Of a DNA stretch of 50,402 nucleotides, positions 1 through 50,402 are shown piece by piece. The notes beneath the pieces were generated by a model that ran no database searches, was not told the DNA's origin, and was given only the letters and a program-made list of their open reading frames with translations. The DNA is taken from contig DASWRM010000061.1 in assembly GCA_036403155.1 (NCBI GenBank), positions 1 to 50,402 on the forward strand. Reading direction: 5' to 3'. Both the position numbers and the translations under genes were made by a program. Every line of letters starts with the position of its first letter. The first letter of the stretch is position 1. This stretch comes from Gaiellales bacterium (GTDB lineage: Bacteria > Actinomycetota > Thermoleophilia > Gaiellales > JAICJC01).

Positions 1-128
1 CTGCGGCCGCGCGCCCTCGTTCGCGTCGATCACGAGCAGGAACGCGTCGATGCCGGTCGCGCCCGCGACCATCGTCCGCACGAACCGCTCGTGGCCGGGG
101 ACGTCGACGACCGACGCGCGGCGGCCGC
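1..128 (-). repeat. Second, diverged copy of the selB switch-II segment at the window edge
   Basis: Positions 1-119 align, with only scattered differences, to positions about 303-420. Both encode the G3 segment [15 protein letters not shown] followed by a [11 protein letters not shown] stretch, but the edge copy is in another frame relative to the intact G domain. The octamer gcggccgc occurs at 3-10 and again at 121-128, exactly at the junction, so joining through a short homology is plausible. The two copies are similar but not identical, which fits a chimeric contig end built from a related SelB better than a simple tandem duplication. Confidence 0.6.
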
Positions 129-602
129 GAGTGCGGCGCGAAGCTCGTCGAGCCCGATCCCGGTTCGCGCGCTCACGGCGACGACTGCCGCGCCGGGGAC
201 GAGCTCGGAGGCCTCGCCGCGCGCGAGCTCGACGGTATCCTCATCCGCCGCGTCGACCTTCGTCAGCGCGATGACGCCGCGCTCGATCCCGAGCAACCGC
301 AGGATCGCCAGGTGCTCGTGGGTCTGCGGCCGTGCTCCTTCGTTCGCGTCGATCACGAGAAGGAAGAGATCGATCCCGCTTGCACCCGCGACCATCGTGC
401 GCACGAACCGTTCGTGGCCCGGCACGTCGACGACGGAGAGCTGCCGGCCGTCGGGAAGCTCGAGCGGGGCGTATCCGAGGTCGATCGAGATGCCGCGCTC
501 GCGTTCCTGCGGCAGGCGGTCCGTGTTCTTGCCGGTGAGCGCCTCCACGAGCGTCGTCTTGCCGTGATCGATGTGCCCGGCGGTCCCGACCGTCAGCGGC
601 AT
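1..602 (-). CDS. selB: Selenocysteine-specific elongation factor SelB (partial, runs off the left edge; disrupted near the edge)
   Basis: SelB is the GTPase that carries Sec-tRNA(Sec) to the ribosome at SECIS-marked UGA codons. The start is ATG at 602, overlapping the end of selA by 10 nt, so the two genes form an operon. The G domain is visible: G1 GHIDHGKT, a switch I region with ERERGIS, G3 DVPGHE and G4 as TKVD instead of NKxD, which is usual in SelB. The frame is intact for about 160 residues, to a [13 protein letters not shown] stretch. Then, at about position 128, the continuation in frame is nonsense, while another frame gives a second copy of the G3 region ([17 protein letters not shown]). 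Domains 2-4, including the SECIS-binding winged helices, are not seen. The family call is certain; the structure of the last 128 bases is doubtful. Confidence 0.85.
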
Positions 603-1897
603 CGCGTCACTGCGGCGGCGACTTCGTCGACCTCGTCGTCGGTCAGCGTCCGGCAGTCGAGCAGGAGCATCCCGTCGCGCACGATGCCGACGACCGGCGG
701 CTCGCCGCCTCGCAGCGGCGCCGCGAGCGTCTCGTCGATCGCACACGCGAAGCTCGAGAGCTCGGCGAGCGGCAAGGCACCGCCTCCGACGCGCCCGACA
801 GTCTCTTCGACACGCCCGTCGACGAGCGAAGCGAGACGCTCGGCGCGCGCGCGGACGAGGTCGACGCTCTCGTCGAGCATGCGGAGCACAGGCACCTGCC
901 CCGGCGCGTCGAGGTAGAGCCGAAGCGTGCCCTCGAGCGCTGCGAGGGTCAGCTTGTCCGCGCGCACGGCGCGGTGGAGGGGATGCGTCCGCAACTTCTC
1001 GACGAGCTCGCCGCGTCCGACGAGGATCCCCGCCTGCGGCCCGCCGAGCAGCTTGTCCCCGGAGAAGCAGACGAGGTCGGCACCCGCGTCGATGCTCGAC
1101 CGCGCGGTCGGCTCGTCCAGCATGTCCGGCAGGTCGAGCAGCGCCCCGGAGCCGAGGTCGTCGATCAGCGCGATCCCCGGCCGCGCCACGGTTGCCAGCT
1201 CGGCCAGCCCGGGATGGTCGGTAAAGCCGACGATCCGGAAGTTGGACTGGTGGACGCGCAGGATCGCCCGCGTCCGATCCGTCACCGCACGCTCGTAGTC
1301 TCCGAGGTGCGTGCGGTTGGTGGTGCCGACCTCCACCAGCCGGGCGCCCGACTGCGTCAGGATGTCCGGGATCCGGAAGCCGTCCCCGATCTCGATCAGC
1401 TGTCCGCGGCTGATCAGCACCTCCCCGCCCTCCGCCGTCGCCGCCAGGCACAGCAGCACCGCGGCCGCGTTGTTGTTCACGGCGAGTCCGGCCTCGGCGC
1501 CCGTCAGGCCGGCGAGCAGCCCGGAGAGGTGGTCGTGGCGCGACCCGCGCCTTCCCGTCGCGATGTCGTACTCGAGCGTCGAATAGCCGGTGGCGACGTC
1601 CACGACACGCTCGACGGCCGCGGTCGCGAGCGGCGCTCGGCCGAGGTTGGTGTGAACGATCACGCCGGTCGCGTTCAGCACGCTGCGCAGGCTGGGCGGG
1701 CCGGAGAGGCGCTCCGCGGCAGCGGTCACGAGGTCATGGGCGGCGATGGCGGTTCCGCCCGCCCGTGCGTCGGCGAGCGCAGCCCGAAGCGCCCCGGCCG
1801 CCGCCTGGTGGCCGTGCCGTTCGACCAGGTCGCGGCCGCCGGTGCTCCGCAGCAGGGAGTCGACCGACGGAAGTCCGCGAAGCGGGTTGACGCTCAT
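593..1897 (-). CDS. selA: L-seryl-tRNA(Sec) selenium transferase SelA
   Basis: SelA is a PLP enzyme that converts Ser-tRNA(Sec) to Sec-tRNA(Sec) with selenophosphate. At 434 residues it is slightly short of the usual 450-470. It has the N-terminal helical SelA region (LPSVDSLL), the [18 protein letters not shown] segment typical of the family, an NNNAAAVLL loop, and the PLP lysine in [12 protein letters not shown] at residue 282. The start ATG at 1897 lies 7 nt after a minus-strand TACAAT box, so the mRNA is probably leaderless. selB follows with a 10-nt overlap. selD and selC are not in this window. Confidence 0.96.
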
Positions 1898-1904
1898 GCT
1901 TCCG

Positions 1905-1914
1905 ATTGTAGGGT
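1905..1914. promoter_or_regulatory. Overlapping divergent -10 boxes between selA and the D,D-carboxypeptidase
   Basis: The decamer attgtagggt holds two -10 hexamers that share the central TA. On the minus strand TACAAT (1910-1905) lies 7 nt before the selA ATG. On the plus strand TAGGGT (1909-1914) lies 6 nt before GTG at 1921. The whole intergenic space is 23 bp, so both transcripts must start at or next to their start codons. No clear -35 element is seen on either side. Confidence 0.6.
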
Positions 1915-1920
1915 GTGCCC

Positions 1921-2919
1921 GTGGCGACCAAGCGGCCCCCGCTCTACTCGATGCAGGCCGGGCCGCGCAGACATCGCCGGCCGCGCCGCCTGTCGGTGGT
2001 CCGCACCGCAGCGGTCGTCGTCCTTGCGGCGATCGCGGGCGCGGCCGGATTCACGGTCTGGCAGGTGCTGCCGCTGACCCATCCGAACGAGGGGATCATC
2101 CCCGCCGCCCGGCTGACCGGCGTCGTGCCGCAGGCGGCGTCGGGAACCGACCCCTCCATGAGTCCGCTCGGCGCGGCGGGAACGTCGACCGCGCGCATCC
2201 GCGGCGTCCGCGTCGCCGCCGGCGTCGTCGTCGATGCGGCGTCAGGGCGCGTCCTGTGGGCGCACCGGCCCCATGCGCGGCGGCCGGTTGCGAGCCTGAC
2301 CAAGCTGATGACCGCGCTGCTCGCCGAGCGCGGGTCGACGCCCCGCAGGAGGTTCACGATCAGCCCAGCCATGACCACCGGGCTCGGGTACACGCTCGGG
2401 CTTCAGGCCGGTGACCGCGTGACGGTCGGCGACATGCTGGCCGGAGCGCTGATCGCGTCCGCAAACGACGCCGCGGACGCGCTGGCCGTCCACCGGTCGG
2501 GCTCGGTGCGCGCGTTCGTCGCCCTGATGAACCGCCAGGCCGGGCGGATGCACCTCGCCGACACGCGATACTCGAATCCCAGCGGGATCATCGACGCGGG
2601 GAACCACAGCTCGGCCTGGGACGTTGCCCAGCTGGCACGCGCCGTGCTCGCCCGGCCGGAGCTTCGCCGCCTCGTCGCGTCCAAGTCGTACCGCCCCGCC
2701 GGCGGCGCGCCGTACGTGAACGGCAACAGCCTGCTCTGGACGTATCCCGGGACGGTGGGCGTCAAGACCGGCCAGACGACGCTCGCGGGGAACTGCCTGG
2801 CGGCCGCAGCACGCCGCCACCGGCACACGATCATCGCCGTCGAGCTGGCTGCCTCGGGGGACGAGTTCGCCACGGCCGCGCGCATGCTGGACTGGGGGTT
2901 CCGGAAGGTGCGGCGGTGA
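1921..2919 (+). CDS. D-alanyl-D-alanine carboxypeptidase (serine-type, S11 family)
   Basis: A penicillin-binding-protein-type enzyme that trims the terminal D-Ala of peptidoglycan stem peptides outside the membrane. The three active-site motifs are present: SLTK (nucleophile Ser about 125, Lys 128), SAN, and KTGQT. A basic N-terminus followed by one hydrophobic segment (TAAVVVLAAIAGAAGF) acts as an uncleaved anchor or signal peptide. The C-terminal beta domain of larger PBP5-type enzymes is missing, as in short actinobacterial members. The start is placed at GTG 1921 because TAGGGT lies exactly 6 nt upstream; GTG at 1915 in the same frame is the alternative. The next gene overlaps by 4 nt (GTGA), so translation is coupled. 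Confidence 0.93.
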   Translation: MATKRPPLYSMQAGPRRHRRPRRLSVVRTAAVVVLAAIAGAAGFTVWQVLPLTHPNEGIIPAARLTGVVPQAASGTDPSMSPLGAAGTSTARIRGVRVAAGVVVDAASGRVLWAHRPHARRPVASLTKLMTALLAERGSTPRRRFTISPAMTTGLGYTLGLQAGDRVTVGDMLAGALIASANDAADALAVHRSGSVRAFVALMNRQAGRMHLADTRYSNPSGIIDAGNHSSAWDVAQLARAVLARPELRRLVASKSYRPAGGAPYVNGNSLLWTYPGTVGVKTGQTTLAGNCLAAAARRHRHTIIAVELAASGDEFATAARMLDWGFRKVRR

Positions 2920-5864
2920 GCGGGCTGTTCGAGGGCTACGCGATCGAGTCGCCGCCGTTCGGCGAGGAGGACGGCCGGCGGCTCGCCGCCGACCTGTTCG
3001 GGCTGGACGGGACGTCCACGGAGCTCGGCAGCCACCAGGACCGGAACTTCCTGATCGTGACCGCGGACGGGCGGCGCGGCGTGCTGAAGATCGCGAACCC
3101 GCATTTCGGCCGGCCGTCGCTCGAGATGCAGAACGCTGCGATGCACCACCTCGCCGCGGCCCGGCTCCCGTTCGCGACGCCCGCGCCCATCCCGGCGCTC
3201 GACGGCCGCGAGATCGTCGAGGCGGAACGCGGGCGCGACGTCTACGACGTTCGCATGACGACGTGGGTCGATGGCCGGCCGCTGACGTCCGCGCGGCACG
3301 TCGCCTCCCAGGTGCGTGAGGCGGTCGGCCGCATGGCGGCCGAGACGGTGCTCGCGCTGCGCGGGTTCGACCATCCCGCGGCCGACCGCGTCCTCCAGTG
3401 GGATCTGAAGCACGCCAGGGCGGTGGTGGACGGGCTGATCGGCCACGTCGAGGAACCGCACCGCGTCGAGCTCGTGGAGCGGGCGATGGCCGTGCACGAC
3501 ACCGCGCTCGCGCGGCTCGAGCAGCTGCTCCGCGTGCAGGTGATCCACGGGGATGTGACCGACTACAACGTCGTCGCCCAGCTCGATGTGGAGGGCCGCC
3601 TGCTGCCCACGGGGCTGATCGACTTCGGCGACATGACGCGCTCCTACGTCGTTGCCGAGGTCGCCGTGGCCGCCGCCGGGTTCCTGTGGCACGACCCCCA
3701 GGACGCGCTCCACGTGATCGTGGACGTCGCGCGGGGCTTCCACTCGCGCCTGCCGCTGACCGAGGCCGAGCTCGCGGCGCTCCATCCGCTCGTGCTGGGC
3801 CGCTGCGCTGGAAGCGCCGTCTCGACGCACCAGCAGGCGCTGCTCGAGCCCGACAACGCCTATGCGACCGACCTCGTCGACGCGGAGTGGGGAACGCTCG
3901 AGGCTGCCGCCGCCGTTCCCGCCGCGCTGGTGGAGGCCGCGTGCCGGGCGGCGTGCGGGCTGATCCCGCACCCGGCGTCGGCCGCCCTGTCGCAGCACCT
4001 GCTCGCGTCCGCCGCCGTCCCGGTGGTCGACCCGGCCGGCCGGTCGCTGTGCCCCGTCGATCTCTCCCCCGGGGCGGATGCGTACGCCGCCGGTGAGTGG
4101 CGCGAGCCGGCCGGCGTTGCCGCCGCCGTCGCCGTCCCGGCGGACGCGCTCGCGGTCGGCCGGTACGGCGAGGCTCGGCTGCACCGGGGCGGGACGCCGC
4201 CCGCGCCGGAGCCCGAGACGCTGCATCTCGGCGCGGACGTCTTCGCCCCCGAGGGCGAGGCGGTCCGCTGCCCGGTGGATGCGAGCGTCGTCGGCGCCAC
4301 CGAGCGGACGGTGACCCTCGAAGCCGACCTGCCGGGGCACGGCCCCTACAGGATCGTGCTCGACGGCGTGGCGCCCGTGGGCCTGCCGCACCGGGGGCTC
4401 CCTGCCGGCACCGTGGTCGGCCGGATCGCCGCCTGGCCGGACCGCCCGCTCACCCATGTGCACGTCCAGGTCTGCCTCGAGCCGGTCGACCCGCTTCCCG
4501 GGTGGGGGCTGCCGTCGCTGCGCGAGGCGTGGCTTGCCCTCTGCCCCGACCCCTCGGCGTTGGTCGGCATCCCGGCGGCTGCCCCTGCGCCCGAGCGCGA
4601 CGCCCTGCTGGAGCTGCGCACGCGGTCGGTCGCCGGGGCGCAGGAGCTCTACTTCCGCGACCCGCCGCGGATGGTGCGCGGGTGGCGCAGCACCCTGTAC
4701 GACGAGCACGCGCGCCCGTACCTCGACATGGTGAACAACGTCGCGGTGCTCGGCCACAGCCATCCTGCGGTTGCCGCGGCCGCCCGGCGCGTCCTGCGGA
4801 CGCTCAACACGAACTCGCGCTTCCACTACGACGGCATCGCACGGTTCGCCGAGCGGCTGGTGGAGCTGGCGCCGCCCGGCCTCGACTCGGTGTTCTTCGT
4901 CAGCACGGGCAGCGAGGCGAACGACCTCGCGCTTCGCCTGGCACGCACGTACACCGGCCGTGACGAGGTGATCGCGGTCGCCGGCGCCTACCACGGCTGG
5001 ACCACGGCCACCTACGCCGTCAGCACCGCGCCGTACGACAACCCCTCGGCGGCCGAGCACCCGCCGGCCGGCCTCCGGCTCGTGCCTGCCGCCGACACCT
5101 ACCGCGGGCCGATCCGCGCCGGCGAGCCGGACGCCGGACGCCGGTACGCCGAGTTCGTGCGCGAGGCGGCACCGGGAGCTGCCGCGTTCATCTGCGAGCC
5201 GGTGCTGGGGAACTGGGGAGGCATCCTCGCGCCCGACGGCTACCTGGAGCACGCCTTCCGCCATGTGCGGGACGCGGGCGGCGTCTGCATCGCCGACGAG
5301 GTGCAGGTCGGCTACGGCCGGCTGGGAGAGTGGTTCTGGGCATTCGAGCAGCAGGGTGCCGTGCCCGACATCATCACGATCGCCAAGTCGACCGGAAATG
5401 GCCATCCGGTCGGTGCCGTGATCACGACGTCCGACATCGCCGCGGCGTTCCACCGCAACGCCAGCTTCTTCAGCTCGGTCGGCGGGTCGCCGCTGTCGTG
5501 TGAGATCGGCATCGCCGTGCTCGACGTCATGCGTGACGAGGGGCTGCAGGAGAACGCGCTTCGCGTCGGCACGCGGCTCCGCGACCGGCTGGTTGAGCTC
5601 GCGGAGCGGCATCCGCTGATCGGCGCGGTGCACGGCCACGGCCTCTACCTGGGCGCCGAGCTGGTGCGCGACCGGGCGTCGCAGGCGCCGGCCAGCGAGG
5701 AGGCCTACGCCATCGGCGAGCGGATGCGCGAGCTGGGCGTGATCGTGCAGCCGACCGGCGAGGCGATGAACGTCCTCAAGATCAAGCCGCCGCTCTGCAT
5801 CTCGATGGAGGATGTCGACCGGTTCGCCGACACGCTCGACCGCGTGCTGACCGACGGCTGGTAG
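2916..5864 (+). CDS. Three-part fusion: APH-type kinase, M23 peptidase-like domain, class III aminotransferase-fold phospho-lyase
   Basis: 982 residues with three modules. Residues about 1-340 are an aminoglycoside/hydroxylysine-kinase fold with HGDVTDYN (His211, Asp213, Asn218) and IDFGD (Asp236). Residues about 420-540 resemble an M23 (LytM) domain that keeps all zinc ligands: His437-x3-Asp441 and His514-x-His516. Residues about 560-982 are a class III aminotransferase fold with PLP lysine 824 in IAKSTGNGHPVG and the SEAND segment. Fusions of this type relate to hydroxylysine kinase plus AGXT2L1/AGXT2L2 phospho-lyases, which phosphorylate an amino alcohol and eliminate phosphate. The substrate here is unknown. 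The gene overlaps the D,D-carboxypeptidase by 4 nt, so with the M23 domain a cell-wall-linked substrate is possible, but that is inference. No signal peptide is seen, so the protein is probably cytosolic. Confidence 0.88.
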   Translation: MSGLFEGYAIESPPFGEEDGRRLAADLFGLDGTSTELGSHQDRNFLIVTADGRRGVLKIANPHFGRPSLEMQNAAMHHLAAARLPFATPAPIPALDGREIVEAERGRDVYDVRMTTWVDGRPLTSARHVASQVREAVGRMAAETVLALRGFDHPAADRVLQWDLKHARAVVDGLIGHVEEPHRVELVERAMAVHDTALARLEQLLRVQVIHGDVTDYNVVAQLDVEGRLLPTGLIDFGDMTRSYVVAEVAVAAAGFLWHDPQDALHVIVDVARGFHSRLPLTEAELAALHPLVLGRCAGSAVSTHQQALLEPDNAYATDLVDAEWGTLEAAAAVPAALVEAACRAACGLIPHPASAALSQHLLASAAVPVVDPAGRSLCPVDLSPGADAYAAGEWREPAGVAAAVAVPADALAVGRYGEARLHRGGTPPAPEPETLHLGADVFAPEGEAVRCPVDASVVGATERTVTLEADLPGHGPYRIVLDGVAPVGLPHRGLPAGTVVGRIAAWPDRPLTHVHVQVCLEPVDPLPGWGLPSLREAWLALCPDPSALVGIPAAAPAPERDALLELRTRSVAGAQELYFRDPPRMVRGWRSTLYDEHARPYLDMVNNVAVLGHSHPAVAAAARRVLRTLNTNSRFHYDGIARFAERLVELAPPGLDSVFFVSTGSEANDLALRLARTYTGRDEVIAVAGAYHGWTTATYAVSTAPYDNPSAAEHPPAGLRLVPAADTYRGPIRAGEPDAGRRYAEFVREAAPGAAAFICEPVLGNWGGILAPDGYLEHAFRHVRDAGGVCIADEVQVGYGRLGEWFWAFEQQGAVPDIITIAKSTGNGHPVGAVITTSDIAAAFHRNASFFSSVGGSPLSCEIGIAVLDVMRDEGLQENALRVGTRLRDRLVELAERHPLIGAVHGHGLYLGAELVRDRASQAPASEEAYAIGERMRELGVIVQPTGEAMNVLKIKPPLCISMEDVDRFADTLDRVLTDGW

Positions 5865-5869
5865 CAGCG

Positions 5870-6694
5870 CTAGAACGTGCGGTGGAGGTAGCTCGCCTCC
5901 ATCGCGACCACGAGCACGGCGATCAGGCCGATGTAGACGCCGCCCACCGCCAGCCGCTGCCCCCATGTCGTCGCGCTGTACGCCCGCCACTGCGGATCGT
6001 TGCGACGCCCCCAGCGGTGGAACAGCTCGTACCCCCCGAGCGCCGCGATCAGGAAGACCAGCGGGTTCGGGTGCCAGAAGAACAGCAGCGCGACGACGAA
6101 GACGCCGACGAACCAGAACGCGGGGTGCAGCGCGGCAGCCGCACGGCCGCCGTCCAGCGGCAGCACCGGAATCAGGTTCACCAGGTTGAGGAAGCAGCCG
6201 GTGTAGGCGACGGCCCGAAGCAGGTCCGAGTCCGTGCCGGCCGCGACGGCGAAGCAGGCGAGCGCGCCGATGGTGCCCAGCACCGGGCCGGCCAGCCCGA
6301 CCTTCGCCTCGACCCACGCGTTCCTGGGCAGCTCCTTCATGCCGACGTATGCGCCCAGGAACGGGACGAACAGCGGCGCCGACGCCGGGACGCCCTCGCG
6401 GCGCAGCTGGATCACGTGCCCCATCTCGTGCACGAAGAGGAGCACCATGAAGCCCAGCGCGAAGCGCCATCCCCAGATCGACGTGTATGCCGCCAGCGAG
6501 ACCAGGAAGGTCGCACTCGTGCCGATGAATTTGATGTTCTTGACCGCCAGGAGCACCGGCCCGAGCACCTTCCAGACGAGCAGCGCAACGCCGGCGAACG
6601 GGGCCAGGAGCCGGCGCAGCCAGTGCGGCTTCGGCGGTGGCTGCTCGATCTGGGCCGGCGGGGTCGGCTCGAAGTGCTCGGGGTTCCAGCTCAC
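5870..6694 (-). CDS. Site-2 protease family membrane metalloprotease (M50)
   Basis: 274 residues. Zinc-binding HEMGH (His89, Glu90, His93) lies in a hydrophobic segment, and a second motif NLIPVLPLDGG supplies the distal Asp ligand, the signature of intramembrane M50 proteases that cut substrates within the bilayer. Several hydrophobic stretches flank the motifs. The N-terminal 25 residues are proline-rich and soluble. No PDZ domain is present, so this is a minimal member. GTG at 6694 overlaps the stop of the MoaD-MoaE gene (GTGA), so it is the second gene of that operon. It converges with the aminotransferase fusion, with a gap of 5 nt. The substrate cannot be inferred. Confidence 0.88.
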   Translation of the reverse strand: MSWNPEHFEPTPPAQIEQPPPKPHWLRRLLAPFAGVALLVWKVLGPVLLAVKNIKFIGTSATFLVSLAAYTSIWGWRFALGFMVLLFVHEMGHVIQLRREGVPASAPLFVPFLGAYVGMKELPRNAWVEAKVGLAGPVLGTIGALACFAVAAGTDSDLLRAVAYTGCFLNLVNLIPVLPLDGGRAAAALHPAFWFVGVFVVALLFFWHPNPLVFLIAALGGYELFHRWGRRNDPQWRAYSATTWGQRLAVGGVYIGLIAVLVVAMEASYLHRTF

Positions 6695-7335
6695 CCCGTG
6701 CCCTCCCGCCCGATCCACTCCTCGCCGCCGGCGAAGACCTCCTTCTTCCACACCGGCACCGTCTGCTTGAGCGTGTCGATCGCCTCGCGGCACGCGTCCA
6801 TGGCGGCGCCGCGGTGGGCTGCCGAGACGGCGATGATGACGCTTGCCTCGCCGATCGGGACGTGGCCGGTGCGGTGCGCCATGGCGACCCGCGCGACGTC
6901 GTGTCGCTCGATCACCTGTGCTGCGATCTTGGCCATCTCCGCCTCGGCCATCTCCGGGTACGCGTCGTATTCCAGGTGGACGACATCGCGGCCGCGGTTG
7001 TGGTCGCGCGTCGTGCCGATGAACGTGGCGATCGCCCCCGCCGCCGGATCGCGCACCTGGTCGACGACGGTGCCGAGGTCGAGCGGCTGCTCCTGGACAA
7101 GGAACGCGCCCCCGGACACCGGGGGGATCACCGCGACCTCGTCGCCGTCGCGGAGCGGTTCCGCGCGGTCGGCATACTCGCGGTTGCGTGCGTACGCCAT
7201 GCCGGGCGGTTCGTCTCCCAGCGCCAGCGCGGGCCAGACGTCGCCCACGAGCGCGCCGTCGGCGAGGTCGAGGTCGCGCCGCGATGCGCCCGCCCGCTCG
7301 CGGACGGCGGCGAACAGCCTGACGGTGATCTGCAT
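6691..7335 (-). CDS. moaX: Fused MoaD-MoaE molybdopterin synthase (MoaX-like)
   Basis: Molybdopterin synthase transfers sulfur from the MoaD C-terminal thiocarboxylate to precursor Z. Residues 1-76 are the ubiquitin-like MoaD part ending in PPVSGG (Gly75-Gly76); residues 77-214 are MoaE, with GTTRDHN and the catalytic-lysine segment VWKKE. In mycobacterial MoaX the same fusion must be cut after the double glycine to free the thiocarboxylate-bearing tail; the Gly-Gly here suggests the same need. ATG at 7335 is chosen because TACCCT ends 6 nt upstream; an in-frame TTG lies two codons further out. No other Moco genes are nearby. Confidence 0.92.
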   Translation of the reverse strand: MQITVRLFAAVRERAGASRRDLDLADGALVGDVWPALALGDEPPGMAYARNREYADRAEPLRDGDEVAVIPPVSGGAFLVQEQPLDLGTVVDQVRDPAAGAIATFIGTTRDHNRGRDVVHLEYDAYPEMAEAEMAKIAAQVIERHDVARVAMAHRTGHVPIGEASVIIAVSAAHRGAAMDACREAIDTLKQTVPVWKKEVFAGGEEWIGREGTG

Positions 7336-7341
7336 GGCCAA

Positions 7342-7347
7342 AGGGTA
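7342..7347 (-). promoter_or_regulatory. -10 box for the moaX operon, leaderless type
   Basis: TACCCT on the minus strand is followed by 6 nt and the ATG at 7335, so the transcript should begin at the start codon. No convincing -35 hexamer is seen. Confidence 0.5.
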
Positions 7348-7381
7348 GTGGAACCGCCTTGGCGTCCCATTCGGCGTTTTT

Positions 7382-7401
7382 CCCGCACATTGCGGGGTTT
7401 T
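7382..7401 (+). terminator. Short intrinsic-terminator-like hairpin on the plus strand
   Basis: CCCGCA (7382-7387), loop CAT, TGCGGG (7391-7396), then GTTTT. The T-run follows the stem only on the plus strand. The nearest plus-strand gene upstream ends at 5864, so the hairpin would stop transcripts that run antisense through the protease and moaX, or protect the element and the mutase gene downstream. Confidence 0.4.
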
Positions 7402-7411
7402 CCGGCGGTGA

Positions 7412-7557
7412 CCGCCTCGACAGGCGGGTTCCGGTCTGGGAGTGTCTCGCGCACAGAGCCCCGGACGCAGATGCGGGTCCGCCGGAGGCTCGGGACGGCC
7501 GGCTCGCCGGCCACCTGAGTCGATGAAGTCGGACAGCGCGGCAGCCGGGGCTCTTGC
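7412..7557 (+). other. Unassigned structured intergenic element upstream of methylmalonyl-CoA mutase (possible ncRNA)
   Basis: No gene fills 7348-7574. The element has a 6-bp hairpin (7412-7417 with 7422-7427, loop CGAC). A perfect 10-bp inverted repeat follows, AGAGCCCCGG at 7455-7464 with CCGGGGCTCT at 7545-7554, extendable by 3 bp (GCA/TGC) with one bulge. Inside it is a perfect hairpin GGCCGG-CTCG-CCGGCC (7497-7512). The layout resembles a roughly 100-nt RNA closed by a long stem. It ends 5 nt before the mutase -10 box, so it would be a separate RNA or a DNA element and not a leader of that mRNA. Strand is arbitrary. Confidence 0.4.
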
Positions 7558-7562
7558 ATGTC

Positions 7563-7568
7563 TACCAT
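7563..7568 (+). promoter_or_regulatory. -10 box for the mutase gene, leaderless type
   Basis: TACCAT followed by 6 nt (cagccg) and ATG at 7575. This decides the start of the mutase over an upstream in-frame ATG at about 7554, which lies before the box. Confidence 0.55.
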
Positions 7569-7574
7569 CAGCCG

Positions 7575-9148
<1,574 letters not shown>

Positions 9149-9152
<4 letters not shown>

Positions 9153-10093
9153 CGGACGACCAGCGCTTCGCGTTCATGCTTGGCACGGGCCGGTGCGGCT
9201 CGACGATCGTCGGCCAGGTCGTGGCGATGCACCCGGACGTCGGGTTCATCGCCAACGTCGACGACCGCTTCGCGGGACTCAACCGCAAGGGGCGGATGAA
9301 CAACCGCATCTATCGGTCGCTGCCCGCGCCGCTGCAGAAGCAGGGCGGCCGGCGGGGGGGACGCCAGCACGGGCGCATCGCGGCCGGCGTGCGGAGCGTC
9401 GCCATGACCCCGTCGGAGGGGTACCGGCTGCTCGACCGTCACGTCTCGCCGATGCTGTCCGAACCGGTGCGCGACCTCGTCGCCGACGACGCCAGCGCAT
9501 GGCTCTCGCGCCGCCTGCGCTCGTTCTTCGAGCAGCGCGCCGCGGCGCAGGGCCGGCAGCTCTTCCTGCACAAGTTCACCGGCTGGCCCCGCGCGGGTCT
9601 CCTGCATGCCGTGTTTCCCGAGGCCAGGTTCGTCCACGTGGTGCGCGACGGCCGGGACGTTGCGTCCTCCCTCGTGCAGCAGCCCTGGTGGGCCGGGTTC
9701 CGCGGCCCGGGAGACTGGGGATTTGGCCCGCTCTCGCCCGAGGACGAGGCGACGTGGCTGGAGTCCGGCCGGTCATTCGCCGTGCTGGCGGGACTGGAGT
9801 GGAAGCTGCTGATGGAGGCGTTCGACGGCGCGCAGCGAGGCGTGCCCGCCGAGACCTGGCTCGAGATCCGCTACGAGGACATCGTCGAGCGGCCGCGGGA
9901 GCAGGTCGAGCGGCTGCTCGGCCACCTCGGCCTGGAGTGGACAGAGGGCTTCGAGCGGTCGTTCGCCACCCTCGAGTTCACCCCGTCCCGTGCCGGCGCG
10001 TATCGGGAGGAGCTGTCCAGGAGCGACGCCGACCTGCTGGACCGCGTGCTCGCCCCGGCGCTGGGCACCCACGGCTACCAGACCGGCGGGTGA
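9149..10093 (+). CDS. Sulfotransferase family protein (PAPS-dependent)
   Basis: 314 residues. The 5'-phosphosulfate loop GTGRCGSTIV lies near the N-terminus and the 3'-phosphate-binding segment FVHVVRDGRDVASSL in the middle, the order found in the Sulfotransfer_1/3 families. It would move sulfate from PAPS to a hydroxyl or amine of a carbohydrate or small molecule. The GTG start overlaps the mutase stop (GTGA), and its own stop overlaps the next gene in the same way, so three genes are translationally coupled. Its place at the head of an exopolysaccharide locus suggests polysaccharide sulfation. No PAPS-synthesis genes are near. Confidence 0.88.
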
Positions 10094-12042
10094 GCCCCGG
10101 CGCGGCGACCCGGGGCATCCAGGGAGCGCCGCTCGCCGGCCTGGTGGCGATGTTCCTCGCGCTCGTTCCTGTCGTTGCGGCGCTTCGGCTGACAGGCCAC
10201 GGCGGTGGGTACACGATCGACGAGTGGGGCATCTGGGCCGCCGCCACGGTCGTCGCCGCGGGTGTCGGAGTTCTGGGCCAGCCGCATTCCCGTTTGAGCG
10301 GCGTGCAGCGCCTGTTCCCGCTGGCACTGCTGGGGCTGGCGCTCTGGAGCCTCGTGTCCGTGCACTGGGCGGCGTGGCCGCAGAGCGCCCTGGTGGAGTC
10401 GGACCGGTACCTGTTCTATGCCGCCGCGGCGACGCTGCCGCTGGTGCTCGTCCCCGGCGCGCGCTGGCGGCGGGTGCTGGTGGGGGCGGTGGCCACGGGC
10501 GCTGCGCTTCCGGCCCTGCTGGTCGCGCTCAAGCTGTGGCAGTCGGGGAATGCCGGTGCGCTGTTCGACGGCGGGCGGCTGGTTGGCAGCGTCGGCTACG
10601 GCGGCGGGCTTGCGGCCGCGGTCGCGATCGCGGTCTGGCCGCTGGTCGCGTTCGCGTCCGATCGCGGCACCGCCAGGCCGCTTCGCCCACTCGCCGCATT
10701 CGGGGCGGGCATCGCGCTCGCAACCGTCGTGCCCACGGAGGCACGCGCGTCGGTGTGGGCGCTGGCCGTCTCGGCGCTGGTGTTCTTCGCGCTGTGCCCG
10801 ACGCCGATCCGGTCGGGCACGGTCGCAGCCGGAGCGGTGCTCCCCACCCTGCTCCTGTGGCACCCGCTGAACGGCGTGTTCTCCTCCGCGACCGGGGGCC
10901 ACCCCCACTCCGTGGGCCTTGCGATCCTCCTGACGGGACTGGTGAGCGCATTCGTGACCGCGGGGCAGGTCGTCGTCGACGAGCTGGTGACGCTTCCGGC
11001 CCAGGCCCGGCAGGCGGTTGCGATCGCGGCGACCGTGTGGCTGTTCCTCGTGGTGCTCGGCGGCGGCGTCGCGGCGCTCGCGGTGACGGACGGCCACCCG
11101 GTCGCGTGGACCCGGCACACCCTTGAGCGGACCGTCGACCGTGTCGGCGGTGAGAACGGGCAGGCGGCCGGCGAGGGGCAGGCCGGCAGCCGGTTCGCGT
11201 CGCTGGACACGGGCCGCTACGACCTCTGGAAGGTCGCGCTTCGGGGCTTTCGCGAACGTCCGTCGCGCGGCGTGGGCGCCGGCAACTTCGGGTACCTGAA
11301 CGTCCGCATCGGGCGGCCGTTCCTCTTCCCCTTCCAGGCGCACAGCCAGCTGCTCGAGGTGGCTTCGACCCTGGGGCTGCCCGGCCTTGCGCTCTTCGCG
11401 ATCGTGCTCGGGCTCCCGTTCGCCGCGTGCGTCTGGGTCCGCCTGCGCGCGCCGTCGACCGGCGAGCGGCTGCTGGCGGCGGGGATCGGCGGCTCGCTCG
11501 GCTACTTCGCCGCGCACGGTCAGGTCGACTGGATCTGGCAGCTCTCATCCTGCGCGCTGCCGGCCGTGATGCTGGGCGCGGTGGCCGTGGCGATGCTGCC
11601 GCCTGCCCGCGAACGCACGCGGTCCTTCGTCATGGGTGGGATCGCAGCAGCCGCCGCTGTGGCCGCCGCCGTCGTCCTGATCCTTCCGGCCGCGCTGGCA
11701 CAGCGGTATCTCGAGCGCTCCTACCGCGAGCCGGCCGCGGCGGCGCTCGACGACGCACGCCGGGCGGGCGACCTCGACCGCCTGTCGGGGCGGCCCGACC
11801 TCGCGGCCGCCCGCGCGCGGCTCCGCACGGGCGACACGGCCGGGGCTCTCACCGACGCACGCCGGGCGGCGGGCGCGGAGCCGGGGTTCTGGGTGGCGTG
11901 GCAGCTGCTGTCCGTCGCCGCTGCGCGCGAGGGCGAGCGGACATCCGCGGCTTCGGCTCAGGCACGGGTCCGCCGTCTCGCCCCCCGCCTCCCGCTCGAG
12001 CTTCGCGGCGAGGTGCCGGCTCCCGGGTTCGATCACTATTGA
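10090..12042 (+). CDS. O-antigen ligase/polymerase-like membrane protein with soluble C-terminal helical tail
   Basis: 650 residues with about a dozen hydrophobic segments. The Wzy_C-type region has a long periplasmic-side loop carrying RYDLWKVALRGFRERP and GAGNFGYLNV, then QAHSQLLEVASTLG, the usual signature of O-antigen ligase/polymerase domains that join lipid-linked glycans. The last 110 residues after the final membrane segment are Ala/Arg-rich helices with TPR-like spacing (LAAARARLRTGDTAGALTDA), as in other polymerases with protein-binding tails. It is coupled by GTGA to the sulfotransferase. A second protein of this class lies at 18.1 kb. Polymerase and ligase roles cannot be told apart from sequence. 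Confidence 0.85.
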   Translation: MSPGAATRGIQGAPLAGLVAMFLALVPVVAALRLTGHGGGYTIDEWGIWAAATVVAAGVGVLGQPHSRLSGVQRLFPLALLGLALWSLVSVHWAAWPQSALVESDRYLFYAAAATLPLVLVPGARWRRVLVGAVATGAALPALLVALKLWQSGNAGALFDGGRLVGSVGYGGGLAAAVAIAVWPLVAFASDRGTARPLRPLAAFGAGIALATVVPTEARASVWALAVSALVFFALCPTPIRSGTVAAGAVLPTLLLWHPLNGVFSSATGGHPHSVGLAILLTGLVSAFVTAGQVVVDELVTLPAQARQAVAIAATVWLFLVVLGGGVAALAVTDGHPVAWTRHTLERTVDRVGGENGQAAGEGQAGSRFASLDTGRYDLWKVALRGFRERPSRGVGAGNFGYLNVRIGRPFLFPFQAHSQLLEVASTLGLPGLALFAIVLGLPFAACVWVRLRAPSTGERLLAAGIGGSLGYFAAHGQVDWIWQLSSCALPAVMLGAVAVAMLPPARERTRSFVMGGIAAAAAVAAAVVLILPAALAQRYLERSYREPAAAALDDARRAGDLDRLSGRPDLAAARARLRTGDTAGALTDARRAAGAEPGFWVAWQLLSVAAAREGERTSAASAQARVRRLAPRLPLELRGEVPAPGFDHY

Positions 12043-12059
12043 TCCGCGCCGGCCGACAG

Positions 12060-12065
12060 TACCCT
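12060..12065 (+). promoter_or_regulatory. -10 box before the GH5-like lipoprotein
   Basis: TACCCT, 6 nt (ggaggc), then GTG at 12072. The spacing is the same as at the other leaderless starts, but the six bases also contain GGAGG, so a ribosome-site reading is possible. Confidence 0.4.
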
Positions 12066-12071
12066 GGAGGC

Positions 12072-13271
12072 GTGGCACGCTCGCTCCTCCTCGGCTTCGC
12101 GCTCGCCGCCGCGCTCGCGGCGGCAGCGTGCACCGGTACGGACGCCACCTCCACCGGGCGATCGACGCCGCCGCCCCCGCCACCCTCCTCCGGGCGCCCG
12201 GTCGACGAGACCCAGCCGGACGTGGTCGTGGACGGCACCCGCTTCGTGACGGCGGACGGGGAGGAGGTGCGGCTGCACGGTGTGGCCGTGCACTCGCTCG
12301 ATCCGGTCGTCTACCAGCGCGCGCCCGACCTGGGCGTGAACTTCGTCCGCCTGGCCGTGGCATGGAGCGACTTCGAGCCGAACGCACCGCAGGGGGACAC
12401 GCACGCGTGGGATGGCCAGCGGCTGGCCGACCTCGACACCGAGATCCGGTTCTACGCTGAGCACGGCATCCAGGTGCTGCTGGACATGCACCAGTACGGC
12501 TGGTCGCCGTACTTCGCGTCGCTCCAGCGCGGCGGCCGCGCGAACGGGATCCCGAGGTGGATCTACCACGGCCGCCGCTTCCCGCTGACCACGCAGGGCC
12601 GCGAGGCGGCCCAGGCCAGGATGTATACGGACCGGCGGGCGACGGAGCTCTACGGCCAGTTCGCGGCGATGCTGGCCGAGCGCTACCGCACCACGCCGAA
12701 CGTCCTCGGCTACGAGATCCTGAACGAGCCGCCGCTCGGCAACATGCCCCGCCGTGCGTGGGCGGTGCAGCGGATCATCCGCTGGCAGGCGCGGGTGGCG
12801 ACCGCCGTTCGTGCGGTCGACCCCAACCGTGCGATCGTGTTCATGGTGCCGCCTCGCACGGACGTGCGGTCGGTGCACCTGCAGCCGCTGGAGCGCCTGG
12901 GCCACCTCGCGCTGGACGTGCACGACTACTACGCCGGCACGGGCAAGCGCTACCGAACCACACTGCAGGGCGGCCGCTACCGGGGCACGCTGGCTCAGCA
13001 GGCCGCATACCTGTCGCCATTCGTCTCGATCGCGAGATCCTGGAACGTGCCGCTGATCGTCGGCGAGTGGGGCGCATTCCCGAGCGAGCGGGGCGTCGGC
13101 GCGTACCAGCGTCAGATGGTGACGCTGTTCGCGCACGAGGGCGTCAGCTGGACGCGCTGGAGCCTCGACCGCACCGAGCGCCTGGGACTGCTGCGCCGAG
13201 ACGGCCGGCTGACCACCGCCGCCGTGCAGCTGGGCCGCCTGATCGCGGCTGAGGCGGGGCCAACCGCCTGA
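12072..13271 (+). CDS. GH5-like (cellulase-fold) glycoside hydrolase, lipoprotein
   Basis: 399 residues. The lipoprotein signal is ARSLLLGFALAAALAAAAC with the lipobox Cys near residue 20, followed by a Thr/Ser/Pro-rich linker. The barrel starts at GVAVHSLDP. The acid/base is Glu219 in EILNEPP and the nucleophile Glu332 in IVGEWGAF, both placed as in GH5 retaining endoglycanases (clan A). The protein should be anchored outside the membrane and act on a beta-linked glycan, perhaps trimming the polymer made by this locus or releasing it. The start is GTG 12072. Its stop and that of the convergent priming transferase together form the palindrome TGATCA, with no intergenic base. Confidence 0.87.
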   Translation: MARSLLLGFALAAALAAAACTGTDATSTGRSTPPPPPPSSGRPVDETQPDVVVDGTRFVTADGEEVRLHGVAVHSLDPVVYQRAPDLGVNFVRLAVAWSDFEPNAPQGDTHAWDGQRLADLDTEIRFYAEHGIQVLLDMHQYGWSPYFASLQRGGRANGIPRWIYHGRRFPLTTQGREAAQARMYTDRRATELYGQFAAMLAERYRTTPNVLGYEILNEPPLGNMPRRAWAVQRIIRWQARVATAVRAVDPNRAIVFMVPPRTDVRSVHLQPLERLGHLALDVHDYYAGTGKRYRTTLQGGRYRGTLAQQAAYLSPFVSIARSWNVPLIVGEWGAFPSERGVGAYQRQMVTLFAHEGVSWTRWSLDRTERLGLLRRDGRLTTAAVQLGRLIAAEAGPTA

Positions 13272-14855
13272 TCAGGCAGCGCCGCGCGTCTTGCCCATCA
13301 ACGCCGGAATCGTCCGCGCAACCAGCTTGATGTCGCCCCAGAGCGTCCAGTTGGTGACGTACAGGTAGTCGAGGACGAGCATCTCCGAGAACGGGATCTC
13401 GCTGCGGCCGAATACCTGCCAGAGCCCCGTGAGGCCGGGCGTCAGGTCGAGGCGGCGCAGGCCCCAGTCGTTGACGTACTGGTGCTCGTGCGGGATCAGC
13501 GGGCGCGGGCCGACCAGGCTCATCTGCCCGCGAAGAACGTTCATCAGCTGGGGGAGCTCGTCGATCGAGTACTTGCGGAGGATCCGGCCCACGGACGTGA
13601 CGCGCGGGTCATCCGGGATCTTGAACATCCGCGCGTCGGTGCCGAGATGCACGTTCAGGTGGGCGACGTCCCCCTTGCGCTCCTCCGCGTCCGCGACCAT
13701 GGTGCGGAACTTGAGGATGGTGAACGGCTGCTGCCCGCGGCCGATTCGGGTCTGCCGGAACAGCACCGGCCCCTTGCTGTTGGCCTTGATGGCGATGGCG
13801 ACGGCGAGGAACAGCGGCGAGAGCACGAGCAGGCCGAGCGACGCGCCGATCAGGTCGACCGCGCGCTTGGCGACGCGATGGCTGGCAGACAGCACCGGCG
13901 GGGTGAGGCCGAGCAGCGGCGTGCCCTGCAGCGAGTGGAACTGCGCCTTGCTCCCGACCACCTCGAACAGGCGCGGCACGATGTCGAGCTCGACGTCCAG
14001 GTCGTTGCAGGCGCGCACGATGTCCAGGCCGGCGTCGTGACCGTCACCGGTGAACGCCAGCATCACGTGCTCGACGCCGTACTCCCGCACGATGCGCGGC
14101 AGCTCGTCGGTCGCCCCGAGCACCGGGACGTCGACCAGCTCGTGGTGCATCGGCAGCGGGTCGTTGTCCACGAACCCCGCCAGCTCCAGGCCGTAGCCGG
14201 GATTCCTCCGGATCTTGCGCGCGATCTCCTGGCCGACCAGGCCGGCGCCGACGATCAGCGTCCGCTGCAGGAACGCGACGCGGCTGCGGATGAACACGCG
14301 GATGATCGACCGGCCGAGCGGCAGGATGATCAGCGCCAGGAACCAGAAGAGAATCAGGCGCCGCTCGCTCGCACGGACGGCGTCGGTGAGGCGGATGGCG
14401 ACGAACGTCACCCAGACGCCGACGGTGATCGCGTGGAAGAGCGGCCAGAAATCGTCAAGCGTGGTGGTGTCGGCGCGCAGCCGGTCGCCCTCGTAGAGGC
14501 CGTAGAGACCGGCCAGGGCGAGCCAGCAGGGGACCGAGAGCAGGAACAGGATCAGCTCCTTGCCGGAGGTGAATCCCTTGGACGAGGCGCCCAGGATTAG
14601 GTGGACGGCGCCGAACGTCAAGCCGAGCGCCCAGACGTCGGCAACGATGAGCGCACGGCGCACCAGCGTCCTTCTGGTATGGCGATCTGTGGGGTTCATC
14701 ACCCCTGTCCGCTCGAACGCGTCCACGATTCGGCCGGCGTCGCCCTCCGGCTCCGGGGAGGTGTACGCTTCGTCCTCCCCGTCGACGGCTGTTCGGCGAT
14801 CGCCCCGCCTCTGGTCATTCACAGCCAGTGCCCTCTCCTTCCCACTGCCTCGCAC
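13272..14855 (-). CDS. Polyprenyl-phosphate glycosylphosphotransferase (exopolysaccharide priming enzyme)
   Basis: Starts a polysaccharide repeat unit by moving a sugar-1-phosphate to undecaprenyl phosphate. 527 residues from GTG 14855: a soluble, charged N-terminus, four hydrophobic segments, a CoA-binding_3-like Rossmann domain (TLIVGAGLVGQEIARKI), one more hydrophobic segment, and the C-terminal bacterial sugar transferase domain with KFRTM, SIDELPQLMNVLRGQMS, LVGPRP and TPGLTGLWQV. The start lies 5 nt after a minus-strand TACGGT box; an alternative GTG near 14822 has an upstream aaggagag, and ATG at VMNPTDRH would match shorter family members. It reads away from the co-polymerase gene. 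Confidence 0.93.
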   Translation of the reverse strand: MRGSGKERALAVNDQRRGDRRTAVDGEDEAYTSPEPEGDAGRIVDAFERTGVMNPTDRHTRRTLVRRALIVADVWALGLTFGAVHLILGASSKGFTSGKELILFLLSVPCWLALAGLYGLYEGDRLRADTTTLDDFWPLFHAITVGVWVTFVAIRLTDAVRASERRLILFWFLALIILPLGRSIIRVFIRSRVAFLQRTLIVGAGLVGQEIARKIRRNPGYGLELAGFVDNDPLPMHHELVDVPVLGATDELPRIVREYGVEHVMLAFTGDGHDAGLDIVRACNDLDVELDIVPRLFEVVGSKAQFHSLQGTPLLGLTPPVLSASHRVAKRAVDLIGASLGLLVLSPLFLAVAIAIKANSKGPVLFRQTRIGRGQQPFTILKFRTMVADAEERKGDVAHLNVHLGTDARMFKIPDDPRVTSVGRILRKYSIDELPQLMNVLRGQMSLVGPRPLIPHEHQYVNDWGLRRLDLTPGLTGLWQVFGRSEIPFSEMLVLDYLYVTNWTLWGDIKLVARTIPALMGKTRGAA

Positions 14856-14860
14856 TATCG

Positions 14861-14866
14861 ACCGTA
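14861..14866 (-). promoter_or_regulatory. -10 box for the priming transferase
   Basis: TACGGT on the minus strand, 5 nt before GTG 14855. Confidence 0.35.
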
Positions 14867-14958
14867 CCCCCCGTTCGGGTAGGCGTCAAGTTGGGCGAAT
14901 GGGCGGGCGCGGGAGGCATCGGGACTGGCGGTTTCATGTCATATGGTGGACGCAGGGC

Positions 14959-14986
14959 TTGTCATACGGGGTGCCGAACGTACACT
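14959..14986 (+). promoter_or_regulatory. Vegetative-type promoter of the polysaccharide operon
   Basis: TTGTCA (14959-14964), 16-bp spacer, TACACT (14981-14986). It lies about 70 nt before the co-polymerase start, giving a roughly 64-nt leader. Five genes follow on the plus strand with overlaps or gaps of 2 nt or less. The 201-bp gap at 14856-15056 holds only this promoter and the one facing the other way. Confidence 0.6.
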
Positions 14987-15056
14987 GGCATAGAGGCGCC
15001 CGACGGGCAGGTGGGGCGTCATTCTCCTCGAGATGGCACAGGAATGTGGGTGAGTC

Positions 15057-16484
15057 GTGAAGCCTGAGATGACCTTTCGCCGGTCGCTGCGCATGATCGG
15101 CAAGCGCTGGTGGCTGCTGCTCCTGGGTGGGGTGGTGGTTGCGGCACTCGCGTTCGCGGTGGGCGGCCAGAAGAAGGCGCACTGGGTCGCGACCACGACG
15201 CTTACCCTCAACGACCAGACCATCGGCCCGAACGAGTTTGGACCTGGCCTCCAGCTGAACGACGCACTGCCACGGTTTGTGGACGACTGGACGCTCGACG
15301 ACTTTCTGTCTCGTCCGGCTGCCAACGCCGCCTCGGGGAAGATGGGCGGAAGCCCCGACGCGACGCACATCCTGAACGGGCTTTCCATGGTCCCCACCGG
15401 CGTGACGCGTGTCCAGTTGTCCTATACCGGTGGCTCGAACGAGCAGACGACCATCTCGGTGCTGCGGAATTACTCCACGGCGTTCATCAGTCAGCGAGTG
15501 CGTGCGGAGCAGAAGCAGATCCAGCAGGCGCTGAACGCCTACAACGGCCAGAAGCTGCCGGGCAAGACCGAGAAGAACCTGCTGCACATCGCGAACCAGT
15601 TGACCAGCATCCCGGCCGGGTTCCAGACCGGGTTCGAGGCGGATCCAAACGGCTCCGCGGCTAAGGTCAGTCCGACGGGTCCGCCCGTCGCGGTGATCGT
15701 CGCCGCCGGCTTCCTCGCCGGCGTGGCCGCCGGCGCGCTGCTCGCGCTGCTGCTCGGCCGCTTCGACAAGCGCGTCCGCCGGCCGGACGACATCGAGGTT
15801 GCGGGCGTGCCGGTGGTCGACATCGACTCCGAGGTGGACGCGGCGTCCGTGCAGCTCCTGCGCTCGGAGCTCGAGCTGGCCGGCATGGGCACGCGCCTCG
15901 GCGTCATCGCCGTGACCAGGGCAACGCGCGGGGAGGGCACGAGCGGCCTGGCACTGGCGCTGGCTCGCACCTTCGCGAGCGTCGGGACGCCGACCATCCT
16001 CGTCAGTGCCGACCTGCGGGCTCGCAACGGGCGCGCCGAGACCGGCCTCTCCGGGCTGCTCGACGGCAGCGTCAGCACGTCGCCGCTGACGCCGCTCGAG
16101 TCGAATCTCAGCTGGCTCCCCGAGGGCACCAGCACCGCGCTTCCCGAGACGCTCTTCTCCGCCCCGCGGGTGGAGCGGATCGTCCGCGACCTGCGCGAGC
16201 AGGCCGGCGTCGTCGTCATCGACACGCCCGCCGTGCTCGAGGACTCCGAGGCGCTGCCGCTGATCGCCACCGCGGACATCGTGCTGCTCACCGTGCGGCC
16301 CGGCCGCACCCGCTGGAACCCGCTTGGCGCCGCCGTCGCGCTGATCCAGCGCGTCGCGAAGCGGCCGCTCCACATCTGCTACGACCGCGCCGACGAGGCC
16401 AGCTCGGTGCCCGTGGCCGGTGTCCAGCGCAGCGGCGTCGCCGAGCGCGTCCACCAGGCGATCGAGGTCCCAGCCAGCTCATGA
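15057..16484 (+). CDS. Polysaccharide co-polymerase (Wzz/Wzc-like) with degenerate BY-kinase domain
   Basis: 475 residues. The N-terminal membrane segment (RWWLLLLGGVVVAALAFAV) leads into a periplasmic Wzz-like region, then a second membrane segment (VAVIVAAGFLAGVAAGALLA), the topology of chain-length co-polymerases. The cytosolic part looks like a bacterial tyrosine kinase, but Walker A reads RGEGTSG, with Thr295 in place of the essential Lys. Walker A' is reduced to VSADLRA, Walker B is VVVIDTP, and the C-terminus lacks a tyrosine cluster. It therefore probably sets chain length or organises export without phosphorylating. The GTG start has a weak AGGA upstream. The next gene overlaps by ATGA. 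Confidence 0.85.
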   Translation: MKPEMTFRRSLRMIGKRWWLLLLGGVVVAALAFAVGGQKKAHWVATTTLTLNDQTIGPNEFGPGLQLNDALPRFVDDWTLDDFLSRPAANAASGKMGGSPDATHILNGLSMVPTGVTRVQLSYTGGSNEQTTISVLRNYSTAFISQRVRAEQKQIQQALNAYNGQKLPGKTEKNLLHIANQLTSIPAGFQTGFEADPNGSAAKVSPTGPPVAVIVAAGFLAGVAAGALLALLLGRFDKRVRRPDDIEVAGVPVVDIDSEVDAASVQLLRSELELAGMGTRLGVIAVTRATRGEGTSGLALALARTFASVGTPTILVSADLRARNGRAETGLSGLLDGSVSTSPLTPLESNLSWLPEGTSTALPETLFSAPRVERIVRDLREQAGVVVIDTPAVLEDSEALPLIATADIVLLTVRPGRTRWNPLGAAVALIQRVAKRPLHICYDRADEASSVPVAGVQRSGVAERVHQAIEVPASS

Positions 16485-18109
16485 CCCGGCTGCTCGTGGT
16501 TGGGCTCGATGGCGGGACGGACTCCGTCATCGGGCTTCCCGACGCCAACCTCCCGAGCATCGCGAAGCTGCGCGCCGAGGGCGCGTCGGCGACGCTGACG
16601 TCGACGGTGCCCCCGATCACCGCGGCTGCCTGGCCGTCGATGATGACCGGCTGGAACCCCGGGCGGCATGGCATGTACGACTTCCGCACGCTGAGCATCG
16701 AGCGCTATAGCCGCCTCTGGGGCGCCGGGCATTCCGCCTCGTTCGAGGAGGGGCGCGACTTCGTCACCTCCCGGCGGTGGTCGGGCGCCGCCTTCTGGGA
16801 TCAGCTGGACGGTCCTGCGGCGGTGCTGTCGGTTCCGATGACCTTCCCGGCCTGGCCGATCGACGGCCGCATGGTGGCCGGATTCCCGCTGCCGGACTAC
16901 GGTCGCAACCACACGCAGCCGCCCGAACTGGCCGGCGACATGCCGCCGCTGCTCGACTTCGCCGACCGCATCGGCAAGCTGTCCGACAGCGAGCTTGCGG
17001 ACCGCTGCCGGGCGCTCGTCGAGCAGCAGCGCGAGATCGTCACGCGGTGGCTTCGGGAGGACGCCCACGACGCGGTCGTCGTCGTGTTTCAGAGCACCGA
17101 CTTCGCCCAGCACCGGCTGTGGAAGTACCTCGACCAGCCGGGCCACCCGCTGCGCGAGGCGCTGCTCGAGATGTACCGGTCGATCGACGCGCTCGTGGGC
17201 GAGGCCCGTGAGCTGCTCGGCGACGAGGGCACCGTGGTCGTCGTCTCAGATCACGGCTTCGGCCCGCATCCCCGGACGTTCGTCCGCACCGACCGCGTGC
17301 TCGCCGACGCCGGCCTGCTGCATGCCGGGGGCGCCGCGGGCCGGGGTGAGGGTGTCACGCGCGCGCTGCGCCGCGCGCCCGCGTTGCGGCGCGCCCTTCG
17401 CACGCTGATCGGCCGGCTCCCCGGCGGCGCCCGGGACCGGATCGCGGCACGCGCAACCGGCGCCAGCCGGGTCGAGTGGCCACGCAGCCAGGCCTACCGG
17501 ATCCCGCTCTACCCGCCCGCCGAGGGCATCGTCGTCAACCTGCGCGGCCGGCAGCAGCAGGGTGCGGTCGAGCCCGGTTCGGAGTACGAGCAGGTTCGCG
17601 ACCGGATCATCGAGACGCTCGAGGGGCTGCGCGACCCCTCGACGGGCGATCGCGTCCTCCAGTGGGCCCGGCGTCGCGAGGAGCTCTTCTCGGGGGCCCA
17701 TCTGGACGAGGCGCCCGACGTGGTCGCGCTGTTCGACCCGCGCTACAAGGCCGCCTCGGGGCTCGGCGAGCTGTTCGAGCCCGTCCCGGCCCAGATCCTC
17801 GACGAGTACTCCGGCGTGCACGCAATGGAGGGCATCTTCGCGGCCGCCGGCCGCGGCATCCGCGCCGGCGTCGACCTCGGCACGCGAAGCATCCTCGACG
17901 TCGCGCCCACGCTGCTGGCGCTGCTCGGGCGGCCCGTTCCGGCCGACTCCGACGGCACGGTCATCGACGCGGCGCTGGAGGACGCGGCCGCGGTTCGCAC
18001 CGGCGATGCGACGTATGCCGACCGTGCCTCGGGCGGCGAGCCGGCCCTGACGGCCGAGGAGGAGGCGACCCTCGAGGAGTCGCTCCGCGCCCTCGGCTAC
18101 CTGGAGTAG
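16481..18109 (+). CDS. Alkaline-phosphatase-superfamily type I phosphodiesterase/nucleotide pyrophosphatase
   Basis: 542 residues. Metal-site motifs of the family are visible: VGLDGG at the N-terminus (first Asp ligand), PPITAAAWPSMMTG with the nucleophile Thr/Ser region and GRHGMYDF, FQSTDFAQH, and VVVSDHGFGPH (Asp-His ligands). There is no signal peptide or membrane segment, so it is likely cytosolic. Enzymes of this type hydrolyse phosphodiester or pyrophosphate bonds; in polysaccharide loci they may act on nucleotide sugars or lipid-linked intermediates. Its ATG overlaps the co-polymerase stop, and the next gene begins 2 nt after its own stop. The exact substrate is unknown. Confidence 0.83.
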   Translation: MTRLLVVGLDGGTDSVIGLPDANLPSIAKLRAEGASATLTSTVPPITAAAWPSMMTGWNPGRHGMYDFRTLSIERYSRLWGAGHSASFEEGRDFVTSRRWSGAAFWDQLDGPAAVLSVPMTFPAWPIDGRMVAGFPLPDYGRNHTQPPELAGDMPPLLDFADRIGKLSDSELADRCRALVEQQREIVTRWLREDAHDAVVVVFQSTDFAQHRLWKYLDQPGHPLREALLEMYRSIDALVGEARELLGDEGTVVVVSDHGFGPHPRTFVRTDRVLADAGLLHAGGAAGRGEGVTRALRRAPALRRALRTLIGRLPGGARDRIAARATGASRVEWPRSQAYRIPLYPPAEGIVVNLRGRQQQGAVEPGSEYEQVRDRIIETLEGLRDPSTGDRVLQWARRREELFSGAHLDEAPDVVALFDPRYKAASGLGELFEPVPAQILDEYSGVHAMEGIFAAAGRGIRAGVDLGTRSILDVAPTLLALLGRPVPADSDGTVIDAALEDAAAVRTGDATYADRASGGEPALTAEEEATLEESLRALGYLE

Positions 18110-18111
18110 CG

Positions 18112-19533
18112 GTGGGCGTCTACGTCGCACCGGCCGACCTGCGCTCGCTGCGCCCGCCGCGGATCGGCCCGCGGGCCGGCGGCGACCTCACCTGGATCGC
18201 GGCGGCAGCCGTGTCGGCGGCGGCACTGGCACTCTCCGTCGCGCTCGGAAGCGGCACGGAGTTCCTCGCCACGGCGGTCGCCATTCCGTTCGTGGTCGTG
18301 TTCGCGATCCGCCCCGCGTGGGGGGTCTACGCGGTGATCGTCGCGCGGCCCAGCATGGATTTGTGGGCCGACAGGTCGCTCGCGCACGCCGGCAGCGTGT
18401 CCGTGAACCCGGCCTCTGCACTGGCACTGCTCTTCATCGCAGTCGGAGGGGCATACCTGCTCGAGAACCGGCACCTCGTCCGTGAGGCGCCGAGCACGCT
18501 GCCCTATCTCGGCATGGCGGTGATGGCGGCGCTGAGCGTGTCGGTCGCACCCTCGAAGGGTGGGGCGGCCACCGAGACGCTGCGACTGCTGTCGGTGGCC
18601 GTGCTCTACATGGCGGCCTGGACGGTCGTGCGCGACCGCGACGGGCTGAAGCGGATGGTCGCCGCGCTGCTGGCGTCGGTGGTCGTGCCGACGGCGCTCG
18701 CCCTGTGGCAGTTCGCGCACGGCGGCTCGACGGTGATCGGGGAGGTCGGGCGCTCCGCCGGCACGTTCCTGCAGCCGGACCCGTTCGGGATCTTCATGGG
18801 CTTCATGACGGCGTTCATCATTCCCCTGATCCTCTGCACGCGTCTGCGCGCTCGCTGGCTGCTGCTCCTGGCCGGGCCGTTCGTCGCCGGAGCGCTGATC
18901 GCGTCGTACACCCGCACCGGCTGGGTCGGATTCGTGTTCGGGCTGTTCGTGCTCGCGGTGGTGCGCTACCGCTCGCTGCTCGTGATCGGGCCCCTGCTGC
19001 TCGTGCTGATGGCGGCCGCCGTGCCGAGCACGGTGCACCGCTTCAGCGATCTCACCTCCGGCCGCACCCATTACGGCCCCGGGAACTCGCTGCGCGCGCG
19101 CCTCGACCTGTGGCGCCAGAACCTGCCCCGCGTCGAGCACAACCCGGTGCTCGGGAACGGCTTCAAGGCGATCGTCGAGGACACCACGGGGACACGTGCG
19201 GTCGGCGTCAACGTGCAGGAGGGCGCCCACTCCCATAGCGACTTCGTGCGCGCCATCGTCGAGCTCGGCGTGCCGGGCTTCCTCTTCTTCTGCTGGCTGC
19301 TCTTCGGCATGTGGGCGGCATGCCGGCGTGCATACATGCGCGCGCGCAAGGCCGGCGATGACGTTCTTGCCGCACTGGCGCTGGGAGCGCTGGTGGCCGC
19401 GTCGGCGTACGTCCTGATGAGCTTCGACTCCAACCTGATGACGCAGGTGGCCGTATCCGGCACGTTCTGGACGCTGGCGGCCGTCGGCCATGCGGCCGGC
19501 CGCGTCGAACTCGCCCGGCCAGACGACGCGTGA
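18112..19533 (+). CDS. O-antigen ligase/polymerase-like membrane protein (second copy of the class)
   Basis: 473 residues, about ten to twelve hydrophobic segments. The Wzy_C region shows SYTRTGWVGF, the charged loop NSLRARLDLWRQNL with NPVLGNGF, and HSHSDFVRAIVELGVPG, matching O-antigen ligase/polymerase families. Unlike the protein at 10.1 kb it has no soluble C-terminal tail. GTG 18112 follows the phosphodiesterase stop by 2 nt; the stop overlaps the next glycosyltransferase by GTGA. Being in the same operon as the co-polymerase, this is the better candidate for the repeat-unit polymerase. Confidence 0.85.
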   Translation: MGVYVAPADLRSLRPPRIGPRAGGDLTWIAAAAVSAAALALSVALGSGTEFLATAVAIPFVVVFAIRPAWGVYAVIVARPSMDLWADRSLAHAGSVSVNPASALALLFIAVGGAYLLENRHLVREAPSTLPYLGMAVMAALSVSVAPSKGGAATETLRLLSVAVLYMAAWTVVRDRDGLKRMVAALLASVVVPTALALWQFAHGGSTVIGEVGRSAGTFLQPDPFGIFMGFMTAFIIPLILCTRLRARWLLLLAGPFVAGALIASYTRTGWVGFVFGLFVLAVVRYRSLLVIGPLLLVLMAAAVPSTVHRFSDLTSGRTHYGPGNSLRARLDLWRQNLPRVEHNPVLGNGFKAIVEDTTGTRAVGVNVQEGAHSHSDFVRAIVELGVPGFLFFCWLLFGMWAACRRAYMRARKAGDDVLAALALGALVAASAYVLMSFDSNLMTQVAVSGTFWTLAAVGHAAGRVELARPDDA

Positions 19534-20792
19534 GCACCGAAGCGGCGGAGACGCCGGGCCGGGTGCTGATGGTGAACAAGTTTCACTATCCCCGCGGAGG
19601 CGCCGAGCACTACATGTTCAGACTGGCCGGCCTGCTCGAGGACGGCGGGGCGGGCGTCGACTACTTCGCGATGCATGACGCCCGCAACCTGCCCTGCGAG
19701 ACCGACCGCTACTTCGTCTCCGAGGTCAGCTTCGAGCAACCGCCGACGGGCCTTGCCGGCCGTGCCGGCATGGCCGGCCGCATGGTGTACTCGCTCGAGG
19801 CGCGGAGGAAGATGGCGCGGCTGCTCGGCGACCGCCGGGTCGACCTGGCGCACGTGCACAACATCTACCACCAGCTGTCGCCGTCGCTGCTCGCACCGCT
19901 TCATCGCCGCGGCATTCCCGTCGTCATGACGGTGCACGACTTCAAGCTCGTCTGCCCGGTGTACAGCCTGCTCTCGCATGGCGAGATCTGCGAGCGGTGC
20001 GTGGGCAACGGGTTCTCGCCGGCCGTGCGGCGGCGCTGCAACCGCAGCTCCCTGTCGGGCAGCGTGCTGGTCGCCGGCGAGACCTGGGCACACCGGCGGC
20101 TCGGCCTCTACCGCGACGGGATCGACGTGTTCATCACCCCGTCCGCGTTCGCCCGCGACAGGCTCGTTCGGGGCGGCTACCCCGCCGACCGCGTGGTCGT
20201 GATCCCCAACTGCGTGGTCGCGAAGGACTACCACCCGCTCCACCGGCCCGGCGACCACACCCTCTATGTCGGTCGGCTGTCTCGAGAGAAGGGCGTCGAG
20301 GTGCTCGTCCGCGCTGCGATCGACACCGGCGCTCGTGTGAAGATGGTCGGCGATGGGCCGCTGCGCCCGGCGCTGGAGCGGACGATCGCCGAGTCCGGGG
20401 CCGATGTCGAGCTGCTCGGATTTCGCAGCGGCGACGAGCTCGCGGCCACGGTGCAGGCGGCGTCGGCGGTGGTGATGCCGTCGATCTGCCACGACAACTG
20501 CCCACTCGCGGTGATCGAGGCGATGGCCTGGGGCAAGCCCGTCATCGGCAGCCGCGTGGGCGGCATCCCGGAGCTCGTCCGGGACGGCGAGGATGGGCTG
20601 CTCGTCCCGCACGGCGACCCGGCGGCCCTGGGGGCGGCGATGCTGCGGCTGCAGGGCGATCCGGAGCTGGCCGAGCGGCTCGGCCGGGCCGGCCGGGCGC
20701 GGGTCGAGGCGCACTACGACGCCGAGCCGCACTACCGTGCGGTGACGGCGGCCTATCGGCTGGCCGGAGACATCCGAAGGGCGGCGGCGTGA
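19530..20792 (+). CDS. Glycosyltransferase family 4 (GT-B) protein
   Basis: 420 residues. The N-terminal Rossmann domain has NKFHYPRGGAEHYMFRLA (acceptor side) and LAHVHNIYHQLSPSLL. The C-terminal donor domain has YVGRLSREKGVEVLVRAA, then PSICHDNCPLAVIEAMAWG with the E-x7-E-type nucleotide-sugar site, the usual GT4 order. Four Cys lie in a short stretch (VCPVYSLLSHGEICERCVG and the RRRCN that follows), seen in some GT4 enzymes that bind a structural metal. It would add one sugar to the lipid-linked repeat on the cytosolic face. It overlaps both neighbours. Confidence 0.92.
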   Translation: MSTEAAETPGRVLMVNKFHYPRGGAEHYMFRLAGLLEDGGAGVDYFAMHDARNLPCETDRYFVSEVSFEQPPTGLAGRAGMAGRMVYSLEARRKMARLLGDRRVDLAHVHNIYHQLSPSLLAPLHRRGIPVVMTVHDFKLVCPVYSLLSHGEICERCVGNGFSPAVRRRCNRSSLSGSVLVAGETWAHRRLGLYRDGIDVFITPSAFARDRLVRGGYPADRVVVIPNCVVAKDYHPLHRPGDHTLYVGRLSREKGVEVLVRAAIDTGARVKMVGDGPLRPALERTIAESGADVELLGFRSGDELAATVQAASAVVMPSICHDNCPLAVIEAMAWGKPVIGSRVGGIPELVRDGEDGLLVPHGDPAALGAAMLRLQGDPELAERLGRAGRARVEAHYDAEPHYRAVTAAYRLAGDIRRAAA

Positions 20793-21907
20793 TGAGGATC
20801 GCCATGGTCGGCCAGAAGACGAACGTGACCCGGTTCGGCGGCATCGAGCGGCACGTCGGGCTCCTGAGCGACCGGCTGGCGGAGCGCGGGCACCGCGTCA
20901 CGGTGTTCACGCGCGGTCGCTACGGCGACCCGGTTCGGCCGGCGGCGGGCGTCTCGCTGGTGCGGCGGCCCTCCGTTCCCAGCAAGCACCTCGAGGCGAT
21001 CACCCACTCGACGATCTGCTCGTTCGAATCGGGCCTGCGCGGCTACGACGTCGTCCACTTCCATGGCGTCGGCCCGAGCCTGGCGATCCCGTTCGCGAAG
21101 TTCACGCGCCACGCCGTGGTGGTGGCGACCGTGCACGACCAGGACTACAACAAGGACAAGTGGTCGCCGTTCGCCCGCCGGATGCTGCGGGCCGGCGAGG
21201 CCAGCGCGTGCCGCCACGCCGACGAGGTGATCTCGGTCGCGCGGTACATCCAGCAGCACCTCCAGCTGGCGTACGGATGCACGGCCCAGTACATCCCCAA
21301 CGGGAACGATCCGCTGCACGTGCAGCCGCCCGGTGCCGCGCTGGCGGAGCACGGCCTCGAGGCGGGCCGGTACCTCCTGTTCCTCGCCCGGCTGGTGCCG
21401 GAGAAGGGCTGCGACGTGCTGATCCGCGCGGTACGCGAGAGCTCGACGCCCTACCGGCTCGCGATCGTGGGAGGGGCCAGCTACTCCGACGAGCACGCCG
21501 CCGAGCTGCGCCGTCTCGCCGGCGACGACGATCGGATCGCGTTCCTCGGGTTCCAGTCGGGGGACGCGCTCGACGAGCTGCGGACGAATGCCGCCGCCTA
21601 CGTCATGCCGTCACGGCAGGAGGGGCTGCCGCTCGCGCTGCTCGAGATGCTCTGGTACGGCATGCCGGTGATCGCCAGCGACATCCCGGCCGTGAACGAG
21701 GTGGACGGCGCGGTGCCCGAGCACCGTCTCACCCGCGTCCCCCCAGGGGACGCGGCCGCTCTCGGACGAGCCATCGAGGCGCTCCCCTGGCCGGGTGCGA
21801 CGGGCACGCCCGGCGAGCTGCGCTGGCCGACCTGGGCCGACGTGGCCGCCGAGGTCGAGCAGGTCTACCGGCGCGCACTGGCTCACCACGGCCGTCGCGC
21901 GGCCTAG
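20792..21907 (+). CDS. Glycosyltransferase family 4 (GT-B) protein
   Basis: 371 residues. The N-terminal domain has the glycine-rich RFGGIERHVGLLSDRLAERG and YDVVHFHGVGPSL. The donor domain has LFLARLVPEKGCDVLIRAV, FLGFQSGDALDEL and PSRQEGLPLALLEMLWYG. ATG at 20792 shares one base with the previous stop (TGATG), and an in-frame GTG sits one codon upstream. It is the last gene of the run of overlapping genes that starts at 15057. The sugar and linkage cannot be predicted. Confidence 0.92.
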   Translation: MRIAMVGQKTNVTRFGGIERHVGLLSDRLAERGHRVTVFTRGRYGDPVRPAAGVSLVRRPSVPSKHLEAITHSTICSFESGLRGYDVVHFHGVGPSLAIPFAKFTRHAVVVATVHDQDYNKDKWSPFARRMLRAGEASACRHADEVISVARYIQQHLQLAYGCTAQYIPNGNDPLHVQPPGAALAEHGLEAGRYLLFLARLVPEKGCDVLIRAVRESSTPYRLAIVGGASYSDEHAAELRRLAGDDDRIAFLGFQSGDALDELRTNAAAYVMPSRQEGLPLALLEMLWYGMPVIASDIPAVNEVDGAVPEHRLTRVPPGDAAALGRAIEALPWPGATGTPGELRWPTWADVAAEVEQVYRRALAHHGRRAA

Positions 21908-21927
21908 CCTTCGCTTCGAAACGCCCG

Positions 21928-21933
21928 TACACT
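21928..21933 (+). promoter_or_regulatory. Probable -10 box for the NHL-repeat protein
   Basis: TACACT in the context cgtacactcgg, the same box as at 14981 and 49028, about 65 nt before the start. No good -35 is visible. The rest of 21908-21998 shows only AGGGGG as ribosome site before GTG 21999. Confidence 0.4.
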
Positions 21934-21998
21934 CGGCGTGGCGGGCGGCAGAGCGGGCTGCGTCGGCCCGTCTCGTCGAACCTCGAGGGGGCTCCACA

Positions 21999-24449
21999 GT
22001 GTCATCGCACATCACGATCCGACGTCGCCGCGCTGTGCTCGTGCGCCTGGCCGCGGCCGTCATGCTGGTCTCCACCGCGGCGCTCGCGTCCGCGCCGAGC
22101 GCGCTCACCGCCACGCTGAACAGCACCTTCACCGGCACGGTCTCGACCACCGGCACGAAGTTCAAGACCCATACGATCAGCGTGGTCGCGCCGGGGACGA
22201 TCAGCATCAACCTCGATTGGGACGACCCCAACGCCAAGCTCACGCTGTTTCTCACCGCCCCGACCAACGTGCAGGTCCAGGCGGTCACGGACGCGAGCAA
22301 GCCCAAGACGATCTCCTATCCCGCCACGGTCAGCGGGACGTACAAGATCGGCGTCAAGGCCGCCACCGGCGGGGCCAATTACACGGTCTCGGCGACGTAT
22401 CCGGGAGCCGACAGCTCGGGGTCCGGCCTCGTCACCTTCCAGAAGGCGATCGGCTTCAGCGGCCCGGCCGGCCTCTATGCCTACGGCATGGACTACGACT
22501 CGACCGACGGCACCATCCTGGTCGGCGACTACTGGAACTACCGGGTCTGGCGGTACGGCACCGACGGCACCAAGCTCGGCCTGGTCTCCCAGCACGCGCT
22601 GGGCGGCCTGTCCGGCGGCATCACGGCCCCGTACGACATCGAGGCCGATCCGACCGACCTCGACACCAACGGCAAGGCGGCCCTCTGGGTGGCGGATCAG
22701 GGCAGCTCGCGGTTCGTCGAGTTCAGTCACGACGGCAGGTGGCTGCAGACCATCGGCAAGATGAACGCCGGGCAGGCGACCGGCAGCAACTCGGATCACC
22801 CGGGGGCCAGCTACCCGATGGGCTGCGGCGGCGGGGCGATGCAGATCCCGACGCACATCGCCGTCGACACCGTGTTCTCGACGCACTACCTCTACGTGTC
22901 GGACCCGCGCTGCCGGAACGTCTACGTGTTCGACCACCACGGCGGCTTCCACGGGCAGCTCGACTGGACCGGCTCGGGCGTCGGCACGCCGATCCCACGC
23001 GGCGTGGCCGAGGATGCACAGGGCTTCATCTACGTCGCCGAGTACCAGTCGCGCAAGATCTTCGTGTTCGATCCCGCGACGAAGAAGATCATCGGCTCGA
23101 TCGGCCCGCAGAGCGACGAGAACGACGTCCGCGGCCTCGACATCGACACCACCAACCACCTGATCTACACCGTCGGCGCATACTGGAACCGTGTCTATGA
23201 GTTCTCGTTCGATCCGGCCAAGGTCGACGCGGGAACCGGGCCGTCGAGCGTCGTCGGGAAGTTCGTCAACGAGTGGCGCAACATGGACGGCAGCAACTTC
23301 GCGAGCGGTCACCAGCAGATGGACTCGATCCGATTTCCGGCTGTTGACAACCAAGGCAACGTGTACGTCGGCGAGACCTGGGGCTGCGATGTCTACTGCA
23401 CCGGGACGCCCTACGGCTACGGTGTCGAGAAGTACACCCCGGGCGACATCAGCGCCAAGCCGAGCTGCACCGTGACCAACGCCGGAACCGCGCAGAGCAC
23501 CTGCGCCGGGGCCACCCGCGACTCGTGGCTGACCGGCCCGCAGCCCCCGCCCCGCGGTGGATACAACCAGCAGAACGGGATCGCCATCGATCCAGCCGAC
23601 AACTCGCTGTTCGTCGTCGACACGTTCGAGCAGCGCGTGCAGAAGTTCGACACGACGTCGACCTGCACGTCCGAGGGCAGCTGCCCGGCCTGGCTGCTGC
23701 AGTGGGGCTCGCGGCAGCCGGCCAGCCCTGCGTCGGACGGCTTCGGATACCCGCGCGCGCTCACGTTCGGCAAGGACGACGGCCTGGTGTGGGTCGGCGA
23801 CAACAACAACGCGGCGATCGCGTTCAACCCCGACGGCACCTTCGTGCACCGCTACGGATCACAGGGCCCCTCACCGGGGATGTTCAAGGGCGGCGTGCAG
23901 GGCATCCACGTCGAGAATGGCAAGGTCTACGCCACCGACGTGGCCGGGTGCCGGCTGCAGGTGTTCGACGAGGCCAAGCTGCTCTCGGCGAGCAGCATCG
24001 CCACAGCGCCCGCGGGGACGCTGCTGGAGAACGTGGGCTCGTGCGGCTCGGGCGCCAATCAGATGACCGCGCCGCGCGGCGTCGCGGTCTCGACGGACGG
24101 GAACACCGTCTACGTCGCCGAGACGGGCACCAGCCGCATCAGCGTATGGAACCTGTCGACGAACACGGCGGCGACGGTCAAGCCGACGTGCGGCGGCAAG
24201 GGGCTCGCGCAGCCCTGGGGTATCACCTGGGATCCGACAAAGACGTGGCTCTACATCGGCGACGTCAAGAACGCGCGCGTCGTACGGTGGAATCCGGCCA
24301 CGAACGCGTGCCAGGTGGTCGTGACGGCGGCCGACCTGCCGCCGGGCGTCGGCTTCCTCGGCGCCAACTTCGTCGAGTTCGACTCGAACGGGCTGATGTA
24401 CGTCAGCGACAACGCCCGGCACGTCGACGTCTTCACCGTCAACCTCTAG
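21999..24449 (+). CDS. Secreted NHL-repeat beta-propeller protein with N-terminal PPC-like domain
   Basis: 816 residues. A twin-arginine-rich N-terminus (TIRRRRAVLVRLAAAVML) and the ASAPSA stretch form a signal peptide. Residues about 40-135 resemble a pre-peptidase C-terminal (PPC) beta-sandwich. The remainder repeats NHL blades, for example PRGVAEDAQGFIYVAEYQSRKIF, NQQNGIAIDPADNSLFVVDT and APRGVAVSTDGNTVYVAETGTSRI. Several paired Cys suggest an extracytoplasmic fold. Such propellers bind glycans or proteins; here the protein may help to anchor the polymer at the cell surface. GTG 21999 has a good ribosome site. The stop shares the CTAG tetranucleotide with the stop of the convergent mannosyltransferase. 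Confidence 0.85.
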   Translation: MSSHITIRRRRAVLVRLAAAVMLVSTAALASAPSALTATLNSTFTGTVSTTGTKFKTHTISVVAPGTISINLDWDDPNAKLTLFLTAPTNVQVQAVTDASKPKTISYPATVSGTYKIGVKAATGGANYTVSATYPGADSSGSGLVTFQKAIGFSGPAGLYAYGMDYDSTDGTILVGDYWNYRVWRYGTDGTKLGLVSQHALGGLSGGITAPYDIEADPTDLDTNGKAALWVADQGSSRFVEFSHDGRWLQTIGKMNAGQATGSNSDHPGASYPMGCGGGAMQIPTHIAVDTVFSTHYLYVSDPRCRNVYVFDHHGGFHGQLDWTGSGVGTPIPRGVAEDAQGFIYVAEYQSRKIFVFDPATKKIIGSIGPQSDENDVRGLDIDTTNHLIYTVGAYWNRVYEFSFDPAKVDAGTGPSSVVGKFVNEWRNMDGSNFASGHQQMDSIRFPAVDNQGNVYVGETWGCDVYCTGTPYGYGVEKYTPGDISAKPSCTVTNAGTAQSTCAGATRDSWLTGPQPPPRGGYNQQNGIAIDPADNSLFVVDTFEQRVQKFDTTSTCTSEGSCPAWLLQWGSRQPASPASDGFGYPRALTFGKDDGLVWVGDNNNAAIAFNPDGTFVHRYGSQGPSPGMFKGGVQGIHVENGKVYATDVAGCRLQVFDEAKLLSASSIATAPAGTLLENVGSCGSGANQMTAPRGVAVSTDGNTVYVAETGTSRISVWNLSTNTAATVKPTCGGKGLAQPWGITWDPTKTWLYIGDVKNARVVRWNPATNACQVVVTAADLPPGVGFLGANFVEFDSNGLMYVSDNARHVDVFTVNL

Positions 24450-25819
24450 AACCAGCACCAGCCACCCGGCGGGCTCGCCCGCTGGGTGAGCTGCGGCTGC
24501 TGGGAGCGGCAGTCACGGAAGACGATCCGGTCGCGCCACTGGGCGCGTGAGAGCGGCCGTGCCGTGAGCAGCGGGTAGTAGACGCCGAAGAGCAGCACCG
24601 CTGCCACGGCGAACACGCCGGTCGCGATGCGCCCGGCGCGGCCGCTCCAGAGCCGCGTGGCCACCAGTCCCAGCGCGAGGCACATGAACGGGACGGTCGG
24701 GAGCAGGTAGTACAGGAACAGCTGCGCCCGGCCCGTCGCGACGGCGAACCAGGGCAGGTACGTCGCGGCAACCGCCACCGTGACCACCGCGCCGGCGCCC
24801 CACGGATCCCGCTCGCGCGCCCATCGCCAGGCGGCGTAGCCCACCGCCGGCACCGACGCCCACCAGACCAGCGGGCTGCCGATCGCCAGCACCTCGCGCA
24901 CGCCGCCGCCGGTGTCGCGGAAGAAGTACAGCACCGGTCGCCGAACGAGCGGCCAGGACCACGGCTGGGACTGGTAGGGGTGCGCGCCCGCGAGCCCGGA
25001 CTGCTCGGTCAGCATGGCGTGCTGTCGATGCAGGAAGGCATGCAGCCACGAGGCGTCGGCCCACGGCGCTGCCAGGAGGCTGCCGTGCACGACGTCCACG
25101 TAGCTGAGCGCGTAGACCAGGAACGGCGCGAGCAGCAGCGAGCCGGCGATGGGAGCCGCGCGCGCCGGCAGCGACCGGTGGTCGCGGCGTGCAGCCGACC
25201 GTTCCCAGGCCAGCTCGAGCACCAGCACGGCCGCCAGGATGCCGAGGCCCGACCACTTGCAGGCGACGGCTGCGCCGGCGGACAGACCGGCTGTGAGCCG
25301 CCATGGTCGGCCGATCGGGCCGCGCGCCCGCGCGCCCGCGCGCAGGGAGTCGCGGTCGACGACCGCGAACAGCAGCGCCGCCACGCCGAAGAACGCCACG
25401 AACACGTCCAGCATCGCCAGCCGCGACTGCAGGAAGTGCAGGAAGTCCACGGCGAGCAGCCCCGCCGAGACGGTGGCGGCCACGGCGGATCCCGTCAGCC
25501 GGCGCGCCAGCAGGTAGAGCAACGGGATCGTGAGCGTGCCGGCAGCCAGGGAGGTGATGCGCCAGCCGCTCGGGTGGTATCCGAGCATCTCGATGCCCGC
25601 GCCGATCAGCCACTTCCCCAGCGGCGGGTGCTCGCGCGTCATCTCGCCGGCCTGGCCGCAGAGCGAGGCCGAGCGATGGACGTACCAGCACGCGTCGGGG
25701 ACGTAGAACCCCTCGTCGAAATAGCTGGGCGGGCGCGTCAGGTGGTAGGCGCGGAGCGCGCCGCCGGCCGCGGTCAGCGCGGCCATCAGCGCCAGGTCGA
25801 GCCGCGAGAGCCGGTTCAC
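24446..25819 (-). CDS. Protein O-mannosyltransferase family membrane enzyme (GT39/PMT-like)
   Basis: 457 residues with about ten membrane segments. The first extracytoplasmic loop carries YFDEGFYVPDA (catalytic Asp-Glu pair of the GT-C/PMT fold) and REHPPLGKWLIGAG, the classical PMT motif. Such enzymes use polyprenyl-phosphate-mannose to glycosylate secreted proteins at Ser/Thr. This is the last of five minus-strand genes with the RiPP cyclase, kinase, peptidase and nucleotidyltransferase, 10 nt after the nucleotidyltransferase, so the maturing peptide or a surface protein could be its target. Housekeeping protein glycosylation is the alternative. Confidence 0.85.
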   Translation of the reverse strand: MNRLSRLDLALMAALTAAGGALRAYHLTRPPSYFDEGFYVPDACWYVHRSASLCGQAGEMTREHPPLGKWLIGAGIEMLGYHPSGWRITSLAAGTLTIPLLYLLARRLTGSAVAATVSAGLLAVDFLHFLQSRLAMLDVFVAFFGVAALLFAVVDRDSLRAGARARGPIGRPWRLTAGLSAGAAVACKWSGLGILAAVLVLELAWERSAARRDHRSLPARAAPIAGSLLLAPFLVYALSYVDVVHGSLLAAPWADASWLHAFLHRQHAMLTEQSGLAGAHPYQSQPWSWPLVRRPVLYFFRDTGGGVREVLAIGSPLVWWASVPAVGYAAWRWARERDPWGAGAVVTVAVAATYLPWFAVATGRAQLFLYYLLPTVPFMCLALGLVATRLWSGRAGRIATGVFAVAAVLLFGVYYPLLTARPLSRAQWRDRIVFRDCRSQQPQLTQRASPPGGWCWF

Positions 25820-25829
25820 GTGGCCTCGG

Positions 25830-26981
25830 TCAGGCGGCGCGGCGCCCCTCCCGCACCGCCTCGAAGTACGCCATCCGGTCCGATTCGTCGCCGCCGGACG
25901 CCGCCATTGCGCGGCGGCGTCCGAGCAGCAGGCCGGCGCGGTAGGACGTGTCCTGTGCGACGCGGCGCGCCAGCGCCCCGACGCTGGCCGCGAACCCGCG
26001 GCGGGTGGCCTTGGTCACCGACCGCGAGAGCGATGGCCGGTTCGGGGGGCGATCGAGCGGCGACAGACGCTCCGTGCCGCGGACGATCGACTGCCACATC
26101 CTGCTACCGGCGAGCGCGGGGGCGACCTCGGCGGGCACCGGCGCCCCGAGCAGGTCGGCGCTGCGGCGCAGGGCCACGGCGGTGATCTCGCCGATCCGCC
26201 AGGCGCGTGCGCGGCGGACGACCTCGTCCCAGTCGAGCGCCGGCTCGGCCGCGGCCCGATCGATGTCCTTCAGCCAGGCGAGCTTGGCCGCGCCGGACAG
26301 CCCCGCGTGCAGCGTCAGCTGCAGGAGCGTGTCGCACGGGTCGAGCGTGAGCACCTGGGGGCCGTCCAGCGAGACGGAGCGGCCGCGCTCGAACATCGCG
26401 TCCATGTCGATCGCGAAGCTCCTGCGGACGGACGCCCGGTTGATCAGGTGCCAGTGCACGTCGGCCGACGTGCCGAACCGTGCGGTCATGTGCACCTGAC
26501 CGCGCAGCTCGCGCCGGATCACCCGCCAGTTGCGGTCGAAGATGTCGCAGCCGCCCTCCAGCAGAGCGCTGATCGCATCCCCGAACCGGCCGTGGGGCAC
26601 GACCAGGTCGAGGTCGCCGTAGGCGCGAAGGTCGTTCCGCGGGTAGACCACCTCGGCCAGCACCGGCCCCTTGACCACCATGAACGGGATCCCGGCCGCG
26701 CGCAGCATCGCGTCGAGCGCCGTCAGCTCGCCGATCACCTTCATGTGGTGCGTGAGGTTGAGGTGGTAGACCGTCGCCAGCAGCGACCGCAGCTCCGCAT
26801 CGATCTCCAGCCCGCGCGTCGAGAGATGGACGAGGTTCGTGACCCCGTGCTCCGCGGCCGCGTTGCCCACCTCGGCTGCCGGCGCGCCCCTCAGGAGCTC
26901 GGCGATGTCGCCGGGTGGCTGCTTCCAGTCGTGCTCGACGGTGCACCTGCGCAGCAGCTCGAAGATGTCAGCCGATCTCAT
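25830..26981 (-). CDS. Nucleotidyltransferase family protein (NTP_transf_5-like), RiPP-associated
   Basis: 383 residues. The nucleotidyltransferase core is visible as KGPVLAEVVYPRNDLRAYGD followed by LDLVV, where the D-x-D pair is the expected metal site; later VHWHLIN and an all-helical C-terminal half fit family PF14907. Proteins of this family sit in lasso-peptide clusters; in pseudomycoidin the counterpart acts after the kinase and adds hexoses to the phosphorylated C-terminus. ATG 26981 overlaps the B2 stop (ATGA). The role on this precursor is inferred from the kinase next to it. Confidence 0.8.
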   Translation of the reverse strand: MRSADIFELLRRCTVEHDWKQPPGDIAELLRGAPAAEVGNAAAEHGVTNLVHLSTRGLEIDAELRSLLATVYHLNLTHHMKVIGELTALDAMLRAAGIPFMVVKGPVLAEVVYPRNDLRAYGDLDLVVPHGRFGDAISALLEGGCDIFDRNWRVIRRELRGQVHMTARFGTSADVHWHLINRASVRRSFAIDMDAMFERGRSVSLDGPQVLTLDPCDTLLQLTLHAGLSGAAKLAWLKDIDRAAAEPALDWDEVVRRARAWRIGEITAVALRRSADLLGAPVPAEVAPALAGSRMWQSIVRGTERLSPLDRPPNRPSLSRSVTKATRRGFAASVGALARRVAQDTSYRAGLLLGRRRAMAASGGDESDRMAYFEAVREGRRAA

Positions 26982-27394
26982 GAGAAGCGCGCCATCGGCT
27001 CGTGTCCGGCCCGTCCCGGGGGCGGACCGACGTCCGTTCCGTCGAGCTCCACCCACGCGTGGGCATCCTTGTTCACCGCCTCCTTGGGCAGGCCGATCAC
27101 GAGAACCGCCGGATCGCCCTGCTCGCGGAGCAGGCGGTACATCACGAGCGCGTTGAAGATGCAGCGGGGCCGCCGGGAGCCCAGGCGCAGCGTGCGGTCG
27201 ATCGCCCACGCCAGCTGGCGCGGCGGGATGGGCCGGCCGGTGCGGGGCGTGACGTCGCCGAACGTGGTGGCAAGCCGTGGCAGCGGCTCGCGAGGCAGGC
27301 GGCGGTGCACCTCGGCGTACGTGCGCAGGATGCGCAGCGCAAGCCGGGCGCGCGCCAGCGGCGGCAGCGACCCGGCCGACCTCAGCTGTCGCAC
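26978..27394 (-). CDS. Lasso-peptide B2-type leader peptidase (transglutaminase-like)
   Basis: 138 residues, the usual size. The catalytic Cys78 lies in PRCIFNALVMYRLL and His112 in DAHAWVELDG, with Asp118 probably completing the triad: the layout of McjB-C/transglutaminase-like peptidases that cut lasso leaders. GTG 27394 overlaps the kinase gene by 13 nt and is chosen because upstream codons read as the shadow of that gene. It needs the separate recognition protein, found at 32269-32553 on the other strand. Such enzymes usually cut two residues after a conserved leader Thr (Thr18 in the precursor here). Confidence 0.9.
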   Translation of the reverse strand: MRQLRSAGSLPPLARARLALRILRTYAEVHRRLPREPLPRLATTFGDVTPRTGRPIPPRQLAWAIDRTLRLGSRRPRCIFNALVMYRLLREQGDPAVLVIGLPKEAVNKDAHAWVELDGTDVGPPPGRAGHEPMARFS

Positions 27395-28293
27395 AGCTCT
27401 CTCACGATCTCCACGACGCGGGGCAGCGTCTCGAACGTCAGCGGCCGCTGGAGGTTGTAGACGGGCGTCGTGCGGGCCAGGTCGGCGAGCTGTTCGAACG
27501 CGCGCGTGCGATCCGGGCTGTCCGGGATACGGAACGAGAGCGCCCACATGTCGCGGATCGCGGTCGCGCTGTCGAGCCGGTCGAGCTGGATCCGTCCGTC
27601 CTCCGCGATCCGCAGCAGCACGACGGCGCGCAGCGGCACGGGCGCGCTTCCGCCCCGCCGCTCCTCGTCGATGGCGAGGACGATCCGCTCGGACGTGGTC
27701 TTCACGACCGTCGTCCCGGGCGGCACGTCGCGCATCGCATCCGAGCGCATCCGGATCACGGCGGGGCCCGGCAGGACGACCGGCTCGGGCTGGAATGACA
27801 CGCGGGCGATGTCCTCGGTCAGCAGGCGCGTCCCGGCCGCGTGGAGAGCGAGCGCAAGCGTGGTCTTGCCGTGCCTTCCCGGTGCGGCGACGAGCACCGC
27901 TCCTCCTCCCGACTCGAAGCCGGCTGCGTGGAGCGAGAGCTGGCCGTGCCGTGTGAACGTGACCATGGTCGGGACGCCCCACAGGTGCAGCTCACGGAAG
28001 GCGTCGAGCGGTTCGGCGTCCGGCACCTCGATCGTCCGCTCGGCGGGCGCGATGCGGAACCATCCGGTTCCGCTCGCCCAGAAGTCGAAGATCTGGCCGC
28101 CGCCGAACAGCTTGCCGGCGACGCCGTCGGGCGTGTGCCACTCGAGGAGCGGCTCCTCGTCGTGCACGGGCTCCTCGCCCCGGGCCGCCACCACCGAGAG
28201 CGCGTCCGGGCTCGCCCCCCGGCGCGTGAAGCGGAGCGCGATCTCGCTGTCGATCGCGTACCCGTGGCAGCTCGTTTCCGCCAACGCGTTCAC
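27382..28293 (-). CDS. HPr-kinase/phosphorylase-like protein, RiPP-associated
   Basis: 303 residues. A Walker A motif APGRHGKTTLALALHAAG and the following LLTEDIARVSFQPEP match the HPr-kinase-like proteins of lasso clusters (PadeK/PsmK type), which phosphorylate the C-terminal Ser of the lasso peptide. The N-terminal 120 residues are a beta-rich domain found in these kinases and not in true HprK. GTG 28293 overlaps the cyclase stop (GTGA). In this precursor the last Ser is residue 59 of 60, followed by Arg, so the modification site is not the usual terminal Ser unless Arg60 is removed. Confidence 0.85.
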   Translation of the reverse strand: MNALAETSCHGYAIDSEIALRFTRRGASPDALSVVAARGEEPVHDEEPLLEWHTPDGVAGKLFGGGQIFDFWASGTGWFRIAPAERTIEVPDAEPLDAFRELHLWGVPTMVTFTRHGQLSLHAAGFESGGGAVLVAAPGRHGKTTLALALHAAGTRLLTEDIARVSFQPEPVVLPGPAVIRMRSDAMRDVPPGTTVVKTTSERIVLAIDEERRGGSAPVPLRAVVLLRIAEDGRIQLDRLDSATAIRDMWALSFRIPDSPDRTRAFEQLADLARTTPVYNLQRPLTFETLPRVVEIVRELCDS

Positions 28294-30086
28294 CAGTTGG
28301 CCAGGAAGGCGTGTGCGGAGGTGAGGTCGCGGGCCCAGCAGTATTCCCACAGGGTGAAGTCCCGCTGCTCGAGCCGCTCCGCCAGCCTGCGGTAGTCGAC
28401 GCCCGGAATCTGGTACGGCGGGTCGACGATGTACCGGCGCATCAGGTCGTAGTCGGCGTGGGTCAGCAGATGTTCCCCAAAGACGGTCTTGTCGGTTCGG
28501 TCGAGCAGCGCGTCCGGCAGCTTGCCTCGCAGGCAGCGCCGGACGAGGGTCTTTCTTCGCGTGTCGGGGAACTTCACCTCCGCGCGGAGGCTGAGGAAGA
28601 ACTCCCACAGGTCGACGTCCACGAACGGCCGTCGCACGTCCAGCCCATGGATGTCGGCAACCAGCTCGTCCGCGGCCAGCGTCTCGGATGACCCGCCGAA
28701 GGACGTCGTCTGCAACGTCGCCCAGCGGCGGCGGACGGGGGCCAGCAGGTCGGCCCTGGGGATCGAGTTGACCTCCCGCTGCGTGACCCAGTCGGGCGGC
28801 GGTACGGCGCGCTTGACGCCGCGCCAGGCCAGGTAGCGGTTGGTGACCCGGCCGGGCGCAAGCCCGGGGCCGAACTGTCTCAGGATCCACGACCAGCGGG
28901 TGCCGCGCCGTCGCTGCTGCCGCACGAGCGCGGCCAGGGCGCGGGCCCGCCCGTGGACGAGCAGGTGCCCCGCGAGGTGGCCCGAGTTGTCGATCACGTA
29001 CTCGGCCAGCTCCCCGGTGAGCAGCGCCCGGTGACCGAGCGACCGCGCAAGCGCGTAGTTCTCGTCGAGCTCGGGCACCGAGACGATGGGCGTGGGCGAG
29101 TCGAGCAGCGCCGACCAGCGCTGCACGTCGTCCAGCCCCTTTGCCTGGGGGCGGTAGGTGTGGAGGGGCATGTCGAGGTACCCGGTCACCATCTCGATCC
29201 ACGACCGCTCGTCGACGCTCGGCAGGTCCGGGAACACCGCGGACAGCGCGGCCACCGGCTTGCCGAACCGCTCCATATGGCCCGGAGCCGCGAACGCCGC
29301 CACGGCCGGCGAGTCGATGCCGCCGGAGAGCGAGATCGCGTCGTCGCCGGTCATGCAGCGGGCCACCGCCTGGGCGAACAGCTCGGCGAACCGCTCGTCC
29401 GCCTCGTGGGGCGTGAGCCGCGCGGTCTCGACCAGCCGCTCGGGCTCCCAGTAGCGGATGGACTCCCGGCGCCCTGACCGGTCGGCGCGCATGACAGTCG
29501 CGGCCGCCATCCGATTCGCACCCTTGACGGCCGCCGGCGCGTCCGGGCCGCCGCCCTTCCCGTAGAAGATGCGCTCGACCGCCTCGAGGTCCGGCTCGCG
29601 GGGGATGCCGGCCCCGGCGACCACCTGCTTCGCCTCGCTGGCGAGCTGGAACCCGTCGCCATCGTCGCGGTAGAAGACCGCTCGGAAGCCCACCTGGTCG
29701 CGGAATCCCCACAGCCGGTCGCCGTCGGTCACTGCAGCGCTGAACTGGCCGCGGAGGCGCGCCGGCGCCCGCTCCCCCCAGGCCCGGAAGGCGGCCTCCA
29801 GCACGTCGGCGGCGGTCTCGCCGCCCGGCTCCTGCCCCTGCGCCTTCAGGTCCCGTGCCAGCTCGGCCGCGTTGTCGAGGCGGCCGCAGAACGCCGCAAG
29901 GTAGCCGTTTCCGGCAGAGATCGATGCGTCGTCGCGGTCGTCGCGGCAGCTGACGCCGAGCGTCACCGCCCCGTGGCTGGCGAGATCATGCCGGGATCCG
30001 CGGTGGGGCGCCGCTTCCAGCATCCCGCGGACGCGCTCGGGCTCGGCCGGACCGGTCCGGACCAGTCGTGCTGCGAGGGATCCCAT
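28290..30086 (-). CDS. Asparagine-synthase-like protein, lasso-type macrolactam cyclase
   Basis: 598 residues. The N-terminal class II glutaminase-like domain lacks the Cys2 nucleophile (it begins Met-Gly-Ser), as in lasso cyclases that do not use glutamine. The ATP-pyrophosphatase loop SLSGGIDSPAV (Asp258) is intact, as is the C-terminal RRPFVDVDLWEFF and RKTLVRRCLRGKLPDALLDR. In lasso pathways this enzyme adenylates an Asp/Glu side chain and closes the ring on the core N-terminus. It heads a five-gene minus-strand operon and faces the precursor gene across 138 bp. The likely lasso role conflicts with the precursor, whose expected core lacks an acceptor at position 7-9. Confidence 0.9.
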   Translation of the reverse strand: MGSLAARLVRTGPAEPERVRGMLEAAPHRGSRHDLASHGAVTLGVSCRDDRDDASISAGNGYLAAFCGRLDNAAELARDLKAQGQEPGGETAADVLEAAFRAWGERAPARLRGQFSAAVTDGDRLWGFRDQVGFRAVFYRDDGDGFQLASEAKQVVAGAGIPREPDLEAVERIFYGKGGGPDAPAAVKGANRMAAATVMRADRSGRRESIRYWEPERLVETARLTPHEADERFAELFAQAVARCMTGDDAISLSGGIDSPAVAAFAAPGHMERFGKPVAALSAVFPDLPSVDERSWIEMVTGYLDMPLHTYRPQAKGLDDVQRWSALLDSPTPIVSVPELDENYALARSLGHRALLTGELAEYVIDNSGHLAGHLLVHGRARALAALVRQQRRRGTRWSWILRQFGPGLAPGRVTNRYLAWRGVKRAVPPPDWVTQREVNSIPRADLLAPVRRRWATLQTTSFGGSSETLAADELVADIHGLDVRRPFVDVDLWEFFLSLRAEVKFPDTRRKTLVRRCLRGKLPDALLDRTDKTVFGEHLLTHADYDLMRRYIVDPPYQIPGVDYRRLAERLEQRDFTLWEYCWARDLTSAHAFLANW

Positions 30087-30094
30087 TCCCCCTC

Positions 30095-30100
30095 AGTGTA
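30095..30100 (-). promoter_or_regulatory. -10 box of the RiPP cyclase operon
   Basis: TACACT on the minus strand (30100-30095), 8 nt before ATG 30086, so the leader would be absent or very short. No strong -35. Confidence 0.45.
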
Positions 30101-30156
30101 GTGATGCAGGGGGTCGTGTCCAGGCGCCGGCGACGCCGATAATTCGTCATTCGGGG

Positions 30157-30184
30157 TTGACACGTCGTCGGGCGGGGGTATAGT
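30157..30184 (+). promoter_or_regulatory. Near-consensus promoter of the RiPP precursor gene
   Basis: TTGACA (30157-30162), 16-bp spacer, TATAGT (30179-30184). This is the best -35/-10 pair seen in the window. It is followed by a leader of about 35 nt with AGGGGG (30213-30218) 6 nt before the precursor ATG. It suggests strong expression of the precursor, ABC exporter and PqqD-like gene. Confidence 0.75.
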
Positions 30185-30224
30185 TGCCCTGGCTTCGTAC
30201 CGCGATTTGACGAGGGGGTAATCC

Positions 30225-30407
30225 ATGAAGTACGCATCGCCGGTGGTGGTGGACTTCGGTTCGATCTCGGACCACACGTTCATCCACACCAACCCGCAGG
30301 GCCATGTCGTCCACAAGGACCACATTGTGTGCGAGACCGACAAGTTCGGTGAGTACTCCTGCGGCAGCAGCCACGGTGGCTCCTGCGACAACGTCAAGAG
30401 CCGCTAG
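30225..30407 (+). CDS. RiPP precursor with lasso-type leader and atypical His/Cys-rich core
   Basis: 60 residues. The leader matches YxxPxLxxxGxxxxxT with Tyr3, Pro6, Val8 (for Leu), Gly12 and Thr18. By the lariatin rule (Thr at -2) the core would be residues 20-60. That core begins IHTNPQGHVVHKD, with the first acidic residue at core position 13, so a normal 7-9-residue macrolactam ring cannot form from this cut. A later cut, at Gly26 (7-residue ring to Asp32), Gln25 or Pro24, would allow one. The core also has His27, His30 and His33 at i, i+3, i+6 and Cys at 36, 46 and 54, and ends Asn-Val-Lys-Ser-Arg. It lies 18 nt before the ABC exporter gene and faces the cyclase operon. The gene is real by promoter, ribosome site, leader and context; the product structure is unknown. 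Confidence 0.85.
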   Translation: MKYASPVVVDFGSISDHTFIHTNPQGHVVHKDHIVCETDKFGEYSCGSSHGGSCDNVKSR

Positions 30408-30425
30408 GTCGCCGCTGAGAGCGGA

Positions 30426-31409
30426 GTGACGGTCGTATCCGGGGACGCAGAACCCCCGGGCGTCCTGGATGCTCGAAGCGTCACTCGCTCGTTTGGCGAG
30501 GTAGTTGTTCTGACCGGCGTCGACCTTCGGGTCGGCGCCGGTCGCATTTCTGCGCTGCTCGGCCCCAACGGCGCCGGGAAGACGACGTTCCTCCGCATCC
30601 TCACCGGCCTGCTGCTGCCCGACTCGGGTGAGGTGCACGTCGGCGGGATCGACGTCGCCGCAGACCCGATGGCGGTGCGGCGCCGGATCGGCTTCATGCC
30701 GTCCGCCGACCGGACGTTCTACATGCGCATCTCGGCGCTCGAGAACCTGGCCTTCTTCGCGCGCCTGCACGGTCTGCGGCGCAAGGAGGCGCTCAGCCGG
30801 GCGACGCGGCGACTGGCCGACGTCGGGCTGCGCGATGCCGGCGGGCAGCGCGTCGGCACGTACTCGCACGGCATGCAGAAGCGGCTGTCCGTCGCCCGTG
30901 CCCTGCTGCTGGATCCCGATGTGCTGATCATCGACGAGGCAACCGACGGGCTGGACCCCGAGGGGGCGCGCCGCGTGCAGGATCTCGTCCGCGGCATCGC
31001 CGACAATGGCACCTCCGTGGTGTGGACGACCCAGCGGCTGGACGAGATCCGTGGCTTCGCGGACGGCGTGACGGTGCTCGACCGCGGGCGCACCACGTTC
31101 GAGGGCACGGTTGAGGACTTGATGCTGCGATCCACCTCCCGGCGGTACGTCGTCCGGCTCGAGCGGGCGGGCGGCGGCGCGCTCGCGGACGCGGACATCG
31201 CCCGGACGAACGCCGCGCTCGCGCCCGGCGGCCAGCTGTCGCGCGGTGGTGAGGACCGCGCGCACTTCCGCCTCGATCTGATGGAGGACACCGTGCTCGG
31301 CGTGGCGCTCACGGCGATCGGCGATTCCGGGCTGGTGGTGCTGGATTGTGCTCAGCAGCGATCGGAGATCGAGGAGTCGTTCCTGCTGCTGACGACCGCC
31401 CGCGAGTGA
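30426..31409 (+). CDS. ABC transporter ATP-binding protein (RiPP exporter)
   Basis: 327 residues. Walker A GPNGAGKTTFLRIL, signature YSHGMQKRLSVARALL, Walker B VLIIDEATDGLDPEGAR and a switch-His-like TTQRLDE region are all present. The YSxGM-type signature and the 90-residue C-terminal extension are common in ABC-2-type drug and peptide exporters. GTG 30426 starts 18 nt after the precursor stop. The stop overlaps the permease GTG. It most likely powers export of the mature peptide; export of a polysaccharide is less likely because a Wzx-like flippase is present at 34 kb. Confidence 0.92.
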   Translation: MTVVSGDAEPPGVLDARSVTRSFGEVVVLTGVDLRVGAGRISALLGPNGAGKTTFLRILTGLLLPDSGEVHVGGIDVAADPMAVRRRIGFMPSADRTFYMRISALENLAFFARLHGLRRKEALSRATRRLADVGLRDAGGQRVGTYSHGMQKRLSVARALLLDPDVLIIDEATDGLDPEGARRVQDLVRGIADNGTSVVWTTQRLDEIRGFADGVTVLDRGRTTFEGTVEDLMLRSTSRRYVVRLERAGGGALADADIARTNAALAPGGQLSRGGEDRAHFRLDLMEDTVLGVALTAIGDSGLVVLDCAQQRSEIEESFLLLTTARE

Positions 31410-32245
31410 CGCCGGGCGGATTCTCGTTCGGCGGCGAGCTGCGCAAGCTCGGCGCGTTCCTCCGCAGGGACCTGCTGATCCGGCTCAGCTACCGGACCGC
31501 CATCCTGACGGACTGGTTCAGCCTGTTCTCGCAGGCGCTCGTCTTCTCGTTCGTCTCCAAGATCGTGAACCCGGCCCGCCTGCAGATCACCGGGCAGGGT
31601 GCGGAGACGACGTACATCGCCTACGTGGCGGTCGGCATCGCGGTCAGCGGCTTCCTCGCCGTGGGGCTCGCGCGGCTGGTGGGAGCGATCCGACAGGAGC
31701 AGTTCATGGGCACGCTGGAGTCGCTGATGGTGACCCCCACGACGGCGAGCGTGATCCTGCTCGGGTCGGTGGTGTACGACCTCATCTACGTGCCGCTGCG
31801 GACGATCGCGTTCCTCGTGATCGTGTCGCTGTGGTTCAAGGTCGACTTCGCCGCCTCGGGCTACCTGCCGGCGCTGCTCATCCTTGCCGTGTTCATCCCC
31901 TTCGTCTGGGGTCTCGGCTCCATTGCGTCAGCGTCGGTGCTGACCTTCCGGCGCGGCTCGGGGGTGCTCGGCTTCGGCACCTTCGCGCTCACGTTCACCT
32001 CGGGGGCGTACTTCCCGCTGTCGCTCTTCCCATCGTGGGTGGAGACGCTCGCCAGCCTGAATCCGATCGGCGTCGCGATCAGCGGAATGCGGGACCAGCT
32101 GATCGGCGGGGCGGGCTGGGCTGACGCCGGCATCGCGATCCTGAAGCTGGTGCCGATGTCGGGCGGCGCCCTCATCCTGGGGCTGGTTGCCTTTCGCCTG
32201 GCGATGCGTCGAGAGCGCCGGCTCGGTACGCTCGGCCTCTACTGA
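31406..32245 (+). CDS. ABC-2-type transporter permease (RiPP exporter)
   Basis: 279 residues with six hydrophobic segments and the ABC-2 family arrangement. FMGTLESLMVTP follows the first pair of membrane helices, and the SLFPSWVETLASLNPIGVAISGMRD region lies before the last. GTG 31406 overlaps the ATPase stop (GTGA). It forms the membrane half of the exporter. Split ABC-2 exporters replace the fused McjD-type transporter in many actinobacterial lasso clusters. Confidence 0.9.
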   Translation: MTPGGFSFGGELRKLGAFLRRDLLIRLSYRTAILTDWFSLFSQALVFSFVSKIVNPARLQITGQGAETTYIAYVAVGIAVSGFLAVGLARLVGAIRQEQFMGTLESLMVTPTTASVILLGSVVYDLIYVPLRTIAFLVIVSLWFKVDFAASGYLPALLILAVFIPFVWGLGSIASASVLTFRRGSGVLGFGTFALTFTSGAYFPLSLFPSWVETLASLNPIGVAISGMRDQLIGGAGWADAGIAILKLVPMSGGALILGLVAFRLAMRRERRLGTLGLY

Positions 32246-32268
32246 CCCACGCTGTACAAGGAGCTCGC

Positions 32269-32553
32269 ATGATCGACCAGGCAACCAGGATCCGCCGAAA
32301 CCCCGACGTGGTCTTCCGCTCCCTCGAGGAGGAGCAGGGCGGCGTGCTGCTGCACCTGGAGTCGGGCGAGTACCACGGGCTGAACGACCTGGGGTCGCTG
32401 ATCTGGAGGCTGGTCGAGAACGAGACAACCTTCGGCGACGTGGTGGCCGGCGTGCGGGCGCAAACCGAGGACGTGCCCGACGACGTCGAGGCCGACGTGT
32501 CGGCGTTCCTGGACGACTTGAACCGCCGCAACCTGGTCGAATTGCTGCCCTAG
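32269..32553 (+). CDS. PqqD-like RiPP recognition element protein (lasso B1)
   Basis: 94 residues. A winged-helix PqqD fold is indicated by DVVFRSLEEEQGGVLLHLES, YHGLNDLGSLIWRLVE, and an acidic C-terminal helix pair. Such proteins bind the precursor leader (the Tyr/Pro/Leu motif) and present it to the B2 peptidase and cyclase. ATG 32269 has AAGGAG upstream, 23 nt after the permease gene. That it is encoded with the precursor and exporter while its partner B2 is on the divergent operon means both transcripts are needed for maturation. Confidence 0.9.
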   Translation: MIDQATRIRRNPDVVFRSLEEEQGGVLLHLESGEYHGLNDLGSLIWRLVENETTFGDVVAGVRAQTEDVPDDVEADVSAFLDDLNRRNLVELLP

Positions 32554-32724
32554 CGAGGGCGCGCGCGGGCCGAGTGGCTCCCCGTTTCCGCGAGATGTGC
32601 GGAGACGGTCGGAAAAACTCAACAGAAGCCTGAGACGCGACTTACAGGTCTCGAACAGGTGGGGGCGATGGTGCGGCCTGACGACTTCGGCCCCTGACCC
32701 CGACCTGCAGGAGGTGTCGTCTGT
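32554..32724 (+). promoter_or_regulatory. 171-bp non-coding leader before the first GHL15-like gene
   Basis: No gene is seen. The stretch has an unusually A-rich patch (ggaaaaactcaacagaag, about 32611-32628), a small hairpin GAGAC/GTCTC (32632-32636 with 32648-32652) and AGGAGG at 32709-32714, 10 nt before ATG 32725. It could be a structured 5' leader; no known riboswitch class was recognised. Confidence 0.3.
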
Positions 32725-33897
32725 ATGAGACGTCCCACGCGCCTGAAGCTTGCTCTGCTCACCGTCCTGGCCGCCGGCACGATGATGCTCGCCGGCGCGT
32801 CCGCCGGTAACGCGGCGATCCCGTCGGACTCCGGCGTTCATACGTGGCTGTTCGACGGCGCGAACACCGTCGTCGACACCAGCGCGGAGGCCGTGACGGT
32901 GGCCAGGCAGAACGACGTGATCGTGGGCGTCCCACGCTACGGTCAGTACCTGTCGGCCATGAAGTCGGCCCACCCGGGCATCGTCATCGCCCAGTACCAC
33001 AAGGGCACCACGGTGAAGGAGGACTATCCGTGGGTCGTGGCCAACCACCCCGACTGGCTGCTTCGCGGGTCGAGCGGCCAGGTGCTGAAGAGCAGCTGGG
33101 GCGGGTACCTGATCAACCCGCAGCTGGCCGGCGTACGGCAGTGGGAGGCGTCGTACGCGCAGAGCCAGCAGGCGGCCGGCTGGACGGGGGTCTACATGGA
33201 CTCGATGGGAAGCATGGCGTTCTACGGCTTCCCCTCGACGCCCATCAACCCCCAGACGCACAAGCCCTTCACGATGACGGAGTGGCTGACCGCCACGACC
33301 GGCCTGGCGAGCGCCGTCGACAGCGCCGTCTCGGTCCCGGTCATCGACAACGGCCTGAACAACGGCACCCGGTACTTCGCGAACATGAAGCCCCTCGGCG
33401 CGGTCGGCCAGGGCGGGCTGTTCGAGGAGTGCTTCCGCGACGCCGCCGACGGCGTCAGCACGTGGCCGTCGCTGACCGACTGGCAGAACCAGGTGAATGC
33501 GATCATCGACGTCCAGTCGAAGGGCAAGATCGCGCTCTGCCTGACCAAGCTGTGGGTCTCGGCGAGCGACGCGCAGCGCGCGCAGTGGCAGCGCTTCGCG
33601 CTCAGCTCCTACCTGCTGGCGAAGGGCTCGAGCGCCGACTTCATGTTCATGGGGTCGAAGACGCAGAGCGCGCTGGCGACGGCGAACGGCACGTACCCGG
33701 CCCTCGGCACCGCGACCGGCGCGATGAAGCAGTCGGGGTCGCTCTTCGTGCGGTACTTCCAGAACGGCGTGGTGGTCGTGAACCCGAGCGGGTCGGCCGC
33801 CAGCACGTCGCTCGGGGCCGGCTACAAGGACACCGCGGGGCGTGCCGTGACGAGCGCGACGCTCGGCGCCCACACCGGGGGCATCTACACGAAGTAG
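32725..33897 (+). CDS. Secreted putative glycoside hydrolase, GHL15-like (paralog A)
   Basis: 390 residues. Signal peptide RLKLALLTVLAAGTMMLAG, cleavage near ASAGNA. The barrel has GVYMDSMGSM with Asp159 and FEECFRD with Glu234/235, the same Asp and Glu positions conserved in the two paralogs at 35.6 and 37.9 kb (spacing about 75-80 residues); these are candidate catalytic residues. The C-terminal 50 residues form a small beta domain (VVVVNPSG, SLGAGYKDTAG). The family resembles hypothetical glycosyl hydrolase family 15 (PF14885), which has no proven activity known to me. This copy is the most diverged of the three. It lies directly downstream of the RiPP exporter operon. Confidence 0.8.
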   Translation: MRRPTRLKLALLTVLAAGTMMLAGASAGNAAIPSDSGVHTWLFDGANTVVDTSAEAVTVARQNDVIVGVPRYGQYLSAMKSAHPGIVIAQYHKGTTVKEDYPWVVANHPDWLLRGSSGQVLKSSWGGYLINPQLAGVRQWEASYAQSQQAAGWTGVYMDSMGSMAFYGFPSTPINPQTHKPFTMTEWLTATTGLASAVDSAVSVPVIDNGLNNGTRYFANMKPLGAVGQGGLFEECFRDAADGVSTWPSLTDWQNQVNAIIDVQSKGKIALCLTKLWVSASDAQRAQWQRFALSSYLLAKGSSADFMFMGSKTQSALATANGTYPALGTATGAMKQSGSLFVRYFQNGVVVVNPSGSAASTSLGAGYKDTAGRAVTSATLGAHTGGIYTK

Positions 33898-33907
33898 GCG
33901 TCCCCGC

Positions 33908-35416
33908 TCACTGCGAGCTGCGCACGAGCCGCGCCAGCGGGCCGGGCAGGAACCCGTCGTCGTCGTCGAACGCCGAGGCCACGACCAGCGCAGCTCCGTA
34001 GACGATCGTCGCGCCGGCCGCGCCACCGAGGATGGTGAGCGCGGCCGGCGCGTCTTCGAGCGCAAGCCGCAGCACCGCCGCGACCGCCACGAAGGCGGTC
34101 AGGGCAACGGCCACCGGCCTCGTCCACGGCCCGAACGGCTGGATCTCCAGCACCCGGTGCACCTGCCACAGCCGGTACATGTTCCAGGCGACGATCGAGA
34201 CGCCCCACGCCACCCCGGCGCCCACCATTCCGAACGGCGGGATCAGCACGAGGTTGAGCACGACGTTCAGGACGAGGGCCGCCAGGCTGTTCTTGAGGAC
34301 GAGATCCGACCGCCCGATCATCGTCACGACGTGGCCGCACGGGCCGGTGGCCGCGTTCACCGTCTGGCCGATGGCAAGCAGGGCGAGCGGCCATGCGCCG
34401 CGGCTGTAGCTGGGCGCGTAGAGCAGCGTGACGATGGGTGTCGCAAACAGCGCGAGGAACAGCAGCGGCGGACAGCCGGCGATCGTGGACCACTTGGTTG
34501 CGAAGGCGTACATGCGCGCGAGGCCGGCGCGGTCAGAGAGCGCGTAGAGGCGTCCGATCTGCGGCTGAAAGGCGATGCCGATCGGGAGGATGAACATCAT
34601 GCCGAACAGCACCGTGCGCGTCGCGATCGAGTAGACGGCGACGTCGGCAGGCGGACGCCAGAGGCCGAGCAGCAGCGTGTCCGCCCACAGGAGCCCGACA
34701 CCGGCCACCGACGCGCCCCACTGGTTGGCGCTGAACCGGATCAGGTCGCCCGAGTCGACCGCGAGCGCCTGCCGGAGCGTGCCGGTGACACCGCGTGCCG
34801 CGAGGGCCGCGGCCGCGACGGTGACGTAGGAGGCGATGGTGAATGCGACCGCCGTGCCGTTCAGCCCGGTGCCCAGCCCGAGCGCGATTGCGACGGCGCC
34901 GACGCGCAGGATGCCGTCGGTGATCTGGTCGACGACGACGTATGCCTTCATCCGGCCGGTGCCGCGGGTGGCGCCGATCAGCACCATCTGCAGCACGACG
35001 GCGGGAAGCGACAGGATCATCACCCGCAGCACGAACCGCAGGTCGTGCGCGCCGAACACGGTCGAGAGCTGCGGCGCGAGCCCGAACACCAGGGCGGTGA
35101 TCGCGACCGACGCGCCTCCGGCGAGCAGGGCCGAGAGCGCGACGGCGGCCCTGGCGTGCTCGTGCTCCCCGCGCGCGCGGTGCACGGCCACATAGCGGAC
35201 CGCCGTCACGTCGAGTCCCAGCACGGCGAGCACGGAGAGCAAGCGGACGGCGGCGAACCCCTCGAAGAAGACGCCTGCGGCCCGCTGGTCGAGCCACCTG
35301 CCGATCATCAGCACCAGCGCGAACTGCAGCGCGTTTGCGGCCGCGAGACCGAGAAAGTTGACGGCGGATCGCTGGACGAGCGCGGTGGTCTCCGGCTTGG
35401 CTGCGTCCGCGCTCAC
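33908..35416 (-). CDS. Wzx-like polysaccharide flippase (MATE/MVF superfamily)
   Basis: 502 residues with about 12-14 membrane segments. The N-terminus (RSAVNFLGLAAANALQFALVLMIGRWL) and the ANQWGASVAGVGLLWADTLLLG segment match polysaccharide_synt/Wzx-type flippases, which move lipid-linked repeat units across the membrane. It is the only flippase in the locus and so completes a Wzx/Wzy route with the priming enzyme, the two GT4 enzymes, the polymerases and the co-polymerase. GTG 35416 has AAGG upstream and a TAGACT box 9 nt before it. It converges with paralog A with a gap of 10 nt. Confidence 0.88.
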   Translation of the reverse strand: MSADAAKPETTALVQRSAVNFLGLAAANALQFALVLMIGRWLDQRAAGVFFEGFAAVRLLSVLAVLGLDVTAVRYVAVHRARGEHEHARAAVALSALLAGGASVAITALVFGLAPQLSTVFGAHDLRFVLRVMILSLPAVVLQMVLIGATRGTGRMKAYVVVDQITDGILRVGAVAIALGLGTGLNGTAVAFTIASYVTVAAAALAARGVTGTLRQALAVDSGDLIRFSANQWGASVAGVGLLWADTLLLGLWRPPADVAVYSIATRTVLFGMMFILPIGIAFQPQIGRLYALSDRAGLARMYAFATKWSTIAGCPPLLFLALFATPIVTLLYAPSYSRGAWPLALLAIGQTVNAATGPCGHVVTMIGRSDLVLKNSLAALVLNVVLNLVLIPPFGMVGAGVAWGVSIVAWNMYRLWQVHRVLEIQPFGPWTRPVAVALTAFVAVAAVLRLALEDAPAALTILGGAAGATIVYGAALVVASAFDDDDGFLPGPLARLVRSSQ

Positions 35417-35562
35417 GGTGCCTTCAGTCTACGTGCGGCCCTCCCGCGGCGCGATCTGAAGATCGACCCCAGGGTGTCGATGACCGGTTCGGGTCATGGG
35501 GGGATTCCACCGGTGCCGGCGGCCACCGGTCTCCCCCTGCAATCACACACCAGGGGAGTCCA

Positions 35563-36765
35563 ATGCATCGCTTCATTGCCGCCGCCGCGGTCGCGTGCGC
35601 GCTGCTCGCGGCCGCGCCCGCCGCCTTCGCGAGCAGCTTCACCGCCACGTCCGCCGGCTTCGCAGACACCACCGCCGGCATCCATCTCTGGGCGCCGATG
35701 CACGAGCCCGGCGGCAGGTTCGCCACCCAGGCCGAGGCCGTGGCGGTGGCCCGCCGGTACGACCTGCTCACCATCAGGATCGGCCAGCTCGGCGGCTACA
35801 CCGCCACCATGCGGTCGGCCAACCCGGCGCTTCGCATCTACGTCTACATCAACGGGACGTACCTCTACAAGGCGAGCCAGCAGCAGGTGTCGCCGTCGAT
35901 GCTGGCGCACACGGCGTCCGGCAGCCTGATCCGGTCACTGGGCTGGGGCAACTACCTGGGGACGCCGTCGAATCCCGGATGGATCGCCTACAAGCAGGGG
36001 GAGTGCCGGTTCGCGATCGCGGCCACCGGCGCCGACGGCTGCTACCTCGACATGCTGGGCAGCGCGCCCACCACGCCGGGATACAACACCGGGCTGCCGG
36101 TCAACCCCGCCACCGGGAGGGCGTGGACGAAGGCCGAATGGCTGCGGGCGACTGCGTCGCTGGCCGAGAAGGTGTCCGACGCGACCGGCCGGCCGGTGCT
36201 GGGAAACGGGTTTGGCAACGGGCCCCGGTACTTCGACCGCACGGCGCCGTCGAAGGTGCTGCTGGCCGGTGCGGTCGGGTCGATCGCGGAGGCGTGGCTG
36301 AAGGCGCCGGCGGCACCGGTCACGTCGTACGAGGCCGAGGCGCAGTGGAAGCAGGACGTCGACCTGCTCGCGGACGCGAATGCTGCGGGCGGCGTTGCGC
36401 TGGCGATGACCAAGGCCTGGGGCCCGGGCACGGCGGCGCAGAAGGCCGCCTACCGGCTGTACGCCCTGGCGACCTTCCTGCTCGGCAACACGACGCACTC
36501 CTACTTCTACTTCACCGCCGACCGCACGGACGCAGCGACGCTCGACTCGCCGCTCTACCACCTGCCGCTGGGTGCGCCGACGGGCTCCTACACGCGGACC
36601 GGCGGCGTCTACCAGCGTGCGTTCGCAAACGGGCGGGTGCTCGTCAACCCGACGACCGTCACCGTGCGCGTCTCGCTGGGGCGGACGTACCGCACCCCGG
36701 CCGGCGCGGCGGTCACCTCCGTCACGCTGGCGCCGCACGCGGCGCAGATCCTCACGCCGGCGTAG
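35563..36765 (+). CDS. Secreted putative glycoside hydrolase, GHL15-like (paralog B)
   Basis: 400 residues. Signal peptide ending AAPAAFAS. The sequence is close to paralog C: shared SAGFA, GIHLWAPMH, GCYLDMLG (Asp163), NPATGRAWTKAEWL versus NPRTGQVWTRLDWL, LGNGFGNGPRYF, the Glu243 position (IAEAWL), and SYFYFTADRTD. Asp163 and Glu243 align with the candidate catalytic pair of the other copies. It ends in the same small beta domain. ATG has GGGGAG upstream. The upstream gap of 146 bp (35417-35562) has no other gene. Its 3' end overlaps the convergent sulfotransferase by 14 nt, and a 17-bp hairpin follows 8 nt after the stop. Confidence 0.82.
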   Translation: MHRFIAAAAVACALLAAAPAAFASSFTATSAGFADTTAGIHLWAPMHEPGGRFATQAEAVAVARRYDLLTIRIGQLGGYTATMRSANPALRIYVYINGTYLYKASQQQVSPSMLAHTASGSLIRSLGWGNYLGTPSNPGWIAYKQGECRFAIAATGADGCYLDMLGSAPTTPGYNTGLPVNPATGRAWTKAEWLRATASLAEKVSDATGRPVLGNGFGNGPRYFDRTAPSKVLLAGAVGSIAEAWLKAPAAPVTSYEAEAQWKQDVDLLADANAAGGVALAMTKAWGPGTAAQKAAYRLYALATFLLGNTTHSYFYFTADRTDAATLDSPLYHLPLGAPTGSYTRTGGVYQRAFANGRVLVNPTTVTVRVSLGRTYRTPAGAAVTSVTLAPHAAQILTPA

Positions 36766-37726
36766 GGGAAGGGCCAGCGCTCGCCGCCGGCCCGGCCGGC
36801 GGCGAGCGCTGGTCGAGGACCGCGTCCAGCCGGGCGGTGAGGTCGTCGCACAGCAGTCGGATCTCCGGATCGATCTGGAGCGGGCGGCGCTCAGGCGCGT
36901 CACGCCGCTCGATGTGCGCGGACAGCGACGGGTCGAACGGGAACTCGAGGAAGGCGCAGAGCTCACGCATGTGCATCTCGGGATCGGCCAGCAGGCGGTC
37001 ATAGGATGCGAGCGCCACGTCCTCCCGGCCGTCGAGGTGCTGCTCGAAGTAGAGCGAGTTGCGGACGTACCAGAACAGGGCGGCCGCCGACTCGGGCGTC
37101 ATCGCCGAGTAGTCGAAGCGCTCGATCAGCGCCAGGTTCTCGGGTGAGAGGCCCTGCGCCTGCCAGCGGTCGCGCCCGCGCCCGGCGGCGATCTCGGACA
37201 GCACGTTCAGGTTGTTGCTCCCGAACTTGGCGAGCGCGGAGCGGACGCGGCCGTCCACCGAGCGGTACGCCCAGATCGCCCGCCCGTGGCTCGGCGTCCC
37301 GAGGGTGTCGAGGATCTCGCCGACCCGGTGGGAGTCGCACAGCGGCTTGAACAGCACGTACCGATGGCCCGAGCGCATCACCAGCTCGCGAATGACCGGA
37401 TCGGGGCGCAGCTGGAAGCGCTCGAACGCCGCGCCGTCGTTCTCGTTTCGCACCTCGAACTCCGGCGATCGCTCGAGCCCCCGAGCAAGCATGTTGGTGC
37501 CCGACCGCTGCACGCCGACGAGGTAGACCGGGACGGCGTTCGGCGCCACGTCGTGCGCCGCGCGCCACCGGCGCTTCCGCAGCGCCAGCGGGATGCGCTC
37601 CAGCGGGTTCAGCTGGTCCTCCTCGATCAGCCGCCGGAATCCGTGGCGGCGGCCCCACTCCCAGTGGCGCCGGAGCCGCATGGCGATCCAGCGCGCACGC
37701 GACTCGTGTCCGCTCTCGGTCTGCAC
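36752..37726 (-). CDS. Sulfotransferase family protein (second copy of the class)
   Basis: 324 residues from GTG 37726 (ATG 37681 is an alternative; neither has a clear ribosome site). The 5'-phosphosulfate loop VYLVGVQRSGTNMLARGL lies near residue 70 and a 3'-phosphate-binding segment AIWAYRSVDGRVRSAL in the middle; a C-terminal ASYDRLLADPEMHMRELCAFLEF is typical for Sulfotransfer_3. It is only distantly similar to the sulfotransferase at 9.1 kb. A second enzyme suggests that the polymer, or the peptide, is sulfated at more than one place. Its last 20 codons carry the hairpin of the opposite gene. Confidence 0.85.
   Translation of the reverse strand: MQTESGHESRARWIAMRLRRHWEWGRRHGFRRLIEEDQLNPLERIPLALRKRRWRAAHDVAPNAVPVYLVGVQRSGTNMLARGLERSPEFEVRNENDGAAFERFQLRPDPVIRELVMRSGHRYVLFKPLCDSHRVGEILDTLGTPSHGRAIWAYRSVDGRVRSALAKFGSNNLNVLSEIAAGRGRDRWQAQGLSPENLALIERFDYSAMTPESAAALFWYVRNSLYFEQHLDGREDVALASYDRLLADPEMHMRELCAFLEFPFDPSLSAHIERRDAPERRPLQIDPEIRLLCDDLTARLDAVLDQRSPPAGPAASAGPSPTPA
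36774..36812 (+). terminator. Perfect 17-bp hairpin after paralog B, inside the antisense sulfotransferase gene
   Basis: CCAGCGCTCGCCGCCGG (36774-36790), loop CCCGG, CCGGCGGCGAGCGCTGG (36796-36812). There is no T-run, as is common for terminators in high-GC actinobacteria. It starts 8 bases after the TAG of paralog B and, on the other strand, encodes the last residues of the sulfotransferase (about QRSPPAGPAASAG). Confidence 0.65.
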
Positions 37727-37762
37727 GCGGTAAGTGTTGCAGACGGTCCGGCCGCCCGGACG

Positions 37763-37792
37763 TTGAAGCACGCTGTAAATAAACAGTAAGAC
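37763..37792. promoter_or_regulatory. A/T-rich divergent promoter region between sulfotransferase and paralog C
   Basis: The 182-bp gap 37727-37908 has one A/T-rich patch with the short inverted repeat CTGT-aaataa-ACAG (37773-37786). TTGAAG (37763-37768) and TAAGAC (37787-37792) could serve the plus gene with an 18-bp spacer. TTACTG and a downstream TTTATT/TACAGC could serve the minus gene. The assignment is tentative. Confidence 0.3.
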
Positions 37793-37908
37793 TGGCACGC
37801 GCGATATCACGCAACGCAGGGCCACCGCCGATACAGCCCCTGGGTCACGGGTGGACGTGCCGCACGGCACGGCTCCCCGTACAGCAGCACACGACATGGG
37901 GGGGAAAC

Positions 37909-39117
37909 GTGAAACGGCTATTGGCGGTGGCCGCTGCGTCGGTCGCGACCATGGTGGCGGTGGCGACGGCGCACGGTACGGGCTCCGTCCAGACTGCGGC
38001 GAGCGCCGGCTTTGCCAGCAGTGCGGACGGCATCCATCTGTGGGCGCCGATGCACACGGCGCCGCAGACGTTCCAGAGCCAGGCGGCGGCGGTCGACGCC
38101 GCGCAGCGGTTCGATCTGATCACGTTCAATCCCCGCCAGCTCGGCGGGTACGCGCCGGCGATGAAGTCGGCGAATCCGAACCTGAAGCTGTTCGTCTACC
38201 TGAACGGCACGTTCCTCTACAAGCGCCTCTACGGCACCGTGCCGAACTCGCTGCTCGCGCACGGCTCCAACGGGCAGGTGCTGCAGTCGCATGGCTACGG
38301 CAACTACCTGGCCGACGTGGGCAGCGCGGACTGGGCGGCGTACGTGGAGCAGAGCTGCGCGAAGCTCCTCGCCAACACCCCCTTCGACGGCTGCTACCTC
38401 GACATGCTGGGCACCGGGCCGCTGTGGCCCGGGTACCTGACCGGCCTGCCCGTCAACCCGCGCACCGGCCAGGTCTGGACGCGGCTCGACTGGCTGCAGG
38501 CGACCAGCGGGATCGCCGCGAAGGTGGCGGCGTACACCGGCAAGCCGGTGCTTGGCAACGGCATCGGCAACGGCCCGCGCTACTTCGCGCCGGGCGCACC
38601 GAGCAAGCTCCTGCTGGACGGCGCCACGGGCGCCAGCGCCGAGACCTGGACGCGCCAGGCCGGCGCGCCGCTGAGCTACCACGAGACCACCAAGGCCTGG
38701 CAGCAGGAGGTCGACATGCTGGGCGACGCGGGCGCGAGCGGTGGTCTGGCGCTGACGATCACCAAGGCGTGGTCGTCCGGCACCGCGGCCGAGAAGCAGT
38801 CGGCCCGGCTGTACGCGCTGGCCAGCTTCCTGCTCGGCAACGACGGTGACTCGTACTTCTACTTCACCGCCAACAAGACCGACCCGGCGACGCTCGACGA
38901 TCCGCTGTACCACCTGCAGATCGGCTCCCCGGTCGGCGGCTACGTGGTGCAGAACGGCGCATACGTCCGCACCTTCACGAACGGGAAGGTCGTGGTCAAC
39001 CCGACGTCCTCGGTGGTGTCGGTCGACCTGGGCGGGTCGTACCGGCGGCCGGACGGCTCGTTCGCGCTCGGCGCCACCCTGGGCCCCTACGCGGCCCAGA
39101 TCTTCACGACCGCCTGA
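37909..39117 (+). CDS. Secreted putative glycoside hydrolase, GHL15-like (paralog C)
   Basis: 402 residues. GTG 37909 preceded by a GGGGGG tract; signal peptide RLLAVAAASVATMVAVATAHG. Barrel motifs are nearly those of paralog B: GIHLWAPMH, GCYLDMLGTG (Asp165), LGNGIGNGPRYF, SAETWTR (Glu245), TKAWSSGTAAEKQSARLYAL, and the C-terminal VVVNPTSSVVSVDLGGSY domain. Asp165 and Glu245 are 80 residues apart, as in paralog B. Substrate unknown; location and secretion suggest the locus polysaccharide. Followed by a perfect 16-bp hairpin. Confidence 0.82.
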   Translation: MKRLLAVAAASVATMVAVATAHGTGSVQTAASAGFASSADGIHLWAPMHTAPQTFQSQAAAVDAAQRFDLITFNPRQLGGYAPAMKSANPNLKLFVYLNGTFLYKRLYGTVPNSLLAHGSNGQVLQSHGYGNYLADVGSADWAAYVEQSCAKLLANTPFDGCYLDMLGTGPLWPGYLTGLPVNPRTGQVWTRLDWLQATSGIAAKVAAYTGKPVLGNGIGNGPRYFAPGAPSKLLLDGATGASAETWTRQAGAPLSYHETTKAWQQEVDMLGDAGASGGLALTITKAWSSGTAAEKQSARLYALASFLLGNDGDSYFYFTANKTDPATLDDPLYHLQIGSPVGGYVVQNGAYVRTFTNGKVVVNPTSSVVSVDLGGSYRRPDGSFALGATLGPYAAQIFTTA

Positions 39118-39137
39118 TCACCGGTCGCGGCCCCCAG

Positions 39138-39174
39138 CCGCGGTGCCGGCGAGGTCTTCTCGCCGGCACCGCGG
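39138..39174 (+). terminator. Perfect 16-bp hairpin between paralog C and the Asp-box protein
   Basis: CCGCGGTGCCGGCGAG (39138-39153), loop GTCTT, CTCGCCGGCACCGCGG (39159-39174), starting 20 bases after the paralog C stop. No T-run. The next gene has its own TACCCT box at 39180-39185, so this is probably the transcription end of paralog C. Confidence 0.7.
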
Positions 39175-39195
39175 ACTGGTACCCTCGAGGAGGGC

Positions 39196-41343
39196 ATGCT
39201 TCGACGACTCCCTCCCCTGCTCGCAGCGGCGATGCTGCTGCTGCTTCCTACGGCTGCAGCGCGCGCCGGGGCGCTCAGCTTTGCCCCCACGGGCCTCGAG
39301 GGAGGCGGCTTCCAGAACGTCGTGGCGGTCGACCCCGCCAACACCAGCATCCTGCTCTCGGGCGGCGACGTCTCCGGCATCGAGCGGTCGACGGACGGGG
39401 GCCTCACCTGGCGCGCCGTCAACGCCGGCCTGGTCGGACGCGCGCAGCTGGAGGTGGCCGCGTTCCTGTTCTCGCCGATCGATGCGGCAACGGTCTACGC
39501 GGCCGTCGGCGACGCGGGCACCGGTGGCGGCCTGCTCCAGTCCGATGACGCGGGGGCGACGTGGCGTGTTCGCTCGACCGCGCCGCAGTTCGCCGGCGGA
39601 AACGCGAAGACGGCAGGGCTGCCCGCGGAGCACCCACGCTCGACCGGCGGCCTGCTCGCGCAGGACCCGGTCACCGGGTCGATCTACGCCGCGACGTTCG
39701 ACCAGGGCGTCATGCGCTCAGACAACGGCGGGGACACCTGGACGCCGCTCGGCCTCGCCGGTGTGCATCTGCGGACGCTTGCGCTGGATCCGGCAAACCG
39801 CAGCGTGCTCTACGCGGGCAGCTACGGCTCGGGGCTGTACCAGACCACCGACGCCGCGAACCAGGGCGGGTTCACCCAGCTCGCGAACGCGCCAACGACG
39901 GTCGAGGAGCTCGCCATCGCGGGCGGCACGGTCTACGCCGCAGCCGGCACCGCGGGGGTGTTCGCCTCCGGCGACGCCGGGGCGACCTGGAACGCGCTCG
40001 GCGTCGGGCAGCTGACGGCGGGATCGATGTGGACCTCGATCGCGGCGTGGCGGGGGTGCGACGGCGCCACCGTCCTGTACGCCGGCGCCGACCGCTCGAC
40101 GCCGAACGCGATCGTGCGGTCCGGGGACGGCGGCGCGACGTGGGCGTCCGTCACGTCAAATCCCGGTCACGTGCACGGCACGGTGGGAGGCCCCTCCGGG
40201 GCGACCTGGTGGCTCTCGAACCGGCCGGCGCTGATGCTCGGTGGCGCAAGCTCGACGCCGGCCCAGATCACGCTGGTGCCGGGCGCAGACGGCTGCGCGC
40301 AGCCCGACGTGCTGGTCGCGGGCCGGTCCGGGATCTGGCGGTCGGGCAACGCCGGCGGGGACTGGTATCCGATGGTGGGCCGGATGGGGGTGACCGTGGT
40401 GCAGACCCTGGCGCTCGACCCGTCGGCGCCGTCGGCGGTGCACGTCGCCTCGACCGACTGGACGTTTCTCACCTCCGTTAACGGTCTGGGCAACGTGACG
40501 TCGCCGACCATCAAGAAGGCCGGCTCCACCGCATTCGATGTCGCGGTCGACAGCTCGTCGGCGCCGTCGCGGGTCTACGTCTCGACCGGCAATCGCGACA
40601 ACAACACGCAGGGCAGGATCTACTCGTCCGCGACGCCGTCGGTGGGCAGCTCCTGGACGGATGAGCTGCTGCCCTCGAGCGGAAAGCGCCCCCTCGCGAT
40701 CGCCGTGGGCAAGACGACGACGGGGGCACGCGTGCTGCTCGCGGCTGTCGACGGCGCGGGGATCTACCGGAAGGTCGGCACCACGTGGTCGAAGATCGCG
40801 ACTCCGGCGATGACCCTGAAGACCGGCGCGAAGCCGATCCAGATGGTGTGGCCCCGCGGCACGCAGCTGGTGTACCTGTACGACCACCGAAGCGGCGTCT
40901 GGCGCTCGAACAACGGCGGGTCGACGTGGGTGAAGCTGTGGGCGAAGCCGTCCACCGGGGACCTGAAGGGGTTCATCGCGACCGACTCGACCGGGACGAC
41001 GCTGTGGGTGTCGACCGCCGGCTCCCTGTATCGGATCGCGAACGCGGCGGCGGGCACCGTCGCGGCGGGCACGCTCACCCCGGTCGCCGTGCTGACGTCC
41101 ATGCTGCCCGGCCCGGTCGCCGTTTCCTCGACCGGCACCGTCTACCTGGCCGTGCAGCCCTCGCCCGGGGTGCCCGCACGGCTGCTCGCCTCGGGTGACG
41201 CAGGAGCCAGCTGGATGGACGTCGCCGACGACGCGTACCGCGCGACGGCGCTCCTGCCCTACCGGCTCGTGCCGGACGCGGCGGGTGGCATCTGGGTGTG
41301 CCTCGCGGGGAACGGCGTGCTGCGCGGCGTGCCCTCGCCGTGA
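39196..41343 (+). CDS. Secreted Asp-box (BNR/sialidase-type) beta-propeller protein
   Basis: 715 residues. Signal peptide RLPPLLAAAMLLLLPTAAARA. Eight Asp-box repeats can be counted: STDGGLTW, SDDAGATW, SDNGGDTW, SGDAGATW, SGDGGATW, SGNAGGDW, SNNGGSTW and SGDAGASW, which points to one or two beta-propellers of the Vps10/sortilin or photosystem-assembly-like type. No sialidase Arg triad was identified, so enzymatic activity is not claimed. ATG 39196 has GAGGAGG upstream and TACCCT at 39180. Its position at the end of the locus and its secretion suggest a surface glycan-binding role. Confidence 0.85.
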   Translation: MLRRLPPLLAAAMLLLLPTAAARAGALSFAPTGLEGGGFQNVVAVDPANTSILLSGGDVSGIERSTDGGLTWRAVNAGLVGRAQLEVAAFLFSPIDAATVYAAVGDAGTGGGLLQSDDAGATWRVRSTAPQFAGGNAKTAGLPAEHPRSTGGLLAQDPVTGSIYAATFDQGVMRSDNGGDTWTPLGLAGVHLRTLALDPANRSVLYAGSYGSGLYQTTDAANQGGFTQLANAPTTVEELAIAGGTVYAAAGTAGVFASGDAGATWNALGVGQLTAGSMWTSIAAWRGCDGATVLYAGADRSTPNAIVRSGDGGATWASVTSNPGHVHGTVGGPSGATWWLSNRPALMLGGASSTPAQITLVPGADGCAQPDVLVAGRSGIWRSGNAGGDWYPMVGRMGVTVVQTLALDPSAPSAVHVASTDWTFLTSVNGLGNVTSPTIKKAGSTAFDVAVDSSSAPSRVYVSTGNRDNNTQGRIYSSATPSVGSSWTDELLPSSGKRPLAIAVGKTTTGARVLLAAVDGAGIYRKVGTTWSKIATPAMTLKTGAKPIQMVWPRGTQLVYLYDHRSGVWRSNNGGSTWVKLWAKPSTGDLKGFIATDSTGTTLWVSTAGSLYRIANAAAGTVAAGTLTPVAVLTSMLPGPVAVSSTGTVYLAVQPSPGVPARLLASGDAGASWMDVADDAYRATALLPYRLVPDAAGGIWVCLAGNGVLRGVPSP

Positions 41344-41359
41344 CCTGATCGCGCTCCGG

Positions 41360-41365
41360 TAGGCT
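41360..41365 (+). promoter_or_regulatory. -10 box for the carboxylase beta subunit
   Basis: TAGGCT, 9 nt before ATG 41375, no ribosome site in between; probably a leaderless or very short-leader transcript. Confidence 0.4.
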
Positions 41366-41374
41366 GCGCCCGCG

Positions 41375-42934
41375 ATGCCGGAGCACACGACCAGCGAGCG
41401 GCTCGAGGCGCTCGAGCGACTGCGCCGGGAGGCGGCTCACTCGGGCTCGCCGCACGCCGTCGAGCGGCACCGCGAGCGGGGCAAGCTGCTTGCGCGCGAG
41501 CGCGTCGAGGCGCTGCTCGACTCCGGCTCGTTCGTCGAGCTGGACGCGTTCGTTCAGCACCGCAGCCCGAACTTCAACATGATGGAGACGCGGCCCTACG
41601 GCGACGGGGTGGTGACCGGCCACGGCACGATCGAAGGCCGGCGCGTGTTCGTCTTCTCCCAGGACTTCACGGTGTTCGGCGGCAGCCTCGGAGAGGCGTT
41701 CGCCGAAAAGATCGTGAAGGTGATGGACATGGCGGTGCGCTACCGCTGTCCGCTGATCGGCATCAACGACTCCGGCGGCGCGCGCATCCAGGAGGGCGTC
41801 GTGTCCCTGGCCGGCTACGCCGACATCTTCTACCGCAACGTGCAGGCGTCGGGCGTGATCCCGCAGATCTCACTGGTCATGGGGCCCTCCGCCGGCGGAG
41901 CCGTGTACTCGCCGGCGATGACCGACTTCGTCATGATGGTCGAGGAGACCTCGCACATGTTCATCACCGGCCCCGAGGTGGTGAAGACGGTGACGGGCGA
42001 GGAGGTGAGCTTCGAGGAGCTGGGCGGTGCGCGGACGCACGCCTCGCGAAGCGGCGTTGCGCACTTCACCGCGCCCGACGAGCGAGCGCTGCTGGAGGAC
42101 TGCCGCTACCTGCTCTCGTTCCTGCCCAGCTGGAATGGCGAGCAGCCGCCGTGGGAGCCGCCGAGCGACCCCGCCGGCCGCGAGGACGCCGAGCTCGACC
42201 GGCTGATCCCGGACGAGTCGACCAAGCCGTACGACATGCACGAGGTGGTCCGCCGGGTGATCGACGACGGCGAGTTCCTCGAGGTGCATGCCGCCTGGGC
42301 GGACAACATCATCTGCGGGTTCGCGCGGCTGGGCGGTTATCCGGTCGGGGTGGTCGCGAACCAGCCGCGATCGCTGGCGGGCGTGCTGGACATCGACAGC
42401 TCGACCAAGGCGGGACGCTTCGTCCGGACATGCGACGCGTTCAACGTGCCCGTGGTGACGTTCGTGGACGTGCCGGGCTTTCTGCCGGGCACCGCGCAGG
42501 AGTGGGGCGGCATCATCCGGCATGGCGCGAAGCTGCTCTACGCGTACTGCGAGGCGACCGTGCCCAAGCTGACCGTGATCACGCGCAAGGCCTACGGTGG
42601 CGCGTACGACGTGATGGGGTCGAAGCACGTGGGGGCTGACTTCAACTTCGCGTGGCCGACCGCCGAGGTGGCGGTGATGGGCTCGGACGGCGCGGTCAAC
42701 ATCGTGTTCCGCAAGGAGCTGCAGACCGCGGACGACCCCGAGGCCCGGCGCGCCGAGCTGGTGGAGGAGTACCGCGAACGCTTCGCGAATCCGTTCACGG
42801 CCGCTGAGCGGGGATACGTGGACGACGTGATCGCGCCGCGGCGTACGCGGCCCGCGCTGATCGCGGCGCTCGAGGCCTGCCGCACCAAGCATCAGGATGG
42901 GCCGGCCCGCAAGCACGGGAACATCCCGCTGTGA
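41375..42934 (+). CDS. Acyl-CoA (propionyl/acetyl-CoA) carboxylase carboxyltransferase, beta subunit
   Basis: 519 residues, the full length for PccB/AccD5-type subunits. Crotonase-fold halves are both present: the N half with [27 protein letters not shown] and [13 protein letters not shown] (oxyanion-hole Gly pair), the C half with [20 protein letters not shown] and [17 protein letters not shown]. It moves carboxyl from carboxybiotin to propionyl- or acetyl-CoA. The residue equal to Asp422 of PccB, which sets substrate size, was not aligned here. Together with the alpha subunit downstream and the mutase at 7.6 kb, propionyl-CoA is the likely substrate. Confidence 0.94.
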
Positions 42935-43131
42935 TCCGGACGCGCCCGGCGGCGAGCCCCGCGGAGCACGCTGCGATTGAGCGGGCGCTGGCGGCGCTCG
43001 GGCTCGTAGAATCCGCCGATGTTCGAGAAGGTGCTGGTCGCCAACCGCGGCGAGATCGCGATCCGGATCTTCCGGACGCTGCGCGAGATGGGCATTGCGT
43101 CGGTCGCGGTGTACTCGGAGGCCGACCGTGA
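42931..43131 (+). CDS. Possible small ORF between carboxylase subunits (epsilon-like or relic)
   Basis: GTG 42931 overlaps the beta-subunit stop (GTGA). The frame runs 66 codons but overlaps the alpha-subunit gene from 43019. The first 30 residues ([20 protein letters not shown] and so on) look like an independent alpha-helical start and recall the xxEExAAxxAxLAAL helix of actinobacterial acyl-CoA carboxylase epsilon subunits; the part overlapping the alpha gene looks like a shadow. The alpha-gene -10 box lies within it. It may be a short epsilon subunit, a relic, or non-coding. Confidence 0.25.
43007..43012 (+). promoter_or_regulatory. -10 box for the carboxylase alpha subunit, leaderless type
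   Basis: TAGAAT, 6 nt, ATG 43019. The cleanest leaderless arrangement in the window. It implies that the alpha gene can be transcribed apart from the beta gene. Confidence 0.55.
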
Positions 43132-44770
43132 GGCCCCGTTCGTCGAGTACGCCGACGAGGCGTACCTGATCGGGCCCGGCCCGGCCGCTCAGAGCTACCT
43201 GCTATCCGAGACGATCGTCCGCACCGCGCAGCGCAGCGGGGCGCAGGCCGTGCACCCGGGCTTCGGGTTCCTGGCCGAGAACGCTCCGTTCGCGCGGGCG
43301 TGTGCGGCGGCCGGCCTGGTGTTCGTCGGGCCGCCGCCGGACGCGATCGAGGCGATGGGCTCGAAGATCAGCGCCCGGGAGCTGATGCAGGCGGCGGGCG
43401 TGCCGGTGATCCCCGGCACGAACGAGCCGGTCGAGACGGTCGAGCGGGCGCTCGAGATCGCGGAGCAGATCGGCTTCCCGGTCGCGGTCAAGGCGGCTGC
43501 GGGCGGCGGCGGCAAGGGCATCGAGGTGGCGGCGGACGCCGAGGGGCTCGCGCGCAGCTACGAGTCGGCACGGCGGCAGGGGCGCGCGTACTTCGCCGAC
43601 GACACGGTGTTCCTCGAGCGGTACCTCGACCACCCGCGCCACGTCGAGGTGCAGGTGCTCGCCGACGCACACGGGTCGATCATCCATCTCGGCGAGCGCG
43701 ACTGCTCGATTCAGCGACGGCACCAGAAGATCGTCGAGGAGACACCGTCACCCGCCGTGACGGCGGAGCTGCGGGAGCGGATCGGCCAGATCGGAATTGA
43801 CGCCGCGCGTGCGGTCGGGTACGTCAACGCCGGCACGGTCGAGGGGCTGCTGGCCGCGGACGGGACGTACTACTTCCTCGAGATGAACACCCGGCTGCAG
43901 GTCGAGCACACGATCACCGAGATGGTCACCGGGCTCGACCTCGTGCGCGAGCAGCTGCGCATCGCGGCGGGCGAGCCGCTCTCGATGGCGCAGGAACAGG
44001 TGGAGATGCGCGGCCACTCGATCCAGTGCCGCATCAACGCCGAGGATCCGGCGCGGGAGTTCGTGCCGACCCCGGGCCGCGTGACGCGGTACCGCGAGCC
44101 GTCTGGGCCGGGGGTGCGCGTCGACTCCGGCGTGGTGGAGGGGGCGGTCATCTCGGAGCTGTACGACCCGATGATCGCGAAGCTGATCGTCTGGGACGCC
44201 GACCGCGACGCGGCACGGCGCCGCATGCTGCGGGCGCTGTCGGAGTTCGAGGTGGGCGGCGTGCACTCGCTGATCCCGCTGCACCGGGCGATCCTCGAGC
44301 ACCCGGACTTCTCGGCCGGCAGCACGATGCACGACTTCGTCGAGGGTGGCGGGTACGCCGAGACCCTCCGCGAGACGGCATCGCCCAACGGCGAGGTGGC
44401 GCCGGAGCCACCGCTGCAGGAGGCGCGCACGGTGGTGACCGAGGTCGACGGCAAGCGGTTCGAGGTGACCGTGCTGGCTCCCGAGGACGGCGGGCGAACG
44501 CGGCTGCGGGAGCGGCGCGCCCAGCTGGCGGAGCGGTCGGCGCGCGGCGGCGGCGCGGCCGACGTGATCCGCAGCCCGATGCAGGGGACGGTGCTGAAGG
44601 TGGCGGTAGAGGCCGGTGCCGAGGTGGAGGCCGGCCAGGTGCTGATCGTGGTGGAGGCGATGAAGATGGAGAACGAGATCGTCGCCCACCACGCCGGGAC
44701 GGTCGACGAGGTCACCGTCGGCGAGGGCGACCAGGTGTCGAACGGCCAGGAGCTGGTCCGCCTGGCCTGA
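43019..44770 (+). CDS. Acyl-CoA carboxylase alpha subunit: biotin carboxylase plus biotin carboxyl carrier domain
   Basis: 583 residues. Biotin carboxylase: [32 protein letters not shown], the ATP-grasp loop AAAGGGGKGIEV, ERDCSIQRRHQKIVEE, FLEMNTRLQVEHTITE. The C-terminal carrier has EAMKMENE, whose Lys takes biotin, near residue 547. The domain between is shorter than in human PCCA, as in actinobacterial AccA3-type subunits. It carboxylates its own biotin and serves the beta subunit just upstream. No biotin ligase is nearby. Confidence 0.95.
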   Translation: MFEKVLVANRGEIAIRIFRTLREMGIASVAVYSEADREAPFVEYADEAYLIGPGPAAQSYLLSETIVRTAQRSGAQAVHPGFGFLAENAPFARACAAAGLVFVGPPPDAIEAMGSKISARELMQAAGVPVIPGTNEPVETVERALEIAEQIGFPVAVKAAAGGGGKGIEVAADAEGLARSYESARRQGRAYFADDTVFLERYLDHPRHVEVQVLADAHGSIIHLGERDCSIQRRHQKIVEETPSPAVTAELRERIGQIGIDAARAVGYVNAGTVEGLLAADGTYYFLEMNTRLQVEHTITEMVTGLDLVREQLRIAAGEPLSMAQEQVEMRGHSIQCRINAEDPAREFVPTPGRVTRYREPSGPGVRVDSGVVEGAVISELYDPMIAKLIVWDADRDAARRRMLRALSEFEVGGVHSLIPLHRAILEHPDFSAGSTMHDFVEGGGYAETLRETASPNGEVAPEPPLQEARTVVTEVDGKRFEVTVLAPEDGGRTRLRERRAQLAERSARGGGAADVIRSPMQGTVLKVAVEAGAEVEAGQVLIVVEAMKMENEIVAHHAGTVDEVTVGEGDQVSNGQELVRLA

Positions 44771-44994
44771 GGCCATGCGGGTCGTCGCCGGGGCCGCGGC
44801 CGCCCCGGCAGGGGTCAAACTGCAGCCACGGGGTCTTGACCGGTTCGCGCGCGACTCGTCACCATCGCCGGCCTGGTTGGGCGGCCCCCATTCCTTGGAG
44901 TCAAACCCCGGCCCCGAGGGGTGATGCGAACCGGCACGCCGTCGCGACGAGGCGGCACACCCCCGTGACGAGGTGGGACGCCTCTACGGCGTCG
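44771..44994. other. 224-bp convergent intergenic region with hairpin
   Basis: No gene seen. A perfect 7-bp stem, GCCGGGG (44787-44793) with CCCCGGC (44803-44809), begins 17 bases after the alpha-subunit stop and probably ends transcription; there is no T-run. Further on, GGTCAA (44813-44818) and TTGACC (44836-44841) form an inverted repeat, and a gtcaaac string recurs at 44814-44820 and 44900-44906. The function of the latter two is unknown. Confidence 0.4.
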
Positions 44995-45468
44995 TCAGGA
45001 ACCGTGGCAGCGCTTGAACTTCTTGCCTGACCCGCACGGGCAGGGCTCGTTCCGCCCGACCTTCGCGCCGCCGAACGCCGCCTCGAGCGACGGCATGTCC
45101 GCCGGCATCGCCCCCACCTCTCCCAGGTCGCGCGCCGAGCGAGTGCGCTCCAGCTCGCGCAGGTCGTCGTTGTCCAGCGTGAGCACCAGCTCCACCGGCT
45201 CGGGCTCGGCGTCCAGGAGGCCCAGCTGGTCGAGGATGTCCTGCGCCCGCTCCGTCGTCAGGCCCTCTCCGTCCGCGGGCAGGTCGATCCGAGACGGGCA
45301 GACGAGCGCGAAGCGGTCCCAGCGCTCGCGGTCGGCGTCCGACGGCCCGCGCTCGAGCCGCTTGCGCAGTTCGCGCCGGGCCGCTGACCCACCGCTTCGC
45401 GCCTCCAGCGCGTCCAGCAGCTCGTTCGGCAGCCAGGCCGCCCAGCCCGAATCGATCAGGTTGCTCAT
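44995..45468 (-). CDS. SEC-C motif protein of unknown role
   Basis: 157 residues ending in [20 protein letters not shown], a complete SEC-C zinc-binding motif (Cys-x-Cys...Cys-His) like that at the SecA C-terminus. The first 130 residues are charged, helical and not recognised. ATG 45468 overlaps the PucR stop (ATGA), so it is the second gene of the PucR transcript. SEC-C domains bind ribosomes or SecB-like partners; a direct role in the metabolic genes nearby is not evident. Confidence 0.8.
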
Positions 45469-46931
45469 GCCGTCAGTCTAGGCGCCGCCGGCTCGCCGGC
45501 GAGCGCGCTCATCCGTGCCGCCCACACCTCCAGCGACAGCTCGACGCGCGTCTGTGGAAGGTCGAAGTCGAGCGCGTGCGCCGTGGACAGGGCCGCCAGC
45601 CTGTCGTACAGCCGCTGCCGCGAGATTCCGAGCCGCTTGGCGGCCGACGCCTTCGACCAGCCCGTCGCGACCAGAGCCTCGACCAGCTCGAGCGCGGCGC
45701 TGTCGAACCGGGTCTCGATCCGCGCCCCGCCCAGCACGTCGCGCGCAAGCGGGTCGAGGGCGCCCAGCTCTCCGCCGAACCGCACGGGCGGGCCGGCCGC
45801 CGCCGCGACCAGGCAGGCCCGCCGCGCCGACGCCAGCGACTCCGTCAGCTGCCACGGTTCCGACCCGCGCTCGGCCAGGCCAACCGCCGTGACGCCGCCG
45901 CGCCGAATCAGATCGCGCGCGAGGCGCCCCGGATCGTCGCCGGCCGGCAGCGCCGCGAGGGCGAGCGATCCGTCGACGAGCGCCTCCACGCCGATGCGCT
46001 CGAGCCGGTCGAGGGGCCCGCGCGCCGCAATCGCCCACACCCGCCCTCGCGAGAGATCCACGCCCACCGACCGTGCGCGCCGGAGCACCTCGTCGCGGCT
46101 GCCCGCACGGCCCTCGGCGAGCCGCTGGAGCAGCCGCGCCCGCTCGGCCGACGGGATGTCCTCGGCCGGCGGCTGCGACGCCAGCGCCACCGAGAGCAGG
46201 AACGCGGCCTCGTCGACCGCGAGCTGGTCGAGCTCGTCGCCGCGGCGGGGCAGCACGTGGAGGTGCGCGCCGGGCGGCACGGGCCGCGAGTGAAGCGCGG
46301 TGGGCAGGCGCTGCCGCCGGCGGTCGAGGGCCTCGAGGAACTCCACGTCGAGCCCCGCATCCGGGGAGGCGGCGATCGGCCGGCGGTCGGTGCGCTCGAG
46401 CAGCACCTGCGCCCCGAGCACCTCGCCGAGTGCTGCCACCAGCCCGGCCGGACCGAGCCCCTGCCGCGCGGCCTCCCGCAGCTGCGCCTGGAGCGACACG
46501 GCTCGCCGGAGGTTCGCAAGCTCTCCGCTGACGAGCCGCTCGTGCACGACGCGGGTGATGTCCACGAAGCGCACGCGGCGCCCGAAGACGAGCAGCGGCA
46601 GGTCGTGCGTCCGGCACGCGGCCGTCAGCACATCGGGGCGGGCGTGGCTCGGCTCCAGGCCGATGCCGGCCGCGCCGGCGGCGGCGCAGGCCTCGACCAG
46701 CGCATCGATCTCGGCGGGTGCCATCGAGGCGAGGGCGATCCCCGTGGTCAGCAGGAACTCGCCGCCTCGCAGCACCCCCGTGACCGCCGGGGTCTCGAAG
46801 ACGTGGACCCACTCCACGCGGTTGCCGAGCCGGTGGCCCGCCGCTGCGACGCTGACGTCGGCGTCGCGGAGCTCGTCAAGCGCGAGCACATCCGAAACGG
46901 TGAGGACACTATGTCCGGAATCGGGGGGCAC
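45465..46931 (-). CDS. PucR-family transcriptional regulator
   Basis: 488 residues. The N-terminal PucR-type sensor domain has [12 protein letters not shown] and GGEFLLTTG with GIGLEPSHA. The middle is a GGDEF-like/CdaR region, and the C-terminus has the helix-turn-helix [20 protein letters not shown] followed by RLYDRLAAL, the diagnostic HTH_30 motif. Such proteins respond to metabolites of purine, amino acid or GABA-type degradation. GTG 46931 is chosen because it lies 9 nt after the minus-strand TACACT box; a GTG immediately after the box and a longer frame exist. It is divergent from the semialdehyde dehydrogenase gene, which is the likely target. Confidence 0.9.
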
Positions 46932-46940
46932 AGCAGACAC

Positions 46941-46950
46941 AGTGTACGCT
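46941..46950. promoter_or_regulatory. Overlapping divergent -10 boxes between pucR and the semialdehyde dehydrogenase
   Basis: The decamer agtgtacgct holds TACACT on the minus strand (46946-46941) and TACGCT on the plus strand (46945-46950), sharing the central TA exactly as in the selA/carboxypeptidase decamer at 1905-1914. The plus transcript would have a leader of about 50 nt with a small GCGGG/CCCGC hairpin (46979-46983 with 46992-46996) touching the AGGAGG ribosome site at 46997-47002. Confidence 0.5.
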
Positions 46951-47007
46951 GGCCGTCCGGTCGGCCCGGTGACAGCATGCGGGAACACCAGCCCGCAGGA
47001 GGCACCC

Positions 47008-48522
47008 GTGTCCCAGGCCGCGATCGACACCCGGCTGCTCGGCAACTACATCGACGGCGACTGGCGCCCGGCCCTGGCCGACGACCGGCTCGACGTCACC
47101 AACCCCGCCACGGGCGAGCTGCTCGCCCGCGTCCCTCTCTCCGCCTCCGCCGACGTCGACGTCGCGGTCGCCGCCGCCCGCGCCGCGCTGCCGGCCTGGC
47201 GCAGCCGCTCGACCATCGAGCGGGCGCGCTGGCTGTTCGGGTTCCGGCAGGTGCTCGAGGCACACCAGGACGAGGTCGCCCGGTCGGTCACCCGTGAGAT
47301 GGGCAAGACGTTTCCCGATGCGAGGGCCGAGGTCGGCCGCGCGATCGAGATGGTCGAGGCGGCGACCGCGGTCCCGCAGACGATGCAGGGCCGTGTGCTC
47401 GAGAACGTCGCCACCGCGGTGGACTGCGAGACCTTCCGCCAGCCCGTCGGCGTCTGCGCCGCCATCGCGCCCTTCAACTTCCCGGCCATGGTCCCCTTCT
47501 GGTTCCTGCCCTTCGCCATCGCCTGCGGCAACACGTTCATCCTCAAGCCCTCCGAGCAGGTGCCGCTCACGCAGGAGCTCGTCTTCAACCTGATCCACGA
47601 GCACGGCGGCCTTCCTGACGGCGTCGTCAATCTGGTCAACGGGTCGGTCGACGTTGTCAACGGCATCCTCGACCATCCCGGGATCGACGCGGTCTCGTTC
47701 GTCGGCTCCGCGAAGGTCGCCGCCTACGTCTACCAGCGCGCCGCGGCGAACGGCAAGCGCGTGCAGGCGCTGGGCGGCGCGAAGAACTTCATGGTCGTCA
47801 TGCCGGATGCCGTCATCGACAAGACGGTGTCCAACATCATCGGAAGCGCCTTCGGGGCGGCGGGCCAGCGCTGCATGGCGGGGTCGGTCGTGATCGCCGT
47901 CGGCGACGCAAAGGCGCCGCTGATGGACGAGCTGGTCGCGCGCACCGAACAGCTCGCGGTCGGCGACGGCCTGGACGACGGCACGGACGTCGGCCCGGTG
48001 GTGTCATGCGCGTCGCGCGACCGCATCCTGGAGTGGATCGAGCGTGGGGTCGACGCCGGCGCGACGCTCGCGGTGGACGGGCGCCGCCCGGCATCGCATC
48101 CCGACGGCGCGTTCGTCGGTCCGACGATCCTGGACGGCGTGACGCCCGACATGGACGTCGCACAGGAGGAGATCTTCGGTCCGGTGCTCTCGGTCATCCA
48201 CGCCGGATCGCTGGACGAGGCGATCGACATCGTGAACGCAAGCCGCTACGGGAACGGCACGTCGATCTTCACCGAGTCGGGTGCGGCCGTCCGCCGGTAC
48301 CGCCACGACGTCGAGGTGGGCATGATCGGGGTGAACGTCGGCGTCGCAGCTCCCGTGGCGTTTTTCCCCTTCTCGGGCTGGAAGGGCAGCTTCTTCGGCG
48401 ACCTGCACGCCCACGGGGCCGATGCGATCGACTTCTACACCCGCAAGAAGACCGTCACGTCGCGGTTCTTCTCGGGCGGTGAGACCGGCCGCTTCTTCAC
48501 GGAGCAGGGGGACCGGTCGTAG
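47008..48522 (+). CDS. mmsA: CoA-acylating methylmalonate-semialdehyde dehydrogenase
   Basis: 504 residues, normal length. Aldehyde dehydrogenase fold with PVGVCAAIAPFNFPAM, ILKPSEQVPLTQ, SFVGSAKVAAYVYQRAAANG, the LGGAKNFMVVMPD segment typical of MmsA, and the catalytic Cys in GQRCMAGS. It turns (methyl)malonate semialdehyde, from valine, thymine, beta-alanine or inositol breakdown, into propionyl- or acetyl-CoA with NAD+. GTG 47008 has a perfect AGGAGG 5 nt upstream. Product propionyl-CoA would feed the carboxylase at 41-45 kb and the mutase at 7.6 kb. Confidence 0.94.
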   Translation: MSQAAIDTRLLGNYIDGDWRPALADDRLDVTNPATGELLARVPLSASADVDVAVAAARAALPAWRSRSTIERARWLFGFRQVLEAHQDEVARSVTREMGKTFPDARAEVGRAIEMVEAATAVPQTMQGRVLENVATAVDCETFRQPVGVCAAIAPFNFPAMVPFWFLPFAIACGNTFILKPSEQVPLTQELVFNLIHEHGGLPDGVVNLVNGSVDVVNGILDHPGIDAVSFVGSAKVAAYVYQRAAANGKRVQALGGAKNFMVVMPDAVIDKTVSNIIGSAFGAAGQRCMAGSVVIAVGDAKAPLMDELVARTEQLAVGDGLDDGTDVGPVVSCASRDRILEWIERGVDAGATLAVDGRRPASHPDGAFVGPTILDGVTPDMDVAQEEIFGPVLSVIHAGSLDEAIDIVNASRYGNGTSIFTESGAAVRRYRHDVEVGMIGVNVGVAAPVAFFPFSGWKGSFFGDLHAHGADAIDFYTRKKTVTSRFFSGGETGRFFTEQGDRS

Positions 48523-48533
48523 CCGCGCCCTCC

Positions 48534-48977
48534 TCAGTCGCTGTTTCGGTAGCTCTCCTTGAGCACGGAGAGGTACCCGAACGACTCGCTCGCCTGGATG
48601 CCCGGCACACCCGCCAGCTGGTCGTTCATGAACTGGAGCAGGTGCGCGCCGCTGCGGCAGGTGACCTCGGCAAGGTAGTCGTAGCGCCCGGTGCAGGCGA
48701 TCAGGTAGGTGACCTCGTCGAGGTCGGCGAGCGCTTCGGCGGCGTCCTTGGCGTGCGCCGCCTCGACGCTCAGGCCGAGCATGCAGATCACCTCGTAGCC
48801 GAGCTTCAGCGGGTTGGTCACCGCCGTGATCTGCATGACGCCGTCCGCCGTCAGCCGGGAGACGCGCTGCCGGACGGTCGCCTCGGACACGTGCAGCTCC
48901 TGGGCGATCCTGACGAACGGCCGCCGTCCGTCCTGGACGAGCGCGTCCACGATGCGGCGGTCGAGGTCGTCGGTCAT
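48534..48977 (-). CDS. Lrp/AsnC-family transcriptional regulator
   Basis: 147 residues from ATG 48977. N-terminal helix-turn-helix LDRRIVDALVQDGRRPFVRI and VSEATVRQRVSRLTADGVM, then the RAM effector-binding domain with ACTGRYDYLAEVTCRS. Lrp-type proteins form octamers and bind amino acids or related acids. The promoter and two palindromic elements between this gene and the acyl-CoA synthetase suggest that it controls both itself and that gene. It converges with mmsA with a gap of 11 nt. Confidence 0.92.
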   Translation of the reverse strand: MTDDLDRRIVDALVQDGRRPFVRIAQELHVSEATVRQRVSRLTADGVMQITAVTNPLKLGYEVICMLGLSVEAAHAKDAAEALADLDEVTYLIACTGRYDYLAEVTCRSGAHLLQFMNDQLAGVPGIQASESFGYLSVLKESYRNSD

Positions 48978-48985
48978 GACGCGCA

Positions 48986-49024
48986 CTACGATATTCGTAG
49001 AGTGGAGCCGAGTCAATACGAATA
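48986..49024. promoter_or_regulatory. Lrp-type operators overlapping the regulator's own promoter
   Basis: CTACGA-TAT-TCGTAG (48986-49000) is a 15-bp palindrome. TATTCGTA (48992-48999) and TACGAATA (49017-49024) form a perfect 8-bp inverted repeat with 17 bp between. The minus-strand promoter TTGACT (49016-49011), 17-bp spacer, TATCGT (48993-48988) lies inside them, 10 nt before the regulator ATG. Confidence 0.6.
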
Positions 49025-49027
49025 CCG

Positions 49028-49033
49028 TACACT
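49028..49033 (+). promoter_or_regulatory. -10 box for the acyl-CoA synthetase gene
   Basis: TACACT followed by GGAG and ATG 49043. There is no good -35 (gagccg region); the TACGAATA half-site ends 3 bp upstream, which suggests control by the Lrp-type protein. Confidence 0.45.
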
Positions 49034-49042
49034 GGAGCACCG

Positions 49043-50402
49043 ATGAGCTCGACCGTCTCGCCCCACCTGCGCGCCGATCTCGACGGCGTCTTCCGCCCGA
49101 AGTCCGTGGCGATCTACGGCATCTCGGAGCGCACCTCGCAGCGGATCGCCGAGAACATGACGGTGCCGGGAGTGCCCTTCTACGGGATCAACCCCACGAA
49201 GGCCGAGGCCTGCGGAGTGCGCTGCTACCCGAGCATCGGCGAGTGCCCGGAGGTGCCGGAGATGGTCGTCATGGGCGTGGGGCACGGCCGGATCGAGGCC
49301 GCCCTCGACGACGTGCTCTCGGTCGACGGCGTCAGGGCGATCATCACCCCCGGGCTCGGAAACGAGGCCGGCGAGGAGGGGCCGGAGGTCAGCCGCCGCG
49401 TGAGCGAGCGCGTGCGCGCGGCCGGGATCCCCATGATCGGGCCGAACTGCATGGGCGTCGCCACGCCGGGCCATCCCTCGCCGTGGATCGGCAGCCTGCA
49501 CCCCACGTTCGTGCCCGGGCCGGTCGCGACGGTGGCGCACTCGGGCTCGATCGGCGAGATCCTCGTCTCGCTCGGCCCACGGATCGGCTTCCGAACCGTC
49601 GTCTCGGCGGGCAACGAGGGAGCGAAGCGCTCGGACGGCGACGGGTACGTGGTCGTCACGGACATTGCCGACATGGTGGCCTACTTCGCCGACGACGAGG
49701 ACACGCGCGTGGTCGGCCTCTTCGTCGAGACGGTGAGACGGCCGGAGGCGTTCGAGGCCGCTCTCGCGAAGCTGGCCGAGGCGGGCAAGGTCGCCATCGT
49801 GCTCAAGGTCGGGACGTCCGCAATGGGCCGCCAGGCGGCGCTGACGCATACGGGCGCGCTCGTCGGCGACGACCGCAGCTTCTCCGCGATGCTCCGGTAC
49901 TACAACGCGATCCGCGTCGACGACTTCGGAACCTGGCTCGAGCACCTCGAGGTGTTCTCCAGGCGGACGCCGCCGCGTGGACGCCGGATCGGCGCGGTCA
50001 CCAACTCCGGCGGCGAAGGCGAGTACTTCGCCGACAAGGCGGAGCATGCGGGCATCCCGCTGCAGCCGTTCTCGGAGGCCCTGCGGGCCCGCATCCTCGA
50101 GGAGTTCCCGAACTTCCGCGGCGTCGAGCACGTCGGCAATCCGGTCGACTGCTGGGCGATCGACGACGACCGCGTCGTGTTCCCGCGCATCTTCGAGCTG
50201 CTCGCGGAGTCGGGTGAGTTCGACGTGCTCGTCTCGGACATCGACCACAGCCAGTGGCTGCACGGCGGCGAGCGCGAGCTGGCGGCGAACATCGCCAACG
50301 ACCTGCGAGCGGCGTGCGCCGGCGGCGAGATCTTCCCCTGCGTGATCACCGTGACGACCGCCGACCCGCCGATCGAGGACATCCGCTGGGCGCGCGAGCA
50401 CG
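49043..50402 (+). CDS. ADP-forming acyl-CoA synthetase-like protein (alpha part; runs off the right edge)
   Basis: 453 residues are visible and the frame is open to the window end. The N-terminal CoA-binding domain (VFRPKSVAIYGISE, FYGINPTKAEACG), the succinyl-CoA-ligase-like domains (IGPNCMGVATPGH, VAHSGSIGEILVS) and the phospho-His loop ALTHTGALVGDD (His269) follow the order of the alpha part of NDP-forming acetyl/acyl-CoA synthetases. The ATP-grasp beta part may follow beyond the window. It could recover ATP from acyl-CoA or activate a carboxylic acid made by the neighbouring pathway. Controlled probably by the divergent Lrp-type gene. Confidence 0.85.
   Translation, partial: MSSTVSPHLRADLDGVFRPKSVAIYGISERTSQRIAENMTVPGVPFYGINPTKAEACGVRCYPSIGECPEVPEMVVMGVGHGRIEAALDDVLSVDGVRAIITPGLGNEAGEEGPEVSRRVSERVRAAGIPMIGPNCMGVATPGHPSPWIGSLHPTFVPGPVATVAHSGSIGEILVSLGPRIGFRTVVSAGNEGAKRSDGDGYVVVTDIADMVAYFADDEDTRVVGLFVETVRRPEAFEAALAKLAEAGKVAIVLKVGTSAMGRQAALTHTGALVGDDRSFSAMLRYYNAIRVDDFGTWLEHLEVFSRRTPPRGRRIGAVTNSGGEGEYFADKAEHAGIPLQPFSEALRARILEEFPNFRGVEHVGNPVDCWAIDDDRVVFPRIFELLAESGEFDVLVSDIDHSQWLHGGERELAANIANDLRAACAGGEIFPCVITVTTADPPIEDIRWAREH

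What the first reader, a model, noticed from the sequence alone, without database searches (positions are those of the whole stretch)
30225..30407. Lasso-type RiPP precursor whose core cannot form a standard ring at the expected cleavage site
The leader fits YxxPxLxxxGxxxxxT (Tyr3, Pro6, Val8, Gly12, Thr18), and cyclase, B2, recognition protein and exporter are all present. With Thr at -2 the core starts at Ile20 and the first Asp is core residue 13, so no 7-9-residue macrolactam is possible. Either cleavage is shifted (Gly26 to Asp32 would give a 7-residue ring, Gln25 an 8, Pro24 a 9), or the asparagine-synthase homologue makes another bond. The core is also about 40 residues long, twice the usual.
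Basis: partly seen in the sequence, partly recalled or inferred. Interest (0 to 1): 0.85.

Follow-up and report, generated by a model that had tools for sequence, protein, structure and literature searches.

The report
Lasso-like peptide cluster, displaced ring module
An actinobacterium and 15 relatives carry what looks like a lasso-peptide factory, but the peptide it acts on cannot form the usual ring at the usual place; nearly all of them instead share a lysine 8 or 9 residues before an aspartate, which suggests a shifted or chemically different ring.

Summary
The 60-residue ORF has a standard lasso leader (YxxPxV...G...T-F), but with the cut after Phe19 the first acidic core residue is number 13. 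This is a family trait: I found 15 homologues in Actinomycetota and in MAGs labelled Chloroflexi, Gemmatimonadetes and Steroidobacteraceae, where contigs allow beside the same RRE (B1), B2 peptidase, HprK-like kinase and asparagine-synthase-like enzyme. Of 15 precursors with a long core (window included), 13 have no Asp/Glu at core positions 7-9. These 15 share another module: a Gly/Pro-rich spacer of 7-19 residues, a Lys, 6-10 residues (8 or 9 in 13) ending in Asp (Glu in one), then usually x(F/Y)xExS. In the window: Lys31, Asp39, Glu43, Ser45. The synthase clade is separate from cyclases of ordinary phosphorylated lasso clusters in the same class; its model has the asparagine/beta-lactam synthetase fold without the glutaminase cysteine. 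Preferred mechanism: B1/B2 cut after Phe19, and the synthase joins Asp39 to the Lys31 side chain. The main rival is a second cut after Lys31, giving an ordinary 8/9-residue lasso ring. Sequence cannot decide; mass spectrometry would.

The parts
30225..30407 (+). precursor peptide gene, 60 aa
   Evidence: ORF; homologues and profile matches
30225..30281 (+). leader, residues 1-19, ending HTF; Thr18 at -2
   Evidence: same register as leaders of ordinary lasso precursors in the class, e.g. MKYEEPTVADYGDLLDLTA; P, D, G, S, I, T, F invariant in the 15-row alignment A5
30282..30314 (+). variable Gly/Pro/polar spacer, residues 20-30 (7-19 residues in the family)
30315..30317 (+). conserved Lys31
   Evidence: Lys 8 or 9 residues before the acid in 13 of 15; shuffled spacers mean 2.3, maximum 9 in 20,000
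30318..30341 (+). putative ring segment Asp32-Asp39, with Cys36
30342..30404 (+). tail KFGEYSCGSSHGGSCDNVKSR; Glu43, Ser45 and Cys46 in conserved positions
   Evidence: E-x-S in 14 of 15; Cys at Glu+3 goes with a Cys in the Lys-Asp segment, Fisher P=0.002
30157..30184 (+). promoter-like TTGACA-16-TATAGT for precursor and exporter operon
30095..30122 (-). divergent promoter-like site for the synthase operon
28290..30086 (-). asparagine-synthase-like cyclase candidate (598 aa); SGGIDS at 254; no Cys at residue 2
27382..28323 (-). HprK-like peptide kinase; His132, GKT at 153, Glu-Asp at 170 (start codon uncertain)
   Evidence: TIGR04352 E=2.9e-13, below its curated cut-off
26978..27400 (-). B2 transglutaminase-like leader peptidase; Cys80, His114 (start codon uncertain)
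   Evidence: NF033537 over its cut-off
25830..26987 (-). NTP_transf_5 protein (PsmN/BsfN/LppN type; start codon uncertain)
   Evidence: PF14907 E=1e-36
30426..31409 (+). ABC exporter ATPase
31346..32245 (+). ABC-2 permease
32269..32553 (+). PqqD-like RRE (B1); Tyr35 in GEYHGLN
   Evidence: best PDB match TbiB1 5v1u, E=7.6e-7

Best explanation
This is a distinct branch of the phosphorylated, paeninodin-like lasso RiPP clusters in which the ring-forming module has moved away from the leader junction. Inferred steps: the RRE binds YxxPxV; the kinase phosphorylates a serine (Ser45 or one near the C-terminus); B2 with the RRE cuts after Phe19 as in ordinary lasso systems; the asparagine-synthase-like enzyme adenylates the Asp39 side chain and couples it to the side-chain amine of Lys31. 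This gives a macrolactam spanning Lys31-Asp39 with an N-terminal extension (residues 20-30) outside the ring, a C-terminal tail that may be threaded, and in this member a ring-tail disulfide Cys36-Cys46. NTP_transf_5 may decorate the phosphate; the ABC pair exports. Shown here: the gene set, the family, the conserved Lys/Asp spacing, the lack of an acid at 7-9, the synthase clade and its predicted fold. Everything chemical is inferred.
For: Lys 8 or 9 residues before the acid of D-x-(F/Y)-x-E in 13 of 15 precursors, against 2.3 expected and never more than 9 in 20,000 shuffles. The distance from leader to Lys varies (7-19 residues between), so the Lys-Asp unit and not the distance from the N-terminus is constrained. 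HTF keeps the exact lasso register, and the B1 Tyr thought to read Thr(-2) is present in all members aligned, which favours the normal cut after Phe. No conserved protease gene was seen near the clusters examined. Five of 15 have Asp after the Lys (a poor site for trypsin-like enzymes, by general knowledge) and a second Lys follows the ring Asp in 10 of 15, so a Lys-specific cut is not simple. The synthase clade is separate (100/100), was found only where the precursor is (3 of 198 genomes), and has the beta-lactam synthetase/AsnB fold (model pLDDT 90) without the glutaminase Cys, as expected of an enzyme that joins an internal amine. Ring-segment Cys and Glu+3 Cys co-vary.
Against: Known lasso cyclases use the N-terminal amine (PMC13352647); Lys as nucleophile has no precedent in this enzyme family that I found. 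The Lys-Asp spacing equals the canonical 8/9 ring if the chain were cut just after Lys. L041 has spacing 6 and L034 has 10. The homologues are partly related to each other (window/L032, L033/L043, L035/L039/L040), so the statistics overstate independence. No product is known.
Confidence: 0.42

Rival explanations
1. Ordinary lasso peptide with an extended leader: a second cut after Lys31 (by B2 itself or by a protease elsewhere in the genome) frees Asp32, whose alpha-amine forms an 8-residue ring with Asp39 (9 in other members), with a tail of roughly 10-20 residues.
For: Counting from the residue after Lys, the acid is number 8 or 9 in 13 of 15 precursors, exactly the usual lasso range. Ring-tail Cys pair as in disulfide-bearing lassos. 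C-terminal Ser in 9 of 16, the paeninodin-kinase site (PMC9266682). A genome-encoded protease that cuts a RiPP leader after Lys is known in a lanthipeptide system (SflL, PMC10885120). Non-classical residue 1 is possible: metanodin uses Asn (PMC12670498).
Against: The position two before the cut would be T, N, H, G, D, Q or P, not a conserved Thr. Distance from the RRE motif to the Lys varies by 12 residues, unlike a B2 site. No conserved protease seen in the clusters. The invariant HTF would be left without a role unless it is also cut. Peptidase and cyclase steps appear coupled in lasso synthesis (PMC10885120). L041 would give a 6-residue ring.
Confidence: 0.3
2. The synthase amidates Asp39 or Glu43, or couples the peptide to another molecule such as an amino sugar or a second peptide, and the product is not macrocyclic.
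For: The enzyme fold also serves amidotransferases; the window cluster lies among polysaccharide genes; the D-x3-E-x-S stretch is strongly conserved for a RiPP core. LPP peptides, made with RRE, kinase and NTP transferase, are linear (PMC13381572).
Against: The glutaminase Cys is missing in every family enzyme whose N-terminus could be read; amidation would leave the Lys-Asp spacing unexplained; the LPP core gene set lacks the synthase, here present in every cluster not cut by a contig end.
Confidence: 0.16
3. Large macrolactam between the new N-terminal Ile20 and Asp39 (or Glu43).
For: Keeps the known chemistry and the known cut site.
Against: The ring would be 14 to 30 residues, with no constraint on its size across the family (acid at core position 14-30), and the conserved Lys would be unexplained.
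Confidence: 0.07

Closest known systems
Paeninodin / pseudomycoidin lasso peptides (Bacillota)
   Same: A, B1, B2, C, exporter, HprK-like kinase and, in pseudomycoidin, NTP transferase; paeninodin-type clusters often lie in polysaccharide loci; C-terminal Ser in 9 of 16 precursors here
   Different: Those are reported as ordinary lasso peptides, ring closed from residue 1 of the core; here the candidate ring module lies 7-19 residues further on and the synthase is a separate, divergent clade
Bsf lasso cluster of Bradymonas sediminis (PMC10368454)
   Same: Same seven-gene make-up (A, B1, B2, C, D, K, N)
   Different: Ile at -2, core of 21 residues, kinase site Ser3 of the core; here Thr at -2, core of 25-41 residues in 15 of 16 members, and no conserved Ser3
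Linear polyphosphorylated peptides, LPP (PMC13381572)
   Same: YxxP leader, RRE, HprK-like kinase, NTP transferase, exporter, long core
   Different: LPPs use a signal-peptidase-like enzyme and have no cyclase in the core set; here B2 and a synthase are present, and the RRE keeps the Tyr that the LPP RRE lacks
Ordinary kinase-bearing lasso clusters of the same class (L101, L102, L103)
   Same: Aligned leader ...DYGDL..LTA, kinase and NTP transferase; L101 lies in the same genome as family member L036
   Different: Acid at core 7-9; their B1, B2, kinase and cyclase are only about 25-40% identical to the window's
Graspetides
   Same: Side-chain Lys-Asp/Glu amides in a RiPP (general knowledge)
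   Different: Made by ATP-grasp enzymes; none was found by the Pfam/NCBIfam scans of the cluster

Membership tests
Lasso peptide | Leader with YxxPx(L/V/I), Gly and Thr at -2 | tested here: met
Lasso peptide | RRE (B1) and transglutaminase-like Cys peptidase (B2) | tested here: met
   NF033537 over its cut-off; Cys80/His114 conserved; best PDB match of B1 is the lasso RRE TbiB1
Lasso peptide | Asparagine-synthase-like macrolactam cyclase | tested here: inconclusive
   homologous fold and sequence, but a separate clade at 26-30% identity to cyclases of ordinary clusters, and below the NCBIfam lasso-cyclase cut-offs
Lasso peptide | Asp/Glu at core position 7-9, the core starting two residues after the leader Thr | tested here: not met
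   first acid at 13 in the window; none at 7-9 in 13 of 15 long-core precursors
Lasso peptide | Threaded lariat product | not testable with these tools
   needs MS, NMR or carboxypeptidase/heat assay
Paeninodin-like tailoring | HprK-like kinase plus NTP transferase | tested here: met
   the kinase is below the curated NCBIfam cut-off but keeps His, GKT and Glu-Asp
Paeninodin-like tailoring | C-terminal Ser as phosphate acceptor | tested here: inconclusive
   9 of 16 precursors end in Ser; the window ends in Ser-Arg
LPP | Signal-peptidase-like processing and no cyclase | tested here: not met
   B2 and synthase present; none of the cluster or near-flank genes scanned is a signal peptidase

The most novel reading that the evidence does not exclude
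A lasso-cyclase homologue that uses a lysine side chain, not the N-terminal amine, and so makes a side-chain to side-chain macrolactam with a free N-terminal tail, possibly still threaded: a two-tailed lasso.
Probability: 0.4. Interest if true: 0.85.

Novelty: new variant of a known kind. Interest (0 to 1): 0.62.

Why it matters
The lasso peptides described in the papers read here close their ring through the N-terminal amine, and mining rules that look for Thr(-2) with an acid 7-9 residues later would miss or mis-assign this family. If the lysine is the nucleophile, the enzyme would allow fusions at both ends of the ring; if a second cut is made, an extended-leader class of lasso peptides has been overlooked. 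Either way a conserved, testable sequence rule now exists, and one MS/MS experiment decides it.

Tried and rejected
Gly26/Gln25/Pro24 to Asp32 rings: not conserved. NCBIfam and Pfam gave no hit for the precursor itself. A viral-contig scan gave no relative; plasmid tblastn with the synthase gave only distant asparagine-synthase-like matches of 26-33% identity, annotated asnB where annotated. Searching further orders and classes gave few new members. A structure without alignment was useless (pLDDT 39). No solved lasso cyclase was named among the structure matches; that absence is not evidence. Looking for a conserved protease near the clusters: only one M36 peptidase beside L036. Literature searches showed no report of this family, in the open-access library only.

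Full report
What is there. It has a near-consensus promoter at 30157-30184, and a divergent promoter-like site faces the synthase operon. The + operon is precursor, ABC ATPase, ABC permease, PqqD-like RRE; the - operon is asparagine-synthase-like enzyme, HprK-like kinase, B2 peptidase, NTP_transf_5. The cluster lies among glycosyltransferase, flippase, sulfotransferase and GHL15 genes, like paeninodin and LPP clusters, which often lie in capsular polysaccharide loci (PMC13381572). The window belongs to a 3.2-Mb genome; the same-genus relative that carries the precursor is labelled Thermoleophilia.

A family, not a freak. tblastn and profile searches gave a same-genus homologue (81% identity) and then distant ones: 15 besides the window, in Actinomycetota and in MAGs labelled Chloroflexi, Gemmatimonadetes and Steroidobacteraceae (labels of single MAG contigs may be binning errors). 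It is rare: 4 clear members in 399 genomes of the class, 6 in 396 of the phylum, 3 in 301 of the phylum group of G758, each count including known members. Loci long enough carry the same synthase and RRE, and nearly all also the kinase and B2. L042 shows only synthase and RRE by tblastn within its held stretch; L033, L043, L045 and L069 are cut by contig or locus ends. In a sample of 198 phylum genomes the synthase (E<=1e-30) occurred only in three, all with the precursor.

What is conserved. Among 15 precursors (L045, with a 15-residue core, set apart), the leader residues P, D, G, S, I, T and F are invariant. After the leader comes a Gly/Pro-rich or polar spacer of 7-19 residues, a Lys, a stretch ending in Asp (Glu in L037), then in most x-(F/Y)-x-E-x-S. 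The count from Lys to the acid is 8 in five, 9 in eight, 10 in one (L034) and 6 in one (L041). Shuffling each spacer gives Lys at 8 or 9 in 2.3 precursors on average, never more than 9 in 20,000 trials, against 13 observed. Relatedness inflates this, but the set spans a deep tree. An acid at canonical core positions 7-9 occurs in two of the 15 (L041 and L038, Asp7), so 13 have none. Cys in the Lys-Asp stretch goes with Cys at Glu+3 (5 of 6 against 0 of 9; Fisher P=0.002, not corrected for relatedness); of the pair L033/L043, the first has both Cys and the second neither. Nine of 16 precursors end in Ser, the acceptor of paeninodin-type kinases (PMC9266682).

The leader junction. Ordinary kinase-bearing lasso clusters from the same class, found through B2, have leaders such as MKYEEPTVADYGDLLDLTA followed by a core with Glu8/Asp9. 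These align residue for residue with leaders of the present family (for example MKYERPEVQDLGSIADHTF of L042), so the junction here is at HTF. The RRE of every member aligned keeps the Tyr of the G-x-Y-like motif, thought to contact Thr(-2) (PMC10368454). L045 shows a core that could form a 9-residue ring directly from that junction (EGEENVTND), though with Ala for Thr and with no synthase on its contig.

The synthase. Family enzymes are 38-76% identical to the window's, which is 26-30% identical to those of the ordinary clusters; the family forms one clade with full support. The AlphaFold model from 11 family sequences has mean pLDDT 90 and matches TsnB9, asparagine synthetase B and beta-lactam synthetase over its whole length (VIA Z 28-30). 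The SGGxDS loop is kept, and no family enzyme whose start could be read has Cys at position 2. This fits an ATP-dependent amide synthetase that uses an internal amine.

Mechanism. The shared module makes Asp39 the likely acceptor. Two amines fit: the Lys31 side chain, or the alpha-amine of residue 32 after a cut behind Lys31. The first needs no extra protease, explains why Lys itself is fixed, and leaves HTF with its normal role. The second keeps known chemistry and gives exactly the usual 8/9 ring. I put 0.42 on the first and 0.30 on the second; the rest is shared by amidation or intermolecular coupling and by a large ring. None of the chemistry is shown.

Known or new. It works like a phosphorylated lasso cluster in all gene-level parts tested, but fails one defining test (an acid at 7-9 after the Thr(-2) site), so I do not file it as a lasso peptide. 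It is a new variant of that kind. The open-access library holds no description of it that I could find.

Noticed in passing
L107, L111-L114, L116, L119 (genomes of one family of the class): B2-like peptidase (found by NF033537) plus PqqD, sometimes with a kinase or NTP transferase match, without a synthase match in the stretches fetched (tblastn at E<=0.01 with the window's proteins); possibly linear, LPP-like RiPP clusters outside Bacillota.
   Followed up: partly
L045:6586-6690: Family leader with Ala for Thr (HAF) and a 15-residue core EGEENVTNDWWHGLF that could form a 9-residue ring at the normal junction; kinase and RRE present, no synthase on the contig.
   Followed up: partly
L036 and L101 (same genome, G178): One genome carries both the present family and an ordinary lasso cluster with NTP transferase, a natural test for cross-talk between RREs.
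   Followed up: no
window 32725-33897, 35563-36765, 37909-39117: Three GHL15-type putative glycosidases beside a flippase (33908-35416) and a sulfotransferase-like gene (36752-37897), suggesting a polysaccharide locus.
   Followed up: partly
L038:10296-11615, L040:10311-11711: An extra gene next to PqqD in two related clusters encodes a methyltransferase domain, in L040 with a weak NTP_transf_5 match in its first half; possible extra tailoring enzyme.
   Followed up: no
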